Shown here: in pieces, positions 1 through 64,000 of the stretch | Layout of the letters: every line of letters begins with the position of its first letter | Position numbering within the stretch: the stretch's first letter is position 1 | NCBI RefSeq assembly: GCF_001701025.1 | Contig: NZ_CP016793.1 | Coordinates: 7,564,001 to 7,628,000, forward strand | Length of the DNA stretch: 64,000 nt | Origin: Lentzea guizhouensis | GTDB taxonomy: Bacteria; Actinomycetota; Actinomycetes; Mycobacteriales; Pseudonocardiaceae | Direction: 5' to 3' | Notes under the pieces: generated by a model | Database searches by the model: none | What the model was told of the DNA's origin: nothing | The model's input: only the letters and a program-made list of their open reading frames with translations | Made by a program: the position numbers and the translations under genes

Positions 1-2427
1 GCCCAGCTGCCCGTCGACCCCCGCCTCGGCCGCATGGTCCTGGAGGCCGACACCACCGGCTGCCTCAAAGAGGTCATGATCATCGCCGCCGCGCTGTCCA
101 TCCAGGACCCCCGCGAACGGCCCGCCGACCAGCAGGACGCCGCCACGCAGCAGCACGCCAGGTTCGTCGACAAGGAATCCGACTTCGTCACGTTCCTCAC
201 CCTGTGGCAGTACCTCAAGGACAAGCAGAAAGAGCTCAGCGGCAACCAGTTCCGCAAGCTCTGCAAGGCCGAGTTCCTCAACTACCTGCGCGTGCGCGAG
301 TGGCAGGACATCTACCTGCAGCTGCGCCAGGTCGCCAAGCAGATCGGCATGACCCTCAACGACACCCCCGGCGACCCGCGCAACATCCACATCGCGCTGC
401 TCTCCGGGCTGCTCAGCCACATCGGCGTCAAAGACGTCCTCAAAAAGCAGGCCCCGAACGAGAAACGCCGGCCGCTGACCGAGTTCCTCGGCGCCCGCAA
501 CGCCAAGTTCGCGATCTTCCCCGGCAGCGCGCTGGCGAAGAAACCACCGCAATGGGTGATGGCCGCCGAGCTCGTCGAGACCAGCCGCCTGTGGGGCCGC
601 ATCGTCGCCAAGATCGAACCCGAGTGGGCCGAACGCCTCGGCGAGCACGTCGTCAAACGCCAGTACTCCGAACCGCACTGGGAGACCAAACGCGGCAGCG
701 TCGTCGCCCTGGAGAAGGTCACCCTCTACGGTGTGCCGATCGTCGCCGGCCGCAAGGTCAACTACGGCCGCATCGACCCCGGGCTGTCGCGTGAGCTGTT
801 CCTGCGCCACGCACTCGTACAGGGGGAGTGGACCACCCACCACCGGTTCTTCCACACCAACCGCGCCCTGCTGGAGGAGGTCGGGGAGCTCGAGAACCGG
901 GCGCGGCGCCGCGACATCGTCGTCGACGAGGAAACCCTCTACGACTTCTACGACAAACGCGTCGGCCAGGACGTGGTCTCCGCGCGGCACTTCGACACCT
1001 GGTGGAAGAAGCAGAAGGACAAGAACCTCCTCACCTTCACCAAGGACATGCTGGTCAACGACCGCGCCGACGTCCGCCCCGAGGCCTACCCCGACCAGTG
1101 GCGCCAGGGCGAGCTGACCCTGCCGCTGAGCTACCACTTCGAACCCGGCACGAAGAACGACGGTGTTACCGTCCAGCTGCCGCTCCCGGCGCTCACCACC
1201 CTGGACGACGACGCGTTCTCCTGGCAGATCCCCGGCCTGCGCCACGACCTCGTCGTCGCCCTCATCCGGTCACTGCCCAAGCAGATCCGCCGCAACTTCG
1301 TGCCCGTCCCCGACGTCGCCACCGCCGTCCTCGCCCGCATCAACCCCGCCGACACGAGCCTGCTCGCCGGGGTCGAACGCGAGCTCAAAGCCCTCACCGG
1401 CGTCACCGTGCACCGCGAGGACTGGCAGCTCGACGCCGTCCCCGACCACCTCAAGCTCACCTTCCAGGTCGTCGACGAGAACAACCGCACCCTCGCCGAG
1501 GGCAAGGACATCGCCGCGCTCAAGACCCAGCTGCGCGACGAGGTCCGCGAGTCGCTGTCCCAAGCCGCCGGGCACCTCGAACGCACCGGGCTGACCACCT
1601 GGGACTTCGACACCCTGCCCCGCACCATCGAGCAGCGGCAGTCCGGCATCACCGTCACCGCCTACCCGTCGCTGCTCGACCGCGGCGACACCGTGGCGAT
1701 CAAGGTCCTCGACACCCCCGGCCGGCAGGCCCACGCGCACCGCCGCGGTGTGCGCAGGTTGTTGCTGCTCAACCTGAACTCACCGGTCAAGCACCTGCAA
1801 CGCCACCTCGACAACGCCTCCAAGCTCGCCCTGACCCGCAACCCGCACGGTGGGGTGGCGAACCTGCTCGCCGACTGCATCACGGCCGCGGTCGACCGGC
1901 TCATGGGCGAACCCGCGTGGGACCAGAAGTCGTTCGCCGCCCAGCTCAAGAAGGTCCAGGCCGCGCTCAACGACACCACCTGGGTGACCGTGCAGGAGGT
2001 CCGCAAGGTCCTCGAAGCCGCTCACGAGGCCGAGCTCACGCTCACCTCCCTCAAGGGCGCCCCCGACTCGGTCAACGACATCCGCGGCCAGCTCGACTCG
2101 CTGGTGTACAAGGGGTTCGTCACCCACACCGGCTACGACCGGCTGCCGGACCTGGTCCGCTACCTCAAGGGCATCTCCCGGCGCATCGAGAAGCTGCCCG
2201 AGAACCCGCGCCGCGACCTCGAGTGGACTCACCAGGTCCACCAGGTCCACGCCGAGTACCGCGACCTGCGCGCCCAGATCCCGGCCGACGAACCCGCGCC
2301 CGAGCTCGACGAGATCCGCTGGATGATCGAGGAACTGCGGCTGTCCTACTTCGCCCAGACCATCGGCACCCGCTACACCGTCAGCGACAAACGCATCTAC
2401 AAGGCACTCGACGCCGTCCCCCTGTGA
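1..2427 (+). CDS. hrpA: ATP-dependent RNA helicase HrpA-type, C-terminal part (5' end outside window)
   Basis: The frame is open from base 1, so the start codon lies upstream; about 808 residues are visible. The first residues carry the LPVDPRLGRM segment that follows the helicase core in the HrpA/DEAH family, and the rest is the long DUF3418-type C-terminal region found in bacterial HrpA. Full-length HrpA is about 1,300 residues, so roughly the first 490, including Walker A, DEAH and the other helicase motifs, are missing from this window. HrpA is a cytoplasmic 3'-5' RNA helicase; in E. coli it is linked to mRNA processing and rescue of stalled ribosomes. The next supported gene is convergent, so this gene probably ends its transcript. 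Family assignment is firm; the role in this organism is inferred. Confidence 0.93.
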   Translation, partial: AQLPVDPRLGRMVLEADTTGCLKEVMIIAAALSIQDPRERPADQQDAATQQHARFVDKESDFVTFLTLWQYLKDKQKELSGNQFRKLCKAEFLNYLRVREWQDIYLQLRQVAKQIGMTLNDTPGDPRNIHIALLSGLLSHIGVKDVLKKQAPNEKRRPLTEFLGARNAKFAIFPGSALAKKPPQWVMAAELVETSRLWGRIVAKIEPEWAERLGEHVVKRQYSEPHWETKRGSVVALEKVTLYGVPIVAGRKVNYGRIDPGLSRELFLRHALVQGEWTTHHRFFHTNRALLEEVGELENRARRRDIVVDEETLYDFYDKRVGQDVVSARHFDTWWKKQKDKNLLTFTKDMLVNDRADVRPEAYPDQWRQGELTLPLSYHFEPGTKNDGVTVQLPLPALTTLDDDAFSWQIPGLRHDLVVALIRSLPKQIRRNFVPVPDVATAVLARINPADTSLLAGVERELKALTGVTVHREDWQLDAVPDHLKLTFQVVDENNRTLAEGKDIAALKTQLRDEVRESLSQAAGHLERTGLTTWDFDTLPRTIEQRQSGITVTAYPSLLDRGDTVAIKVLDTPGRQAHAHRRGVRRLLLLNLNSPVKHLQRHLDNASKLALTRNPHGGVANLLADCITAAVDRLMGEPAWDQKSFAAQLKKVQAALNDTTWVTVQEVRKVLEAAHEAELTLTSLKGAPDSVNDIRGQLDSLVYKGFVTHTGYDRLPDLVRYLKGISRRIEKLPENPRRDLEWTHQVHQVHAEYRDLRAQIPADEPAPELDEIRWMIEELRLSYFAQTIGTRYTVSDKRIYKALDAVPL

Positions 2428-2449
2428 CCCGCGGCGGCTACCGTGACAC

Positions 2450-2641
2450 ATGCACTTGGCCGGCAACACGGTTTCGGCGCCGACTGGGACGGTGGTGGAC
2501 CCACGTCCTGGGCGGCGGGCGGACCGCGGGCGGAGCCGAACACGGCCTCGCCCGCTGGCCCCTGACGACGCCAGGAGGACCTTCGGCGCGGTGCTGCAGG
2601 AACTCCTCGCCGACCTCGAGCGCGAGCTCGAAGGCATCTAA
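2450..2641 (+). CDS. Possible small protein of unknown function (63 aa)
   Basis: A short reading frame follows the helicase stop by 22 bases and its TAA overlaps the stop of the convergent ABC ATPase gene. The last 20 or so residues (FGAVLQELLADLERELEGI) look like a genuine amphipathic helix, while the N-terminal two thirds are Arg/Pro-rich and look like off-frame GC-rich sequence. A GTG at 2443 in another frame gives a Gly/Trp-rich peptide that ends before this helix, so a small gene with a lost base is possible. No family was recognised and no clear ribosome-binding site is present. Low confidence. Confidence 0.25.
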   Translation: MHLAGNTVSAPTGTVVDPRPGRRADRGRSRTRPRPLAPDDARRTFGAVLQELLADLERELEGI

Positions 2642-3444
2642 CCCGGCGGCTCCCCAGCAGGCGGCTCCCCGGCAGGCGGCCCCTCGGCGGGAGGCTCCAG
2701 GGCGCCGGTCATGATCGCCACCGCGTCCGACATCGACACCTCCCGCGGGTCCACCACCGCGCGGCGCCGGCCGAGGCGCTGGATGTGGATGCGGTCGGCC
2801 ACCTCGAACACGTGCGGCATGTTGTGGCTGATCAGGATCACCGGCAGCCCCCGCTCCCGCACCTGCAGGATGAGATCCAGCACCGCGCGTGACTCCCGCA
2901 CACCCAGCGCCGCCGTCGGCTCGTCCATGATCACCACCCGGCTGCCGAACGCCGCCGCCCGCGCCACCGCCACCGCCTGGCGCTGACCACCCGACAGGGT
3001 CTCCACCGCCTGACCGGGGTTCTGGATCGTCATGATCCCCAGCGCGTCGAGCTGCCGGCGCGCCTCCTCCCGCATCCCCGCCCGGTCCAGCATGCGGAAC
3101 ACCGACCCCAGCACCCCCGGCCGGCGGCGTTCGCGGCCCAGGAACAGGTTCGCCGCGATGTCGAGCGACGGGGCCACCGCCAGCGACTGGTGCACCGTCT
3201 CGATCCCCGCCCGCCGCGCGTCCAGGGGAGTGGAGAACGACACCGGCCGCCCGTCGACCGCGATCGTGCCCTCGTCCGGCACCACCGCCCCCGACAACGC
3301 CTTGATCAGCGTCGACTTCCCCGCACCGTTGTCACCGATCACCGCGAGGATCTCACCGGGCAGCAGCTCCAGGTCCGCACCCGCCAGCGCCGTCACCTTC
3401 CCGTAGCGCTTCACCAGCCCGCAGGCCGCGAGCACCGGGGTCAT
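2638..3444 (-). CDS. Sugar ABC transporter, single-domain ATP-binding protein
   Basis: A 268-residue cytoplasmic ATPase of the ribose/xylose/fructose (CUT2) class. It shows Walker A GDNGAGKST at about residues 37-45, the signature LSGGQRQ near 140, Walker B VVIMDEPT, and the H-loop histidine in LISHN. CUT2 ATPases are usually double-domain (about 500 aa, RbsA). This one has a single nucleotide-binding domain as in fructose-type FrcA, so it would have to act as a homodimer. The C-terminus is a Pro/Gly/Glu tail with PPAGE repeats. The ATG at 3444 overlaps the permease TGA (ATGA), so translation is coupled. It is the last gene of the binding protein-permease-ATPase operon. The sugar cannot be read from the sequence. 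Confidence 0.92.
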   Translation of the reverse strand: MTPVLAACGLVKRYGKVTALAGADLELLPGEILAVIGDNGAGKSTLIKALSGAVVPDEGTIAVDGRPVSFSTPLDARRAGIETVHQSLAVAPSLDIAANLFLGRERRRPGVLGSVFRMLDRAGMREEARRQLDALGIMTIQNPGQAVETLSGGQRQAVAVARAAAFGSRVVIMDEPTAALGVRESRAVLDLILQVRERGLPVILISHNMPHVFEVADRIHIQRLGRRRAVVDPREVSMSDAVAIMTGALEPPAEGPPAGEPPAGEPPG

Positions 3445-4442
3445 GGCTTGACCTTCCTGATCCACTGGTCCAGCGACACCGCCACGATGATCAGCACCCC
3501 CACCGCCAGCGTCTGCCACAGCACGTCCACCCCCGCCAGCGCCAGGCCGTTGCGGAACACCCCGACGATCAACGCCCCGATCAACGACCCCACGATCGCC
3601 CCGCGGCCGCCGAACAGCGACGTCCCGCCGATCACCACCGCCGTGATCGAGTCCAGGTTGTCGGTCTGCCCCGCCTGCGGGCTCGCCGACGCGATCCGGC
3701 CGATCAACGTCCACGCCGCCAGCGCGTACACCAGCCCCGCCACCGCGTACACGCTCAGCAGCACCCGCGTCGTGCGGATACCCGACAGGCGTGCGGCTTC
3801 GGCGTCGTCACCCGTGGCGTAGACGTGCCGGCCCCACCCGGTGTTCTTCAGCACGAACGCCATCGCCGCCACCAGCACGACCATCATGACCGACCCGTAG
3901 GTGATCCGCGTGCCCCCGACGGTGAACGTCTGCCCCGTCCACAGCAGCAGGTCCGGCATGTCCGTGCCCCGGATCGTCGCACTGCCCGAGTACCACAGGT
4001 TCAGCGCGAAGAACACGTTGAGCGTGCCCAGCGTGACGATGAACGGCGGCAGCTTCAGCCGCGTCACCAACAACCCGTTGAGCAGCCCGCACAGCGTGCC
4101 CACCGCGAACCCCAGCAGCAACGCCGGCAACCCCGGCAACCCGGTCTGCGTCGCCACCTTCGCCATCACGATCGACGTCAGCACCATCACCGCGCCGCAC
4201 GACAGGTCGATCCCCGCCGTCAGGATCACGATCGTCTGACCCACCGCGAGCGTGCCCACCACCGCGACCTGCTGCAGGATCAGCGAGATGTTGCCCGGTG
4301 TGAGGAACCGGTCCGACAACACCGCGAACACCACCACCGCCAGCAGCAGCACCACCGCCGGCCCGATCGTCGCCTGCGCGTGCAACAAGTGCTGCACCCG
4401 CGCCAGCAACGACCGGCCGGGCTGCTGCTCCACCACCGCCAC
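3441..4442 (-). CDS. Sugar ABC transporter permease (ribose/fructose class)
   Basis: A 333-residue polytopic membrane protein of the BPD_transp_2 family (RbsC/FrcC-like). Eight to ten hydrophobic helices can be traced between about residues 27 and 325, and the family segment GIDLSCGAVM is present, as is the cytoplasmic loop motif GRHVYATGDDAEAARLSGI that contacts the ATPase. It forms the transmembrane channel for the sugar delivered by the binding protein encoded just upstream. The GTG start at 4442 is 3 bases after the binding-protein stop, and the 3' end overlaps the ATPase start by 4 bases, so the three proteins are translated as one operon. Expression probably follows the LacI operators upstream of the first gene. 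Confidence 0.93.
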   Translation of the reverse strand: MAVVEQQPGRSLLARVQHLLHAQATIGPAVVLLLAVVVFAVLSDRFLTPGNISLILQQVAVVGTLAVGQTIVILTAGIDLSCGAVMVLTSIVMAKVATQTGLPGLPALLLGFAVGTLCGLLNGLLVTRLKLPPFIVTLGTLNVFFALNLWYSGSATIRGTDMPDLLLWTGQTFTVGGTRITYGSVMMVVLVAAMAFVLKNTGWGRHVYATGDDAEAARLSGIRTTRVLLSVYAVAGLVYALAAWTLIGRIASASPQAGQTDNLDSITAVVIGGTSLFGGRGAIVGSLIGALIVGVFRNGLALAGVDVLWQTLAVGVLIIVAVSLDQWIRKVKP

Positions 4443-4445
4443 GGC

Positions 4446-5459
4446 TCAGCCCCAGCAGTTCTGCAGGCCCCACGCCGAGTCCTTCGACTCGACGCCGTCG
4501 GCCGGCTGGTCGGTGACGAGGGTGACGCCGGTGTCGGTGTCGGACGGCTTCGACCCGTCCTTCGCGAACTTCGCCACCGCCTCCACCCCCAGCTGCGCCA
4601 TCTTCAGCGGGTACTGCTGCGAGGTCGCCCCGATCACCCCGGCCTTCACGTTCTCCACCCCCGGACAGCCGCCGTCGACCGACACGATCACCACGTCGCG
4701 CTCCTTGCCGGCCGCCTTCAACGCCTCATACGCGCCCGCCGCGGCCGGTTCGTTGATCGTGTACACGAGGTTGATGTTTGGGTCGCGCTGCAGCAGGTTC
4801 TCCATCGCCGTGCGCCCACCGGCCGGATCACCGTTGGTGACGTCGTGGCCCACGATCCGCGGATCGGCCTCGTCGCCGATGCGGTTGCGGTCCTTCACGT
4901 CGACGCCGAAACCCTCCAGGAAACCCTGGTCGCGCTGCACGTCCACCGACACCTGGTTCGGGTTCAGGTCCAGCAACGCGATCCGGGCCTGCGTGCCCTC
5001 CTTCGCGAACCTCGCCTTCGCCCACTGCCCGATCAGCAACCCGGCCCGGTAGTTGTCCGTCGCGAACGTCGCATCCGCCGCGCTCGCCGGCTCCAGCTGC
5101 GTGTCCAGCGCGATCACCAGCAACCCCGCCGCCCGCGCCTTGTCCACCGACGGCACGATCGCCTTCGAGTCGCTCGGCGTGATCAGGATGCCCTTCGCAC
5201 CCGAGGCGATCAGGTTCTCGACCGCGTCCACCTGCGCCTGGTTGTCACCGTCCTGCTTGCCCGCGAACGACTGCACCGTCGCCCCCTGCGACGACGCCGC
5301 CTGCTGCGCGCCCTCCTTCATCTTCACGAAGAACGGGTTGGTGTCGGTCTTCGTGACCAGGCCGACCAGCGTGCCGCCACCACCCGGCGAACCACCACCA
5401 CCGCACGCCGTGACCAGCGTGAGCAACGCCGCTGCGGTGACCCCGACGGTTCTGCGCAT
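4446..5459 (-). CDS. Sugar ABC transporter substrate-binding lipoprotein
   Basis: A 337-residue periplasmic-binding-protein type 1 (Peripla_BP_4) lipoprotein. The N-terminus has Arg residues, a hydrophobic stretch and a lipobox VTAC, giving a lipidated Cys followed by a Gly/Ser/Pro linker. The mature part carries typical ribose-binding-protein elements such as [17 protein letters not shown] and GILITPSDS. The ATG at 5459 is preferred over an upstream in-frame TTG because GGGAG lies 6 bases before it. It captures the sugar outside the membrane for the permease and ATPase encoded downstream. The promoter region contains a 14-bp palindrome, consistent with repression by the divergent LacI protein. 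Confidence 0.92.
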
Positions 5460-5471
5460 GACAACTCCCAA

Positions 5472-5485
5472 CGTCAACGTTGACG
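5472..5485. promoter_or_regulatory. LacI-type operator 1 (perfect 14-bp palindrome)
   Basis: CGTCAACGTTGACG is a perfect palindrome with the central CG typical of LacI-family operators. It lies 13 bases upstream of the binding-protein ATG, where bound repressor would block transcription of the transporter operon. Confidence 0.75.
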
Positions 5486-5512
5486 CATCTGAGCGACTAA
5501 CCGGGTATACCG

Positions 5513-5532
5513 TTGCGTCATCGTTGACGCAA
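5513..5532. promoter_or_regulatory. LacI-type operator 2 (8-bp inverted arms)
   Basis: TTGCGTCA and TGACGCAA arms flank TCGT. The arms repeat the half-site of the palindrome 28 bp away (GCGTCA/TGACGC). The site lies 20 bases upstream of the LacI-family gene, so autoregulation and looping between the two sites are plausible. Confidence 0.75.
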
Positions 5533-5551
5533 GAGTCGAGGGGAGCGGGAC

Positions 5552-6592
5552 ATGCCCGACCGTGGCGAGGGCGGTGGGAGACGCGAACCCACCATGCGCG
5601 ATGTCGCCGCGCTGGCGAAGGTCAGCGTCAAGACCGTCTCCCGCGTCGTCAACGACCTGCCCGGCGCCGGCACCGAGGTCGCCGACCGCGTCCGCGCCGC
5701 CGCCCGCACACTCGGGTACCGCCCCGACCTCACCGCCAGCAGCCTGCGCCGCGCCGACCGCCGCAGCGCCACCATCGGCGTGCTGTTCGAGGACCTCTCC
5801 AACCCCTTCGACGCCGCCCTGCTGCGCGCCGTCGAGGACCGCGCCCGCCAGGGCGGCGTCCTCGTGCTCGCCGGCAGCAGCGAGGACGACCACACCCTGC
5901 AACGCGAGCTGCTGCTGTCCCTGGCCGCCCGCCGCGTCGACGGCGTCGTCGTCATGGCCGCCGGCGGCCACCAGGACGCCCTGCAGGCCGAACGCGAACG
6001 CGGCACCCCGATGGTCCTGGTCGACCGGCCACCCACCTTCGGCGGCACCGACTGCGTCACCACCACCAACCGCGACAGCTCCCGCGACGCCGTCACCCGC
6101 CTCGCCGCGCTCGGGCACCGCGACATCGCGTTCCTCGGCGACCGCCGCACCCTGTGGACCAGCCAGGAGCGCTACACCGGCTACCTCGAAGGCCTCGCCC
6201 GGACCGGACTCACCTTGCGCGAGGAGCTCGTGCACGCCGACCTGCACGGCGCCGACCTCGCCGAGACCGCAACGGCAGCGTTGCTCGGGCTCGGACGTCC
6301 GCCCACCGCGTTGTTCACCGCCCAGAACCTCATCACCGTCGGCGCCATGCGCGTGTTGCGCGCGCACGGGCTGCAGCACCGCGTGGCGCTCATCGGGTTC
6401 GACGACTTCCCCCTGGCCGACATGCTCGACCCCGGTGTCACCGTCGTCCGCCAGGACGTCCCCGGTCTCGGCCGCAAAGCCGCCGAGCTCGTCTTCGCCC
6501 GCATCGACGGCGACACCTCACCACCCGTGCACGCCGTCGTCCCCGCCGCACTCGTGCCCCGCGGCTCAGGCGAGATCGCGCCGCCGGCCTAG
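5552..6592 (+). CDS. LacI-family transcriptional repressor
   Basis: A 346-residue regulator. Residues about 14-40 hold the LacI helix-turn-helix ([19 protein letters not shown]) followed by the hinge helix region, and residues about 70-340 form the periplasmic-binding-protein-like sugar sensor ([34 protein letters not shown]). The AGGGGAGCGGGAC leader gives a good ribosome-binding site for the ATG at 5552. It is divergent from the sugar ABC operon with two matching palindromes between them, so it most likely represses that operon until the imported sugar, or a derivative, binds. Its stop overlaps the convergent HxlR gene by 3 bases. Confidence 0.93.
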
Positions 6593-6966
6593 CTCGTGGA
6601 CTTCAGCAGCGCCTCACCCGTGCGGTAGAGCTCGACCAGCAACGGCCGCAGCGCGAGCCCGGCGCCGGTCAGGGCGTACGCGGTGCGCGCCGGGAAACCG
6701 GGGGAGCGGTCCCGGCGCACCAGCCCCTGCGCCACCAGCCCGTCCAGGCGTTCGGTCAGCACCTTCGCGCTGAGCTGCGGCAACCCCGCCCGCAGCGCGG
6801 AGAACGACCGCGGCCCGCCCATCAGGTCCCGCAGCACCAGCGTCGCCCACCGGCCGCTGATCGCCGCCAGCGCCACCTCCACCGGGCAGTTTGCCGACGG
6901 AGCCACGGTCCGGCCGCTGTCCGAGGGCACCAGTTCGTCGTCCCAGGTCACCGTTTGGTGACCCAC
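6589..6966 (-). CDS. HxlR-family winged-helix transcriptional regulator
   Basis: About 125 residues with the HxlR signature: CPVEVALAAISGRWATLVLRDLMGGPRSFSALRAGLP, then KVLTERLDGLVAQGLV and a C-terminal dimer helix. GTG codons at 6966 or 6951 are both possible; the longer one is given. HxlR proteins are dimeric DNA-binding regulators, often sensing electrophiles or redox state and controlling the neighbouring enzyme gene. A SnoaL-like gene starts 24 bases away in the opposite direction, so the short shared region probably holds both promoters and the operator. Confidence 0.87.
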   Translation of the reverse strand: MGHQTVTWDDELVPSDSGRTVAPSANCPVEVALAAISGRWATLVLRDLMGGPRSFSALRAGLPQLSAKVLTERLDGLVAQGLVRRDRSPGFPARTAYALTGAGLALRPLLVELYRTGEALLKSTS

Positions 6967-6990
6967 GTCGGCGTCCGCAACGCTGGCGGC

Positions 6991-7362
6991 ATGAGCATCC
7001 ACCCCGCCAGTGTCGCCCACGCGTTCGCCGCCGCGTTCAACTCCCGCGACGCCGACGCCGTCGACGCGGTCTACGAACCCGGCGGCCTGTTCGTCCCCCG
7101 GCCCGGTCACACCGTCACCGGACCCGACCGGCGTGCCGCCAACCAGGAGTTCCTCGACACCGGGTTGCCGATCACGGTCACGCCCCGGCACGTCTACGCG
7201 CACGACGGCGTCGCGTTGCTGATCGTGGACTGGGCCATCGGCGAGATCACCGGCACCGCCACCGACGTCGCGCGTCTCGGCGCGGACGGGCGGTGGCGGT
7301 ACGTGATCGACAACCCGTTCGGCACCAGGGACGCGCCGAAGCCGGTCAAAGCCATTCGCTGA
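6991..7362 (+). CDS. SnoaL/NTF2-like fold small protein
   Basis: A 123-residue protein that fits the NTF2-like (SnoaL_2/DUF4440) fold: an N-terminal helix HPASVAHAFAAAFNSRDADAV, followed by alternating beta strands with AVYEPGGLFVPRPG, VTGPDRRAANQEFL and YAHDGVALLIVDW. Members are small cone-shaped barrels that act as isomerases, cyclases or ligand binders; no catalytic residue can be assigned here. It is divergent from the HxlR regulator and is its likeliest target. The ATG at 6991 has only a weak upstream Shine-Dalgarno sequence. Confidence 0.8.
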   Translation: MSIHPASVAHAFAAAFNSRDADAVDAVYEPGGLFVPRPGHTVTGPDRRAANQEFLDTGLPITVTPRHVYAHDGVALLIVDWAIGEITGTATDVARLGADGRWRYVIDNPFGTRDAPKPVKAIR

Positions 7363-7370
7363 TCATCGCG

Positions 7371-8288
7371 TCACCTGCTCTCCCCGGTGGCGGTGAGTGC
7401 TCGAGCGCGGGTGATCACGGGGCGGTATCCCAGCTCCGCCACCGCTTTGCGCGTGTCCAAGGTGCACTGTTGTGAGAAGAACCAGAGCAAGGGCACCGGT
7501 ACCCGTTCCAGTGCTGTGGGGAGGTCGAGGTCCGGCACCGACGGCTTCACGCCGTGGAGCCGGAACTGCGTCTCGAGGAACGACCTCAGTTCCACCGGCT
7601 CGCGGTCGGTGACGAAGTACGCCTCGCCGGGCCGGCCGCGCAGCCAGCCGAGGACCAGTCCTTCCACGGCGTTGTCGACGTAGGTCACGTCGGTGAGCAC
7701 CCTGCTGCCCTCGATCCAGGCGAACCCGCCCTCCTGCGCCGCCTGGACGATCGCGCCGATCAGACTGCTGTGCGGTCCCCACACGAACCGGGGACGGATG
7801 ATGACGGTGCTGAGCCGGTCGTCCGAGGCCTCCGCGACGAGCTGCTCGGCCTGCGCCTTGGTGGCGGAGTAGGCCGCGGGCGAGTCCGGGCGCAGCGGAG
7901 CGGTCTCGTCCGCGTCGACCAGGGGGTCGCCGGCCAGCAACGCGGCCTCCGATCCACAGTGGACGAACCGACCGGCGTGCACGCGGCGCGCGCCTTCGAG
8001 AGCGGCCGCGGTGCCGTCCACCGTCACGAGCCGGTGCTGCTGCGGGCTCGCCGTGAGGTCGGTCTCCGCGGCGAGGTGGAAGACCACGTCGTAGGTGTCG
8101 CCGGGACGAGCCCACGTGCCGGGGTCGAGCAGGTCTCCCCGGACGGCGGTGGCGCCCGCGCTCTCGACGACGCGCGCAGCGGCGTCGCTGCGCGCCAGGG
8201 CGGACACCGCGTGGCCGTCCGCGACCAGGCGGCGGATCAGGGCGGTGCCGATGAAGCCGGAGCCGCCGGTGACGAATGCTGAAGTCAT
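7371..8288 (-). CDS. NAD(P)-dependent epimerase/dehydratase (extended SDR)
   Basis: A 305-residue extended short-chain dehydrogenase. The N-terminal Rossmann motif is TGGSGFIG (residues about 7-14), HLAAETD matches the NAD-binding strand, and the active-site Tyr-x3-Lys is YSATK with Ser in VHCGSEA. The C-terminus (VPVPLLWFFSQQCTLDTRKAVAELGYRP) is typical of 3-beta-hydroxysteroid-dehydrogenase or dihydroflavonol-reductase-like proteins. The substrate is unknown. It is divergent from a LysR gene with 79 bases between the starts, the classic arrangement for a LysR regulator and its target. Confidence 0.9.
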   Translation of the reverse strand: MTSAFVTGGSGFIGTALIRRLVADGHAVSALARSDAAARVVESAGATAVRGDLLDPGTWARPGDTYDVVFHLAAETDLTASPQQHRLVTVDGTAAALEGARRVHAGRFVHCGSEAALLAGDPLVDADETAPLRPDSPAAYSATKAQAEQLVAEASDDRLSTVIIRPRFVWGPHSSLIGAIVQAAQEGGFAWIEGSRVLTDVTYVDNAVEGLVLGWLRGRPGEAYFVTDREPVELRSFLETQFRLHGVKPSVPDLDLPTALERVPVPLLWFFSQQCTLDTRKAVAELGYRPVITRARALTATGESR

Positions 8289-8367
8289 GTCCGGTCCAAC
8301 GGCGTCACCACGACAACACTTCCCGTCGCACGATCGATATGATCTGGCACGGTGATAAGTTTTGTTT

Positions 8368-9288
8368 ATGCCTACTTTGCGTGCGCTGGAGTGCCTGCTC
8401 GCCGCCGCCGACCTGGGCTCGGTGACGCGCGCCGCACAGCACCTGCACCTGTCCCAGCCGGCGATCTCGCACCAACTGGTCGCCCTCGAACGTGAAGCGG
8501 GCACCGCGCTGCTGATCCGTGACCGCCGCGGAGTCCGCCTCACGGCAGCCGGACGCGCCGCGCTGCCCGAGGCCCGCCGAGCCGTGGCCGCCGCCGACGA
8601 CGCCATCCGCCTGGCGCGCGCGACGGGCCGGGCCGTCGGAGGCACCGTCCGCGTGGTGTGCGCGCAAAGCCTCACGGTGGCATTGCTGGCGCCGGTGCTG
8701 AGCCGGTGGAACGCCGACCGTCCCGACGTGACGATCGCGTTCCGCGAGAGCACGGACCAGGAGTCGGCGCTCGCCGCACTGGACTCGGCAGAGGCCGACC
8801 TCCTGCTGGTTCCCGACCTCGGCGACACCGACCTCGACAAGACCGTCATCGCCGAGGAAGAAGTCGTGGTGGCGCTCCCGGCCCGGCATCCGCTGGCGTC
8901 TCGGCGCGCCATCCGGCAGGACGACCTGCACGGCCAGTCGTTCGTGCACTTCACGCCGGAGAACAGGCTCGGCACGTGGATCGAGAGCCACCTCGACGTC
9001 GACCTGGGGCAGTCGGTGGTGGCCCGCACCTCCGTGACGACGCACGCGCCTGCGCTGGCGGCGGCGGGCCTGGGGATCGCAGTGGTGCCGGTCAGCGCCG
9101 TCATGGCGGGTTTCGCCGGCGCGGTCCGTCCCTTCGACCCCCGGTGGAGACGCCGCCTGGTCGCCCTGACCAGCAGCCCTCGGGACCCGCTCACCGCGCA
9201 GCTGATCAGCGACCTGCGCGACGGAGGTCTGCACGTGCCCGGCGACATCGCGGACCAGTTGGCTCCGGTGAGCCCGGAACCACGCTGA
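8368..9288 (+). CDS. LysR-family transcriptional regulator
   Basis: A 306-residue LysR protein: winged helix-turn-helix in residues about 1-60 (LRALECLLAAADLGSVTRAAQHLHLSQPAISHQL is intact), linker helix, and a LysR substrate-binding domain from about residue 90. The ATG at 8368 is chosen over an in-frame TTG two codons upstream. The AT-richer stretch before it, around 8330-8365, is the likely promoter and LysR-binding region shared with the divergent epimerase gene, but no single T-N11-A box stands out. The effector is unknown. Confidence 0.92.
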   Translation: MPTLRALECLLAAADLGSVTRAAQHLHLSQPAISHQLVALEREAGTALLIRDRRGVRLTAAGRAALPEARRAVAAADDAIRLARATGRAVGGTVRVVCAQSLTVALLAPVLSRWNADRPDVTIAFRESTDQESALAALDSAEADLLLVPDLGDTDLDKTVIAEEEVVVALPARHPLASRRAIRQDDLHGQSFVHFTPENRLGTWIESHLDVDLGQSVVARTSVTTHAPALAAAGLGIAVVPVSAVMAGFAGAVRPFDPRWRRRLVALTSSPRDPLTAQLISDLRDGGLHVPGDIADQLAPVSPEPR

Positions 9289-9310
9289 GCGGCCGGATCG
9301 CCGTGATCAA

Positions 9311-9338
9311 CGAACGGCTGTGACCGACAACCCGTTCG
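9311..9338. terminator. Possible hairpin between convergent genes
   Basis: CGAACGG and CCGTTCG form a perfect 7-bp stem with a 14-base loop, in the 53-base gap between the ends of the LysR and alpha/beta-hydrolase genes. There is no T-run, so it is only a weak terminator candidate. Confidence 0.3.
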
Positions 9339-9341
9339 GCG

Positions 9342-10118
9342 CTAGCCGCGCGGGGTGACCGACACGACCGCGTCGACCACCTCGCGGCCGGAGAGCAGCA
9401 CCTCGTCGTTGTGGTCGGCGCCGGTCACCTCGACCAGCCTCGCCCGCGCCGCCGCGGCCACCGCACGCGACTGCGCCGGCGGCACCACCGAGTCCGCCGC
9501 CCCTAGCACCACCACGGTCGGAACGTCCACCGAGGACACCCGCTCCGCCACGGGGTACTTGTCCTGCAACAACATCTTGACCGGCAGGAACGGGTAGTGG
9601 TGCGAGCCGACCTCCGCCAGCGACACGAACGGTGAGCGCAGCACCATCCCCGCCGGCGCCCGGTGGGTCGCGAGCTCGACCGCCACCGCAGCGCCCAGCG
9701 ACTCACCGAAGTAGACGACCGGCCCGTCGACCAGGTCCAGCGCCGCCCGCGCGTCCATCGCCAGGCCCTCCTCGGAAGGCTTGCCGGGGTTGCCGCCGTA
9801 GCCGCGGTAGTCGAACAGCAGCACCGACAGCCCCGCGTCGACCAGCTCCCGCGCCAACGGCACCCGGCCCAGCCGGTTGCCGCCGTTGCCCGGGAACACC
9901 ACCACCGTCGCCGGGGCGTCGCGGGTCTCGAAGTGCCAGCTGTCGAGCAGCAGACTGTCCGCCGTCACCAGCCGGACGTCCCGCCCACCGGGCAGGACCT
10001 CCTGCGCGGACGGCAGCGGACCGGGGGAGGGGAAGTAGACCAGCTTGCGCTGGAACGCGAAGACCACGGCGACGATGGTGACAACCACCGCCACCGCGAT
10101 CAACACCGCCCTGCGCAT
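9342..10118 (-). CDS. Membrane-anchored alpha/beta hydrolase
   Basis: A 258-residue protein with one N-terminal transmembrane helix (AVLIAVAVVVTIVAVVFAF) followed by an alpha/beta-hydrolase fold like the Bem46/ABHD13 group. The oxyanion region is VVVFPGNGGNR, the nucleophile elbow GESLG (Ser), and the catalytic His lies in TGADHND near the C-terminus, with the Asp probably in LGAADSVVP. It is probably an esterase or acyl hydrolase acting at the membrane; the substrate is unknown. It is the last gene of the minus-strand run glnX-glnH-pknG-phosphatase-secreted protein, only 9 bases after the preceding stop. Confidence 0.88.
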   Translation of the reverse strand: MRRAVLIAVAVVVTIVAVVFAFQRKLVYFPSPGPLPSAQEVLPGGRDVRLVTADSLLLDSWHFETRDAPATVVVFPGNGGNRLGRVPLARELVDAGLSVLLFDYRGYGGNPGKPSEEGLAMDARAALDLVDGPVVYFGESLGAAVAVELATHRAPAGMVLRSPFVSLAEVGSHHYPFLPVKMLLQDKYPVAERVSSVDVPTVVVLGAADSVVPPAQSRAVAAAARARLVEVTGADHNDEVLLSGREVVDAVVSVTPRG

Positions 10119-10127
10119 GAGCTCATC

Positions 10128-10586
10128 TCAGCAGCGCTTGTCCGTGTTCGCGAAATGCGCGTACTCCGGGTTGTCGTACAGGCTGCCCTGGGCCTGCGTG
10201 CACACCGACACCGTGTCGGTGCCCGCCGACCACACCTCCTGCCGCCGGTTCGAGCCCTTGCGGTACCCCTTCGTACCGCCCGAGGTCAGGATCGCCGCGG
10301 AGACTGTGTAGTCACCGCCGCGGTTGTGGTAGCTGTCCCAGACGTAGACGTACGCCCAGTTCTTCCCGCAGCCCTTGAACTGCTTCACCGACGCCCACTG
10401 CGCGCCGGCCTCCCAGCCGATGTGGGCGGTCTTGCCGATCTGGGGCACGGTGCCGCAGCCGGGCGCGCTCTCGGCGTGCGCGACCCCGGACGACAACCCG
10501 GCCATGACGAACGCGGCCACCGCCGCGACAGGAACAATCTTCACGCCACGACCGTGACCGGGCGCGGTTGGCCGGCGGTAAATCAC
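10128..10586 (-). CDS. Secreted Cys-containing protein of unknown function
   Basis: A 152-residue protein with a signal peptide: Arg-rich start, hydrophobic VPVAAVAAFVMAGL, and a likely cleavage after AHA near residue 38. The mature part has four Cys (CGT, GCGKN, VCTQ and the final C), enough for two disulfides, and is rich in Trp/Tyr/Gly. The GTG at 10586 has an AGGG 4 bases upstream; a GTG 14 codons later would give a shorter signal peptide. No family was recognised. It sits between the PP2C phosphatase and the hydrolase in the pknG operon with gaps of 25 and 9 bases, so it is co-expressed with the kinase system. Confidence 0.75.
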   Translation of the reverse strand: MIYRRPTAPGHGRGVKIVPVAAVAAFVMAGLSSGVAHAESAPGCGTVPQIGKTAHIGWEAGAQWASVKQFKGCGKNWAYVYVWDSYHNRGGDYTVSAAILTSGGTKGYRKGSNRRQEVWSAGTDTVSVCTQAQGSLYDNPEYAHFANTDKRC

Positions 10587-10611
10587 GTCGCCCTGGCCGT
10601 GCCCGGACCGC

Positions 10612-11580
10612 TCAGTCGCCCGGCACGAACGGCACCAGCACCACCGTGATGTTGTCGTGCCCGCCCGCGTCCAGCGCCACCTTCACGAACTCCTCCGGCC
10701 CGCACGGCAGCAACGGCTGCAGGTCTTCGGGCTGCGGCCGGTAGTTGTGCAGCCCGTCCGAGCACAGCAGGAACGTGCCCGGCGTGGTCGGCCGCAGCGT
10801 CACCACCTGCGGCACCACCGGGCCCGCGTCCGCGCCGATCCACCGCGACAGCACGTGCGCGCGCCGGTCCGTGCGCGCCTGCTCCTCGGTCAGCACACCC
10901 TCGGCCACCAGCTGCGCCGCCCACGTGTCGTCCGTGGTCAGCTGCTTGGAGCCCTCCTCGGCCAGCCAGTACGCCCGGGAGTCGCCCACCCAGCCGACCG
11001 TCACCGACGACGGCGTCACCACCGCCGAGACGAACGTGCACGACGGCGCCACCCCGCGGCCACCCGGCTCGACCGGCTCGTTCTCCACCAGCTGCTCCAC
11101 CGCCAGGCACGACGCGGCCACCGCGTCCACCATCGCCTGCTCGGCGTCCGCCGACTCGATCAACGCGTTGAGCAGCACGTCCACCGCCGCGTCCGCCGCC
11201 GCCTGCGAGGCCTGCTCCGCGCGCTCCGACGACGCCACCCCGTCGCACACCACCGCCGCGACACCGGCGCCCGCGACCTGGCCGAACGCCATCGAGTCCT
11301 CGTTGCGCGCCCGCCTCTTGCCCCGGTCGCTCACCCCCGACACCGCGCCGAGCGAGTACTCCACCCGGTCACGCGCCGACGGCTGGTGCCGGCCGCACTG
11401 CGTGCAGTAGTCCTCGTCGTCGATGTCGGGCGATCCACAGAGGATGCACGAGGCCTGCGCGGGGCCGGTCGGCCCGCCGATGGGCGTGCGCCGCACCAGC
11501 AGGTTGCGCCCGCACGCCTCGCAGAACCGGTCCTCCGCCGAGATGGGCGCGAAGCAGTCCGGGCACTTCAGGGTGTCCAT
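10612..11580 (-). CDS. PP2C-type Ser/Thr phosphatase with two N-terminal zinc ribbons
   Basis: A 322-residue protein. Residues about 5-25 (CPDCFAP, FCEACG) and 46-63 (CILCGS, YCTQCG) form two CxxC-x(n)-CxxC zinc ribbons. From about residue 78 follows a PP2C domain with the metal-binding motifs RNEDS, VCDGV, GDSRAYW, CSDGL and GGHDNITVV, all with their Asp residues. It should dephosphorylate Ser/Thr in the cytoplasm with Mn/Mg. Its ATG overlaps the stop of pknG (TGATG), so kinase and phosphatase are made together and the phosphatase is the natural antagonist. That pairing is inference from gene order. The zinc ribbons parallel the Cys-pair module of PknG and may mediate docking. Confidence 0.92.
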   Translation of the reverse strand: MDTLKCPDCFAPISAEDRFCEACGRNLLVRRTPIGGPTGPAQASCILCGSPDIDDEDYCTQCGRHQPSARDRVEYSLGAVSGVSDRGKRRARNEDSMAFGQVAGAGVAAVVCDGVASSERAEQASQAAADAAVDVLLNALIESADAEQAMVDAVAASCLAVEQLVENEPVEPGGRGVAPSCTFVSAVVTPSSVTVGWVGDSRAYWLAEEGSKQLTTDDTWAAQLVAEGVLTEEQARTDRRAHVLSRWIGADAGPVVPQVVTLRPTTPGTFLLCSDGLHNYRPQPEDLQPLLPCGPEEFVKVALDAGGHDNITVVLVPFVPGD

Positions 11581-13729
11581 CAAACCAACGTCCTAGGCCT
11601 TACCGCGTTCGCGCGGTCCACCAATGCGATCCGTTCCTCCGGCGTGGCCGCGAACCGGGCCAGCGTGCGGTAGCGCCGCTCGAGACCCAGCCGAAGCTCG
11701 TGTTCGGAGAGTGCACAGTCCAGCACCCTGCCCTCGGCCGCCTGATTGCGGGTCACGTAGTCGAACGCCGCCTCCAGCACCTCGGCCGCCAGCTGCGTGT
11801 GCGAGTGGACGTCGATGTCCAAGGCCCGCAACCGTTCCCCGGCCGCGACGAGGTCCTCGGCGCCGCAGTCGCCGAGCTGCGCGCGCACCGCCAGGACCTG
11901 CGCGGCCAGGTGCTGCGAGGAGGTGTCGGGCACCGACAGCAGCACCTGCACCGCCCGTGCCCGGTCACCGCGTGCGAGCAGCACCCGCGCCAGCCCGAAC
12001 GCCGCCGACACGTACGCGTGGTCGGTGCGCCACACCAGCTCGTACCAGCACGCCGCCGCCTCCAGGTCGCCGGTCGCCTCCGCGCACACCCCCAGCGCGA
12101 GCTTGGGCGCCGCCTCACCCGGCACCGCCGAGCACACCGCGTCGAAGAACCCCAGCGCCTCCTGGGCGCGGCCGTCGCTCACCGCCGCCAGCCCCCGGTA
12201 CCAGTCCGGGCGCCAGTCCTCCGGGTCGATCTCCGACTCGTCGAACATCGACGGCGCCGTCAGCGCGTCCAGCTCCCGCATCGCCGCCGCCGTGTCACCG
12301 GACTCGATCAGCACCCGCACGATCCGGAACCGCACCTCCACGGTGAGCTCCGGTGCCTTGCGCAACCCCGCCGGGTCCGACGTCGTCGCCGTCGCCAGCC
12401 ACGAGGCCGCCGCGTCGGAGGTGCTCACGATCGGCGCGGGCAACGCCGTGACCACCTCGGTCAGGTCCAGGCCGCCCTCCACGCCGAACCGGCGGCGTTC
12501 CGGGGTGAACTGCCGCGACATGCCCGGCCGCGCCACCCCGTCCTGCAGCGCCAGCACCTCGCGCAGCACACCGGTGAGCTGCTCGGCCATGTCCTCGGCG
12601 GAGCAGAACCGCAGCTCCGGGTTCGGGTTCGTCGCCCGCAGCAGCAACCGGTGGAACGACGAGAACCGGCCCAGCAGCGGCTCCTCGTCCACCGTGGGCA
12701 GCCGGTCCTTGCAGCGGCCGCGGAAGTCGAACGGGAAGCTCATCACCGCCAGCGCCCGGCCCACGGTGTAGATGTCGGAGAACACCGACGGCCCGATCGT
12801 GCCGATCTCCGGCGCCTGGTAGCCCACCGTGCCGTAGATCGGCGAGTGGTGGTCGTCGACGCGGCGCACCGCGCCCAGGTCGATCAGCTTGAGCTGCTCC
12901 TCGGTGTGGATCATGTTGTCCGGCTTGAAGTCGCAGTACAGCAGGCCCACCCCGTGCAGGTAGCCGAGCGCGGGCAGGATCTCCAGCACGTAGGCGATGG
13001 CCTGGGCCAGCGGCAGCGCCTCGTCACCGCGGCCCTCCCGGCGCGACCGGGTGATCATCTCCTTGATCGACTCGCCGCCGACGTACTCCATCACGATGTA
13101 CTCGACCAGGTTCCCGGTCGTCCGGTCGGCGTGCCGGATGAAGTTGTGGATCTTCACGATGTTCGGGTGCTCGACCTCGGCGAGGAACCGCCGTTCCGCC
13201 AGCGCCGCCGCCATCGCGTCCGCGTCGCCTGAGTCGAGCAGGCCTTTGAGCACCACCCACCGGTCACTCACCGCGTGGTCCAGCGCCAGGTACAGCCAGC
13301 CCAGGCCGCCGTGCGCCAGGCAGCCGAGCACCTCGTACTGGTCGTGCAGCACCTCACCCGGTTCGAGCTTCGGGGTGAACGAGTAGCGGTGACCGCACTG
13401 CGGGCAGAAGCCCTCCACCCGGCCGGGGTTGCCGTTCTTGGCCCGGCCGACCTTCTTGCCGCACCTCGAGCAGAACCGCTTCGCCTCCGGCACCTCCGGG
13501 TCGGCCAGCACCGCGGTCTTCGGGTCCCGGTAGGGCACCCGCGGCACCTCCACCAGCCCCGCGCCCAACCGGCCCCGGCTCATCGACCGCGCCGACCCCC
13601 GCCGCGACCGGCCCGACCCGTCGCCGCCGACTGCGACACCGACCACGGCGCCGTCCCGGGAGAGGTCGCCGGTGACGTCGGCGGCCCCGTGGCACGCCCG
13701 GTGGCCGGCAGGTCCAGGTCCTCACTCAT
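11580..13729 (-). CDS. pknG: Ser/Thr protein kinase PknG with apparent N-terminal frameshift
   Basis: PknG-like cytosolic kinase: a rubredoxin-like module with two Cys pairs (FCSRCGKK, GFCPQCGHRY), the kinase domain (LAHGGLGWLYLAL loop, Lys in VVLKG, catalytic YCDFKPDN, DLG for DFG, YGTVGYQAPE) and a TPR-rich C-terminal half, as in mycobacterial PknG. In mycobacteria PknG phosphorylates GarA to control glutamate and TCA metabolism. The main frame is open from 13646, but the best start is ATG 13729, which has a strong AGGGAGGGGG site and begins MSEDLDLPATGR in another frame. One lost base between about 13580 and 13646 would join the two. The order glnX-glnH-pknG matches the mycobacterial locus. 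The kinase core itself is intact. Confidence 0.9.
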
Positions 13730-13742
13730 CGCGGCCCCCTCC

Positions 13743-14699
13743 CTAGTCCCGGTACCGGGCGACCGGCGGCTGCGGCGCCGGACCCAGCGTGCCCAGCCAC
13801 CGCCGGTAGGTCTCCGCCCACGTGCCGTCGGTGCGCATGCGTTCCAGCACGCCGTTGACGAACCGCACCAGGTCCTCCTGCCCCTTGGGCACCCCGATGC
13901 CGTACGACTCGTCGGTGAACCGCGCCCCCACCACCTCGGTGTACGGGTCCTGCGCCGCCAGCCCCGCCAGGATCGTGTCGTCGGTGGAGATCGCGTCCAC
14001 CTGCCCCTGCTGCAGCATCACCAGGCAGTCCGTCCAGTTCGGCACCGACACCAGCGTGCGCGCCCGCCCGGCCACGTTGTTCAGCGACGTCGACCCCGAC
14101 GCCACGCACACCGTCTTGTCACCCAGCGCCTCCACACCGGCGATGCCGGAGTTGCGGCGCACCAGCACCCGCTGACCCGCCTGGTAGTACACGGCCGAGA
14201 AGTCGACGTCCTGGAGGCGTTCGCAGGTGATCGTCATCGTCCTGGCCACCACGTCGACCTCGCCGCGCTGCAGCACGCCGATCCGTTCCGCCGCCGTGAC
14301 CACCTTGAACTGCACCTTCGACGCGTCGCCGAAGATCGCCCTGGCGATCTGGCGGGCCACGTCGACGTCGAAGCCCTCGATCTCGCCGGTGAACGAGTTG
14401 CGGAACCCCATCAGGTACGAGTTCTGGTCCACCCCGGCGATCAACCGGCCGCGCTGCAGGATGCGGTCCATCGTGGAACCCGCCGGCATCTGCCCGGCCG
14501 GCGGCAGCGCACCGGGACGCAGGCTCGCCGTCGCGTTGCACTGCGGTGCCGGACCGGGGGAGGCCGACGGCGGGTTCGTGAGCGTGCTCGCCCCCGCCGG
14601 CACCGGCACCGGCGCCTCCTTCGGCACCACCTCGCTGGGCGCGGGCCCGCTGGTGCACGCGCCGGCCAGCAGGACCGCCGCGAGTGCCAGTCGCCTCAT
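13743..14699 (-). CDS. glnH: GlnH-like amino-acid-binding lipoprotein
   Basis: A 318-residue lipoprotein with a lipobox LAGAC at the N-terminus, a Pro/Ser/Ala linker to about residue 70, then a type-3 solute-binding domain (SBP_bac_3) with RLIAGVDQNSYLMGF, EIEGFDVDVARQIA and VDAISTDD. In mycobacteria GlnH binds aspartate, glutamate, glutamine or asparagine outside the membrane and signals through GlnX to PknG instead of feeding a transporter. The same three-gene order, and the lack of any ABC permease or ATPase here, supports that role. Its ATG overlaps the GlnX stop (ATGA), and pknG starts 13 bases after its own stop. Confidence 0.9.
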   Translation of the reverse strand: MRRLALAAVLLAGACTSGPAPSEVVPKEAPVPVPAGASTLTNPPSASPGPAPQCNATASLRPGALPPAGQMPAGSTMDRILQRGRLIAGVDQNSYLMGFRNSFTGEIEGFDVDVARQIARAIFGDASKVQFKVVTAAERIGVLQRGEVDVVARTMTITCERLQDVDFSAVYYQAGQRVLVRRNSGIAGVEALGDKTVCVASGSTSLNNVAGRARTLVSVPNWTDCLVMLQQGQVDAISTDDTILAGLAAQDPYTEVVGARFTDESYGIGVPKGQEDLVRFVNGVLERMRTDGTWAETYRRWLGTLGPAPQPPVARYRD

Positions 14700-15928
14700 C
14701 GGTACTCCTTGAGCCGCTGCCACAACCCCATCGTCGACCCGGCGGCGCTGATCAGCGACAGCACCAGCACCCCGGCCACCGTGCCCGCCAGCGTCGCGTC
14801 CGCCACCGCCACCTCGTCGCTGAAGTCCTGCCGCGCCTGCCCGATCGCCTTGACCAGCGCCTGGTCCAGCGCGTCGAAGTGCGGGTTGTCGATCAGCTTG
14901 ACCGCCTCGGCGTACTGACCGGCGTCGTCGGCCTGCCGGATCCGCTGGTGCACCTGCTGCCACTGCTCGAACGCCTTCTTCGCCTGCTCGACCGACTCAC
15001 CCGCCCCCGCCTGCCCCAGCAGGCCCTTCAGCCGCTCGGAGGCCTCCACGAAGTTCTTCTCATAGGTTTGCCCGGCCCCGCGCGCCACCAGCGTCAGCGT
15101 CTCGTCACCGCGGGCGGTCAGCGTCGCGATCCGCGCCTGCGCGAGCACGTCGACCTGCTGCGAGACCGCGCGGCTGTCGCTCACGTCCCGCATGACCAGC
15201 ACCGACACCGTCGTCACCCACAACAGCGACACCACCGCCGCGCCCGTCGCGACCAGCAGCCCGATGTTGAGCACGCGGTTGGTCTTGCGAGTCAGGTACC
15301 GCTGGGTCAGCAGCAACCCCACCACGAACGCGAGCGCCACCAGCACCTCGACGACCGGGAACTTCGCCTCGTCCTGGGCCCTGGCCACCCGGCCGGTCTC
15401 CGCCCGGTACAGCTCCTGCGCCGCCGGCAGCAGCTGCGTGCGCATCAGGTTCGACGCCTCCCGCAGGTACGCCGCACCCACCGGGTAACCCTGCCGGTTG
15501 TTGCTGCGCGCGGTCTCGATCAGTCCCGTGTAGACCGGCAGCTGCGCCGCCAGCGTCGCGGTGAGCTCGGGGGAGGAGGCCGTGGCCACCGACAACGCCG
15601 CCTGCGCCTGCTCGATGTCGGACTCGTAGCGCTCCCGCAACCGCGCCGGCTCCAGCCCACCGGACAGGAACGCACTCGCCGCCGTCGCGTCCGCGTCCTG
15701 CAACGCCCGGTAGACCTCCTGCGCGGCGTGCGCCAGCGGCTCCGAACGGGTGGCCAGGTCGTCCAACGCCTGCGCCTGCCGGATGACGCTGTAGGTCGTC
15801 AACGCGCCACTGAGCACGGCGCCCAGCACCAGCAGCAGGATGATCAGGCTCAACCGCCCCGGCGTCGACCGCGCGAGACCGGTCACCCGGCGCACGAGCG
15901 CCTGCCGGGGGTGCGCCTCGATCACCAC
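14696..15928 (-). CDS. glnX: GlnX-like transmembrane sensor protein
   Basis: A 410-residue membrane protein with four hydrophobic segments: about residues 26-46, 193-210, 222-245 and a C-terminal one near 380-402. The two regions between them are long, polar and helical (LDDLATRSEPLAHAAQEVYRAL; VDVLAQARIATLTARG), like the four-helix sensor domains of chemoreceptors. In mycobacteria GlnX relays amino-acid binding by GlnH across the membrane to PknG. The GTG at 15928 has GGAGG 7 bases upstream. It is the first gene of the six-gene run. The 205 bases upstream of it (15929-16133) hold no convincing gene and probably contain the operon promoter. Confidence 0.87.
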   Translation of the reverse strand: MVIEAHPRQALVRRVTGLARSTPGRLSLIILLLVLGAVLSGALTTYSVIRQAQALDDLATRSEPLAHAAQEVYRALQDADATAASAFLSGGLEPARLRERYESDIEQAQAALSVATASSPELTATLAAQLPVYTGLIETARSNNRQGYPVGAAYLREASNLMRTQLLPAAQELYRAETGRVARAQDEAKFPVVEVLVALAFVVGLLLTQRYLTRKTNRVLNIGLLVATGAAVVSLLWVTTVSVLVMRDVSDSRAVSQQVDVLAQARIATLTARGDETLTLVARGAGQTYEKNFVEASERLKGLLGQAGAGESVEQAKKAFEQWQQVHQRIRQADDAGQYAEAVKLIDNPHFDALDQALVKAIGQARQDFSDEVAVADATLAGTVAGVLVLSLISAAGSTMGLWQRLKEYR

Positions 15929-16133
15929 GATCTGCCCTCCTGCGCCCCGTGCCCGTCCCGCGGCCCGGTTACCCGTTCGTTGATCGCCACCACGCCGTGT
16001 GGCGTAACTGTAGGCATCCGGACCACACCGCGTGGGAATTCGCGGCTCATCCCGCGACGTGTCACCAGGACGTAACCGCGGAGATCACCGACCGGGACCC
16101 AGGGGGTGGGGTTGACGAGCTGCGGCACGGCTC

Positions 16134-16430
16134 CTACCAGCCACGCGACTCGGCGGCGTGCCACCACGGCGGCGGTGACACGCCGGTCGGGCGTGAGGTG
16201 GGCTGGTCGGGGTGCAGGCCGAGCGGGCGCAGCGCGTCGGCGGTCACGCAGATCCGCACCCAGCAGCCGCGCGGGCCGCAGTTCAGCAGGTCGATGCGCA
16301 CGTGGTCGTCGCGCAGCGGCATCCAGTCGATGCCACGCTCACGCAGTCAAACGCGCAGGGCGGCGGTGGGCCGGGGCGCGCCCTTGACGTTGCGGTAGGT
16401 GCTGATCTGCACCCAGTCCTGTGCGTCCAC
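16134..16430 (-). pseudogene. Small conserved-looking protein interrupted by an in-frame TGA
   Basis: A GTG at 16430, 4 bases after the TetR stop, opens VDAQDWVQISTYRNVKGAP and reaches a TGA at about codon 28. The same frame continues at once with LRERGIDWMPLRDDHVRIDLLNCG and runs to 16134, giving about 98 codons in all. Both halves have natural amino-acid composition, so the TGA looks like a nonsense change (for example CGA to TGA) or a sequence error within one small gene co-transcribed with TetR. An ATG at 16322 could still start the second half (62 aa). No family was recognised. Two Cys lie in LLNCGPRGCWVRICV. Confidence 0.5.
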
Positions 16431-16434
16431 GCGC

Positions 16435-17193
16435 TCAACCTACCCGGCGCGCCGAGATCAGCTTCGCGACTCCGTCCAGGATCATCTCCAGGCCGAACTC
16501 GAACGAGTGCTCCGGGCTGTACGCGCTCTGGTGCGCCTCACCCACCGCGCCGCCCACCCGTGCCGCCACCGGGTAGCGGGCCGGGTCGAACACCGTCATC
16601 AGCACCGGCGCCGCCGCGTCCCACCACTGCTGGTCGGTCAGGCCCGTCTCCTTCTCGGTCAGCGCCGCCGCCGTCAGCCCCCGCGCCGAGTTCTGCACGT
16701 GGCCCAGCACCAGGTTGAGCACCGAGTCCATCTCCACGTCCGACAGGCCGATGCCCTCCAGGCCGCGCAGCTCGAAGTCGTACTTCGCCGCCACCTGCGG
16801 GCCCAGCACCGTGCGGGACGGCGCCACCTGCAGCAACCACGGGTGCCGCCGGTGCAGCGCCAGGTTCTCCCGCGCCACGTACGCCAGGTGCTCGCGCCAG
16901 CCGCCGGCCTCCGCGCGGCCGGTGGCCTGCTGCACGGTGTCGACCATGACGTCGATCAGCTCGCCCTTGCCGGGCACGTAGGTGTAGAGCGACATCGTGC
17001 CCACGCCCAGCGACTCCGCGACCCGGCGCATGGACAGCGCCTTGAGGCCGTCGGTGTCGGCGATCGCGATGCCCGCCTGCACGATCCGGTCCACGCTCAG
17101 GTCCGGCTTGCCCTTGCGGCTGGTCCGCTCCTGGGTGCGCCACAGCAACGCCAGCGTGCGCGCCGGGTCACCGCTGCCCGTGTGTTCGATCAC
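16435..17193 (-). CDS. TetR-family repressor (tetracycline-repressor-type C-terminal domain)
   Basis: A 252-residue regulator from a GTG at 17193. The helix-turn-helix lies at about residues 45-75 (GLKALSMRRVAESLGVGTMSLYTYVPGKGELID), followed by the TetR_C_1-type ligand domain. It is divergent from the SNF2/SWIM genes, and the 41-base gap contains a 21-bp inverted repeat with core CCGTA-N5-TACGG. It therefore probably represses itself and the ATPase pair. A paralogue at 29913-30668 shares the TLALLWR, VGTMSLY and VPGK segments and the same operator core. The ligand is unknown. Confidence 0.9.
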   Translation of the reverse strand: MIEHTGSGDPARTLALLWRTQERTSRKGKPDLSVDRIVQAGIAIADTDGLKALSMRRVAESLGVGTMSLYTYVPGKGELIDVMVDTVQQATGRAEAGGWREHLAYVARENLALHRRHPWLLQVAPSRTVLGPQVAAKYDFELRGLEGIGLSDVEMDSVLNLVLGHVQNSARGLTAAALTEKETGLTDQQWWDAAAPVLMTVFDPARYPVAARVGGAVGEAHQSAYSPEHSFEFGLEMILDGVAKLISARRVG

Positions 17194-17208
17194 GACCCCG
17201 ACACTACC

Positions 17209-17229
17209 GTACCGTATGCTGTACGGTAC
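17209..17229. promoter_or_regulatory. TetR operator between regulator and SNF2 gene
   Basis: GTACCGTA and TACGGTAC form perfect 8-bp arms around TGCTG. The site ends 6 bases before the SNF2 ATG and 16 bases from the TetR GTG, so a bound repressor would cover both starts. The core CCGTA-N5-TACGG recurs upstream of the TetR paralogue at 29913. Confidence 0.8.
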
Positions 17230-17234
17230 ATAGT

Positions 17235-19556
17235 ATGTTCGCGCCTGCCGATCCACCCCGCCTCGGACAGCTCGACGGAAAAACCCTGCTCGAAGCCCTG
17301 CCGGTGGTGCTGGCGCGCGACGACTACTGGGGTGTGGCCGCCGCGACCGCGCTGCAGCTGGTCGCCCGTGGCCGGCTCGTGCCCGGAGTGACCGCCACCG
17401 GCTACGACACCTGGCGGATCGGACCGCTCGACCACGCCGACGAGCTGCACCTGCGCGCGTTGGCCGCGCACGGCTCGTACGAGGAGCTGCGCGCGTTCAT
17501 GGACGCCGTCGCCGACGTGCTGCCCCGCGGGGGAGAAGGACCGTTCGCCGCGGCCGACCCCACCGCCGTACCCGAGCTCAAGAGCTGGGCCGACGAGCAG
17601 ATCACCCTGTCGCTGCGCCTGGACCTCGACTTCCGGGCGACCCTGCAGGTCCGCGCGGTCACCGACGCCCACCCGCGCGACCTCGCCGGCTCCGGCCGCG
17701 AGCTCGACGCACTCAAGGCGATCCGGCGGGCGAGCTGGGCGCCGTTGCACCGGCTGCTCGACCAGGCCAGCCCGCACCACCTCGACCTCACCGACGACGA
17801 GGTCGGCTCGCTGCTGGACAGCGACATCGAGGTGCACTGGCCCAAGGAGCTCACCACCACCCTCGGCGCCAAGGCGGTCATCGGCGAGTCCAGCGGCCGG
17901 TTCGGGGCGGGGGAGCTGCTGACGTTCCACTGGCAGCTCGCCCTCGGCGGCGACCCGCTGACCGAGGCCGAGATGGACGTCATCGCCGAAGCCAGCCGAC
18001 CCGTCGTGCGGCTACGCGACCAGTGGGTGCTGCTGGACCCGAAGCTCGCGCGCAAGGCCCGTGCCCAGCTCGCGCCGATCTCCGCCGTGCAGGCCGTCAC
18101 AGCGGCACTCACCGGCATCGCGGTGATCGACGGCGAACACGTCGAGGTCGCCCCGCACCACCTCGCTCAGACCATCACCCAGATCCCCGAGATCGCGCAG
18201 CCCGCCGTGTTGCGCGCCACCCTGCGCGACTACCAGCTGCACGGCCTGCGCTGGCTCGCCCACATGACCTCACTCGGCCTCGGCGCCTGCCTGGCCGACG
18301 ACATGGGCCTGGGCAAGACCATCACCCTCATCGCCCTGCACCTGCACCGCGACCTCGACGAACCGACGCTCGTCGTCTGCCCGGCCTCGCTGCTGGGCAA
18401 CTGGGAACGCGAGATCCGCCGGTTCGCCCCCGGCGTGCCCGTCACCCGCTACCACGGTCCACAACGGACGCTGCCCACCCGCGGCGTCGTGCTCACCACC
18501 TACGGCACCATGCGCCTGGACGCGGACACGCTGGCCGGGCACGCCTGGGGCATGGTCGTCGCCGACGAGGCCCAGCACGTCAAGAACCCGCACTCCGGCA
18601 CCGCCAAGGCCTTGCGCGCCATCCCCGCACCAGCGCGGGTCGCGTTGTCCGGCACACCGGTGGAGAACTCGCTGGGCGAACTGTGGTCCATCCTGGACTG
18701 GACCACACCGGGCCTGCTCGGCACGCACCGCGCGTTCCGCACCCGCTGGCCCGAACCCGACGACACGCTCGCCCGCGTCGTGCGGCCGTTCCTGCTGCGC
18801 CGCCGCAAGTCCGACCCCGGCGTCGCACCCGAGCTGCCCGCCAAGACCGAGACCGACCTGCCCGTCTCCCTCACCACCGAGCAGGTCGCGCTCTACGAGG
18901 CCCTCACCCGCGAGACCCTCGACCAGATCGCCGCCGCCGACGGCATGGCCCGCAGGGGACTGGTGCTCAAGCTCCTCACCGGCCTCAAGCAGATCTGCAA
19001 CCACCCCTCGCACTACCTCGGCCACGACGCCCTGCAGGGCACCTCCGGCAAGCTCGACCTGCTCGACGAGCTGCTCGCCACGATCCTCGCCGAGGACGGC
19101 TCCGTGCTGATCTTCACCCAGTACGTCGCCATGGCCCGGTTGCTCGAACAGCACATCACGGCGCCGACGATGTTCCTGCACGGCGGCACCCCCGTGCCTC
19201 GGCGCGAGAAGATGGTCGAGGACTTCCAGGCCGGCCGCGCCCCGGTGTTCCTGTTGTCCCTCAAGGCCGCCGGCACCGGCCTCAACCTCACCCGCGCCGA
19301 CCACGTGATCCACTTCGACCGCTGGTGGAACCCCGCCGTCGAGGACCAGGCCACCGACCGCGCCCACCGCATCGGCCAGACCAGGCCCGTGCAGGTGCAC
19401 AAGCTCGTCACCGAGGGCACCGTCGAGGAACGCATCGCCGCGTTGCTGGCCGAGAAGCGCTCCCTCGCCGACGCCGTGCTCACCGCCGGCGAGTCCGCCT
19501 TCACCGAACTGACCGACGCCGAGCTCGCCGAGCTCGTGCAGCTGAGGAGCGCTTGA
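17235..19556 (+). CDS. SNF2-family DEAD/DEAH-box ATPase (Swi2/Snf2 helicase-like)
   Basis: A 773-residue DNA-translocating ATPase. Residues about 1-330 are a poorly conserved N-terminal region, then the SNF2 core: motif I DDMGLGKT near 357, motif II DEAQ near 443, LSGTPVENSLGELWSIL, LLRRRKSD, and the helicase-C domain with LLSLKAAGTGLNLT and DRAHRIGQTR near 705. Such bacterial SNF2 proteins are thought to remodel protein-DNA complexes or aid RNA-polymerase recycling and repair. The next gene, a SWIM zinc-finger protein, starts within its stop (TGATG); this pair is common in actinobacteria. Expression is probably set by the divergent TetR. Confidence 0.95.
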   Translation: MFAPADPPRLGQLDGKTLLEALPVVLARDDYWGVAAATALQLVARGRLVPGVTATGYDTWRIGPLDHADELHLRALAAHGSYEELRAFMDAVADVLPRGGEGPFAAADPTAVPELKSWADEQITLSLRLDLDFRATLQVRAVTDAHPRDLAGSGRELDALKAIRRASWAPLHRLLDQASPHHLDLTDDEVGSLLDSDIEVHWPKELTTTLGAKAVIGESSGRFGAGELLTFHWQLALGGDPLTEAEMDVIAEASRPVVRLRDQWVLLDPKLARKARAQLAPISAVQAVTAALTGIAVIDGEHVEVAPHHLAQTITQIPEIAQPAVLRATLRDYQLHGLRWLAHMTSLGLGACLADDMGLGKTITLIALHLHRDLDEPTLVVCPASLLGNWEREIRRFAPGVPVTRYHGPQRTLPTRGVVLTTYGTMRLDADTLAGHAWGMVVADEAQHVKNPHSGTAKALRAIPAPARVALSGTPVENSLGELWSILDWTTPGLLGTHRAFRTRWPEPDDTLARVVRPFLLRRRKSDPGVAPELPAKTETDLPVSLTTEQVALYEALTRETLDQIAAADGMARRGLVLKLLTGLKQICNHPSHYLGHDALQGTSGKLDLLDELLATILAEDGSVLIFTQYVAMARLLEQHITAPTMFLHGGTPVPRREKMVEDFQAGRAPVFLLSLKAAGTGLNLTRADHVIHFDRWWNPAVEDQATDRAHRIGQTRPVQVHKLVTEGTVEERIAALLAEKRSLADAVLTAGESAFTELTDAELAELVQLRSA

Positions 19557-20314
19557 TGACCGCCCGCGGGTTCGCCGCGTTCCCCAAGACCACACGCCGC
19601 GTCGCCACCACCTGGTGGGGCAAGACCTGGGTCAAGGCCCTGGAGGACACCGCACTCGACACCGCCGTCATCCGCATGGGCCGCCGCTACGCCCACGCCG
19701 GCGTCGTCGGCCCCATCACCGTGAGCCCCGGCCGCCTGCACGCCCAGGTCCACGACGACGACACCGTCTACAGCACCACGGTGCACGTGCCGGAGCTCAC
19801 CGCCGTCCAATGGGGACGGTTCCTCGACCGCGTCGCCGAGCAGTCCGGCCACATCGCCGCCCTGCTCGACAACGACATGCCCCGCTCCCTGATCGACTCC
19901 GCCGCCGACGTCGGCGTGGACCTGCTGCCCGGCATCGGCGACCTCGACCCCGACTGCGACTGCCCCGGCTGGGAGCTCCCGTGCCGCCACGCCGCCGCAC
20001 TCGCGTTCCAGGTCGGCTGGCTGCTCGACGCCGACCCGTTCGTCCTGCTGCTGCTGAAGGGAAAACCGGAACACGAACTGCTCGACGCGCTGCGCTCCCG
20101 CGTCGCCGGCCCCGTCGGCACCAGAACACCTGTGGTGGTTTCCGACGTTGTCGCAGGTGAGCTGCCTGCTCGTCCTTCATTGCCGACCACCACACCTGTG
20201 GTGCTCGCGGTCGAGCCGCCGCCGGGGTTCGACGCCGCGGAACTGGTGGCGTTGATGGAGATCGCCGCGACCCGCGCCCGCGCACTGCTGCGTTCGGGCA
20301 CTCTCGAAGGGTGA
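19556..20314 (+). CDS. SWIM zinc-finger protein
   Basis: A 252-residue protein with a SWIM zinc finger of the form CxC-x(n)-CxH (CDCPGWELPCRH) near residue 140 and a conserved N-terminal segment beginning FPKTTRRVATTWWGKTWVKALED. SWIM domains bind DNA or proteins. The ATG at 19556 overlaps the SNF2 stop (TGATG), and bacterial SNF2 and SWIM proteins often travel as a two-gene unit, so it is presumably a partner or specificity factor of the ATPase. The C-terminal 60 residues are Pro/Val/Thr-rich and look unstructured before a final helix. Confidence 0.92.
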   Translation: MTARGFAAFPKTTRRVATTWWGKTWVKALEDTALDTAVIRMGRRYAHAGVVGPITVSPGRLHAQVHDDDTVYSTTVHVPELTAVQWGRFLDRVAEQSGHIAALLDNDMPRSLIDSAADVGVDLLPGIGDLDPDCDCPGWELPCRHAAALAFQVGWLLDADPFVLLLLKGKPEHELLDALRSRVAGPVGTRTPVVVSDVVAGELPARPSLPTTTPVVLAVEPPPGFDAAELVALMEIAATRARALLRSGTLEG

Positions 20315-20850
20315 TCACCGAGAAGCAGAAGATGATGACCGGCCGGCTCTACCGCGACTCCGACCCGGAGCTGGTCGCCGAACGCCGCCGCGCCCAAGAG
20401 CTCGTCGACGCCTTCAACGCCACTCGCGACGACGCGGCCATCACGGAGCTGTTCGGGTCGATCGGCGCCGGCTCGTGGGTCATGCCGCGGTTCCAGTGCG
20501 ACTACGGCTACCAGATCCACATGGGCGCCAACAGCTTCCTCAACTACGACGCGATCCTGATGGACTGCGCCACGATCACCATCGGCGACGACGTGTCGAT
20601 CGGGCCGCGCGCGCAGCTGCTCACGGCGTTGCACCCGATCGAGGACCACGAGGCGCGACGGCAGCGGTACGAGACGGCGGCGCCGATCGTCATCGGGAAC
20701 AACGTGTGGCTCGGCGGTGGTGTCATCGTGTGCGCGGGGGTGACGATCGGGGACGACGCGGTGATCGGGGCGGGAAGTGTGGTGACGCGGGACGTTCCGC
20801 CGCGCGTGCTGGCCGTGGGCAACCCGTGCCGGGTGATCCGGGAGCTCTGA
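20311..20850 (+). CDS. Sugar O-acetyltransferase (Maa/LacA-type, left-handed beta-helix)
   Basis: A 179-residue acetyltransferase. The N-terminal Mac domain (MTGRLYRDSDPELVAERRRAQELV) is followed by hexapeptide repeats (ITIGDDVSIGPRAQLLTALHP, IVIGNNVWLGGGVIVCAGVTIGDDAVIGAGSVVTRDVPP). The catalytic His of the family is in TALHPIE. It transfers acetyl from acetyl-CoA to a sugar hydroxyl as a trimer in the cytoplasm. The GTG at 20311 overlaps the SWIM stop (GTGA), so it is translated in the same operon, although a functional link to SNF2/SWIM is not evident. Its base composition is slightly less GC-biased than that of its neighbours. Confidence 0.92.
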   Translation: MITEKQKMMTGRLYRDSDPELVAERRRAQELVDAFNATRDDAAITELFGSIGAGSWVMPRFQCDYGYQIHMGANSFLNYDAILMDCATITIGDDVSIGPRAQLLTALHPIEDHEARRQRYETAAPIVIGNNVWLGGGVIVCAGVTIGDDAVIGAGSVVTRDVPPRVLAVGNPCRVIREL

Positions 20851-20915
20851 CGCCACCGCGCGCGTGCATCGGCATCCTGGAGCAGGTGTGACGCTCAGGT
20901 CCGCTGCAGCGAAGG

Positions 20916-21299
20916 TCAGCGGCTCGCGGCCACGCGGGTGAAGCCGGTGAGGCGCGGGGTGATGGTCGTGGCGAAGGACTCCCCGCCGGGCGTGCGCAAT
21001 CCCGCGCGCACCCGCTCGCCCGGCTGGCCGAACACCTCGAACCGCTCCACCGAGCAGTGCTCCATCACGTCGCGGATGTGGGGATCGGACAGCTCCCAGT
21101 GCTTCAGCACCGACTCGTCGTCGGTGTACAGCTGGAAGCTGTGCGCCAGCATCGCGTCGGTGTCGATGAACACCTCCACCATCAACTGCGGACCGTGCTC
21201 TCGGACGAACTCGACGGCTGTGCCGATCGCCGCGCGGAACTCGTCCAGGTGACCCTCGCGGATGCGCATGGTGTTGTGGAAAAGCAGTGTTCCGGTCAT
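20916..21299 (-). CDS. Putative ABM-like (dimeric alpha+beta barrel) small protein
   Basis: A 127-residue protein. The first 100 residues resemble antibiotic-biosynthesis-monooxygenase/ferredoxin-like barrels: FHNTMRIREGHLDEFRAAIGTAVEFVREHGPQLMVEVFIDT, then LYTDDESVLKHWELSDPHI. Such proteins are dimeric and often act on aromatic or quinone substrates without metal cofactors, but no catalytic residues can be assigned. It stands alone, divergent from the DUF3626 gene with 92 bases between the starts. The function assignment is tentative; the reading frame itself is well supported. Confidence 0.65.
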   Translation of the reverse strand: MTGTLLFHNTMRIREGHLDEFRAAIGTAVEFVREHGPQLMVEVFIDTDAMLAHSFQLYTDDESVLKHWELSDPHIRDVMEHCSVERFEVFGQPGERVRAGLRTPGGESFATTITPRLTGFTRVAASR

Positions 21300-21391
21300 A
21301 CCGCCGACACTAGGACCTCCAGTTCGCTGGAGATCAAGCCCGGACGGACCGGTGTCCGGCTGTGCGCACCGAGTGGGTGGGGAGTCAGAGC

Positions 21392-22204
21392 ATGGCTATC
21401 GGAAGCGTTGCCGGTGCTGACGCCATCGCGCACGTCGCCGCCCGCTCCACCGGCCCACCCCTGCCACGCGACCTGCGCGTCACGCTGAACTTCCACCCCG
21501 GCCACGGCGTCCTCGCCGCGCTCGCCCGCGACGGCGTCTACCGGTCCCAGTTCGAGACCGGCACCAGCAACGGCGGCCTCACCGCCCACCCCGGCGGCGC
21601 CCGCTGGGAGTGGGAGAGCCGGCTCTTCGGCGGCGCCTACGACCACGCACCACCGGCGGCCAGACCCAAGTACGGCGCCCTCAACCACCGCCGCAGCCAG
21701 TTCGGCGGCGCCCCGAGGTTCGGCTCGGCCCACCTGCGCCTCACCGAAGGCGTCCTCGACCGCACCACCTTCTGCTACCCCGACAGCGTCTTCGAGCCCG
21801 TCGACTTCGGCACCGCCCACCACATGCCGCTGATCGCCCTGGCCGACGCCGGCACCGCAGCCCCGCTCGACGACTACATCGAGGCCCACGTCCACGGCCC
21901 GGTCACCCTCGACGACGTCGAAGCGCTCGTCCTCGACCCGTCCTTCCGCGACACCGAGGTCGACGAAGCCGCACACGACCTCGGCACCGCGGTCGAGTGG
22001 CACAACGGGTTCCGGATGTCCACAACAGACCTCGACCCCACCTTCCGCACCCCCGAGTCCGTCGCGTCAGGACGGGAGATCGCGGAAAACGGCTACCTCA
22101 CCCCGCACGTCCTCGCCAAGGCCACAGCCGACCCCCAGGTCACGAAGCACCTGTGGCACCACCTGGCGCATACAGCGCTGACAGCTCCCGCACCACCGCC
22201 GTGA
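21392..22204 (+). CDS. DUF3626 domain protein
   Basis: A 270-residue protein covering the whole DUF3626 family: VTLNFHPGHGVLAALARDGVYRSQFETGTSNGG, WESRLFGGAYD, RPKYGALNHRR, PRFGSAHLRL and DDYIEAHVHGPVTLDDVEALVLDP. The family has no established function; its conserved acidic, His and Arg residues and ordered motifs look enzyme-like. The ATG at 21392 has GGGGAG upstream and is preferred over the 21362 start. Its last 65 bases overlap the end of the convergent WYL-regulator gene, an unusually long 3' overlap in which both frames look real. Confidence 0.85.
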   Translation: MAIGSVAGADAIAHVAARSTGPPLPRDLRVTLNFHPGHGVLAALARDGVYRSQFETGTSNGGLTAHPGGARWEWESRLFGGAYDHAPPAARPKYGALNHRRSQFGGAPRFGSAHLRLTEGVLDRTTFCYPDSVFEPVDFGTAHHMPLIALADAGTAAPLDDYIEAHVHGPVTLDDVEALVLDPSFRDTEVDEAAHDLGTAVEWHNGFRMSTTDLDPTFRTPESVASGREIAENGYLTPHVLAKATADPQVTKHLWHHLAHTALTAPAPPP

Positions 22205-23126
22205 CCCGCTCCCGCAGCTCGACCGGCTCCAGCACCTCCACCTCGGCGCCCATCCGCAGCACCATCCCCGTCGCGTGCCCGACGGACTCGATCGGGATCG
22301 TCACCCGCGTCCACGACCCGTCCGGCACCGCCGACTCCTCCGCCGCCCGCGCCACCACCGGCAGCACGTGCGAGGCGAACGACGACCACCCGCGCGCCGA
22401 CAGCCGCAGCACCGCCGAACCCGTGTGCTGGCGGGCCTGGAAGTCCTCCAGCGACGCCGCCCAGTACGCCGCCAGGTCGAACACCGGCCGCTCGAAGGTC
22501 TCCTCCAGCGCCCGCACGGCCTGGATCTGCGACACCCGGTAGGTCGAGACACGCGACGACCCCAGCGCCACCAGGTACCAGCGGCCCGCCTTCAGCACCA
22601 GGCCGAGCGGACGCAGCACCCGCGTCACGTCCTCCGGCGCCTGCCAGCGCCGGTAGGAGACCTCCAGCGCCCGCGCGTGCCACACCGCGTCGGCCACCAC
22701 CTCCAGGAACGGCGAGCGCTCCGGGTCGTAGTACCAAGCCGGTGCGTCCAGGTGGAAGCGCGTCGACATCCGCGTCGCCCGGTCGCGCATCGACGACGGC
22801 AGCGCCGCCATCAGCTTCAGCTGCGCCGCCGACACCGCCTCGCCCAGTCCCAGCTCGGCCGCCGGACCCGGCAGACCGGCCAGGAACAGCGACTCCGCCT
22901 CCTGCTCGGTCAAGCCCGTCAGGCGGGTGCGGTAGCCGTCGAGCAGCTGGTAGCCGCCCGCCGGGCCCGCGTCGCCGTACAGCGGGACGCCCGCCGCGTG
23001 CAGGGAGTCCACGTCGCGGTAGATCGTGCGGACGGAGACCTCCAGCTCGTCGGCCAGCGCCTGCGCGGTCATCCGCCCCTTGGTCTGCAGCAGGAGCAGC
23101 AACGACACCAACCGGCTCGCACGCAC
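22140..23126 (-). CDS. WYL-domain transcriptional regulator (DeoR-type winged helix)
   Basis: A 328-residue protein: an N-terminal HTH_11/DeoR-type winged helix (RLVSLLLLLQTKGRMTAQALADELEVSVRTIYRDVDSL), a linker and WYL domain (GRWYLVALGSSRVSTYRVSQIQAVR), and a WCX C-terminal extension. WYL proteins sense nucleic-acid fragments or other ligands and regulate nearby genes. It starts with GTG at 23126, divergent from the 158-residue gene at 23175, its likeliest target. The 3' end overlaps the convergent DUF3626 gene by 65 bases. Confidence 0.92.
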   Translation of the reverse strand: MRASRLVSLLLLLQTKGRMTAQALADELEVSVRTIYRDVDSLHAAGVPLYGDAGPAGGYQLLDGYRTRLTGLTEQEAESLFLAGLPGPAAELGLGEAVSAAQLKLMAALPSSMRDRATRMSTRFHLDAPAWYYDPERSPFLEVVADAVWHARALEVSYRRWQAPEDVTRVLRPLGLVLKAGRWYLVALGSSRVSTYRVSQIQAVRALEETFERPVFDLAAYWAASLEDFQARQHTGSAVLRLSARGWSSFASHVLPVVARAAEESAVPDGSWTRVTIPIESVGHATGMVLRMGAEVEVLEPVELRERVTAVVRELSALYAPGGATGAS

Positions 23127-23174
23127 GCGGACACACTGCCACAGGTTGTCAGTGATAGCTCATACGTTCGACCC

Positions 23175-23651
23175 ATGGCCTTCTACGAGAAGAACCTCGC
23201 GGTGCGCGAACCGATGCTGATCGCGGGCAGGCACGTCAAGCGGTACGAGGTGGTCACCCCGGGACTGGAGATCACCGACGACATCCGGGCGGCCGCCTAC
23301 GAGTTCCTGCCCAAGATCTACCCGGACTTCGCCGACCCGACGCCGCCGGCCACGGTGACCGTGCTGCACCGCAGCGCCGCGGGCATGTACCTCAACGCCT
23401 ACAACTGGGTCTGGGACAACGTCCTGCACTGCCGCACCGCCGTGTCCGGCGACCAGCCGTTCCTCGGCTCGACCGACCCCGACCTCACCCACTTCACCGT
23501 CATCCCGAAGGACCTCATCGGCTGCGTCTGGGAGCTCCCGCCACTGGCCCACGAACGCACCGCGTGGGTGCGGCACGTGCTCGAGCCCGACGAGCCCGAC
23601 TTCGAGGCCTACCTCGCGGACACGATGAGCGAGGGGCCGGTCGGCCGGTGA
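23175..23651 (+). CDS. Hypothetical protein, probable target of the WYL regulator
   Basis: A 158-residue soluble protein with normal composition (MAFYEKNLAVREPMLIAGRHVKRYEVVTPG at the start, then HRSAAGMYLNAYNWVWDN and LIGCVWELPPLAHERTAWVRHVL). It has no signal peptide and no membrane segment. Family and function were not recognised. It starts 48 bases from the divergent WYL-family regulator, so the two probably share a control region; in many genomes WYL genes regulate such a neighbour. The ATG at 23175 lacks a strong Shine-Dalgarno sequence, which may mean a short or leaderless mRNA. Confidence 0.75.
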   Translation: MAFYEKNLAVREPMLIAGRHVKRYEVVTPGLEITDDIRAAAYEFLPKIYPDFADPTPPATVTVLHRSAAGMYLNAYNWVWDNVLHCRTAVSGDQPFLGSTDPDLTHFTVIPKDLIGCVWELPPLAHERTAWVRHVLEPDEPDFEAYLADTMSEGPVGR

Positions 23652-23713
23652 GGGAGTGGCAGGGCGCACCAGCGCGCTGAAATCTTGTGGACGCGGCGGT
23701 TACGGTCGCAGGC

Positions 23714-24217
23714 ATGACCACCCCGGAGAACGTCGTGCGCGTGCTGGCCGAACCGTCGAGGCTGAGGGCGTTCGCCGCCGTCGTGCTCGGCGCGGGAACC
23801 ATCGCCGACATCGCCGCCGCGTCCGGGCTCAAGGTCAAGGACGCGGGCATCGCGCTGCAGAAGCTGCGGGAGGCCGGGCTGGTCGAGGGCGACCCCGCCC
23901 GCCCGGCCGACCTCAAACCGCTCGCCGCCACCCTCACCGAGCAGGTGCCCGCCGACGGGCTCGCGCCGTTCGTGCGCGGCGACAAGCTGATCTCGCTCCC
24001 GGTCGCGCACGAACGCCGCCGCAAGATCCTCGAGCACGTCGCGTCGCACGCGTTCACCGCGCGCACCTACTACGAGGAGAAGGAGATCAACGAGCGGCTG
24101 CGGGTCTGGTGCGACGGGGGAGAGCTCGACCACGTCACCCTCCGCCGCTACCTCGTCGACTTCGGCCTGCTCGAACGCGGCGGCGGCATGTACCAGGCCC
24201 AGCCCCTGCCCATCTGA
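23714..24217 (+). CDS. DUF2087 domain protein with N-terminal winged helix
   Basis: A 167-residue protein. Residues about 1-65 form an ArsR-like winged helix (VVRVLAEPSRLRAFAAVVLGAGTIADIAAASGL), and residues about 85-160 match DUF2087 (LISLPVAHERRRKILEHVASHAFTARTYYEEKEINERL, then LRRYLVDFGLLERGGGMY). The family is regarded as DNA-binding regulators. The ATG at 23714 follows the start of the preceding hypothetical gene's neighbourhood by a 62-base gap on the same strand. Downstream, 24218-24253 holds repeated CCCGGCCGA sequence that may fold as a terminator between convergent genes. Confidence 0.87.
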   Translation: MTTPENVVRVLAEPSRLRAFAAVVLGAGTIADIAAASGLKVKDAGIALQKLREAGLVEGDPARPADLKPLAATLTEQVPADGLAPFVRGDKLISLPVAHERRRKILEHVASHAFTARTYYEEKEINERLRVWCDGGELDHVTLRRYLVDFGLLERGGGMYQAQPLPI

Positions 24218-24253
24218 CCCCGGCCGACCCGGGCCGATCCGAACCCGACCGGT

Positions 24254-24985
24254 CTAACCCCGGCCGATGTAGGGCATGGCCGTGGCCATCACGGTCATGA
24301 ACTGCACGTTGGCGTTGAGCGGCAACCGGGCCTGGTACAGCACCGCGTCGGCCACGTGCTGCACGTCGAACGTCGGCTCGGGCCGCACCTCGAAGTCCGC
24401 CTGCAGCACGCCCTGCCCCATCCGCTCGGTCAGCGCGGTGGCCGCGTTGCCGATGTCGATCTGCCCGCACGCGATGTTGTGCGCCCGGCCCTCCAGCGAC
24501 AGCGTCTTGGTCAGCCCGGTCATCGCGTGCTTGGTCGCGTTGTAGGCCACGGCGTGCGGGCGCGGCACGGTCGCCGAGATCGAGCCGTTGTTGATGATCC
24601 GCCCGCCGCCGTGGGTCTTCATCACCTTGAACGCCTCACGCGCGCACAGGAACGCACCCGTCAGGTTCACCGCGACGACCTTCTCCCACGCGCTGAGGCT
24701 GAACTCCTCGACCGGCGTCGCGCGCACGTTGGTGCCCGCGTTGTTGAACAGCACGTCCACCCGGCCCCACTTCGCCACCACCGCCTCGAAGAGAGCGCTT
24801 ACCGAGTCCTCCCGCGACACATCGGTCGGCACGACCAGCGTGCTGCCGGCGAACCCCTCGGCGGTCTCGCGCAGCGGGTCCTCCTTGCGGCCGGCGAGCG
24901 CCACCTGGAAACCCGCTCCGAGCAACGTCCGCGCCGCCGCGCGACCCACCCCGGAACCCGCTCCCGTCACGACCACGACCGCCAT
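24254..24985 (-). CDS. Short-chain dehydrogenase/reductase (classical SDR)
   Basis: A 243-residue classical SDR: cofactor loop TGAGSGVG (residues about 7-14), NNAG near 85, catalytic Ser in INNGSISA, and YNATK (Tyr/Lys). It reduces or oxidises an alcohol/carbonyl with NAD(P); Arg in AGRKEDPL after the second strand hints at NADP, but the substrate is unknown. The ATG at 24985 is preceded by GAGGGAG. It stands alone on the minus strand, divergent from the small zinc-motif gene at 25047. Confidence 0.92.
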
Positions 24986-25046
24986 CGTCGTTTCTCCCTC
25001 GATCCAGCGATTGCCCGCACAGTCCGGCGTGGAGTAATTACCACCT

Positions 25047-25274
25047 GTGGAATGCGATGAGGACACCTGTTCGCTGTGCCAGGGGTCCGGGACCATGTCG
25101 TGGCAACAACCCGTGTTCGGTGACCAAGGCCTGGTACTGCAGGAGATGTCACACCCGTGCCCACGGGGCTGCTCCGGCTGGTGGCGGCTTCCGAGAGCCG
25201 AGCAGCAGGGGATCGTCGCAGGCAATGTCGCACGTGCCAACGAGATTCCGGCGGGACCTGTCACCCCGGTGTGA
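25047..25274 (+). CDS. Small Cys-rich protein with DnaJ-like CxxCxGxG motif
   Basis: A 75-residue protein from a GTG start. CSLCQGSG near residue 8 is one half of a DnaJ-type zinc finger, and [11 protein letters not shown] near residue 36 supplies the matching Cys pair, so one zinc site is likely. The rest ([23 protein letters not shown]) is a plain helix. Small zinc proteins of this kind are common in actinomycetes and mostly uncharacterised. A second mini-protein with the same motif follows at 25372. No strong ribosome-binding site; divergent from the SDR gene. Confidence 0.6.
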
Positions 25275-25371
25275 TCACCGAGCGTGAACGATGGGGGTCA
25301 CCCATTATTGCCGAGAGGGTCCCTGCTTGGCGGCTGCGTCCACTCGGAGTAGAGGCGGACACTGTTCTTCT

Positions 25372-25467
25372 GTGAAGGAGTGCAGCCGATGCCTCGGGTC
25401 AGGGCTCAACGAGGACCGGACCGCCTGCCGTGTCTGCGGTGGGCTCGGCCAGGTCCCCGACCGGTAG
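25372..25467 (+). CDS. 31-residue zinc-finger miniprotein (two CxxCxGxG motifs)
   Basis: A GTG at 25372 opens a 31-codon frame ending in TAG at 25467. It contains CSRCLGSG and CRVCGGLG separated by about ten residues, the exact spacing logic of a single DnaJ cysteine-rich zinc hairpin with nothing else attached. The density of motif residues in so short a frame makes chance unlikely. It is 97 bases downstream of another CxxCxGxG gene on the same strand. It could chelate zinc or serve as a tiny chaperone-like or RNA-binding module; no function is known. An AGGCGGAC lies 10-17 bases upstream. Confidence 0.55.
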   Translation: MKECSRCLGSGLNEDRTACRVCGGLGQVPDR

Positions 25468-25473
25468 TGAGCC

Positions 25474-25644
25474 TCAGTCTTTCCTGGTCATCAACGTAGG
25501 GCCCAGAATCCGGCGGGCGAGCCGCCGGGACAGCGACTTGCGCTGCCGCACGGGCGGCGCGAGTGCCGCCTTCGGTTCCTCCGGCATGATCTTCGCGAAC
25601 ACCTCGGTCTCCTCGGCACTGCCGGGTTGCTGCTCGATCGGCAC
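25474..25644 (-). CDS. Small basic protein of unknown function (56 aa)
   Basis: A GTG at 25644 gives 56 residues with a clear split: an acidic N-terminal half (EQQPGSAEETEVFAKIMPEE) and a basic C-terminal half (RQRKSLSRRLARRILG) ending in MTRKD. The composition and bipolar design look protein-like, unlike the Arg/Pro or Gly/Ala repeats of off-frame GC-rich DNA. It fills the gap between the zinc miniproteins and the sigma-factor gene. No Shine-Dalgarno sequence is evident. No family was recognised. A nucleic-acid-binding role or a modified-peptide precursor are both speculative. Confidence 0.45.
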   Translation of the reverse strand: MPIEQQPGSAEETEVFAKIMPEEPKAALAPPVRQRKSLSRRLARRILGPTLMTRKD

Positions 25645-25755
25645 GAGAAGATCTTGCCATCGGGCTTTCGCATGCCTCGCACGAGGGCCAGGCCGCCGCC
25701 GACGGCGTGACCCGGGTCACGCAGCACACTGGCCGGTGCCGGCGCCAGACGAGGT

Positions 25756-26337
25756 GTGATGACTGAGACGACCGAGCGAGCGGACGTGGGACCGCCGCCG
25801 GACCCGCGGCTGTGGGAGCAGATCGCCCAGGGCGACCACGCCGCGTTCACCGAGCTGTTCGAACGGCACGCCGAGGCGGTGTGGAACTACGCCTACCGCC
25901 TGACCGCCTCCTGGTCGCAGGCGGAGGACCTGCTCTCGGCCACCTTCCTGACCGCGTGGCGCACGCGCGGCGAGGCCCGGCTCGTGCGCGACTCGGCACT
26001 GCCGTGGCTCTACACGGTGACCGCGAACCGCGCCCGCACCGAGTGGCGTGCCTCCCGCCGCGCACTGCGGCTGGTCGGCAGGCTCGCCCCGCAACCGGAA
26101 CGCGACCACGCCGACGACGTCGCCGCCCGCACCGACGCCCAGCGCCGCCTGGCCCAGGTCGTCGCCGCGATCGCGAAGCTGCCCCCGTCCGAACGCGAGA
26201 TCGCCCAGCTCTGCCTGCTCGGCGACGTGTCCACCGCCGACGCCGCCGCCCTGCTGGGCATCACCGAGTCGAGCGTCCGTTCCCGCGTCGCCCGCACCCG
26301 TGCCCGGCTGCGCGACCTGACCGGTGAGCAGGCGTGA
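25756..26337 (+). CDS. ECF-type RNA polymerase sigma factor
   Basis: A 193-residue sigma-70 family protein. Region 2 lies at about residues 25-100 (HAAFTELFERHAEAVWNYAYRLTASWSQAEDLLSATFLTAW), with region 4 at about 130-185 (LAQVVAAIAKLPPSEREIAQLCLLGDVSTADAAALLGITESSVRSRVARTRARL). Starts at GTG 25756 or ATG 25759 are both possible. It is followed, through a 23-codon frame with overlapping start and stop codons, by a single-pass membrane protein. That is the usual position of an anti-sigma or sensor protein, so regulation by the downstream gene is plausible. Confidence 0.93.
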   Translation: MMTETTERADVGPPPDPRLWEQIAQGDHAAFTELFERHAEAVWNYAYRLTASWSQAEDLLSATFLTAWRTRGEARLVRDSALPWLYTVTANRARTEWRASRRALRLVGRLAPQPERDHADDVAARTDAQRRLAQVVAAIAKLPPSEREIAQLCLLGDVSTADAAALLGITESSVRSRVARTRARLRDLTGEQA

Positions 26338-26408
26338 TGACACTGCCCCGCACCCACTCCTGGGCCGACCACCACACCGGCCGCCCGACCCGCGAGGACT
26401 TCCGATGA
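26337..26408 (+). CDS. 23-codon linker ORF between sigma factor and membrane protein
   Basis: The ATG overlaps the sigma-factor stop (TGATG) and the TGA overlaps the next gene's ATG (ATGA), so ribosomes could pass through all three without leaving. The peptide is rich in His, Arg and Thr (MTLPRTHSWADHHTGRPTRE). It may be only a coupling device that hands ribosomes on to the membrane-protein gene, or a real small protein. There is also a GAGGAC site inside it for the next gene. Confidence 0.4.
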   Translation: MTLPRTHSWADHHTGRPTREDFR

Positions 26409-27649
26409 TCGACCAGCTGCCCGAGCCCCGCACCCTCCCCGACGACGTCCGCGTGCGCGCCCGCCGCCGGGTGTCCGAGGGCATGAAGCCCGGCGCGAGC
26501 ACCTCCACGGCCGCCCTGATCGCCGCCGGCGTCAGCGTCCTGGCCGCCGGAGCCGTGTTCGCGGGCCAGGCGCTCCACGGCGGAGCGGCCGACGTCGCCG
26601 CCCCCAGCACCGTCCCCCACAACGGCGAGCTCGTCGGCAAGGACCGCGCCGTGGTCAACCACGTCGAACGCGGCAAGGTCGCCCCCGACGTGCTGGCCCG
26701 CTGCGCCGCCGCCGCTCGGTCGCACCCGCCGGTCGACCAGTGGCAGACCGTTGCGACCAGCCACCGCAACGGCACGGTCCTCACCGCGTTCCGGGTGCCC
26801 GCCGGTGTGTTCTTCTGCGCGAACACCGCCACCACCACGACGATCTCCGCACCGGACCCCGCGACGATCGAGCAGGGCAGGCGCAAGGTGAAGATCCTGT
26901 TCACCACCCCGACCGGCGCCATGGCCGGCCTGGTGTCGCCGGACATGAGGTTCCTGAGCCTGTGGCGGATCGCCGGCTCCGGCGAGAACACCACCAGCCC
27001 CGCGCTCGTGGACGGCCTGTTCCTCGCACCCGACGGCTACCTGCGGGCCGAGACCGGCACGCAGGCGCTGGCCAACGGCGAGGAGTTCGCGGTGCGGGCC
27101 GTGCCGAAGCCGGCCCCGTCGGTCGTCGACCGCCCGCTGCCACCCGCCGCCCGCGACACCCCGCAGGCGCAGCGCTTCGCCGCCTGCCTGACCGACAGGG
27201 CGGTCCCCGACCCCGACCAGTTCGCGCACGGCGTCACGGCGCAGGTCAGCGCCACCAGCACGGTCGTGCTCGGCCGTTTCGGCGACCTGCTGGTGTACTG
27301 CCTCGACGGTGAGGACCCGGCGGGCGCCTCGGTCTACGACGTGCGCGACACCGACGGGATGGAGATCGTGACCGGCTCCACGGTGGCGTCGGTTCGCGCG
27401 TCCTACGACTTCACCCCGCTGCCCGGCGGCGGCTCCGTGAGCACGAACACCGCCGCGGTGGGGCTGCTGCTCGACCCGCGCGTCGCGTCGATCACCTTCA
27501 CGGCGCCGGGCAGGGCCGACGTGCCGGCGGTGATCGGCAACGGCACCTTCGTACTCGCGGCACCGTTCACCGACGACCAGGTGGAGGGCCGGGTGGTCGT
27601 GCGGGACGCGCAGGGCGCGGTGCTGGAGACCATCACCCCCACGCGGTGA
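26405..27649 (+). CDS. Single-pass membrane protein in sigma-factor operon (possible anti-sigma/sensor)
   Basis: A 414-residue protein. Residues about 1-35 are cytoplasmic (MIDQLPEPRTLPDDVRVRARRRV), one transmembrane helix follows (AALIAAGVSVLAAGAVFAG), and about 360 extracytoplasmic residues follow with repeated beta-rich segments. The short cytosolic arm is smaller than a usual anti-sigma domain, so control of the sigma factor encoded upstream is inferred from gene order alone. No family was recognised for the outer domain; four Cys (ARCAAA, FFCANT, ACLTD, VYCLD) could form disulfides. The ATG at 26405 is preceded by GAGGAC. Confidence 0.8.
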   Translation: MIDQLPEPRTLPDDVRVRARRRVSEGMKPGASTSTAALIAAGVSVLAAGAVFAGQALHGGAADVAAPSTVPHNGELVGKDRAVVNHVERGKVAPDVLARCAAAARSHPPVDQWQTVATSHRNGTVLTAFRVPAGVFFCANTATTTTISAPDPATIEQGRRKVKILFTTPTGAMAGLVSPDMRFLSLWRIAGSGENTTSPALVDGLFLAPDGYLRAETGTQALANGEEFAVRAVPKPAPSVVDRPLPPAARDTPQAQRFAACLTDRAVPDPDQFAHGVTAQVSATSTVVLGRFGDLLVYCLDGEDPAGASVYDVRDTDGMEIVTGSTVASVRASYDFTPLPGGGSVSTNTAAVGLLLDPRVASITFTAPGRADVPAVIGNGTFVLAAPFTDDQVEGRVVVRDAQGAVLETITPTR

Positions 27650-27704
27650 CCGGACCGAGGCCGGCGCCGCGCAAACCGGTGGACAGCCTCGTGACGATGG
27701 AGCC

Positions 27705-28190
27705 GTGAAGACCGAACGACTGACGCTGCGCCCGCTCGTCGCGTCCGATGTGGACGAGCTCGAGCGCCTGCACGCCGACCCCGAGGTCATGCGGTTCCTC
27801 GACGGCGGCGAACCGGCCGGGGACTTCCTCACCGACGGCTTCCTCGCCGCGGTCGAGACCGGCACCGGCCGGTTCGCCGGCTGGTTCGAGTTCGAGGACG
27901 CCGGCGCGGGCACCGTCGAGCTCGGCTACCGGCTGCACCGCGAGTTCTGGGGCCGCGGCTACGCCACCGAGGGCGGCCGGGCGCTGATCGCCCGCGGGTT
28001 CACCACCGGCGGGGTCGAGCGGGTCTTCGCGACCACGATGGCGGTCAACACCGGGTCGCGGCGGGTGATGGAGAAGTGCGGGCTGCGGTACGTGCGCACG
28101 TTCTTCCTCGACTGGGACGAGCCGCTGCCCGGTGCCGAGCACGGCGACGTCGAGTACGCGCTGACCAGGCAGGAATGGGAGTCGCGGTGA
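27705..28190 (+). CDS. GNAT N-acetyltransferase (RimJ/RimL type)
   Basis: A 161-residue GNAT-fold acetyltransferase: MKTERLTLRPLVASDVDELERLHADPEVMRFL, acetyl-CoA-binding segment HREFWGRGYATEGGRALIARGF, and VNTGSRRVMEKCGLRYVRTF near the C-terminus. This Acetyltransf_3 pattern is shared with ribosomal-protein and small-molecule acetylases. It acts in the cytoplasm; the acceptor is unknown. The GTG at 27705 has GGAG directly upstream. The 55-base gap after the preceding membrane protein leaves co-transcription possible. Confidence 0.92.
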   Translation: MKTERLTLRPLVASDVDELERLHADPEVMRFLDGGEPAGDFLTDGFLAAVETGTGRFAGWFEFEDAGAGTVELGYRLHREFWGRGYATEGGRALIARGFTTGGVERVFATTMAVNTGSRRVMEKCGLRYVRTFFLDWDEPLPGAEHGDVEYALTRQEWESR

Positions 28191-28235
28191 CCGGGTTGGG
28201 GTGAACGGAGGGGTTCTGACGCAAGGGGGACACGC

Positions 28236-29012
28236 ATGTGGCAGACGGACGTCGTTGACCTGGACGCGTACTTCGCGCGCACGGGAGCGAACGCGTCGAG
28301 CTCGCTGACGGAGTTGCACGAGGCGCATGTGCGCGCCATCCCGTTCGAGAACATCGACGTGATGCTCGGTCTCGTGCCGTCGCTGGACATGGCCGACATC
28401 CAGGACAAGCTCGTCCACCGCCGCCGTGGCGGGTACTGCTACGAGCACCAGCTGCTGTTCACGGCCGTGCTGGAACGTCTGGGGTACACGGTGGCGCGGC
28501 GGATGAGCCGCGTGATGACTGGGCCGCGCACGCACATGATGTCCATCGTGGACGGTCAGCTCGTCGACGTCGGGTTCGGCGCCGGCATGATGCACCCGAT
28601 GCCGTTGCAGGACGGCGTCGTCGTGGACCAGGGCGGGTGGCCGCACCGGTTGCGGCGCGCCGACCGCCGCTGGGTGCTGGAGAAGCAGGGCGCGGACGGC
28701 TGGGAGCTGCAGCACGCGTTCGAGGACGACGTCGAGCAGCTGCCCGTGGACTACATGGCGGCCAACTACTACGTGGCCACGCACGAGCGGTCACCGTTCA
28801 GCCGTCAGCTCGTCGTGATGCGCCTGGAACCGGGCCTGAGCCGGCGCCTGGTCGGCCGCACGCTGACGATCGACCGCGCCGGGTCGCGACCGGAGCGGAT
28901 CGAGGTCGACGATCTCGCCGCGACGCTGGAGTCGCTGGACATCGCACTAACCGAGGGGGAGCTGAGTCACATCCGCTCAACTTCAGGAACACCGGTGGCC
29001 GCGAATTCGTAG
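28236..29012 (+). CDS. Arylamine N-acetyltransferase (NAT family)
   Basis: A 258-residue NAT. The thiol-protease-like catalytic triad is visible: Cys in RRGGYCYEHQ (about residue 69), His in GPRTHMMSIV (about 107) and Asp in LVDVGFG (about 122). The N-terminal helical bundle starts DLDAYFARTGANASSSLTELHEAHVRAIPFENID. NATs move acetyl from acetyl-CoA to arylamines or hydrazines by a ping-pong mechanism in the cytosol; some actinomycete members act in amide formation of secondary metabolites. The AAGGGGGA leader provides a ribosome-binding site for the ATG at 28236. Confidence 0.95.
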   Translation: MWQTDVVDLDAYFARTGANASSSLTELHEAHVRAIPFENIDVMLGLVPSLDMADIQDKLVHRRRGGYCYEHQLLFTAVLERLGYTVARRMSRVMTGPRTHMMSIVDGQLVDVGFGAGMMHPMPLQDGVVVDQGGWPHRLRRADRRWVLEKQGADGWELQHAFEDDVEQLPVDYMAANYYVATHERSPFSRQLVVMRLEPGLSRRLVGRTLTIDRAGSRPERIEVDDLAATLESLDIALTEGELSHIRSTSGTPVAANS

Positions 29013-29050
29013 TACAGGGTGTAGGGAATCGCACACCGGAGGTGTTGCAC

Positions 29051-29557
29051 ATGACCACCGCGACCCCGTTCACCGCTGGAGCCACCCCCGGCGTGAACGC
29101 ACTGCCCACCCCACCCAGCGGCTGGCCGATCGGTTCCTACGCGACCTACGAAGAGGCGCAGCGAGCCGTCGACCACCTGGCGGACAACGACTTCCCGGTC
29201 GCCGACGTCACCATCGTCGGCGTCGAGCCGATGATCGTCGAACGCGTCACCGGCCGCCTGACCTGGGGCCGCGTCCTGGGCGCCGGCGCCGCGTCGGGTG
29301 CCTGGTTCGGTCTGTTCGTCGGCCTGCTGCTCGGCATGTTCTCCACCGGCGGCGCCATCGCCCCGATCATCACGGGCCTGCTCGTCGGTACCGTCTTCGG
29401 CGTGACCGCCGCGGCCATCCGCTACGCCGCCACGCGCGGCCGCCGCGACTTCGCCTCGGTCACCCAGCTGGTCGCGGGCCGCTACGACGTGCTGAGCCAC
29501 CCGCGCAGCGCCGAGCGCGGCAAGGACATGCTGACCAAGCTGGCGTGGCGCTCATGA
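29051..29557 (+). CDS. General stress protein 17M-like membrane protein
   Basis: A 168-residue protein of the GSP17M/YflT-like group: SYATYEEAQRAVDHLADNDFPVADVTIVG is the conserved N-terminal domain, and a glycine-rich two-helix membrane hairpin follows (VLGAGAASGAWFGLFVGLLLGMF and IITGLLVGTVFGVTAAAI). The C-terminus is basic. A strong GGAGGTG precedes the ATG at 29051. The next small gene overlaps its stop by ATGA. It is probably membrane-associated and stress-linked, but direct evidence of regulation is not visible. Confidence 0.85.
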   Translation: MTTATPFTAGATPGVNALPTPPSGWPIGSYATYEEAQRAVDHLADNDFPVADVTIVGVEPMIVERVTGRLTWGRVLGAGAASGAWFGLFVGLLLGMFSTGGAIAPIITGLLVGTVFGVTAAAIRYAATRGRRDFASVTQLVAGRYDVLSHPRSAERGKDMLTKLAWRS

Positions 29558-29775
29558 GCGGACAGCTGACAGCGGACGACCTGCGCGCGGCGGTCGAGGA
29601 CATCAGCCGCCGCAGCGCGGAGTTGAGCTCGGCGGCGGCCTCGCTGGCCGCCCGCGCCGAGACCGACCTCGGGCACGACGTCGCGGAGATCGTGAAGGAC
29701 CTGCGTGCCGCGGCCCGGCAGCTGGGCGTGACGCGCCTGCTGCTCGAGCCGGCGGGCGTCGACCTCGCGGCCTGA
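29554..29775 (+). CDS. Small helical protein coupled to stress-protein gene (73 aa)
   Basis: A 73-residue, Ala/Glu/Leu/Arg-rich protein that should be almost entirely helical (LTADDLRAAVEDISRRSAELSSAAASLAAR, then VAEIVKDLRAAARQLG). The pattern of hydrophobic positions suggests a coiled coil or helical hairpin. Its ATG overlaps the stop of the preceding gene (ATGA), so the two are made together and may interact. No family was recognised. A short GC-rich inverted repeat after it (AAACGCCG and CGGCGTTT around 29799-29832) is a likely terminator. Confidence 0.7.
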   Translation: MSGQLTADDLRAAVEDISRRSAELSSAAASLAARAETDLGHDVAEIVKDLRAAARQLGVTRLLLEPAGVDLAA

Positions 29776-29798
29776 CAAGACCCAGCTCCCACCACAGG

Positions 29799-29832
29799 AA
29801 ACGCCGTTCCGCTTCGAGCGGGGCGGCGTTTC
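29799..29832 (+). terminator. Likely Rho-independent-type hairpin
   Basis: GAAACGCCGTTCCGCT and the downstream GGGGCGGCGTTTCC form an inverted repeat whose core AAACGCC/GGCGTTT pairs perfectly, 24 bases after the stop of the small helical protein. It has no long T-tract, as is usual for actinomycete terminators. Confidence 0.55.
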
Positions 29833-29859
29833 CGCTGTTCCGGGTCCCACTCGCCATTT

Positions 29860-29874
29860 CCGTATGAGGTACGG
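29860..29874. promoter_or_regulatory. TetR operator, distal copy
   Basis: CCGTA-TGAGG-TACGG, five-base arms around a five-base centre, lies 38 bases upstream of the TetR start. It matches the core of the operator at 17209-17229. It is the weaker of two tandem copies here. Confidence 0.65.
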
Positions 29875-29878
29875 TATT

Positions 29879-29901
29879 ATTTCCGTATGTCCTACGGAAA
29901 T
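29879..29901. promoter_or_regulatory. TetR operator, proximal copy (9-bp perfect arms)
   Basis: ATTTCCGTA and TACGGAAAT flank TGTCC. The site lies 11 bases before the TetR ATG, with the GAGGTGG ribosome site just beyond it. Two operators in tandem suggest tight autoregulation of the regulator-NmrA operon. Confidence 0.8.
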
Positions 29902-29912
29902 GAGGTGGACGC

Positions 29913-30668
29913 ATGGCCGCCGAACGCAGTGGCGGAGGAGATGCCGCCAAGACCCTCGCGTTGCTCTGGCGCACGCCGCCGGAGCCCAAACCGGTCGGCA
30001 GGAAGCCGAAGGTGAGCGTCGACCAGATCGTCGCGGCCGCGATCGCCGTGGCCGACCGCGAAGGGCTCGCGGCGATGTCGATGGCGCGGGTCGCACAGGA
30101 GCTGAGCGTCGGGACGATGTCGCTCTACGGGCACGTGCCCGGCAAGGCCGAGCTGATCGACCTGATGGCCGACACGGTGCTGCAGCAGCGCGACCTCAGC
30201 GCCGAGGGCACCTGGCGTGAGCGGGTGCAGCACTACGCCGAGCGCACCCGCGCGGTCTACCAGGCGCACCCGTGGATGCGGGACGTGTCGATGGTCCGGC
30301 CGCCGCTCGGGCCCGGCCTGATGGACGGCCAGGAGTTCCTGCTGGCCGCGCTGGCCGGCTCCGGGCTCGAACCGCGGCAGGTGACCGTCGCGCACACCGC
30401 CGTGGAGGGGTTCGTGCACGGTGCCGCGGCGGCCGAGGTGGACGACCACCAGGTCGAGGAGGTGACCGGCGAGTCCAGCGACTCGTGGTGGGGCGCGCGG
30501 CAGCTGTTCTGGGACGACTACTTCGACGTCGAGCGCTATCCCACGATGACGGCCATGTGGAACGCCGGCGGCTACGACATCGACGGCACGCTCGCCGACC
30601 AGGTGCGCCGCTCGTTCGACTACGGACTGGCACGCCTGCTCGACGGAATCGAAGGGGGCTTGAAGTGA
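29913..30668 (+). CDS. TetR-family repressor, paralogue of the one at 16435
   Basis: A 251-residue regulator with helix-turn-helix GLAAMSMARVAQELSVGTMSLYGHVPGKAELIDLM at about residues 50-85 and a TetR_C_1-type ligand domain (GLEPRQVTVAHTAVEGFVHG, WDDYFDVERYPTMTAMW). It shares the TLALLWR N-terminal element and the recognition-helix sequence with the TetR at 16435-17193, and its upstream palindromes have the same CCGTA-N5-TACGG core. Its stop overlaps the GTG of the next gene (GTGA), so it is the first gene of a two-gene operon with an NmrA-like reductase that it probably represses. Confidence 0.93.
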   Translation: MAAERSGGGDAAKTLALLWRTPPEPKPVGRKPKVSVDQIVAAAIAVADREGLAAMSMARVAQELSVGTMSLYGHVPGKAELIDLMADTVLQQRDLSAEGTWRERVQHYAERTRAVYQAHPWMRDVSMVRPPLGPGLMDGQEFLLAALAGSGLEPRQVTVAHTAVEGFVHGAAAAEVDDHQVEEVTGESSDSWWGARQLFWDDYFDVERYPTMTAMWNAGGYDIDGTLADQVRRSFDYGLARLLDGIEGGLK

Positions 30669-31504
30669 CGATCCTGGTGACCGGTGCGACCGGCAACGTC
30701 GGCCGGCTCGTCGTGCGCGAGCTGGCCAAGCACACCGGTGTGCGGGCGCTGACCCGCAACCCGGCCAAGGCGAGCTTCCCGGCGAACGTCGAGGTGGTGG
30801 GCGGCAACCTCGACGACCCGTCGAGCATTCCGTTCGAGGGCGTGGAGAAGCTGTACCTGTTCGTGCACCCTCCGACCGCCGAGGACGTCGTCGCCCGCGC
30901 CGTGAAAGCCGGCGTCCGCAAGATCGTGACGCTGTCCTCGGGCGCGGTGACCTACGGCTACGACCGGACGCACCACCTGCCGGTCGAACAGGCCGTCGAA
31001 GCGTCCGGTATCCCGTGGACGCACGTGCGGCCCGGCGAGTTCGCGGTCAACAAGATCGACCTCTGGGGCCCGTCGATCCGCGCCGACGGCACCATCGTGC
31101 ACCCGAACCCGGACGAGTTCGGCCAGCCGATCCACGAGGCCGACATCGCCGACGTGGCGGTGGCGGCGCTGCTGGAGGACGGCCACGACGGCAAGGCGTA
31201 CACGTTGAGCGGGCCGCCGCAGCTGACCCAGCGCGAGATGGCGCGGGCGATCGGCGAGGTGGTGGGGCGCGAGCTGCGGTTCGTGGACGTGACGGTCGAG
31301 GAGGCGCTGGCGTACTACATCAGCCTCGGGTGGCCGGAGGAAATCGCCCGGTACATCCTCGGGCTCAACGGCTACGAGGGTGGGGAGGCGGTCGACTTCG
31401 CCGACTACGAGTTCGTGGTGCGGCCCGACTTCGAGACGGTGACGGGGAAGCCGTACCGGACGTTCGGGCAGTGGGCGCGCGACCACGTCGCGGACTTCAC
31501 CTGA
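30665..31504 (+). CDS. NmrA-like NAD(P)H-binding protein (atypical SDR)
   Basis: A 279-residue atypical short-chain dehydrogenase. TILVTGATGNVGRLVVREL at the N-terminus is the NAD(P)-binding loop, with ALTRNPAK suggesting NADP. The usual catalytic Tyr-x3-Lys is absent, as in NmrA and azoreductase/quinone-reductase-like members, which are sensors or reductases. Family-typical segments are WTHVRPGEFAVNKIDLWG, EADIADVAVAALLEDGHDGKAYTLSGPP and QREMARAIGEVVGRELRFVDV. Translationally coupled to the TetR gene (GTGA), it is the most likely functional target of that regulator. Confidence 0.9.
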   Translation: MTILVTGATGNVGRLVVRELAKHTGVRALTRNPAKASFPANVEVVGGNLDDPSSIPFEGVEKLYLFVHPPTAEDVVARAVKAGVRKIVTLSSGAVTYGYDRTHHLPVEQAVEASGIPWTHVRPGEFAVNKIDLWGPSIRADGTIVHPNPDEFGQPIHEADIADVAVAALLEDGHDGKAYTLSGPPQLTQREMARAIGEVVGRELRFVDVTVEEALAYYISLGWPEEIARYILGLNGYEGGEAVDFADYEFVVRPDFETVTGKPYRTFGQWARDHVADFT

Positions 31505-31537
31505 CCATGCGCTGACTGATCACCTGTCGATTCCCGG

Positions 31538-31581
31538 TCCTCCTCGTTCGACGTCCTTGCGGGGACGCCGAACGAGGAGGA
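31538..31581 (+). promoter_or_regulatory. Long hairpin overlapping the Shine-Dalgarno site of the YCII/ECF42 operon
   Basis: TCCTCCTCGTTCG (31538-31550) pairs perfectly with CGAACGAGGAGGA (31569-31581). Inside, CGTCC/GGACG extends the stem past one A-C mismatch, leaving a 6-base loop. The 3' arm contains the AGGAGG that serves the ATG at 31585. If it folds in mRNA, the ribosome site is buried; it could also end the upstream NmrA transcript. Confidence 0.7.
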
Positions 31582-31584
31582 GCA

Positions 31585-31851
31585 ATGCGCTTTCTGGTGA
31601 TTGTCCGGACGACAGCCGAGCTGCCGTTCGCCACCCTGCACTGCGACGCCCTCGCACGGGCCGGCGTGCTGCTCGACGCGGCCGACCTGCGTCCCCGCGC
31701 GTTCGACGCACAAGGCCGGCCACTACGACCGGCACCGGTCCGGGGCTACTGGCTGATCGACGTGCGTGACCAGGAGGAAGCCGTCGAACGCGTCCGGCGG
31801 ATGCCCGTGTCGGCGTGCGTCGTGGAAATCCGGCAGGTGGCTGTGGTCTGA
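31585..31851 (+). CDS. YCII-like small protein paired with ECF42 sigma factor
   Basis: An 88-residue protein with the ferredoxin-like YCII/DGPF fold in shortened form: MRFLVIVRTTAELPF, then VRGYWLIDVRDQEEAVERVRRMP and VVEIRQVAVV. YCII/DGPF proteins regularly sit next to ECF42 sigma-factor genes and are thought to be functionally linked with them. It lacks the usual DGPF motif and is shorter than the second YCII gene at 42768. The next gene, the sigma factor, begins 7 bases after its stop. The strong AGGAGG is inside the 3' arm of a long hairpin. Confidence 0.8.
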   Translation: MRFLVIVRTTAELPFATLHCDALARAGVLLDAADLRPRAFDAQGRPLRPAPVRGYWLIDVRDQEEAVERVRRMPVSACVVEIRQVAVV

Positions 31852-31858
31852 TGCTCCG

Positions 31859-33112
31859 ATGGGGGCTACGACCTCGGTGCATCGGACGATCGACGCGGTC
31901 TGGCGGATGGAGTCGGCGAAGGTGATCGCCGCGCTCGCCAGGTACGTGCGCGACGTCGGGCTCGCGGAAGAGATGGCGCAGGACGCGCTCGTCGCGGCGT
32001 TGGAGCAGTGGCCGGTCGAGGGGGTGCCGAAGAACCCCGGGGCGTGGTTGATGACCACGGCCAAGCGGCGGGCCATCGACCAGATCCGGCGGCGGGAGAA
32101 CCTCAGCCGCAAGGTCGAGGAGATCGGGCGGGACGTCCAGGAGGCCGCGCCGGACGCCAGTGAGGGCATCGAGGACGAGATCGGCGACGACCTGCTGAGT
32201 CTCATGTTCACCGCCTGTCACCCGGTGCTGGGCACCGAGGCGCGGGTCGCGCTCACGCTCAAGATGCTCGGTGGGCTCAAGACCGAGGAGATCGCGCGGG
32301 CGTTCCTGGTCAGCGACTCGACGGTGGCGCAGCGGATCGTGCGGGCGAAGAAGGCGCTGGCCGATGCCGGGGTGCCGTTCGAGGTCCCGGAGGGGCCGGA
32401 GCTGGCGACCAGGCTGGCCAGCGTGCTGGAGGTCATCTACCTGATCTTCAACGAGGGCTACTCCGCGACCCAGGGCGACCACTGGATGCGGCCCGAGCTG
32501 TGTGCGGAGGCGCTGCGGCTGGGGCGGGTGCTGGCCGAGCTCGCACCCAAGGAGGCCGAGGTCCACGGGCTGGTGGCGTTGATGGAGATCCAAGCGTCGC
32601 GGGCGAAGGCGCGCACGGCACCGGACGGGACGCCGATCCTGTTGCTGGAGCAGGACCGGGCCAAGTGGGACTGGCTGCTGGTCGGACGCGGGCTGACGGC
32701 GCTGGAGCGGGCGGAGGCGCTCAACCAGCCGCCCGGTCCCTACTACGTGCAGGCGGCGCTCGCGGCCTGTCACGCCCGTGCCCGCAGGCCCGAGGACACC
32801 GACTGGCGGCGGATCGCGTCGCTCTACGAGGTGCTCGCGCGGCTCTCGCCGTCGCCGGTGGTGGAGCTGAACCGGGCCGTGGCGTTGTCGATGGCCTACG
32901 GGCCGGCCGCCGGGCTCGCCCTCGTCGACGAGATCGCCGGCGCGAAGGCGTTGCAGGGCTACCACCTGCTGCCCAGCGTGCGGGGCGACTTCCTGGTGAA
33001 GCTCGGCCGCACCGACGAGGCGCGCGCGGAGTTCGAGAAGGCGGCCGGGCTCACCCGCAACGAACGGGAGAAGGCGCTGCTGCTCGACCGGGCCGCCGCC
33101 TGCGCTACGTGA
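31859..33112 (+). CDS. ECF42-type RNA polymerase sigma factor with C-terminal SnoaL/TPR-like extension
   Basis: A 417-residue sigma factor. Region 2 is VIAALARYVRDVGLAEEMAQDALVAALEQWP, region 4 includes LTLKMLGGLKTEEIARAFLVSDSTVAQRIVRAKKAL, and the large C-terminal domain from about residue 180 (VLEVIYLIFNEGYSATQGDHWMRPELCAEALRL, YYVQAALAACHARA, VVELNRAVALSMAYGP) is specific for the ECF42 group and replaces a separate anti-sigma factor. Activity is thought to be controlled through that domain. It follows the YCII-like gene by 7 bases, the standard ECF42 arrangement. Its end overlaps the convergent LysE gene by 8 bases. Confidence 0.95.
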   Translation: MGATTSVHRTIDAVWRMESAKVIAALARYVRDVGLAEEMAQDALVAALEQWPVEGVPKNPGAWLMTTAKRRAIDQIRRRENLSRKVEEIGRDVQEAAPDASEGIEDEIGDDLLSLMFTACHPVLGTEARVALTLKMLGGLKTEEIARAFLVSDSTVAQRIVRAKKALADAGVPFEVPEGPELATRLASVLEVIYLIFNEGYSATQGDHWMRPELCAEALRLGRVLAELAPKEAEVHGLVALMEIQASRAKARTAPDGTPILLLEQDRAKWDWLLVGRGLTALERAEALNQPPGPYYVQAALAACHARARRPEDTDWRRIASLYEVLARLSPSPVVELNRAVALSMAYGPAAGLALVDEIAGAKALQGYHLLPSVRGDFLVKLGRTDEARAEFEKAAGLTRNEREKALLLDRAAACAT

Positions 33113-33692
33113 GGGCGAGCTTCAGACCGAGCGCGACGAACGAGGCCGCGAAGAACCGGCGCAGCCACACCACCACCCGCGGGCGGCGCAGCACCCGGTC
33201 GCGCATGGACGCCGCGAACACGCCGTAGAGCGCGAACCCGACGAACGTCAGGGCCATGAACACCCCGCTCAGCACCACCATGTCGCCCGTCGTGGCGGCG
33301 AACTGCGGCAGGAACGCCACGAAGAAGATCGTCAGCTTCGGGTTGAGCAGGTTGATCAGCACCGCGGTCGTGACGATCCTGCGCGCCGACGTCTCCACCG
33401 GGGCGTCCGCCACCAGGTCGGAACGGTCCCGCAGCGTGCTCCACGCCAGGTACAGCAGGTAGGCCACACCCAGGTACTTCACGACCTCGAACGCCAGCGG
33501 GCTCGCGTGCAGCAACGCCGCGAGACCGGTGACCGTCGCCAGCACGTGCGGCACGATCCCGAGCGTGCACCCGAACGCGGCGATCACACTCGCCCGCCGC
33601 CCGTGCGCCAGACCGGCGGACAACGTGTACAGCACCCCGGTGCCGGGGGTCGCGACCGCGACCAGCGTCGTGAGGAGGAAAGCGATGCTCAT
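33105..33692 (-). CDS. LysE/RhtB-family amino-acid exporter
   Basis: A 195-residue membrane protein with five to six hydrophobic helices. The family hallmark near the N-terminus is ATPGTGVLYTLSAGLAHGRRASVIAAFGCTLG, and INLLNPKLTIFFVAFLPQF marks the third to fourth helix. Members export basic or neutral amino acids or homoserine lactones. The ATG at 33692 is chosen because it gives the family-typical length. It starts 29 bases from a divergent MocR/PdxR-type regulator, which may control it. Confidence 0.92.
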   Translation of the reverse strand: MSIAFLLTTLVAVATPGTGVLYTLSAGLAHGRRASVIAAFGCTLGIVPHVLATVTGLAALLHASPLAFEVVKYLGVAYLLYLAWSTLRDRSDLVADAPVETSARRIVTTAVLINLLNPKLTIFFVAFLPQFAATTGDMVVLSGVFMALTFVGFALYGVFAASMRDRVLRRPRVVVWLRRFFAASFVALGLKLALT

Positions 33693-33721
33693 GGCACCCA
33701 GCCTGCTGCCAGAATGGTCCG

Positions 33722-35177
33722 ATGAGCAGAGCCAAACCGGAGCCTGCCGACAGGACCACAACCGGCTCGGACTTCCTCCAGCTCACCCTCTCCGACGCTC
33801 CGGCAGGTGGGCGGGCGACGTGGCTCGCGGAGCAGCTGCGCGACGCCATGGCCGACGGCCGCCTGCCCGTCGGCGCACGACTGCCCGCCACCCGGACGCT
33901 GGCCGCTGACCTGCAGGTCTCCCGCGGGTCGTCACCGAGGCCTACCAGCGGCTCGTCGAGGACGGGCACATCGCGGGCCGCGGCGCGCGGGCACGGTCGT
34001 GGTCGCGGTTCCGGCGGCCGCCCCGGTCGTCCGGCCCGTCCCGCCACCCTCGCCGGCGCACGTCTTCACCCAGGAGCCGGCCGACGACGTGTTCGAGTCC
34101 TTCCGCGCCGCCCGCGCGTCGATCGACCTCTCACCCGGTGTGCCCGACCTCGCCTCCTTCCCGCGCCAAGCCTGGCTGCGCGCCGAACGCAAGGTGCTCG
34201 CCACCCTCGAACCCGCCGCGTTCGGCTACGGCGACCCGCGCGGCACACTGCTGCTGCGCCAGGCCGTCTCCGCGTGGCTCGCCCGTGGCCGCGGCATCCG
34301 CGTCGCCCCGGACGACGTGCTGATCACCGCCGGTGTCTCCCAGGCACTCGGCCTGCTCGCGAAGGTGTTGCCAGCACACGACATCAGCACCGTGGCCGTC
34401 GAGGACCCCGGCTCGCTCGGCGTGCGCCAGCACCTCGCCAACGCGGGCCTCACGACCCCGCCGGTCCCGGTCGACGACGACGGCCTGCGGGTCGACCTGC
34501 TGGAGGCGAGCGGCGCACCGGCGGTGATGACCACGCCCGCGCACCAGTTCCCGACCGGTGTCGTGCTCGCCCCGGAACGCCGCCGCCGGCTGCTGCGCTG
34601 GCCGGGCGTGATCGTCGAGGACGACTACGACGCCGAGCACCGCTACGACCGCCCGCCCGTGCCCGCGCTGCGCTCGATGCTCGACCGGGTCTGCTACGCG
34701 GGCAGCGTGTCGAAGCTGCTGGCACCGGCGCTGCGGGTCGGCTGGCTGCTGGTGCCCGCCGGGTACCGCGACGAGATCATCGCCGCCAAGCGCCTGGCCG
34801 ACCTCGGCAACGCCTCCCTGCCCCAGCTCGTGCTGGCCGAGCTGATGACCTCCGGCGAGCTCGAACGCCAGCTGCGGTTCCTGCGCCGCCGCCACATCCG
34901 CCGCCGCGACGCCATGATCGCCGCCGTCCGCGCCGAGCTGCCCGGCGCCCGAGTGCACGGCGCCGCCGCCGGACTGCACCTCACGATCACGTTCGACGCC
35001 GGGTTCTCCGACGTCGAGCTCGCCGCACGAGTGCTCGCCGACGGGGTGAAGGTGCAGCCGCTGTCGTGGCACTGCCAGGCGGACCACGCGCCGGGGCTGG
35101 TGCTCGGGTACGCGGCGACGACGTCAGGGGACATCGCGACGGCGGTGGCCGCGATCAGGCGCGCGCTGCCCGCGTGA
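33722..35177 (+). pseudogene. MocR/PdxR-family PLP-binding regulator, two apparent single-base losses
   Basis: The winged helix starts at ATG 33722 (DFLQLTLSDAP, LAEQLRDAMADGRLPVGARLPATRTLAADLQVSRG) and the aminotransferase-like domain runs in another frame to 35177 (VLITAGVSQALGLLAKVLP, PTGVVLAPERRRRLL, VEDDYDAEHRYDR, PLP Lys in GSVSKLLAPALRVGWL). The bridging sequence VVTEAYQRLVEDGHIAGRG is in the third frame. Thus one base is missing near 33926-33928 (a G run) and another near 33984. With both restored the protein is a normal 485-residue MocR regulator. Two such losses within 60 bases in GC-rich sequence suggest a sequence error. It is divergent from the LysE exporter, its probable target. 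Confidence 0.85.
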
Positions 35178-35197
35178 CGCGCTGTCGCCCCGGGCGG

Positions 35198-36139
35198 TCA
35201 GGCGCGGTCGGCGGGCTTGACCAGCGGCACGTCCCGCGCCAGCATCCGGAACCCGACGCCGTAGTACAGCTCCCGCGCCGCCGGACGCCCTTCCGCACCC
35301 AGGCACGCGACCGTCATGTGCGTCGCCCCGGCGGCACGCGCCAGCCGCATCCCGTGCAGCAACATCGCCGTGGCCAGACCCCGGCGCCGGAAGTCCGGGT
35401 GCGTGCCGACAGGTTCGAACTCCGCGGTCCTGTTCACCTCGTCGAGCCACATGATCGCCGAGCACGCCATCGTCCCGTCCGGCGCTTCCACCAAGACGTG
35501 CAGATCTTCGCGGTAGGGCGCCGTCTGCCGGAGGTCCTCGTACGCCTCGACCGTGTAGACCGACCTGGGCCAGGCGTCGACATGAGCCCGCACGACCGCC
35601 TCCGCGCCTGCCTCGGCGGCGGTGCGGAACCGGAACCCATGCGGCAGCACGGGTTCGGCGATGTCGGTGAGGTCGCGTTCGTTGAGCTGGGTCCAGTCGT
35701 CGAGCGCGCTCTGGTCCTCGGAGTACCCGTGCGCCGCCCACCGCCGCAGCCCGAACTCGTCGTCCGCGCAGGGCAGCACCGTGCGCTCGACACCGGATGC
35801 CACGCCGTCGAACCAGTCGATCACCTCGTCGACCAGCCCGGCGTGGTCGGGGTCGACCTGGTAGGCCAGGTAGGCGCCGGTGATGTCGTGCGTCGAGCCG
35901 TCCCGGCGGCGGACCTGCCGGGGGAGCTGGGCCCAGCCCCACGCCACGAGGTCGTTGTCCGCGAACCACAACCGGCGACGCCACGCATGACTCTCGGTGG
36001 CGTGGGCGCGGCCCCAGTTCCAGGCGAGCTCGCCGTAGGAGGCGTCGCTGTTGACGAGGCCGGGGTGGGTGGCGGTGACCCGTTGGGCCAGGCCCTGCAT
36101 GAGCTGGACGTCCTCGGCGGTGAGGAGATCGGTGGTCAC
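35198..36139 (-). CDS. GNAT acetyltransferase with two tandem GNAT-like domains
   Basis: A 313-residue protein. The C-terminal half is an active-looking GNAT domain (ACSAIMWLDEVNRTAEFEPVGTHPDFRRRGLATAMLLHGMRLARAAGATHMTV, with the RRRGLA acetyl-CoA loop); the N-terminal half (DVQLMQGLAQRV, RLWFADNDLVAWGWAQL) resembles a degenerate second copy. This two-domain build is seen in mycothiol-synthase-like and related actinobacterial acetylases. The substrate is unknown. The GTG at 36139 has no clear Shine-Dalgarno sequence, so it may be leaderless or start slightly later. Confidence 0.87.
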   Translation of the reverse strand: MTTDLLTAEDVQLMQGLAQRVTATHPGLVNSDASYGELAWNWGRAHATESHAWRRRLWFADNDLVAWGWAQLPRQVRRRDGSTHDITGAYLAYQVDPDHAGLVDEVIDWFDGVASGVERTVLPCADDEFGLRRWAAHGYSEDQSALDDWTQLNERDLTDIAEPVLPHGFRFRTAAEAGAEAVVRAHVDAWPRSVYTVEAYEDLRQTAPYREDLHVLVEAPDGTMACSAIMWLDEVNRTAEFEPVGTHPDFRRRGLATAMLLHGMRLARAAGATHMTVACLGAEGRPAARELYYGVGFRMLARDVPLVKPADRA

Positions 36140-36260
36140 GAGAGGGCACTGTGGCAGGGCGCGGCCGAGCCGTCGAACCGTTTTGCGTCGGTCGTCCACG
36201 CTCGGCCCGCGCGCGTGACGAGTCGCGTGGTTCCGGCGATGGCTCCACCTGGAGGTGGTG

Positions 36261-36473
36261 ATGGAACAAGACCGCCCGAGCGGTGACCACGAGGAAGTGT
36301 TCCGCGCGTCGTCGATCCCGTTCCACGAGGTCGCCGCACTCGCCTGCGTCATGGTTTCGATCACGTACGCCCTGTTGGTCCCTGCCGCCGCGGACGACAT
36401 GGCCCGCGCGTTCGCCTTGGGCACTTCGATCGCGTGCGCCGGCTACGCCGTCGGAGCGGACCGGCGGAGGTGA
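36261..36473 (+). CDS. Small membrane protein of unknown function (70 aa)
   Basis: GGAGGTG precedes the ATG at 36261. The product has an acidic N-terminus (MEQDRPSGDHEEVFRASSIPFHEV), two hydrophobic stretches (AALACVMVSITYALLVPAAA and FALGTSIACAGYAVGA) and ends in DRRR. Directly after the stop, another frame encodes HSDREETRRLLRSILKSQDLG to 36549, which looks like a natural amphipathic C-terminus. Two missing bases near 36465-36480 would fuse them to about 96 residues. No family was recognised. It stands alone between a GNAT and an AraC gene. Confidence 0.6.
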   Translation: MEQDRPSGDHEEVFRASSIPFHEVAALACVMVSITYALLVPAAADDMARAFALGTSIACAGYAVGADRRR

Positions 36474-36555
36474 ACGCCTACATCACTCGGACCGGGAGGA
36501 GACACGACGCCTGCTGCGGTCGATCCTGAAGTCCCAGGACCTGGGGTGAGAGTTC

Positions 36556-37329
36556 CTAGGCCAGCGCTTTGGCATACGCGGCGGGGGAGACGCCGACGGT
36601 CTGGGTGAAGTCGCGGACCAGGTGCGCCTGGTCGCTGTACCCCAGGTCCGCCGCGAGACCCGCCCACTCCACGTCCGTCTCGGCCCGTTCCAGCGCCTCG
36701 TGGATCCGGTACCGCAGGATCACCCACTTCGGGCTCACCCCGACGTAGTCCGCGAACAACCGTTGCATCGTCCGCACCGCCACCCCCTGGGCCCGCGCGA
36801 AGTCGGCGACCCGGCGGATCTCCCGGTCGTCGCGGATGCGTTGCACCAGGTCCATCGCGAGCGTCGCCTGCGGGTCCGGCACCGGGCCGAGGCCCAGCAG
36901 GAACGCGTCCAGCGCGGCCACCCGTTCGTCCTCGTCCTCCACGTCCAGCACCAGGCCGGCGGGCACGTCGGTCAGCCGCACGTGCCGGCCGGTCCACTCG
37001 GACACCGGCTCGGCGCGGAACGGCCGGAACCCGCCCGGCCGGAACTGCACCCCCGCCACCCGCACACACCCGTCGAACACCCGGCTGAACAACCCGAGCC
37101 CGACCCCGGCGATCTCCGGGTGCGCGTGCCCGCGTTCGAACACCACGTTCACCGACGGGTGCGGCACGACGTGCGTGGTGTACGGCTGCTCCACCACCCC
37201 GTCGACCAGCCAGTAGTGCTCCAGGTACGGCCGCAGCTCGGCAGCGGGCAGCCGGCGGCGGAACCGGACGCGGGCGAACAGCTCCCGTGCGTCGACGATT
37301 CCCCTGGTGTCCCGGCGCGGCCCGCTCAC
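36556..37329 (-). CDS. AraC-family transcriptional regulator
   Basis: A 257-residue regulator. Residues about 20-130 are an AraC-type N-terminal beta domain (YLEHYWLVDGVVEQPYTTHVVPHPSVNVVFERG, GVQFRPGGFRPF), and the C-terminal double helix-turn-helix spans about 165-250 (RVADFARAQGVAVRTMQRLFADYVGVSPKWVILRYRIHEALERA, LAADLGYSDQAHLVRDFTQTVGVSPAAYAK). GTG start at 37329. It is divergent from the TIGR03086-type gene at 37395, which is the likeliest target. The ligand is unknown. Confidence 0.93.
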   Translation of the reverse strand: MSGPRRDTRGIVDARELFARVRFRRRLPAAELRPYLEHYWLVDGVVEQPYTTHVVPHPSVNVVFERGHAHPEIAGVGLGLFSRVFDGCVRVAGVQFRPGGFRPFRAEPVSEWTGRHVRLTDVPAGLVLDVEDEDERVAALDAFLLGLGPVPDPQATLAMDLVQRIRDDREIRRVADFARAQGVAVRTMQRLFADYVGVSPKWVILRYRIHEALERAETDVEWAGLAADLGYSDQAHLVRDFTQTVGVSPAAYAKALA

Positions 37330-37394
37330 GCGAAGAATCCTAAGTGGCGCGTTTTTTCAAGCACGGCACAACGCCGGAACCTAGCCTCACACCC

Positions 37395-37949
37395 ATGAAG
37401 CTCAGCGTTCTGCTCGACCGTGCCCGCGACCACGCGTTGCCCGTCATCGCGACCATCACCGACGACGACCTCACCAAGCCGACCCCGTGCGCCGACTACG
37501 ACGTGCGCGCGTTGCTCGACCATCTGCTGCACGTCGTCGTGGAGTTCCAGAAGCTCGCGGTCAAGCAGGACGCCGACTTCAGCTCCACCCCGCACTACCC
37601 GGACTGGCGCGAGCGGTACCCGGTCGAGTCCGCCGAGCTCGTCGAGGCGTGGGGGCAGCCCGGCGCGGACGAGGGCATCGCCGGCAACATGAAGATGCCC
37701 GCCTCCGTCGTCGGCGGGCTGGCGCTGCTCGACCTCACCATCCACGCCTCCGACCTCGCGCAGGCCACCGGGCAGCGCTTCGAGCCCGACCCCGAGGTCC
37801 TCACCGCCGTCGACGGCCTGGTCGAGCAGATGGGCCCGACCGCCCTGGAGTGGAACGTGTTCAAGGCGCCGACCGAGCCTCCCGCCGACGCGACCGCGTT
37901 CGAGCGGCTGCTGGCCAAGACCGGTCGCGACCCGCGCTGGAGTGCTTGA
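37395..37949 (+). CDS. TIGR03086-type DinB/mycothiol-dependent-fold metal-binding protein
   Basis: A 184-residue protein of the actinobacterial TIGR03086 / maleylpyruvate-isomerase N-terminal family, a DinB-like four-helix bundle. Conserved elements are LTKPTPCADYDVRALLDHLLHVVVEFQKLA and LLDLTIHASDLAQATGQ; the His residues (LLDHLLH, TIHASD) are the likely metal ligands. Members are thought to be thiol-dependent (mycothiol) S-transferases or isomerases. A paralogue lies at 43630-44199. It precedes the racemase gene by 8 bases, so they share a transcript. Confidence 0.87.
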   Translation: MKLSVLLDRARDHALPVIATITDDDLTKPTPCADYDVRALLDHLLHVVVEFQKLAVKQDADFSSTPHYPDWRERYPVESAELVEAWGQPGADEGIAGNMKMPASVVGGLALLDLTIHASDLAQATGQRFEPDPEVLTAVDGLVEQMGPTALEWNVFKAPTEPPADATAFERLLAKTGRDPRWSA

Positions 37950-37957
37950 CTGGCCCC

Positions 37958-38641
37958 ATGCTGACCATCGGAATGCTCGGCGGGATGAGCTGGGAGAGCA
38001 CCGCGGAGTACTACCGGCTCGCCAACACCGCGGTGCGCGAACGCCTGGGCGGCCTGCACTCCGCTCGGATCGTGCTGCACTCGGTCGACTTCGCCGAGAT
38101 CGAACGCATGCAGGTCGAGTCCAGGTGGGACGACGCCGCCAAGGCACTCGCCCAGGCCGCGCAACAGGTCCAGGCCGGCGGCGCCGACCTCCTGCTCATC
38201 TGCACCAACACCATGCACAAGGTGTACGACCAGGTCCAGGCCGCCGTGGACATCCCGGTGGTCCACCTCGGCGACACCACCGCCGCGGCGATCAAGGCCG
38301 CCGGGCTGACCACGGTCGGGCTGCTCGGCACCGGGTTCACGATGGTCCAGCCGTTCTACCGCGAACGCCTCGAACAGCACGGCCTCACGGTGCTCCTGCC
38401 CTCGCCGGAAGACCAGGCGACCGTGCACCGGATCATCTACGACGAGCTGTGCCTCGGCATCGTGACCGACGAGTCGCGCCGGGCGTACCAGCAGGTCGTC
38501 GACCGGTTCGAGGGCGCGCAGGGCGTGATCCTCGGCTGCACCGAGATCGAGCTGCTGATCAGCCAGGACGACGTGCCGCTGCCGGTGTTCCCGACCACCC
38601 GGCTGCACGTCGAGGCCGCTGTGGACCGGGCGCTGGCCTGA
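37958..38641 (+). CDS. Aspartate/glutamate racemase family protein
   Basis: A 227-residue cofactor-independent racemase. The N-terminal MLTIGMLGGMSWESTAEYY and both catalytic cysteines are present: LLICTNTMHK near residue 86 and VILGCTEIELL near 194. Full-length YgeA/aspartate racemase is of this size. It interconverts L- and D-aspartate or a related amino acid in the cytoplasm. It lies 8 bases downstream of the DinB-fold gene in the same direction. The 108 bases to the secreted protease gene contain CTCAG-TCA-CTGAG, a small palindrome that may be regulatory. Confidence 0.93.
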   Translation: MLTIGMLGGMSWESTAEYYRLANTAVRERLGGLHSARIVLHSVDFAEIERMQVESRWDDAAKALAQAAQQVQAGGADLLLICTNTMHKVYDQVQAAVDIPVVHLGDTTAAAIKAAGLTTVGLLGTGFTMVQPFYRERLEQHGLTVLLPSPEDQATVHRIIYDELCLGIVTDESRRAYQQVVDRFEGAQGVILGCTEIELLISQDDVPLPVFPTTRLHVEAAVDRALA

Positions 38642-38749
38642 GGCGCTGTTTATCTGTTGATGTGACGCACGACGCAACGCGACAACCGAGCGAAGGGTCT
38701 CAGTCACTGAGGGCTATCTCAGCTCCGCAGTGAACCAGGGGAGTTCGCG

Positions 38750-41700
38750 TTGAAACGATCACATCTCGCCGCGGGGCTCGCGGCTGCCGTGGTTGCGGCC
38801 ACGGCAGCCGTCCCCGCCGGCGCGGCGGCACCCGAACAGCAGGTCACAGCACCAGGGCTGACCACGAAGGTCACGCTCATCACCGGCGACCAGGTCACCG
38901 TCGCCGGCGGCGAGGTCCACACCCGCGCCGCGCAGGGCCGCGAACGCGTCGGGTTCCGCAGCTACACCGACCAGCGGGGCGACCTGCACGTCGTGCCGCT
39001 CGACGCGCAGGACCGGCTCAACTCCGGTGAGCTCGACCCGAGACTCTTCGACGTCTCGCTGCTCGCCAGATCCGGCTACGACGACACGGCCACCAGGTCC
39101 ATCCCGCTGATCGTGCAGGGGCAGGCGATCAGCGCGGCGGACGCACGCGCGTTGCCGAGCATCGGCGCGCACGCGGTCAAGGCCGACAAGAACGGCTCGT
39201 TCTGGTCCGGTGCCAGGGCGGCGGGCACCGGCAGGATCTGGCTCGACGGCAAGGTCACCGCGTCACTGGACCGCAGCACCGCGCAGGTCGGCGCACCGCA
39301 GGCGTGGGCCAAGGGCTTCACCGGCAAGGACGTCACCGTCGCCGTGCTCGACACCGGCGTCGACGAGACCCACCCCGACCTCGCGGGTGCCGTGGTGGAG
39401 TCCAAGAACTTCAGCGACAGCGACACCACCGACGACCGGCACGGTCACGGCACGCACGTCGCCTCCACCATCACCGGCGACGGCAAGTACAAAGGCATCG
39501 CACCCGACTCCACGATCGTCAGCGGCAAGGTCCTCGGCGACCACGGCGGCGGCAGCGAGTCCAACATCATCGCCGGCATGGAGTGGGCCGCGACCAAGGC
39601 CAAGGTCGTCAACATGAGCCTCGGCAGCTCGTGGCCCGACGAGGGCACCGACCCGATGTCGCTGGCGCTCAACCGGATCACCGCGCAGACCGGCGCGCTG
39701 TTCGTGGTCGCGGCAGGCAACTCCGGTGGCGCGATCGGCTCGCCCGCGGCCGCCGACGCGGCCCTCGCCGTCGGCGCCGTGGACCGCGACGACGAGCTCG
39801 CCGAGTTCTCCTCCCGCGGCCCCCGCTGGAACAACCACGCCATCAAACCCGACATCACCGCGCCGGGCGTCGACATCGTTGCCGCCAAGGCCAAGAACGG
39901 CCGCATCGGCACCCCGGTCGGCGACGCGCACGTGGCGCTGTCGGGCACCTCGATGGCCACCCCGCACGTGGCCGGAGCGGCCGCCGTCGTCGCCGCGCAG
40001 CACCCGGCGTGGAAGGCCGGGGACATCAAGGCCGCGCTGATGAACTCCGCCAGGCCCAACCCCGCGCTCACCGCCTACGAGCAGGGCACCGGACGCCTCG
40101 ACGTCGGCAAGGCCGTGTCCGGCTCCGTGACCACCGACGCCGGCAGCCTCTCGCTGGGCACCGCGAAGTGGCCGCACGACGACGACCAGCCGACCACCCA
40201 GAAGCTGACCTACCGCAACACCGGTACCGCGCCGGTCACGGTCGACCTGACCGTCGCCGAGGTCAAGCCCGCGGCGACCGGCCTGTTCACCGTGTCCCCG
40301 GCCCGGCTCACCATCCCGGCCGGCGGCACCGCCGACGCGACCGTCACCGCCGACACCAGGGCGAACGTGCCCGACGGCATCTACAGCGCCGCCGTCGTCT
40401 CCTCCGACGGCACGCGGGTCGCGCTGGGGGTGAACAAGGAGGTCGAGAGCTACGACGTGAAGCTCACGTTCGTCGACCACGAGGGCAAGCCGACGTCCAA
40501 CTACAACTACCGGTTCGTCGACCTGGACAAGCCGGTCGCCTACCTGCGGCACGACCCGTCCGGCTCGATCGTGCAGCGACTGCCCAAGGGCAGGTACTTC
40601 TTCGACTCCTCGGTCAGCACCAGCGGCACCGGCAGGGACGACAACAGGGTCACCGCCGCCATCGAGCCCGCGTTCGAGGTCGCCGCGGACACCGAGTTCG
40701 TGGTCGACGGACGGCAGGGCAACCAGCCCGGCTTCCGCACCGACCAGCAGGCGACCGCGGCGAGCTCCGAGATGGCCTTCTCCCTGCAGGCGACCTGGGG
40801 AGGCACGGGCACGACGTGGATCCTGCGCGACTTCAACGGCGTGTTCGTCCGCCCGTCGCAGACCGCGTACCCGGCGTTCGCCTGGCACGCGCAGTCGGTC
40901 CTGGCCAAGCCGGACGGCACCGGCGGCTTCGCCGGCAGCCCGTACCAGTACCACCTGCGGATCAGCGAGAACACCCGTGTGCCCGCCGAGGTGCAACGCA
41001 CCGTGCGCGACCGTGAGCTCGCACGGGTGAACTCCGTGACGCACGCACGGGTGCCGGGCTCCATCGTGCAGCTCAGCCAGGGCGCGTCCGGCCCGGTGCC
41101 GTTGCGGGTGCAGGAGTTCTACACCCCGGGCGTGCCGTGGTTCGACTCGCTCACCGAGTTCGCCAAGCTCGGCGAGTACCCGGCGCTGGGCTCCCAGTAC
41201 GCCGGTTCGCCGCGCACCTACGAACGCGGCCGCACCGTGACCGAGCACCGCAACAGCGCCGTCTACGGCCCCGGTCTGCCGCACTCGCCCGGTGCCGTGC
41301 GGTTCGCCGGCCGCGTGGGCGACCTGCTGCGCCTGGACCTGCCGGTGCACAGCTCCGCCGGCATGATCGGCAGCAGCACGTCGACCGGTCGCACCACGGT
41401 GACGCTGGACGGTCAGGTCATCTCCGACCAGGACTACCCCGGCTACGCCCACATCCCCGGCGTTCCGGCGGAGAAGCGCCGCTACCAGGCCCACGTCGAG
41501 GCGGCCCGCGACGGGCTGACGTCGCGGCTGACGGCGGACTGGTCGTTCACCTCCGAGCACGTGCCCGGCGAGGAGTACCGGTCCGTCCCGCTGCTGGCCG
41601 TGCGGTTCGCGCCGCGGCTCGACGACCACAACCGGGCACGGGCGGGCCGTCCGCTCACGTTCCCGGTGACCGTCGAGCGCAACGGCGCCGGCCAGGTCAC

Positions 41701-41905
41701 CGACCTCAAGGATCCGGCGGTGCAGGTGTCCTACGACGAGGGCCTGACCTGGAAGCCGGTGCCGCTGCGCAAGGCCCGCGACAAGTGGCTGGTCACGCTG
41801 TGGCACCCGAAGGACGCCACGTCGGTGTCGCTCAAGGCCCGCGCGGCCGACGCGGGCGGTGAGGTGCAGCAGACCATCATCCGCGCGTACGAGCTGACGA
41901 AGTAG
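38750..41905 (+). CDS. Large secreted subtilisin-like serine protease (S8)
   Basis: A 1,051-residue exported protease. The TTG start has AGGGGAG 7 bases upstream. The signal peptide (KRSHLAAGLAAAVVAATAAVPAGAAA) is cleaved near residue 27, followed by a propeptide (about 30-190) and the S8 domain with Asp in VAVLDTGVDETHPDL, His in HGHGTHVAS, Asn in AAGNSGG and Ser in LSGTSMATPHVAGAA. About 550 residues of beta-rich C-terminal domains follow. The enzyme would degrade proteins outside the cell. A terminator-like hairpin lies 10 bases after the stop, and the gene appears monocistronic. Confidence 0.96.
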   Translation: MKRSHLAAGLAAAVVAATAAVPAGAAAPEQQVTAPGLTTKVTLITGDQVTVAGGEVHTRAAQGRERVGFRSYTDQRGDLHVVPLDAQDRLNSGELDPRLFDVSLLARSGYDDTATRSIPLIVQGQAISAADARALPSIGAHAVKADKNGSFWSGARAAGTGRIWLDGKVTASLDRSTAQVGAPQAWAKGFTGKDVTVAVLDTGVDETHPDLAGAVVESKNFSDSDTTDDRHGHGTHVASTITGDGKYKGIAPDSTIVSGKVLGDHGGGSESNIIAGMEWAATKAKVVNMSLGSSWPDEGTDPMSLALNRITAQTGALFVVAAGNSGGAIGSPAAADAALAVGAVDRDDELAEFSSRGPRWNNHAIKPDITAPGVDIVAAKAKNGRIGTPVGDAHVALSGTSMATPHVAGAAAVVAAQHPAWKAGDIKAALMNSARPNPALTAYEQGTGRLDVGKAVSGSVTTDAGSLSLGTAKWPHDDDQPTTQKLTYRNTGTAPVTVDLTVAEVKPAATGLFTVSPARLTIPAGGTADATVTADTRANVPDGIYSAAVVSSDGTRVALGVNKEVESYDVKLTFVDHEGKPTSNYNYRFVDLDKPVAYLRHDPSGSIVQRLPKGRYFFDSSVSTSGTGRDDNRVTAAIEPAFEVAADTEFVVDGRQGNQPGFRTDQQATAASSEMAFSLQATWGGTGTTWILRDFNGVFVRPSQTAYPAFAWHAQSVLAKPDGTGGFAGSPYQYHLRISENTRVPAEVQRTVRDRELARVNSVTHARVPGSIVQLSQGASGPVPLRVQEFYTPGVPWFDSLTEFAKLGEYPALGSQYAGSPRTYERGRTVTEHRNSAVYGPGLPHSPGAVRFAGRVGDLLRLDLPVHSSAGMIGSSTSTGRTTVTLDGQVISDQDYPGYAHIPGVPAEKRRYQAHVEAARDGLTSRLTADWSFTSEHVPGEEYRSVPLLAVRFAPRLDDHNRARAGRPLTFPVTVERNGAGQVTDLKDPAVQVSYDEGLTWKPVPLRKARDKWLVTLWHPKDATSVSLKARAADAGGEVQQTIIRAYELTK

Positions 41906-41914
41906 TCGCCGGAA

Positions 41915-41955
41915 CCGGTTCCCGTCCGTGAAACCGGGTTGCGGACGGGGACCGG
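41915..41955 (+). terminator. Strong hairpin after the S8 protease gene
   Basis: CCGGTTCCCGTCCG (41915-41928) pairs with CGGACGGGGACCGG (41942-41955) through 14 bp with one wobble and a 13-base loop, starting 9 bases after the protease stop. It ends 19 bases before the next gene. Confidence 0.75.
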
Positions 41956-41974
41956 CCTCCCGCAGTTTGATCAC

Positions 41975-42727
41975 ATGCAGTCACGTGTCGCGCTGGTCAC
42001 CGGCGCTGGATCGGGAATCGGCGCCGGAATCGCGCAGGAGCTGGCCGAGCTCGGCCACCGGGTCGCCGTGGTCGACCGCAACCTCGACGGTGCCCGCGAG
42101 GTCGCCGCGCGGATCGGCGAGGCGGGTGGGCAGGCGGTCGCGGTGGCGTGCGACGTCAGCGACCCCGCCTCGGTGAGCGCGGCGGTCGAGGAGGTCCGCA
42201 CGGCGTTCGGGCCGGTCGAGATCCTGGTCAACAACGCCGGCTTCGCGAAGGACAACCATCCGCTGGACATGCCGCTGGAGGACTGGGACGCGGTGCAGGG
42301 CACGTTGCTGCGCGGCGCGTTCCTGATGCTCAAGGCCACCGCGCCGGCGATGCGCGACGCCGGGTGGGGCCGGATCGTCAACATCTCCAGCATCTCCGCG
42401 ATCGTGCAGGGCGAGCGGATCAACTACGTCGCCGCCAAGGCCGGTGTCGAGGGCCTGACCCGCGGCGCCGCGCTCGACCTCGCGCCGCACGGCATCACCG
42501 TCAACGCCGTCGGTCCCGGCACCGTGCAGACCGGCATGACCGTCGTGAGCGCCGCCCGCGCCGGGCGCACGATGGAGGAGCACCTGGAGGTGGTGCGCGA
42601 GTCCATCCCGGTGGGGCGGATCGGCACGCCGCACGACATCGCGCGGGCGGTGCTGTTCTTCGCCGCCGAGGACGCCGACTTCGTGACCGGACAGGTCATC
42701 TACGTCAGCGGCTACCCGCACGGCTGA
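41975..42727 (+). CDS. 3-oxoacyl-ACP-reductase-like SDR
   Basis: A 250-residue classical SDR: TGAGSGIG (residues about 9-16), LVNNAGF near 86, Ser in NISSISA near 137 and YVAAK near 150. The C-terminal ends with FVTGQVIYVSGYPHG, the oxoacyl-reductase style of FabG-like enzymes. Asp in VVDRNL after the second strand suggests NAD preference. The substrate is unknown. The ATG at 41975 follows the protease terminator, so it has its own promoter or depends on read-through. Confidence 0.93.
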   Translation: MQSRVALVTGAGSGIGAGIAQELAELGHRVAVVDRNLDGAREVAARIGEAGGQAVAVACDVSDPASVSAAVEEVRTAFGPVEILVNNAGFAKDNHPLDMPLEDWDAVQGTLLRGAFLMLKATAPAMRDAGWGRIVNISSISAIVQGERINYVAAKAGVEGLTRGAALDLAPHGITVNAVGPGTVQTGMTVVSAARAGRTMEEHLEVVRESIPVGRIGTPHDIARAVLFFAAEDADFVTGQVIYVSGYPHG

Positions 42728-42767
42728 GGCCGGCGGGGTCGGGCCTGGCCCGACCCCGTTCCGGTTC

Positions 42768-43187
42768 CTACCTGTACGGCGCCAGGGTCTCCTGGTCCTC
42801 GTCGGGCGCGCCCATGACCGGGTGCACCTCGATCGGCTGGTTGAGGATCTTCCCGCCAGGACCGGGACACGCCGACGCCTTCTGGCAGATCTCCAGCAGC
42901 CGCTCGCGGCTGTCGACGTCGACTACCCAGTACCCGGCGATGACCTCCTTGGACTCCGCGAACGGCCCGTCGACCACGCTCGGCACACCGTTCTCGCCGC
43001 CGCGCACCACGAACGCCCGCGCCGGACCGCTGAGCCCCTCGGACTGCAGCAGCTCACCGGTCGCGCGCAGCTCCGCGTCGAGGTCGCGCATGTAGCCGAC
43101 CATGCGGTGCATGTCCTCGTCGGTCCACGCGGCGAGCCCCTCCCAGTCCTCCTGGGCGCCGCCGTAGCTGACCAGCATGTACTTCAC
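42768..43187 (-). CDS. YCII/DGPF-domain protein
   Basis: A 139-residue protein with the full YCII-related fold and the DGPF motif (VVDGPFAESKEVIAGYWVVDVDSRE), starting KYMLVSYGG. These proteins usually accompany ECF42 sigma factors, but here the partner is a VOC-fold protein whose stop overlaps the GTG at 43187 (GTGA). GGGGAG lies 5 bases before the GTG. The only ECF42 sigma gene in the window is 10 kb away with its own shortened YCII-like partner, so cross-talk is conceivable. Enzymatic activity is unproven for the family. Confidence 0.88.
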   Translation of the reverse strand: MKYMLVSYGGAQEDWEGLAAWTDEDMHRMVGYMRDLDAELRATGELLQSEGLSGPARAFVVRGGENGVPSVVDGPFAESKEVIAGYWVVDVDSRERLLEICQKASACPGPGGKILNQPIEVHPVMGAPDEDQETLAPYR

Positions 43188-43582
43188 TTCCACTCCCCAC
43201 CGGTCGCGCGGGCCTTGATCTCCTGCACGGCCCAGCTGTTGCCGTCCGGGTCGTCGAAGAACACGAACGACCCTCCGTCCTGCTCGTTCATCCGCACGAT
43301 CTCGCCGACCTCGACACCGCGCTCGACGAGCTGCGCGCGGGCCTTCTCCAGGTCGGACACGACGAGCTGCACGCCCTTCACCGAGCCCGGCTCGCCCTTG
43401 ACGATCCCCTTGCCGATCACCACCGAGCACCCGGAACCGGGTGGCGTGAGCTGGATGATCCGCGTGTCCTCGCCGAACGCCGTGTCGTGGTCGACGACGA
43501 ACCCGAGCTGCTCGGCGTAGAAGTGCTTCGCCCGGTCCAGATCCGACACCGGCACGACGACGACTTCCAGGGTCCAGTCCAT
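43184..43582 (-). CDS. VOC-family protein (glyoxalase/bleomycin-resistance fold)
   Basis: A 132-residue vicinal-oxygen-chelate protein with two beta-alpha-beta-beta-beta units: LEVVVVPVSDLDRAKHFYAEQLGFVVDHD, and VQLVVSDLEKARAQLVERGVEVGE with FVFFDDPDGNSWAVQE. The metal-ligand Glu of the C-terminal half (VQEIKAR) is present, while the N-terminal His ligand is not clear, so catalysis is uncertain. It could bind or degrade a small hydrophobic compound. Its last codons overlap the start of the YCII gene, so both are made together. Confidence 0.9.
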   Translation of the reverse strand: MDWTLEVVVVPVSDLDRAKHFYAEQLGFVVDHDTAFGEDTRIIQLTPPGSGCSVVIGKGIVKGEPGSVKGVQLVVSDLEKARAQLVERGVEVGEIVRMNEQDGGSFVFFDDPDGNSWAVQEIKARATGGEWK

Positions 43583-43629
43583 CTCTGCTGTCCTCTCCGC
43601 TGGCCGTGTACACCGGTCCGTCGAAGAGC

Positions 43630-44199
43630 TCAGAGATTTTTCGACATGGGGTCCCGGCCCACATACCCGAGCAGCCGGTCCTGCAACGACGCGCCGTCCG
43701 GGACCTGCACCTCCGGCCCGTAGACCTCGATCCCGGGACCGAAACCTCCGGGTGTGCGCGCCTTCTCGATGATCTCGGCGGGCAGGGAGGTGGCGATGTC
43801 CCACAGGCGCCGGACGTCGCTGTCGGGGATGGTCTCGTCCTGCCCGGTCGCCCGCGCGAGGTCCCAGCCGTGCAGCACCATGTCGTCGCTGAGGACCTGG
43901 TCGATGTGGTCGATCACGGTCATCGGACCGGCAGGTGTGGGCACCTCGGTCGTGGCGGAGGCGGGGTCGTCGAGCGCGGCCTGCACCTGCCGGCGTGCCT
44001 CCCGGAAGTCCGCCAGCGGGTCACCGGTGCGGGGGATGGGACGGCCGACCATCACACCGTGCATGTCGATGACGTGGTCGACCACGCCCCGGACCGTCCA
44101 CTCCGCACAGGGCGACGGGTCGTCCCACTGTTCGGGTTCGACGTTCGCGACCTTCGCCTCGAACGCGTCGGCTCTGGCGTTGTACCTCTCCGCGATCAT
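43630..44199 (-). CDS. TIGR03086-family DinB-fold protein, paralogue of 37395-37949
   Basis: A 189-residue four-helix-bundle protein of the TIGR03086 family: ERYNARADAFEAKVANVEPEQWDDPSPCAEWTVRGVVDHVIDMHG and MVLHGWDLARATGQDE contain the His residues expected for a metal site (VVDHVID, VLHGWD). It is a putative thiol-dependent metalloprotein with unknown substrate. The ATG at 44199 is preferred because GAGGAG lies 8 bases upstream; that site is inside the end of the preceding gene. It is the second gene after the RraA-like gene, 5 bases after its stop. Confidence 0.87.
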   Translation of the reverse strand: MIAERYNARADAFEAKVANVEPEQWDDPSPCAEWTVRGVVDHVIDMHGVMVGRPIPRTGDPLADFREARRQVQAALDDPASATTEVPTPAGPMTVIDHIDQVLSDDMVLHGWDLARATGQDETIPDSDVRRLWDIATSLPAEIIEKARTPGGFGPGIEVYGPEVQVPDGASLQDRLLGYVGRDPMSKNL

Positions 44200-44204
44200 G
44201 GCCC

Positions 44205-44876
44205 TCACTCCTCGACTGCGCCGCCGATCTTGCGCAGATGCTCGCGGAAGGTGAGGCCGCTCGCCAGGTATTCGTCGAACCGGAGCTGGCTGCGCAGGGA
44301 CTCGCCCTGCCGCACCCGCTCGGCCTGCGCCCGTTCGACGTCGCGGATGCCCGCCGCCTTGGCCAGCAGGGTGTCGACCTGGTCGGCGGGTACGAACAGC
44401 ACGCCGTCGTCGTCACCGAACACCACGTCGTCGCTGGTAACCGTCCACTGGCCGACCTGCGCGGTCGACAACGCCTCCGGCGCCCGGTCGCGCAGGCTCA
44501 GCGGGCCCGTCGGGTTGGCGCCGAGGCTGAACACCGGCACCCCGATCGCGCGGATGTCGGCGGTGTCGCGGTGCAGGCCCCAGATGACCACGCCTCCCAG
44601 CTGAGCGGCATGGGCCTCCAGCACGACCATGTCGCCGACACAGGCCTCGTCGGTGCGGCCGTCGTTGTCGACGACGAGCACGTCACCGGGGGCGCTGCGC
44701 TCGATGGCCTCGAGGAAGACGTCGACGCTGCCGGCGTGGCGGGCGGGCAGGACGCGGCCGGCCACCCTCGTGCCGGGGATGACCGGCGTGAGGGTGGCCG
44801 TGCGGACCGGAACGCCCGTGCGGATGCAGGCGTCGGCCAGGTGCGCGGTGGTGAGATCGAGTTCGGCGAGATCCAT
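44205..44876 (-). CDS. RraA-family protein / oxaloacetate decarboxylase-HMG aldolase-like
   Basis: A 223-residue RraA-fold protein. The metal-binding segment GGVVIWGLHRDTADI (Arg-Asp) near residue 105, and the GD in APGDVLVVDNDGR, match the HMG/CHA aldolase and oxaloacetate decarboxylase members; these act as trimers or hexamers with Mg. Other members regulate RNase E, but the catalytic residues favour an aldolase or decarboxylase here. It begins with MDLAELDLTTAHLADACIRTG. It shares an operon with the downstream DinB-fold gene; the MFS gene upstream ends 41 bases before its start. Confidence 0.88.
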   Translation of the reverse strand: MDLAELDLTTAHLADACIRTGVPVRTATLTPVIPGTRVAGRVLPARHAGSVDVFLEAIERSAPGDVLVVDNDGRTDEACVGDMVVLEAHAAQLGGVVIWGLHRDTADIRAIGVPVFSLGANPTGPLSLRDRAPEALSTAQVGQWTVTSDDVVFGDDDGVLFVPADQVDTLLAKAAGIRDVERAQAERVRQGESLRSQLRFDEYLASGLTFREHLRKIGGAVEE

Positions 44877-44917
44877 GCCGGACAGTGAACCACCCCGGGG
44901 GTGGCGCGACCGGAAGG

Positions 44918-46108
44918 TCAGTGGACGGGGTCCGCGGTGCGTTCGGCCTGCGCGGTGGCCGGCTTGAGCACGCCCGCCGCGAACGCCGTGACCACGCAGA
45001 ACACCACCGGCAGCAGGAACGCGACGTTGAGCGGCATCAGGTGGGTGAGCCAGCCGATCACCGCCGGTCCGGCCAGCACGCCGATGTAACCGAGGCCCGC
45101 CACCCGTGACATGTTGACCGCCGCCGAGCTCGGGTCGGTGTGCCCGGCCGCGCTGAACAGCTGCGGCACCGTGCCCGACAACCCGGCACCGGCCACCGCC
45201 CAGCCCGCGATCGCGAGCCCGACCCACGGCGAGAGCGCCGCGACCGTCAGCCCGGCGGCCGCGATCACCGCACCCCAGCGCAGCACCGCCATCGGCCCGA
45301 TCTTCGCGGTGACACGGTCGGCGAGCAGCCGCCCGATGGTCATCGTGGTGGCGAACGCACCGTAGGCGAGCGCGGCGATCTGCGGTTCCGCGTCGAGCAC
45401 GTCCTGCAGGTGCAGCACGCTCCAGTCGTTGGCGACGCCCTCGCTGAGCATCACCATGAACGCCAGCCCGGCCATCACCCAGATCCGGGCGGGCACCTTC
45501 TTCTTGCTCTTGGGCCGGTCGTCGTCCTCGTGCGGGATGGTCGTGGCGCCGTGCGACAACGCCGGTGCCGTCGCGAGGCTGACGACCACACCGACGACGG
45601 CGACCACGCCGAGCGTCGTGGCGGGGGAGAGGTCCCAGCTCAGCGTGCGCGCGCCGACCAGCGCGGCCGCGACACCACCCAGCGACCAGGTGGCGTGGAA
45701 GGCGGACATGACCGGACGCGCGTACTCGCGTTCGACGACGACCGCGTGCCCGTTCATCGCCATGTCCAGCACACCGTTGCCGAACCCGAACGCCAGCAAC
45801 GCCGCCGCGAGCGCCAACTCGCTGGTCGCGAGCCCCGGCAACACCACCGCCGCGCTGCACACCACACCTGCGAGCGGCGTGACGGTCCTTGCGCCGAACC
45901 GGTCGGTGAGCCAGCCGCCGACCCGCATGCCGATGAACGCGCCCAAGCCCAGCACGAGCAGCAACCGGCCGAGCTCCGCGTGGTCGATGCCGACGCGCTG
46001 CTCGACCGTGGGGATGTGCACGATCCACATCCCGAGCAGGAAGCCGTTGAGGGCGAAGTACGTGAAGGTGGCCACCCGCGCGGCCTTGAGAGCGTTCACC
46101 TGCTTCAC
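44918..46108 (-). CDS. MFS transporter (fucose-permease-like)
   Basis: A 396-residue, twelve-helix major-facilitator protein: FALNGFLLGMWIVHIPTVEQRVGI is the first helix and loop, and GGWLTDRFGARTV is the conserved loop 2-3 motif. The central loop is charged (HEDDDRPKSKKKVPAR). Close families carry sugars or drugs. The GTG at 46108 has no visible ribosome-binding site; a GTG three codons later is the alternative. It is divergent from a DeoR-type sugar regulator with repeated motifs between them, so the substrate is probably a sugar or sugar derivative, which is inference. Confidence 0.9.
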   Translation of the reverse strand: MKQVNALKAARVATFTYFALNGFLLGMWIVHIPTVEQRVGIDHAELGRLLLVLGLGAFIGMRVGGWLTDRFGARTVTPLAGVVCSAAVVLPGLATSELALAAALLAFGFGNGVLDMAMNGHAVVVEREYARPVMSAFHATWSLGGVAAALVGARTLSWDLSPATTLGVVAVVGVVVSLATAPALSHGATTIPHEDDDRPKSKKKVPARIWVMAGLAFMVMLSEGVANDWSVLHLQDVLDAEPQIAALAYGAFATTMTIGRLLADRVTAKIGPMAVLRWGAVIAAAGLTVAALSPWVGLAIAGWAVAGAGLSGTVPQLFSAAGHTDPSSAAVNMSRVAGLGYIGVLAGPAVIGWLTHLMPLNVAFLLPVVFCVVTAFAAGVLKPATAQAERTADPVH

Positions 46109-46124
46109 GCTAACGAACAAACCG

Positions 46125-46163
46125 CGTGTTTGAAAGTTTGAACTTCGAACACGTCTGGTGTTC
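46125..46163. promoter_or_regulatory. Phased repeats between MFS and DeoR genes (probable operator)
   Basis: The unusually AT-rich 65-base gap contains TTTGAA at two adjacent 8-base intervals followed by TCGAA, the inverted pair GAACAC-N5-GTGTTC (46147-46163), and CGTGTT...AACACG. These are suitable for a DeoR-family protein acting on both divergent promoters. Confidence 0.6.
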
Positions 46164-46173
46164 AATCGCGTTC

Positions 46174-46911
46174 GTGTCCCGACTGAGGCAGATCTCCGAG
46201 GCCGTGCGCGACGCCGGCTCCCTCGGTGTGGCGGAGCTCGCGGCGCTCACCGGCGCGTCCGAGATGACGATCCGCCGCGACCTGGAGGTGCTGGCCGCCC
46301 AGGGTGTGCTGGAGCGCTATCGGGGCGGTGCGCGCAGTCTGCTGCTGCGTGGCTCCGAACCGCCGTACGCACTGCGTTTGGAGGAGGCTCTGGACGCCAA
46401 GCGCCGGATCGCTGAGGTTGTCGCTGGTCTGCTCGCTGACGGTGAGTCTGTAGTTCTGGACAGCGGTACCACGTGTGTGGAGGTTGCCCACGTGCTGCAT
46501 GCACGCCGTCTGACCGTGATGCCGTTGTCGTTGCACGCGGTCAACGCTCTGGTGGGCGCGCCGTCGCTGACGTTGCTGATCCCCGGCGGCACCCCACGTA
46601 CGGGCGAACTGGCTCTGACGGGTCCCCTGACGTTGCAGTCGTTGCAGTCACTGCGCTTCGACACCGCCGTCATCGGGTGTTGCGGGCTGTCGGCATCGGA
46701 CGGCCTGACCGCGTTCGACCTCGACGACGCCGCGGTGAAACGAGCCGCGATCGCGTCGGCCCGCCGGGTGATCGCGGTGGCGGACGCCTCGAAGTTGACG
46801 CGCACAGCACTGGCTTTCGTCGCACCGGCGTCCTCTTTGGACGCGGTGGTGACCGATGCGGAGGGGGACGACGGGTTGACCGCGGCGGGCGTGACGGTGG
46901 TGACGGCGTGA
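46174..46911 (+). CDS. DeoR-family sugar-responsive regulator
   Basis: A 245-residue protein: DeoR helix-turn-helix at about residues 5-55 (RQISEAVRDAGSLGVAELAALTGASEMTIRRDLEVLAAQGVLERYRGGA) and the DeoRC sensor with the phosphosugar-binding VVLDSGTTCVEVAHVL at about 90-105. It is probably inactivated by a phosphorylated sugar. The GTG at 46174 gives the family-typical start; the ORF could be read upstream but the operator lies there. It overlaps the next gene (GTGA), a HAD-family protein, and is divergent from the MFS transporter. Confidence 0.92.
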   Translation: MSRLRQISEAVRDAGSLGVAELAALTGASEMTIRRDLEVLAAQGVLERYRGGARSLLLRGSEPPYALRLEEALDAKRRIAEVVAGLLADGESVVLDSGTTCVEVAHVLHARRLTVMPLSLHAVNALVGAPSLTLLIPGGTPRTGELALTGPLTLQSLQSLRFDTAVIGCCGLSASDGLTAFDLDDAAVKRAAIASARRVIAVADASKLTRTALAFVAPASSLDAVVTDAEGDDGLTAAGVTVVTA

Positions 46912-47438
46912 TCGTGCTGTTCGACATGTTCGGGGTGATCGCCCGCGACCAGTCGCGCGCGGTGATGGACACGATGAGCACCGACCCGGCCTTCTGGGAC
47001 GCCTACTGGTCCCACCGCCCGGCCTACGACCGCGGCGACGTGACCGCCGCCGAGTACTGGCGCCTCGTGGGGTGGCCGCCGATGGTCGAGCAGGACGTGG
47101 CGAGCTGGACCGAGGTGGACGACGAGATGGTGGCCCTGCTCGGGTCGTTGCACTCGGCCGGGCGCCGCCTCGCGTTGCTGTCCAACATTCCCGAGGACCA
47201 CGCACGCAACTTCGAGCGGTTGTACCCGTGGCTGGACCTGTTCGAGGTGCGGGCGTTCTCCTGCCGGATCGGGCACGCGAAGCCGTCGGCGGAGGCGTTC
47301 GAGTGGTGCCGGGAACGGCTCGGGGACGGGGAGGTCCTGTTCGTGGACGACCGGGTGGAGAACGTGCGGGCGGCGGAGCAGGCCGGGATGCGCGGGCACC
47401 ACTTCACGGGCATCGAGGGGTTGCGGGCGGTTCTCTAG
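46908..47438 (+). CDS. HAD-superfamily protein with DxF in place of DxD
   Basis: A 176-residue HAD-fold protein of subfamily IA. Motif I is VLFDMFGVIA, with the nucleophile Asp followed at +2 by Phe, not Asp; motif II Ser is in LLSNIPED, motif III Lys in HAKPSAEAF, and motif IV is FVDDRVENV. Phosphatases in this family normally need the second Asp as acid/base, so activity may be weak or different, as in haloacid dehalogenases (DxY). The GTG at 46908 overlaps the DeoR stop, so a role in the same sugar pathway as the MFS transporter is inferred. Confidence 0.85.
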   Translation: MIVLFDMFGVIARDQSRAVMDTMSTDPAFWDAYWSHRPAYDRGDVTAAEYWRLVGWPPMVEQDVASWTEVDDEMVALLGSLHSAGRRLALLSNIPEDHARNFERLYPWLDLFEVRAFSCRIGHAKPSAEAFEWCRERLGDGEVLFVDDRVENVRAAEQAGMRGHHFTGIEGLRAVL

Positions 47439-47448
47439 GCTTGGCCGC

Positions 47449-48009
47449 ATGGGGGACTTGAGCATGCTGCACCCGTCGGACCGGTTGGTGGTGGCCGGTG
47501 AGCCGGTGCCGGACGACCTGGCACCGCTGGATCCCACCGCGGGCGGGGACGTGGTCGCCCTGGTGCGCACCTATCTGCGGCTCCCACCCGAGGAACGAGC
47601 GGTGCTGCGGACCACGCTGGCGGGATTGCCGCAGCTGGAGCGCACGGTCCCGGCGCGCGTCCCCACGGCCCACCACATCTACGCCACCAGCCAGGAACCC
47701 GGCGCCGTGGTGATGCGGATGCTCGGCAACCGCAACCTCGGCTGGACCGTCATCGCTAAGCTGCTCCTCGTGGTGACCGGGCGGTACTGGGCCGCCGCGA
47801 CCTGCGGCGGGGTCGGGCGCGGAGTCAAAGAACTGACGCCCGACCTGCTGGCCGACTTCGGGACGGTGCTGGACATCGCCTCCGCGGACCTGGCCCGTCT
47901 GACCGGCGTCACGCCGTCCCGACGGGCCGATCCGGGTGTCTCCTCGTTGATCTGGGACCTGAGGCGGCTCAGCTCCGGCCAGATCCGCTCTCTCACCGAT
48001 CAGCGCTAG
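47449..48009 (+). CDS. Hypothetical protein
   Basis: A 186-residue protein beginning MGDLSMLHPSDRLVVAGEPVPDDLAPLDP, with a second possible start at Met 6. It contains one hydrophobic stretch (GWTVIAKLLLVVTGRYWAAATCGGVG) that may be a buried helix, not a membrane segment, and a C-terminal helical part that could be DNA- or protein-binding (VLDIASADLARLTGVTPS). No family was recognised. It follows the HAD gene by 10 bases on the same strand and its stop overlaps that of the convergent esterase by 4 bases. Confidence 0.7.
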   Translation: MGDLSMLHPSDRLVVAGEPVPDDLAPLDPTAGGDVVALVRTYLRLPPEERAVLRTTLAGLPQLERTVPARVPTAHHIYATSQEPGAVVMRMLGNRNLGWTVIAKLLLVVTGRYWAAATCGGVGRGVKELTPDLLADFGTVLDIASADLARLTGVTPSRRADPGVSSLIWDLRRLSSGQIRSLTDQR

Positions 48010-49490
48010 TTCCAGAACGCCAACCGGTGCTCGGTGGCGTAGTCGACCCGCCCGATCGCCCCCGGTGCCAGCGACTGCACGTACCGACCCTCCGCGAACG
48101 CAGGCCACCCTGGCGTCCCGGTGCGAGCGAAGTCCGTCCACGCCTTGATCATGTGGTCGGACAGGCCGCGGTCCTTGGCGAAGTCCGCGTCCGGGAACAG
48201 GTAGTCGATGTCCGACGAGTGGTTCGCCCCGTGCAGCTCGGCCGGGAACTCCGGATCCGTGGCCGCACCCCGGTCAGCGAACTCGAACGCGTACACCGGC
48301 GCCTTCTTCGCGTACAGCTCGTGCTGCCGGAACGTCGCACGCGCCCACACCCGGTCGGTCAGCAGTGCGGCCCACGCCTGCTTCGGGCTCGCGTACCTCG
48401 CTGCCGGGTACTCCCGCAGCACCTCGGCCGGCCGCTCCGGGAACGCCTCACCCACCAGCTGCGCGTAGTGCGCAGCGTCCATCGGTTCCGGCCGGAAGAG
48501 CCCGACGAAGCTGTTGTGCTCGTCGCGCGTGGCACCGGCGAGGACCGGCACCGGAGCGAACTCCCCTGCCTCCAACGACTCCGCCGGCAACCGGGGCAGC
48601 AGCGAGCCGCCGTACCCGACCGGCTGGAAGAGGTTCATCACCTGCGGGTACTCCAGCAGCTTCTCGACCGGCAGCTGCCGCAGGCACTCGACGTCCGCGC
48701 AGCCGAGCTCACCCATGACCATCGCGCCGATCTGCTGGATCTCCGGCACGGACCGCCACGCCAGCGACGGCAACGCCTCCATGCCGGGGTACCAGGCGCC
48801 GCGCGGCACGTCGGCGAGCGTGAAGGCGCTGTGCATGATCGCCTTGTGGAACAGCGGCCGCTGCCCGATCAGGTGCGCGCCGACGGCCGTGGCGCCGAAC
48901 GACACCCCGAACAGCGTGACGTTGCCCGGATCGCCGCCGAACGCGCGGATGTTGCGCTGCACCCACTCCAGCGCCGCCCGCTGGTCCATCAGCCCGTACT
49001 CGCCGGACCCCTCCAGGCCCGGCAGGCCGAACCCGCCGAACACCCCCATCCGGTAGTTGAACGTCACCACCACGACGTCGCCCTGCCGCGCCAGGCGTTC
49101 GGCGTCGAAGTAGTGCCCGGCACCGATCGCGCCGTCACCGTGCACCCACACCAGCACCGGCTTCGCGCCGGTCGTGGCCGGGGTGGTGACGTTGACGAAC
49201 AGGCAGTCCTCGTCAGTGCTCTTCGTCTGGGCGTAGCTCGACCCGACCTGCGGGCACGGACTGCCCGGTGCCGTGGCCTCGCGGACGCCGCTCCACGGCT
49301 GCGCCGGCACCGGCGCCTTCCAGCGTTGCGGCCTGGCCGCGTACGGGATGCCCTGGAAGAGCGCGTACCCGTCGCGTGCCTGCCCCCTGACCTGCCCGGT
49401 GTCGGTCGTGACCACGTCCGATGTCACCGTTTCCCCCTCCCCGCACGCTGCGAGCAGCAGTGCGGCGACCAGCAAGGTCCCCCGACGCAT
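48006..49490 (-). CDS. Carboxylesterase family lipoprotein
   Basis: A 494-residue type-B carboxylesterase. The N-terminal lipobox is LLAAC, so it is probably anchored outside the membrane. Family motifs are FQGIPYAA near the N-terminus, EDCLFVNVTTP, NYRMGVFG, the nucleophile elbow GVSFG (usually GESAG), the acid in ATRDEHNSF and the His in LHGANHSSDIDYLF. It would hydrolyse carboxylic esters of unknown kind. The ATG at 49490 lies 2 bases after the stop of a TetR gene with AGGGGG just upstream, so it is in the regulator's operon. Confidence 0.93.
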   Translation of the reverse strand: MRRGTLLVAALLLAACGEGETVTSDVVTTDTGQVRGQARDGYALFQGIPYAARPQRWKAPVPAQPWSGVREATAPGSPCPQVGSSYAQTKSTDEDCLFVNVTTPATTGAKPVLVWVHGDGAIGAGHYFDAERLARQGDVVVVTFNYRMGVFGGFGLPGLEGSGEYGLMDQRAALEWVQRNIRAFGGDPGNVTLFGVSFGATAVGAHLIGQRPLFHKAIMHSAFTLADVPRGAWYPGMEALPSLAWRSVPEIQQIGAMVMGELGCADVECLRQLPVEKLLEYPQVMNLFQPVGYGGSLLPRLPAESLEAGEFAPVPVLAGATRDEHNSFVGLFRPEPMDAAHYAQLVGEAFPERPAEVLREYPAARYASPKQAWAALLTDRVWARATFRQHELYAKKAPVYAFEFADRGAATDPEFPAELHGANHSSDIDYLFPDADFAKDRGLSDHMIKAWTDFARTGTPGWPAFAEGRYVQSLAPGAIGRVDYATEHRLAFWN

Positions 49491-49492
49491 GT

Positions 49493-50059
49493 CTAACCCC
49501 CTGTCGCCAGCTCGACGGCCGCGATCAGCTCCCTCTCGCAGACGTCGAGGTCGAGTGCCCCGGACCGCAGCACGACGCCGTTGCGCATCGCGAGCACGAA
49601 CACCGCCATCACGTCCGGGTCGAACGCGCGGAACTCACCGGCCGCCTGTCCCTGCCTGAGCAGCTCGGCGAGCGCCACGTGATCGCTGTCGGCGATGCCA
49701 CCGTCGGTGACCGCCGCGTGTGCCCGGATCCGCAGGAACGCCAGCATGTCGGCGCGGTGCTCGCGCAGGAACGCGATGTTCGCGCTGAGGAACGCCCGCA
49801 GTTCCCGCCGCGCGCTGTCGTGCCCCATGCGTTCGTGCACGAAGCCCTGGAACCGCTCCAGGACGTCGGCGAACACCACGTCGACGAGCTCCTGCTTGTT
49901 CCGGAAGTGGTACGAGATCAGCCCGGTGCTGCTCAGCCCCGCCCGTGCGGCGATCGCCTTGAACGACGTCTCCGCGTAGTCCAGCTCCGCGATCGTGGCG
50001 ATGGCGGCGTTGACGATCTGGGCTCGGCGGGCCTGCTCGGTCACCGACTTTGCTCGCAT
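49493..50059 (-). CDS. TetR/AcrR-family repressor upstream of esterase
   Basis: A 188-residue TetR protein with helix-turn-helix ETSFKAIAARAGLSSTGLISYHFRNKQELVDVVF at about residues 33-66. The ATG at 50059 is inside an 18-bp palindrome, so a bound repressor would cover its own start codon. It is the first gene of a two-gene operon with the lipoprotein esterase, whose substrate or product may be the inducer. It is divergent from the NACHT gene, whose start is 54 bases away, so the NACHT promoter may also be affected. Confidence 0.92.
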   Translation of the reverse strand: MRAKSVTEQARRAQIVNAAIATIAELDYAETSFKAIAARAGLSSTGLISYHFRNKQELVDVVFADVLERFQGFVHERMGHDSARRELRAFLSANIAFLREHRADMLAFLRIRAHAAVTDGGIADSDHVALAELLRQGQAAGEFRAFDPDVMAVFVLAMRNGVVLRSGALDLDVCERELIAAVELATGG

Positions 50060-50066
50060 GAGCAAA
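50049..50066. promoter_or_regulatory. TetR operator spanning its own start codon
   Basis: TTTGCTC and GAGCAAA flank GCAT, which contains the TetR ATG on the minus strand. A further GAGCAAA at 50080-50086, exactly 20 bases from the first, may be a second half-site on the same face of the helix. Confidence 0.75.
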
Positions 50067-50112
50067 ATTTAGCACGCCTGAGCAAAACTGTTCGGCGAAC
50101 GGGCGGAGGTGA

Positions 50113-51958
50113 GTGCGGGACGATGCTCATGTGGACCCGAACGAGCACCGCAACGAGCTGCACGCCGACCACGTGCACGCACCCGTCGTGCAGGCCCGCG
50201 ACATCCACAACGGCGTCCACGTCCACCAGTACGCCGAGGACCCCGGCCCACTCGGCCGCGCCATCCGCGAGCTGGCGGCCGCGGTGCGCCGGCAGTGGAC
50301 GACCGAGGCGGAGAACCGCGCCCTGCGCCAGCCGGCACCGTTGCGCGTCCGGTTCTGGAGCACCACCGACCGCCGTCGGCAGCCGGTGGACGGTGACGTC
50401 GGCGAGGTCACCGCGCTGTTCCGCGGGCTCCGCCGCCGCCAGCTCGTGGTGCTGGGAACCCGCGGGCAAGACGGTCGCGGCGCTGCTGCTGACGGTGGAG
50501 CTGCTCGACCACCCCGACCGCCACGAGCCCGTGCCGATCCTGCTGGCGGCCTCCTCGTGGGACCCGACCGCCGAGCACTTCGACACCTGGGCGGCGCGAC
50601 GGCTCGACGAGGACTACCCGGCCCTGCGCAACGCGCGCGCCTACGGCAGGGACGCCGCCGCCCGGCTGGTCGCCGAGGGCCGGGTGATGATCGTGGTCGA
50701 CGGCCTGGACGAGCTGCCCGTCCACCTGCACGCGGCGGCGCTGGACGGGCTGAACCGGGCGGCGGGCGTGCGGCCGGTCGTGGTGACGTGCCGCAGCGCG
50801 GAGTACCAGGCGGCGGTGGCGAAGTCCGGGACGTTCCTCAGCAGGGCGGCGATCGTGGAGCTGGCGCCGGTCGAACCCGCGGAGGTCGCCGCTTACCTGG
50901 CGGCGGCGCACCTCGACGCGCGGTGGACGCCGGTGCTGGGCGCGTTGCCGGCCGGTGGGGTGCTGGCGGAGGCGCTGTCGAGCCCGTTGATGGTGTACCT
51001 GGCGCGCACGATCTACGCCGCGCCGTACACGGATCCCGGTGAGCTGCTGGGGTTTCCGACGCGGGAGGCGGTGGAGCAGCACCTGGTGGGCGCGTACCTG
51101 CCCGCGGTCTACGAGCAGCGGCCACGAGCCGTTGACCCGTACCGGCCAGCGAAGACTCCACAGTGGACGGTCGCGGAGGCCGGGCGGTGGCTGAGGTTCC
51201 TGGCCAGGCGGCCGGGGCAGGAGTTCCCGTGGTGGCATCTGACCGCCGCGGTGCCGCGCCTGGTCGTCGTCCTCGTGGCGGTGGTCGTGACCTACGGCGT
51301 CACGGCGATCGTCGAGGTGGCGATGTTCGGGGCGACGACGCCGCTCTCCACGTTCTTCTCGATCACGACCGGAGTCGCGGTGCTGGTGCGGCGCAGGCCG
51401 ATCCGGCCGGGAAAGCCGTCCAAGGCCCGGCTGGGACGCGAGTACCTGCCCCGGACGGTGGGGATCATGGCCGGGATCGCCTTCTTCGGCGGCATCACGG
51501 TGCTCGCGGAGCAGCGCCAGGAGGGCAGGTTCGTGCTCGTCGCCGTCGTCGGGATGCTGGCGCTCTGGGTCATCGTCCTGCGAGAGGCCTCACGCACCCG
51601 CACAGACACCCTCACCGATCCGGACAGCAGGACGATCCTGCGCGACGACCGCCGGTTGTGCCTGGCCTGGCTGGCACTCGGGGTGCTCCTCACCCCGGTG
51701 ATGCTGCTGGCGTCGCACCAGCGGTGGTCGCCGGTGACGCTGGTGGTCGGCGTGGCCGTCCTCGCGTGCGGCGGGGCGGTGATGCGCACCGCGTGGGTGT
51801 CGTACCTGGTCGCGAAGCTGTGGCTGGCCTCGCGCGGGCGGATCCCGTGGCGGCTGATGACGTTCCTCGAAGACGCGCGCCACCGCGGTGTCCTGCGGGC
51901 GAACGGCCCGGCCTACCAGTTCCGCCACCTCCGCCTGCAGGAACACCTCAAGGGCTAG
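50113..51958 (+). pseudogene. NACHT-domain (NLR-like) membrane protein with disrupted P-loop frame
   Basis: The N-terminus (from GTG 50113, GGAGG upstream; GTG 50131 also possible) has VQARDIHNGVHVHQY, resembling amyloid-type signalling motifs of actinobacterial NLR proteins. A NACHT NTPase follows: QLVVLG then, in another frame, AGKTVAALLLTVELLD, Walker B VMIVVDGLDELP and VVTCRSAEY. The C-terminal 230 residues hold four or more membrane helices (LVVVLVAVVVTYGVTAIVE and others). A canonical GEPGAGKT would need about five more bases at 50454-50464, so the P-loop is damaged as written. It would act as an intracellular sensor or defence switch; the role is inferred. Confidence 0.72.
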
Positions 51959-52013
51959 TTGTGATGTCACGTGCCCGCCTCCGTGGCTTCGATCAGCAGG
52001 TGGCTGGGCAGGA

Positions 52014-54790
52014 TCACGGTTCCCCCTTCGCCCGTGTGGAAGGAGAGGACGCCCCGTAGCACTGGAACACCGCTTCGGTCCACGTGCGCTGAGCCCTGGC
52101 GAGCGCTTCGGCCGGTGCGCGGCCGGTGGCGAGCTCGCGGTGGTAGCGCAGCATCAACGCCTTGCTGGTGTCGTCGGGCACCGACACGGCCGATGCGATG
52201 AGGGTTCTGGTGCCGAGTGCGAGCAGGGCGGCGGCCAGGCCGAGCAGCTCGTCGCCGGGCCGGATGCCGGAGCTGCCCGCCTCGCAGGCCGAGAGGACGA
52301 CCTGCTGGGGTGGCTGGTCGAAGCCTTCGAGGTCGTAGACGGTGAGCGGCCCGTCGGCCAGTGTGAGGGTGGAGAACAGCGGGTTGTCGGCGCGGAACCT
52401 GCCGTGTGCCGCGATGTGCGCGAGTCCGGCGCCGTCCAGGGCGTGCAGCAGGTTCGCCGTGGTGGCCCGGCGGCCGGTGAACCGGTCGGCGTGCGGGTAG
52501 CGGCGTTTCAACGCTTCCACCTCGGCGACCGCGTGGTCGAGGCTGGGACCGGCGGCGAGCACGGTGCGGCCGGCGGTGTGGGGAGTACCGGCTGCTCGCA
52601 GCCACAGCGCGGCGGACGGTGCGACGGTCACCGCCCGGTTGCGGCAGCTCGGGAGGGCGGGCCAGGGGAGTGCGTGCAGTGCGCCGGTCGGGACGACCAC
52701 CAGCGGTGCGGGGCCGGTGGGCACCAGCCGGTCGAGTCGTTCGGCGGCCTGGCCCAGGCGTTCCTCGATGGCCTTGCGGGTGCGGTCGGAGCCGATGCGG
52801 TGAGCGAGGTGGTTGATGCCGAACCGCAGTGCCTCGACCTCGCGGGCGACGTCCGCGGCAGGACCGATGTCGTGCAGCCGAGTCCTGCCGCGTTCGAACA
52901 CGACCGCGTGCAGCAAGCCGTCCGACTCGACGTACTCGACCAGCGTCTGGTCCCCCAGCGCGGTGGCGAGCTGCCGGGTCGCCGGCACCGGTTCGGCGGC
53001 CCTGATCCCGGTCGCGTGCCGGGCCCGCGTCCTGATCGCCTGCTCCAGCTCCGCCTGCCTGCGCAGGTCGCCCGCGGCCATGACCTGGCGCAGCTCGGCC
53101 AGGTCGTCGGCCAGCCGGTCGTCGTCGGCGGCCGCACCGGCCGCACGCGCAACGCTCCCGCCCGCCACCGCTCGGCCCACCCGAACACGGCCGCGGGTCG
53201 TCGCCGTCGAGCGCCAGCCGCATCCCGGTGGCGACCAGTTCACCCGCCAGGCCGGAGGCGTGCGCGCGGAGCTCCGTCGCGCCCAGGCCGTTGCGGAACG
53301 CCGCCAGCACGTCCACCCCGGACCGCAGCGCCGCCTCCGCGCCCTTGGTGTCACCGTCGGCGAGCCTGAGTAGAGCAGTCGCGTGCCAGGCCCGCGCCCG
53401 CAGCTCCGCCGGACCGGTGCGGGCGGCTGCTGCGACGACGGTCAGCTCCTCCCTGGCCAGTGCGAGCATCCGCGCGCGAGCCGATCTTGTCGGTGGTGCC
53501 GAGTACGTTGAAACGCAGGGGTTCCCAGCTCGGGGGTACCCCTGCGTCAGCGCGCCGTGGCCCGCGAGGTCCAGCGCCAGCCGGGCCACGATCAGCCGCG
53601 CGTCGAGCGCCGCCACCACCCAGCCCTCACCCGCCAGCGCCTCGACGACCCGGCGCGCGGACCGCAATACCGCCGCCTGCGCCGCATGCCCGACCGGCGC
53701 TGCTCGGCCAGCCGACGAGGCCTGCCCAGCCGACGAAATTCGCCCGACCGATGAGGCCTGCCCAACCAATGAGGCCTGCCCAGCCGAAGAAACTCGCCCA
53801 CCCGATGAGACCTGTCCAGCCACCCCCAGCTCCCACCGCGCCCGCAACGCCAGGTACCCGGCAAATGCCGCCCACCCGGCCGCCCCTGCCGCCGCGCCGA
53901 CCGACCGGCCGACACCGCCGAGGCCAGCGCGGCCGCCGGATCCCCGCCACCAGCGACACCCGTGCCAGCAGCAACCGCGCCTGCACCAGGTCGACGTGGT
54001 TGCGCTGCCGGGCGAACGCCTCCACCGCCGCCGCGGCAGCCTCCCGGGCCTCCGCGACCAGCCGGACCGACAGCAACGCCTCGGCCCGCTCGATCGGCAG
54101 CAGCCCCGGATCCCGGCCCGTCTCCGCGTACAGGACGGCCGCCTCGTCGAACGCCGCCAGCGCCGCCGGAATGTCACCTCGCGCCTCGAACGCCACGCCG
54201 CGGTTGTGGACCACCATCACCTTCCGGCCGGCGTGACCCGCGGCGACGTACAACGACTCGGCCAGGTCCAGGTCCTCCGCCGCTCCCCGCCAGTCCCGTC
54301 GCCGCACCCGCAGCGCACCGCGGTTGTTGCGGATCGTCGCCTCCAGCAGCGGGTCGCCCGGGTTGAGCGCCAACGCGTCGGCGAACCCGTCGGCGGCCTC
54401 CGCGAACCGCCCGATCTCGGCCAGCACGAGGGCTCGCTGCATCCGCAACCGGGCCGCCGTCACCCCGTCGACCTGCGCCGGCACGTCCTGCAGCGCCTGC
54501 AACGCCTCCGCCGTCCTCCCGGTCAGCGTCAGCACGTAGCCGTACGAGCCGCGTGCCTGCGCGGCCCGCACCACGAGACCGGCCGAGGACGCCACCGAGA
54601 TCGCCGACCGCAGGTGCTGCTCGGCCTCGCCGAGCCGCCCGACCGCCAACGACGCCATGCCCAGGGCGTGCAGGGCCACCGACTGCGTCTCGGCGTCACC
54701 ACCGGCCCGAGCAGCTTCGGCCAGCCTGCGGGCACGCGCCGGTGCGGTGTAGGCGAGGTCCTTCGCCTGCTCCGCACGGGCGAGCGTCAT
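52014..54790 (-). pseudogene. TPR-CHAT (caspase-like) protease, several apparent single-base losses
   Basis: From ATG 54790: tetratricopeptide repeats (QSVALHALGMASLAVGRLGEAEQHLRSAI and following units), then a C-terminal CHAT domain with the His of HIAAHGRF and the Cys of VVLSACEAGSSG, the caspase-like dyad. The coding sequence changes frame four times: near 53934 and 53905, and near 53190 and 53125, each fitting one lost base. The middle part has a QASSAGR/VSSGGR-type repeat (about 53690-53825). With bases restored it is about 925 residues. Overlapping its stop is a GTG reading VILPSHLLIEATEAGT to 51967. It is divergent from the S8 protease. Confidence 0.8.
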
Positions 54791-54869
54791 AGGCGGTGTG
54801 TATCAGCATTCCGTTGCCGCGGCATCAGGGTTCGGCGATGCTCATCCACACGCAGGAGGGGAGAACGTG

Positions 54870-55697
54870 ATGGGTGCCAGAGATCCGCACGCCTACGGCT
54901 GGCCCAGACCCGCCACCGAACCGAACGAGGAGAGCGCACTGCGGCTGCCGCAGCTCCCGGCGGCTGATCCGGGTCTGCGGGTGGGGGTGATCGACACGGG
55001 CGTCCACCACAACCGTGCCGGCCGGCCGCACCCGTGGCTGAGCGGGCACGTCAGCTACCTCGAGGAGGACGTCGAGACCGACGACGACAACAACCCGGCC
55101 GTCGGGCACGGGTCGTTCGTGGCCGGAGTGGTCCTGCGGCACGCCCCCGAGGCCACCGTGATGATGCGCAAGGCGATCGTCGAGGGTCCGGAGGACGACG
55201 GTCAGGTGGTCGCGGCGATCCGCTCGTTGCGGTGGGCCGGGGTCAAGCTGATCAACCTGTCGTTCGGCGGCAGCCTCTTCGAACACCGCACGCCACCGCT
55301 GATCGCGGCCGCGCTCGACGAGCCCGACGACGACGTGGTCCTGGTCGCCGCCGCCGCCAACAACGCCTCACCGCTGCACACCTACCCGGCCGCCCGCGCC
55401 GGTGTGCTGTCGGTCGGCGCCACCGACGCTGAGGGCGAGATCGCCGAGTTCAGCGCCCACGGCAGCTGGATCAGCCTGTACGCGGTGGGCCAGGACGTCC
55501 TCGGCCCGTACCGCGACGAGTTCGTCACGTGGTCGGGCGCGTCGTTCGCCGCGGCCGCGGTCACCGGCCGGATCGCCCGGCTGATGGGCGACGACGGCCT
55601 CTCGGCGACGAACGCCCGCGAGCGACTCCTCACGACGTGCGTGAAGAAGACCGTGTGGGGCGTCAACGGCAGCCGTGAGGTCGACGTCCTGCTCTAG
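54870..55697 (+). CDS. Cytoplasmic subtilisin-like protease (S8) of the CHAT/sigma locus
   Basis: A 275-residue S8 peptidase without signal peptide or propeptide. Catalytic residues are Asp in VGVIDTGVHHN, His in VGHGSFVAGVV, Asn in AAAANNAS and Ser in WSGASFAAAAVTGRIA. The GTG/ATG pair at 54867/54870 follows GGAGGGGAG. It is divergent from the TPR-CHAT gene (79 bases between starts) and convergent with a 138-residue gene that overlaps a sigma-factor gene. A minimal S8 inside the cell suggests a signalling or conflict protease acting on specific proteins, which is inference. Confidence 0.92.
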   Translation: MGARDPHAYGWPRPATEPNEESALRLPQLPAADPGLRVGVIDTGVHHNRAGRPHPWLSGHVSYLEEDVETDDDNNPAVGHGSFVAGVVLRHAPEATVMMRKAIVEGPEDDGQVVAAIRSLRWAGVKLINLSFGGSLFEHRTPPLIAAALDEPDDDVVLVAAAANNASPLHTYPAARAGVLSVGATDAEGEIAEFSAHGSWISLYAVGQDVLGPYRDEFVTWSGASFAAAAVTGRIARLMGDDGLSATNARERLLTTCVKKTVWGVNGSREVDVLL

Positions 55698-55716
55698 AAC
55701 CGCTGCTCTAGAACCG
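55689..55716. repeat. Exact 14-bp tandem duplication at convergent stops
   Basis: CTGCTCTAGAACCG is present twice in direct succession. The first copy contains the S8 stop (TAG); the second contains the stop of the convergent 138-residue gene (CTA on the plus strand). Probably a recent slippage duplication. Confidence 0.8.
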
Positions 55717-56124
55717 TGCCCACTGCGTCACGACGACAGTGCCGTCCGCGGCGGTCACCTGCACCCTGACCAGCCCGGACGGCACCTCCGTGACCGTGAA
55801 CCAGCCGTCGGTGACCGGCGCGGAACGACGCGACCGCGGTGTCTCCACCACCACCTCGCCCACCGCCCCGGTGACGAGCCCGCGCACGGTGTCGCCGCTG
55901 ATCTCCAGGTTGAGCGTCACCCGCTCGGACTCGAACGCCAGCAGCAACGGCCCGTCGTCCCCGCGCACCAGGGCCGCTTCGCCCTCCACCAGTTCGGCGA
56001 GCTCCGCGTCCAGCGCCCGCAACGCCAGTGCCGCGCTCGCGTCGCGCAGCACCCCCGCCGGCACCGGGTCGTACCGGTTCGCCGCCGCGCGCAGCTCGGC
56101 CAGGAAGTCGTCGTCCTCGCTCAT
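55708..56124 (-). CDS. Hypothetical 138-residue protein coupled to the sigma factor
   Basis: The ATG at 56124 overlaps the sigma-factor stop (ATGA). The N-terminal half is acidic and helical (MSEDDDFLAELRAAANRYDPVPAGVLRDAS, then ALDAELAELVEGEA) and the C-terminal half is a run of beta strands (VTLNLEISGDTVRGLVTG, FTVTEVPSGLVRVQVTAADGT), like a small carboxypeptidase-regulatory or transthyretin-like sandwich. No signal peptide. Its position suggests control of the sigma factor, for example as an anti-sigma protein cleaved by the adjacent S8 or CHAT protease. That is a hypothesis, by analogy with TPR-CHAT/Csx30/RpoE. Confidence 0.75.
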   Translation of the reverse strand: MSEDDDFLAELRAAANRYDPVPAGVLRDASAALALRALDAELAELVEGEAALVRGDDGPLLLAFESERVTLNLEISGDTVRGLVTGAVGEVVVETPRSRRSAPVTDGWFTVTEVPSGLVRVQVTAADGTVVVTQWARF

Positions 56125-56714
56125 GAGCGTTCCTCCAGCACCTGCTCGCCGCGGACGAGCGCCCTGAGCCGGTTCAGGCACCGCTGCCTGATCGGCCCGA
56201 TGCTGCCCACCGGCATGTCCAACGCGGCTGCGACCTCGGTGTACGCGGGTGGCGGCGACGCCATGAGCACCCGCAGCAGGCGCCGGCAGCGGTCCGGCAG
56301 CTCCTCGAACACCCGCCACAGCGCCGCGTCCCGTTCGCCGACGAGCAACGCGTGGTCCACCGGTGGCGCGGGATCGGCGGAGTCCTCGATCTCGGCGGGC
56401 TCCGGCAACCGCCCCGACCTGCGGATGAGCTGCAGGCACTCGTGGCGTGCGGTGGTGGCGAGCCAGCCCGCCAGCCGTTCGGGCTCGGTGATCCGGTCGA
56501 GGTGCTCGACCAGCTTGATCCACGTGCACTGCACGGCGTCCGCGGCGTCGGCGTCGCTCAGCCGGTAGGCGCGGGCGATCGACCACAGCAGCCCGCTGAA
56601 CTGCCTGACCAGTGCGTCCCACGCGGCCTGGTCACCACGCGCGGCCGCGGCCAGCGACGCCGGTATGTCCATGTGCACATGATGCCGCGCGGGCCTGTCC
56701 AGATTCGTGTTCAT
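56121..56714 (-). CDS. Sigma-70 family (ECF-like) sigma factor of the CHAT/S8 locus
   Basis: A 197-residue sigma factor. Region 2 is AWDALVRQFSGLLWSIARAYRLSDADAADAVQCTWIKLVEHLDRI, and region 4 is LWRVFEELPDRCRRLLRVLMASPPPAYTEVAAALDMPVGSIGPIRQRCLNRLRALV. The ATG at 56714 lacks a clear Shine-Dalgarno sequence; ATG 56672 is an alternative. The end overlaps the start of the 138-residue gene. The DNA-binding region looks normal, so it probably directs RNA polymerase to a small regulon, perhaps including the neighbouring protease genes. Confidence 0.92.
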   Translation of the reverse strand: MNTNLDRPARHHVHMDIPASLAAAARGDQAAWDALVRQFSGLLWSIARAYRLSDADAADAVQCTWIKLVEHLDRITEPERLAGWLATTARHECLQLIRRSGRLPEPAEIEDSADPAPPVDHALLVGERDAALWRVFEELPDRCRRLLRVLMASPPPAYTEVAAALDMPVGSIGPIRQRCLNRLRALVRGEQVLEERS

Positions 56715-57070
56715 GGGGCCTGTTCGCCCCGTGAACGCCGCACGTCCCCCGGTTGGTGGAGCATTTGCCGTTGATTAGCCGCGAACGCCCGAGCGTGAAG
56801 ATTCGGCGCGTTATAGAACGGTGGGTGCCGGCGTGGTCGGGGGCGCCGGTCCTCCTCGGGCCGAGGTGCTGGGGGTACGGGCTGGGGCGGGCGGGGCGTG
56901 TCTGGGGGTCACGTCCCGCCCGATCGGGTTTGTCCGGTTCGGGACACGCCGCACGACTTCCGGCGGTTCTCGGGTGCTGTCCTGCGGTAACGGGACCCAT
57001 TCACCCAATGCCCGCCCAAAACGGCGCTCGCGGGTGCATCCTGTGTCCTACAGCACAACTTTGAGGACTG
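56715..57070. other. Non-coding gap with no supported gene (356 bp)
   Basis: No frame here looks coding on either strand. The end near 56715-56830 is more AT-rich than average and contains TTGATTAG...TTATAGAAC, which may be promoter elements for the divergent sigma factor or the small gene at 57071. A GGGGCGAACAGGCCCC palindrome lies just before the sigma-factor ATG and may be an operator. The rest is GC-rich without recognised structure. Confidence 0.5.
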
Positions 57071-57253
57071 ATGACGATGACCAGTGCGACCGCGTCGCCC
57101 CGCCACAACTGGGAGACGGACCTGGAGCGCTACCGCAACCGGGCGGTCAGCGTGCTCGAGGCGCACCTGCCGGCGAGCACCGGCTGCACCGAGTGCGGCG
57201 ACCCGTGGCCGTGTGCGCGTGCGTGCGCCGCCGAGCTCGTGCTGGAGCTGTGA
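57071..57253 (+). CDS. Small CxxC protein (60 aa) of unknown function
   Basis: A 60-residue protein with GAGGA 5 bases upstream of its ATG. The helical N-terminus (WETDLERYRNRAVSVLEAHLPA) is followed by CTECGDPWPCARACAAE, whose four Cys could bind one zinc or form disulfides. It is a typical conserved small actinomycete protein but has no known role. The IS630 element is inserted 7 bases after its stop, so the gene itself is intact, although its transcript may now run into the insertion. Confidence 0.75.
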   Translation: MTMTSATASPRHNWETDLERYRNRAVSVLEAHLPASTGCTECGDPWPCARACAAELVLEL

Positions 57254-57274
57254 CCCGCTAGTAGACCGTCGCTT

Positions 57275-58416
57275 CTAACTCTTGGGGTAGAGGTGGCGGA
57301 GTCGGGTGCGTGCGTTGTCGGTGGTGAACTGCCAGTCGACGCCGCGCTGGTTGGCGTTGGTGGCGTGTTGCCAGGCGGCGAGTTCGGTGTTGAGGGTGTC
57401 GAGGTCGCTGATGCGGCGGTCGAGGCACTGGCGGCTGAGTGCGGACAGTTCGATCTCGGCGATGTTGAGCCAGGACCCGTGTTTGGGGGTGTGGTGGATC
57501 TCCAGGCGCTGGGCCAGGGCGAAGGCCTCGCCGGGGTCGAAGGCCTCGTAGAGGGAGGCGATGGTGTGGGTATTGAGGTTGTCCATGACCAGCACCACGG
57601 TCTCGGCGTCGGGATAGTCCACCGTCAGGAGTTGTTTGACCTGCCCGGCCCAGTCGAGTTTGGTCCGCTGGGCCAGGGCGTGGACACGCCGCCAGCCGCG
57701 CAGGGGGTCGGTGAACACGAAGATCGAGCAGGTGCCGCACCGGATGTATTCACTGTCCTGGCGGGCATCGCGGCCCGGCCGGGCGGGCAGCGGGTCGCGG
57801 ACCTCGCCGAGGAGCTGGAAGGGTTTCTCGTCCATGCACACGACCGGGCGGGCGGGATCGTACGGGCGGGCGTAGACGGCGAGGACGTCTTCCATGCGGG
57901 CGGCGAACTCCGCGTTCGCCCGCGGCGGGATGGTCCAGCACTTCCTCAGATGAGGACGCAGTTCCGTTTTTTCAACACCCGGCCGATGGTCGAGTGGTCC
58001 AGGTTCGGGATGTCCTCGGTGAGCTCGACATGCTTTTCCAGCAGCCGCAACGACCACCGCGCATGCCCCGCCGGCGGTGCCGAGCACGCCAGCGCGATCA
58101 GCCGGGCCTCGACCTCCCCGGTCACCGACGACGGCACCGGCGGAAGAGCACGCTTCTTGCGCGAGATCGTGGCCAGCACATCATCGCCGGTCTCGGCGAA
58201 CCGCCTGGCGACCAGCCGCAGCGTCTCGCCCGACACCCCGAGCCGGGCCGCGATCACCTCTTTCGGGTCCACCTCGCCCACTGAGGTGTCCAGCGCGAGC
58301 AGCACCCGCGCCCGCATGATCGACGACGCCGGATGCACACCTGTCGTGGTCCACCGGATCAGCTCTTCACGATCCCTCGCCGACAACGTGACCGGCCGTT
58401 TCAACTGGGAGGCCAT
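57275..58416 (-). CDS. IS630 transposase, two frames joined by -1 frameshifting
   Basis: The first frame (58416-57946, 156 aa) has the helix-turn-helix [31 protein letters not shown] and a second DNA-binding unit. At AAAAAAC (57966-57972 on the plus strand as its complement) a -1 slip continues as [18 protein letters not shown] and the DDE nuclease: Asp in VVCMDEKPF, Asp in LVMDNLNTH, Glu in [10 protein letters not shown]. The fused product is about 380 residues. Neither half alone is a complete transposase. The catalytic residues are all present, so the element may be active. The shift resembles programmed frameshifting of IS630 elements. Confidence 0.9.
57966..57972 (-). promoter_or_regulatory. 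Probable -1 ribosomal frameshift site
   Basis: On the coding strand the sequence is G-AAA-AAA-C. A slip of one base in the six-A run moves from the first transposase frame, which would end ten codons later, into the catalytic frame. A-rich runs are otherwise rare in this GC-rich window. Confidence 0.7.
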
Positions 58417-58470
58417 GACCCAACAGCCTCCCAGTCACATACATCAAAACTAAGCAGCGACACGCTACTA

Positions 58471-58631
58471 GTGGCGCGGCTCGGAACGTTGCCGTGGTAA
58501 TTCGCGGTCAGACGGCCGCATCGTGGTGCCGCCCCCGCGCCCTCATACTGGACCGTATGGGGGCGCGGGGGCGGTGCCGCGAGGTGGCCTGCTGAGCGTG
58601 AATTACCCGCCGACGTTACGAGTCGCGCCAC
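58471..58631. mobile_element. MITE-like element: 161-bp near-complete hairpin flanked by TA
   Basis: The two halves are inverted copies of each other along about 78 bases with roughly 80% identity, leaving a short loop near 58549-58553. The ends GTGGCGCG...CGCGCCAC are flanked by TA (58469-58470 and 58632-58633), as for a Tc1/mariner-IS630-type miniature element. It has no coding capacity. The IS630 element abuts it and shares the left TA. Its own terminal repeats differ from those of that IS, so it belongs to another element family. Confidence 0.75.
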
Positions 58632-58705
58632 TAGTTCGACGTCGGTCGCGGCCAGCACGGTGATGCGCCTGCTGTCACTCCCGCACGCCGTTCACCGCCC
58701 GCGGC

Positions 58706-59197
58706 CTACGAGCTGACGCGCGCGAAGAACGCCGCCATGTTGCCCAGGACCCGCTCCACCTTCTCCTCCAGCGACAGCGTCTCGTGCATCCGCCCGCCGA
58801 ACCCGGCGTCCTTGCGTCCCCGCAGGTACAGCGAGCACTCCAGGTCCGCGCACAGGTACACCCCGACCGAGTTGCCCAGCTGCCCGGCCTTGCCCGCCTT
58901 GCGCGCGGTCATCAGCGACACGCCGTCGCCGGAGTGCGTGGTCAGGCACCACGAGCACATCGACTTGCGCGGCAGGCCCGACTGGGTGGCCCGGCGCAGC
59001 GCCACGCCCGTGACCTGGTCGTCGAGCACGGCGACGACGTAGGAGCGGTCGGGTGCGGCCGGGTCGCGCCAGCCGAGGAAGTCCAGGTCCTCCCACGGGC
59101 GGTCGGCGAGATCGCGGGGCACGTGCATGCGCTTCGCCTCGCCCTTGGTGGAATTGACGAAGGACGCGCGGATGTCGTGTTCGGTCAGCGGCTTCAC
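58706..59197 (-). CDS. FBP-domain (EF-G-binding-type treble-clef zinc finger) protein
   Basis: A 163-residue protein matching the FBP family: ASFVNSTKGEAKRMHVPRDLADRPWEDLDFLGWRDP, then a zinc finger with MCSWCLTTHS and YLCADLECSLYLRG. FusB-like relatives bind elongation factor G and rescue it from fusidic acid; other actinobacterial members are uncharacterised. All four Cys of the zinc site are present. The GTG at 59197 has GAGG close upstream. It is divergent from a TetR gene with a perfect palindrome between, so it is probably repressed by it. Confidence 0.9.
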   Translation of the reverse strand: MKPLTEHDIRASFVNSTKGEAKRMHVPRDLADRPWEDLDFLGWRDPAAPDRSYVVAVLDDQVTGVALRRATQSGLPRKSMCSWCLTTHSGDGVSLMTARKAGKAGQLGNSVGVYLCADLECSLYLRGRKDAGFGGRMHETLSLEEKVERVLGNMAAFFARVSS

Positions 59198-59213
59198 GAC
59201 CTCGACGGTAGGC

Positions 59214-59234
59214 TTGCCTAGAGGTCCTAGGCAA
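59214..59234. promoter_or_regulatory. TetR operator between FBP and TetR genes
   Basis: TTGCCTAG and CTAGGCAA are perfect 8-bp arms around AGGTC. The half GTCCTAGG recurs at 59245-59252, closer to the TetR start, as a possible second half-site. Confidence 0.75.
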
Positions 59235-59263
59235 ATGTTTAAGGGTCCTAGGAAGGGTGTTCC

Positions 59264-59830
59264 ATGGCACGTGCGGGGATCACCGCTGGCCGCCTCACGC
59301 AGGCGGCCGCGGAGCTGGCGGACGAGGTCGGCTTCGACAATGTGACGGTCTCCGCGCTCGCCCGCCACTTCGGCGTGAAGGACGCCTCGCTCTACTCGCA
59401 CATCCGCAACGCCCACGACCTGCGCACCCGCGTCGCCGTGCTGACCCTCGCCGAGCTGGCCGACCACGTTGCCGGCGCCATCGCCGGCCGGGCCGGCAAG
59501 GACGCGCTGCGGGCGTTCGCCGACGCCTACCGCGGCTATGCGAAACAGCACCCCGGCCGGTACACGGCCACCCAGATGGCACTGGACCCGGACACGGCGG
59601 CGACCAGCGCGGCCGGGCGGCACGCCGAGCTCACGCGAGCGGTGCTGCGCGGCTACGACCTGTGGGAACCCGACCAGACCGACGCCGTGCGGCTGCTGCA
59701 CAGCACCCTGCACGGGTACGTGTCGCTGGAGCAGGCCGGGGCGTTCCACAGCCACCCGCGCGGCGTCGAGGCCTCCTGGACCCGCGCGGTCGACGCTCTG
59801 GACTCGGTGCTGCGCGCCTGGCCGGCCTGA
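59264..59830 (+). CDS. TetR/AcrR-family regulator with WHG-type C-terminal domain
   Basis: A 188-residue regulator. Helix-turn-helix VTVSALARHFGVKDASLYSHIRNAHDLRTRVAV at about residues 26-58; the C-terminal domain has the WHG features (DAYRGYAKQHPGRYTATQMA; LLHSTLHGYVSLEQAGAF). The ATG at 59264 follows a palindrome and lies 66 bases from the divergent FBP gene, the probable target. It is followed 15 bases later by the VanX-like gene, so it may also be in an operon with it. The ligand is unknown. Confidence 0.92.
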   Translation: MARAGITAGRLTQAAAELADEVGFDNVTVSALARHFGVKDASLYSHIRNAHDLRTRVAVLTLAELADHVAGAIAGRAGKDALRAFADAYRGYAKQHPGRYTATQMALDPDTAATSAAGRHAELTRAVLRGYDLWEPDQTDAVRLLHSTLHGYVSLEQAGAFHSHPRGVEASWTRAVDALDSVLRAWPA

Positions 59831-59845
59831 CCCCCGGCTGCTTGG

Positions 59846-60600
59846 ATGAGCTGCGTGCGCGCCTTGTTGCTCTCCGTGCTGCTGACCCTGTCGATCACCG
59901 CACCCGCCCAGGCCTCCTCCACCGGGTTCGTGAACCTCAGGGACGTCGACCCGACGATCCGCCACGACATCCGCTACTTCAGCGCCCACAACTTCGTCGG
60001 CGAGCCGGTCGACGGCTACCGCGAGCCCCTGTGCCTGCTCACCAAGCCCGCCGCCAAGGCGCTGCGCAGGGTCCAGCGGGAGGTGCTCAGGCGCGGCTAC
60101 ACGCTCAAGGTCTACGACTGCTACCGCCCGCAACGCGCCGTCGACCACTTCGTGCGCTGGGCCAAAGACCTCGCCGATGAGCGGATGAAGATCGAGTTCT
60201 ACCCGCGCGTCGACAAGACCCGGCTGTTCGAGGACGGCTACATCGCCGAGAAGTCCGGCCACAGCCGCGGCTCCACCCTCGACGTCACCATCGTGCGGCT
60301 CCCACCTGAGCCGCAACGCCCGTTCGTGCCCGGTGAGCCGCTGGTGAACTGCTTCGCGCCCGGCCAGTTCCCCGACACACCGTCGACATGGCCACCGGCT
60401 ACGACTGCTTCGACACCCTCTCGCACACCGACGACCCGCGCGTGACCGGAGCGGCCCGGGAGCACCGGCAGCTGCTGAAGAACGCGATGGCGCGCGACGG
60501 GTTCCGCAACCTGCCCGAGGAGTGGTGGCACTTCACGCTGAACGACGAGCCGTACCCGGACACCTACTTCGACTTCCCGGTGTCGCGCCGGTCGGTCTGA
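59846..60600 (+). pseudogene. Secreted D-alanyl-D-alanine dipeptidase (VanX-like), one apparent base loss
   Basis: Signal peptide at the N-terminus (LLLSVLLTLSITAPAQA), then the VanX fold: VYDCYRPQRAVDHFVRWA, the zinc-binding SGHSRGSTLDVTIV, and in another frame the C-terminal YDCFDTLSHTDD and catalytic EEWWHFTL. The frame changes after CFAPGQFPD at about 60375, where one added base (GACAACACC for GACACACC) restores a protein of about 250 residues. All metal ligands are present, so the gene is probably intact in the cell. It would cleave D-Ala-D-Ala dipeptides outside the membrane, in wall turnover or glycopeptide resistance. Confidence 0.82.
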
Positions 60601-60695
60601 GCGGGCCCGCTCGGCCCGGAAAACCGCTGCCCCCACCAGCGCCGGTCGAGTACCGTCCCGATCATGACCAAGCGAATCGAGACCCCTTCCGCCCG

Positions 60696-62400
60696 GTGAG
60701 CGCGACCGATCAGCCCGGTGGGCTGACCCCGGTGCCGTTGTTCGAGCACGCGCTGCGCTGGTACCGGCAGCACCCGGACGACCCGCTGCCCGGGAACGGC
60801 ATCCCGCTCCCCGCCGACGCCGACGTCCCGGACCTCCCGCGGCACGAGCTCGAAGCAGCTCTCCTGGCCGCACTGCGCGACTTCCGCACCGCCCAGGACC
60901 TGCACGACGCGTGCGCCCGCCTGCCGGTCAGACCCTGGTACCTGCGCAGACTCGCGGTGGAGCGGACGTCACGGCTGCTGACCGCGGCCCGCTGGCTGGT
61001 CGAACACGGCACCGACCGCCGCGCGGTCCTGGTCCGCCTGGCGGTGCTCAAGGGCCACGCGGTCCCGGCCGACGTGCCGGTGCTCAAGGTCGTCGGCCTG
61101 CTGCGGCCGTTCGACGGGCTCGCCGCCGAGGTCCTCGCGGGCCTCCTGGAAGCGGCTCACGACCTCATCTGGCTCGCCGAGCGCACTCACCGCCAAGTGG
61201 CGGTCACCGCCGCGCGCGCACTGACCACCCATCCCGACCCGGCCGTGCGGTGGTGGGTGCGCTCGCGCCCGCACACCGTCCTGGCCGCTGACCACGCCCG
61301 TGAGATCGCCGAGGAGCACCGCTTGCTCGACCTGTTGACGAAGCCGGACGCCCTGGCGTGGGAGCAGGTCGCGAACCTGCTGCTCGCGATGACCAAGCCG
61401 GGCAACGACCGCTACGAGATCACCGCCTATCCCGACGCGCTCGCCGTCTACGACCGCTGGACCGCCCTGGCGGACCGGCAGGAACCGTCCGTCGACCGCG
61501 CCGCGCTCCTCGCGTCCACCGCCCACGACCTGGCCACCGGCCCGGCTGCTCTCGTCGTCGGTGCGTCGCGCGAGGTGTTCCTGGCGAGGATCCGAGACGT
61601 GCTCGGCTCGTGGGAGCTCACGCCCGCCGGACCGGTCGAGACCCGCCGGGCCGAGTGGGTCGCCAAGCAGCAGCTCGACGTGCCGCAGAGCCGGTTCGCC
61701 GTGCGCGTCGTCGTGCCCGACCCGAACCCGATCGGATTTCCGCGGGTCCAGACCCGGATCGTGGTCGACGGCCGCCCGGTCGTCCCGGCCGCGTTCGCGT
61801 CAGGACCACCGGACGATCCCGCGAGGCTCCTCGACAACGGCCTGTTGCGCGCCACGGAGGAACCGCACGAGGTGCGGCTCGCCGAGGCGGACTGCACCGA
61901 GGGGTGCTGTGGCGCCCTGCACGTCACGATCGTGCGCGAGGGTGACGAGGTGGTGTGGCGGGACTGGCGCACGCCGGACGAGCCGCCGGAGGAGTTCCGG
62001 TTCGACGCGGGCGAGTACGACCGCGAGATCGAGCGGGCCATGAGCCGGCGCGACTGGGAATGGCCGGCCAGAACCGCGTCGAGGCTGCTGACCAGCGAGT
62101 TCGAGGCCGATCCCGACCTGTGGCTGCGCTGGGACTGCCGGCCCGACGGGTGCGCGGCCTGGCTCGCGGAGTTCGACACCGTGCGCGTGACGTTCTTCCA
62201 CCCGTCCGGCCGGCGATCCGTGGGTGCAGTTCGGGCTGGTGCTCGACATGGGGGAGCGGGACCCGGCCGCGGTGGTGGCCGAGTTCCTGGACCAGCTGCG
62301 CCACACCGACCCGAAGGCGCACGCCGACCTGATCGGCGGCACCGCGAACGGCGCGGAGCAGCTCGGTCTCGTCCCCCGTCCCCCGACCCGCTGGCGGTAG
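60696..62400 (+). pseudogene. Large protein of unknown function, apparent late frameshift
   Basis: A GTG at 60696 opens about 500 codons without known domains: an N-terminal region with LFEHALRWYRQHPDDPLPGNGIPLP, helical repeats (RQVAVTAARALTTHPDPAVRWWVRSRPHTVLA is HEAT-like), and a beta-rich part containing CTEGCCGALHVTIVREGDEVVWRDW. After FFHPSG near 62205 the natural continuation DPWVQFGLVLDMGERDPAAVV is in another frame to the TAG at 62400; two bases missing from a G run would join them to about 568 residues. The next gene begins 2 bases later. Function unknown. Confidence 0.7.
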
Positions 62401-62402
62401 CA

Positions 62403-64000
<1,598 letters not shown>

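Follow-up and report, generated by a model that had tools for sequence, protein, structure and literature searches.

Type III-E CRISPR CASP/Craspase comprises Cas7-11, the TPR-CHAT protein Csx29, Csx30, and CASP-sigma (cited in part: PMC10028731, PMC9729208), and the type III CRISPR system CalpL/CalpT/CalpS joins a Lon-SAVED protease, in which SAVED is a sensor of cA4, to an anti-sigma factor and an ECF sigma factor (portions of PMC11417357). In SAVED-CHAT, likewise linked to type III CRISPR and equipped with a SAVED sensor, the CHAT protein starts a cascade of proteolysis (sections of PMC11229360). EACC2-caspase systems combine an ECF sigma factor with a DUF1822 TPR protein, and a coupling of caspase-like protease, TPR, and ECF sigma factor has been proposed for them (excerpts of PMC8195603). 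Release of an ECF sigma factor by anti-sigma proteolysis is also the principle of RseA/DegS/RseP and RsiW, where the anti-sigma factor lies in the membrane and the proteases in the envelope (part of PMC10028731). Within the literature found, CHAT-driven sigma release is known from CRISPR loci only, and no description of the module reported below was found in the open-access literature searched (long lists by titles and the beginnings of abstracts, a scope outside which the ECF re-classification, 10.1093/nar/gkaa1229, falls).

The window analysed here, a 64,000-nucleotide stretch of Lentzea guizhouensis DNA from a genome of 10.0 Mb in a single contig, carries genes for an ECF-type sigma factor, a small protein designated p138, an S8 protease, and a TPR-CHAT protease (Table 1). 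The reading preferred here, to which somewhat better than even confidence is given, is that the four form a protease-gated switch in which a cut in p138 would free the sigma factor; it draws on co-localisation, conservation of catalytic residues, conservation of a linker arginine, natural fusions, and a predicted complex.

Table 1. Features of the module and its neighbours (window positions)
Feature	Position	Strand	Basis
ECF-type sigma factor gene	56121..56714	-	Pfam Sigma70_r2 and TIGR02937
p138, proposed soluble anti-sigma factor	55708..56124	-	AlphaFold2, ATGA overlap, natural fusions, closed sigma in fusion model
Arg54 codon of p138, proposed P1 residue	55963..55965	-	Conservation and column entropy
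S8 (subtilisin-like) protease	54867..55697	+	PF00082, hydropathy, aligned D/H/N/S
S8/CHAT divergent intergenic region, imperfect inverted element ATGCTSAT	54791..54866	.	Both strands, 54802 and 54838
TPR-CHAT protease gene, frame interrupted in assembly	52014..54790	-	TPR and CHAT Pfam matches, comparison with L029
M4 metallopeptidase remnant (first codons)	51967..52017	-	Window frame against L029
NACHT/STAND-like gene, neighbour, not core	50131..51958	+	Pfam below cut-off, comparison with relatives

Open frames are uninterrupted for the sigma factor, p138, and the S8 protease. The sigma gene was identified by Sigma70_r2 (E=1.2e-13) and TIGR02937 (E=7.5e-19), and conservation among Lentzea relatives, in an upstream alignment of the window and 12 of them, suggests that its real start is the ATG at 56672. 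The ATG of p138, a protein of 138 aa, overlaps the sigma stop as ATGA, as the initial annotation had observed. That annotation had also described a signal-less S8 protease with an intact triad, divergent from the CHAT gene, and each part of the description holds: the 276-aa protein matches PF00082 (E=5.3e-26), no N-terminal hydrophobic segment was found (hydropathy 0.63), and the catalytic D, H, N, and S are all present. On the sigma side the module is adjoined by transposase pieces (57275-58416, minus strand, with DDE_3 in 57275-58087). Directly upstream of the sigma gene and divergent to it lies a gene whose 60-aa product has a cysteine cluster resembling CTECGDPWPCARAC (57071-57253, plus strand; 6066-6248, minus strand, in the related locus L036), and for this product a Pfam match was not found at E up to 0.01.

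The caspase-like TPR-CHAT protein first recognised from its HIAAHGRF and LSACEAG motifs does contain both, along with a CHAT domain (PF12770, E=2e-36), but in this assembly it is not one open frame: the TPR part (53627-54790) and the CHAT part (52014-53354) occupy separate frames with a third frame between them, whereas in the close relative L029 a single frame encodes 1062 aa. Low-complexity repeats are visible by eye at 53700-53860, in the interrupted TPR part. The NACHT protein placed beyond it is likewise encoded, but with a change of frame near 50460 (judged by the single frames of the relatives L035 and L040) and with a match below the Pfam cut-off both in the window piece (E=0.05) and in the intact L035 protein (E=5e-5); the broken CHAT and NACHT frames may represent decay or assembly error. 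Membership of the NACHT gene in the block was not borne out, since among 14 same-genus loci of the lineage it lies within 4 kb of p138 only in the window, L035, and L040, and the latter two have it near p138 but without CHAT or S8. The NACHT N-terminus (50131-50220) is a His/Val-rich stretch, HVHAPVVQARDIHNGVHVHQ, which presumably resembles bacterial NLR amyloid signalling motifs, and a 1124-aa NACHT protein adjoining a paralogous module (L065, 8410-11784) begins similarly. In L029, a Peptidase_M4 gene (3996-5042; PF01447/PF02868) overlaps the CHAT end by ATGA, and many of the Lentzea loci that were read have a similar 348-aa gene close to p138.

With type III-E CASP the module has in common a TPR-CHAT protein that has the catalytic His and Cys, although its frame is broken in the window, and an ECF sigma factor in the same locus, and it may work in a manner analogous to Csx29-Csx30-CASP-sigma as outlined in the cited part of PMC10028731. 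Nevertheless, by its sequence it is not a member of that system, having no RAMP and no Csx30 match: the Cas7-11 RAMP family PF03787 gave no match in the source genome at E up to 0.001, with positives in 4 of 14 control genomes, and a sequence test for a Csx30-type inhibitor, in which PDB sequences were searched with the p138 profile (E up to 1), returned two unrelated chains only. The catalytic stretch of the window CHAT aligns with the NCBIfam Csx29 model at E 0.0013, below the cut-off. Over the same stretch, the CHAT profile matches the solved chains 8d9f, 8d9g, 7x8a, and 7y83 (E about 1e-6; labelled CHAT domain protein), which we take to be Csx29; its TPR part is matched better by TPR proteins than by CHAT chains. 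Csx30 has 565 aa and is cut after Leu (as given in part of PMC9729208), whereas p138 consists of two helices and one Ig-like domain and carries Arg in its linker, and the module often includes an S8 protease as a fourth component. The proposed mechanism is analogous to that of CalpL/CalpT/CalpS, in which, according to the portions of PMC11417357 cited, a cytoplasmic protease cuts a soluble anti-sigma factor and so frees an ECF sigma factor, and, as regards a CHAT-started cascade, to SAVED-CHAT; in contrast to both, no Lon-SAVED or SAVED domain was found in the block proteins (Pfam scan, E up to 0.1), and the module has TPR instead. EACC2 loci rely on an adaptor and a protease from other families, and the excerpts of PMC8195603 cited describe no module with p138, S8, or CHAT; unlike the components of the RseA and RsiW pathways, p138 and most module S8 proteins have no hydrophobic N-terminus.

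The genomic case for the module is strong. A single-protein search with p138 found relatives in 34 of 60 related genomes, and a profile (A1) built from 24 single-protein matches, with CHAT or S8 presence not a criterion, matched 21 of 197 sampled genomes of the phylum. A separate CHAT search of 197 phylum genomes with the same identifiers was positive in 38, including all 21 with p138 (Fisher p = 2.9e-18, or 1.4e-17 minus the source genome, both optimistic as the sampled genomes are related). One match outside the source genome (L101) was spurious, lying inside an 876-aa protein, and its removal from the 25 left 24 loci. Of these, 20 have a same-strand sigma gene no more than 500 bp away; within 8 kb, 17 have a CHAT gene and 16 an S8 gene, and the complete set of four is present in 15. 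The co-occurrence of the sigma/p138 pair with CHAT and S8, which the initial annotation had put forward as a check, is thus supported. Because first-look S8 candidates number 4 to 25 per genome in the 20 p138 genomes other than the source, simple arithmetic puts the chance occurrence of an S8 gene at roughly 0.06 or less per 16-kb stretch. The order of genes varies, with S8 before sigma, after CHAT, or divergent, and the link is therefore not one frozen block; records of Streptosporangium amethystogenes, Thermomonospora echinospora, and an Actinomadura sp. have the order CHAT, S8, sigma, p138, and in that of Lentzea kentuckyensis sigma and p138 are the only module genes within 6 kb. One locus (L103, G151:C7:14000-33000) contains two tandem p138-CHAT-S8 sets, with one sigma gene found.

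The association was also read from the CHAT side, in 20 loci chosen by the authors from 70 CHAT matches as having no p138 match within 15 kb. Despite this selection, sigma, a divergent p138, CHAT, and S8 are present in five (L161-L164, L173); CHAT and S8 occur in three more, with p138 elsewhere in the same genomes (L175-L177), and in L166, on another contig of the genome that holds the p138 locus L098. The remaining 11 are nearly devoid of partners (p138 in none, sigma in one, S8 in one), so the module is tied to one kind of CHAT, not to all. Among proteins from loci with CHAT and another module gene, many of them close relatives, catalytic H and C are aligned in all 46 CHATs, and D, H, N, and S in all 36 S8s. 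No N-terminal segment above a hydropathy of 1.6 was found in 33 of these S8s, and as L100, L161, and L173 are exceptions, S8 localisation may vary. It might be supposed that the neighbourhood reflects inheritance only, the Lentzea proteases having decayed or been lost with no working link to sigma, as the interrupted CHAT and NACHT frames, the metallopeptidase remnant, and the lack of this CHAT in most Lentzea genomes that hold the sigma/p138 pair would allow; however, several families across the phylum have recurrent four-gene clusters that differ in gene order, and in three genomes whose p138 loci have no neighbouring CHAT (G171, G087, G226) a CHAT-S8 pair is found elsewhere, which makes this explanation very improbable.

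Translational overlap, natural fusions, and a predicted closed sigma complex support the view that p138 behaves like an anti-sigma factor. The AlphaFold2 model of p138 has N-terminal helices at residues 3-17 and 23-49, a linker at 50-59, and an Ig-like beta-sandwich at 60-138. Sigma and p138 are joined in one chain in L051 and in 10 database proteins, and in the AlphaFold2 model of one such fusion the sigma part adopts a closed conformation resembling the one found in some of the solved complexes of sigma with anti-sigma factors. The suggestion that the 138-residue protein is a partner of the sigma factor accordingly gains support; co-encoding, overlap, and fusion are observed, and binding is predicted. 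NepR and CnrY, two-helix anti-sigma factors whose release proceeds through PhyR mimicry and CnrX, respectively, resemble the p138 model in their two-helix inhibitor domain and the closed conformation of their sigma factors. Zinc anti-sigma factors of the zf-HC2 type have the motif HxxxCxxC; p138 contains no His and no Cys and hence lacks it. A zinc anti-sigma identity hinted at by eye for the longer p138 relatives L098, L099, L100, and L121 was rejected, as a Pfam scan of six N-termini gave zf-HC2 only as sub-threshold matches, in L098 (E 0.09) and L121 (E 0.45), and nothing in L099 and L100. The fusions, by holding both parts in one chain, could also suit the quite unlikely alternative that p138 is a positive partner or sensor of sigma, with the fusions being regulated sigma factors, comparable to other ECFs that have C-terminal extensions, and the proteases ending the response. 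SigG1, which has a fused C-terminal domain and is closed too, is indeed among the structural matches, but the sigma part of the fusion overlays best on anti-sigma-bound chains (for four anti-sigma complexes the alignment was confined to region 2), and sigma and p138 are usually encoded by two genes that overlap.

The residue proposed as the site of cleavage stands out in an alignment of 178 p138 sequences, of effective number 52, assembled from the 24 A1 members, the 120 listed of 674 database matches, the p138 part of 10 fusions, and 24 phylum loci. Position 54 is occupied by Arg in 177 of them and by Lys in the remaining one, and its column has the second lowest entropy of the 138; the residue that follows is Gly (143 sequences), Ser (29), Ala (five), or Thr (one). 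Arg-Gly is kept in all 11 fusions; in L051 the Arg is residue 215, within the disordered run 208-216 of the model. In p138 itself, Arg54 lies in the most disordered linker, whose length varies; as a near-invariant basic residue with a small neighbour after it, Arg54 is a candidate cut site, as judged from conservation and modelling. Sigma/p138 pairs without adjacent proteases also keep Arg54, the conservation of which may instead have a binding or structural role.

Within Lentzea, the sigma/p138 lineage (at least 75% identity) is present in 13 of 24 genomes, and CHAT of this lineage in only three of those 13 (the source genome, G007, and G021), which counts against the switch; all 24 carry a CHAT of another lineage (48-51% identity), and either it serves the lone sigma/p138 pairs in trans or these pairs work otherwise. 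The source genome (G000:C1) has three more sigma/p138-like loci near 2.36, 3.31, and 5.04 Mb (L058, L067, and L065), the last a full module and the first with CHAT and S8 not found in the 16 kb read. Paralogous sigma/p138 genes, with or without CHAT, stand near groEL (L052) or ribosomal L1/L10 genes (L044, L048), and inspection by eye places L053, L055, and L061 likewise. The element in the S8/CHAT intergenic region is kept in the window, L029, and L030. As ATGCTSAT/ATSAGCAT it recurs upstream of NACHT in the window and was not found upstream of the NACHT relatives L035 and L040; the window and nine of the 12 relatives do not have it in the 200 bases that precede sigma. In the other three (L033, L038, L039), ATCAGCAT, also found in the window S8/CHAT region, lies 85-95 bases upstream of sigma, and the longer form GGNNATGCTCATCC has three genome matches against one for the reversed control. 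A shared promoter motif as a sign of common control was therefore set aside as weak at best.

These data also bear on the possibility that p138 is an anti-sigma factor released without proteolysis, its beta-sandwich sensing a ligand or partner and TPR-CHAT and S8 being effectors under the control of sigma or of the signal. Such an arrangement would agree with the 10 of 13 Lentzea genomes that keep the pair without its own CHAT, and the conserved divergent promoter region, together with ATCAGCAT upstream of sigma in three relatives, could hint at common control; yet it does not require a near-invariant Arg in the most disordered segment, and none of the three loci with S8 and CHAT (the window, L029, and L030) has the element upstream of sigma, so that release of this kind appears unlikely. 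Confidence in the protease-gated switch was slightly lowered because SigG1 is also closed, the alignment of the four complexes is confined to region 2, and L033, L038, and L039 do have the element upstream of sigma.

A defence role, also entertained in the initial annotation, found no backing in the searches: the best PADLOC matches are partial (subtilase, E 3e-11; IetS, E 8e-6; BovA, E 1e-3; TPR, E 2e-3; HEC-01B, E 4e-3), with none specific and none for sigma or p138, and a search of 72,556 plasmid and 50,697 phage records with p138 alone gave no match at E up to 0.001. The module may have such a role despite these null results.

The protease-gated switch, whose binding, inhibition, cut, cut site, protease order, signal, and regulon are as we infer them, would operate as follows. 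The ECF sigma factor would be made together with the small cytoplasmic anti-sigma factor p138, the two N-terminal helices of which would keep it closed and inactive. Proteolysis would start when the TPR part of TPR-CHAT reads a signal, with TPR-CHAT acting alone or in a cascade with the adjoining S8 protease, and the cut would fall after Arg54 of p138, within the linker that connects the helices to the beta-sandwich; with its inhibitor lost, the sigma factor would direct RNA polymerase to its regulon. More tentatively, and with slightly less than even confidence, a phylum-wide, CRISPR-independent cascade of two proteases, a cytoplasmic subtilase and the caspase relative TPR-CHAT, may cut soluble two-helix anti-sigma factors of a new family after an invariant Arg and so free ECF sigma factors, type III-E CRISPR having captured a pre-existing kind of switch.

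If many actinobacterial families have such a switch on the chromosome and free of CRISPR, caspase-like proteolysis would become an ordinary means of bacterial transcription control, and at least several hundred proteins that have no assigned function (674 matches among the candidates scored) would gain one. Such a switch would likewise offer one residue, Arg54, whose mutation tests the whole idea, and the origin of the type III-E module would become directly testable.
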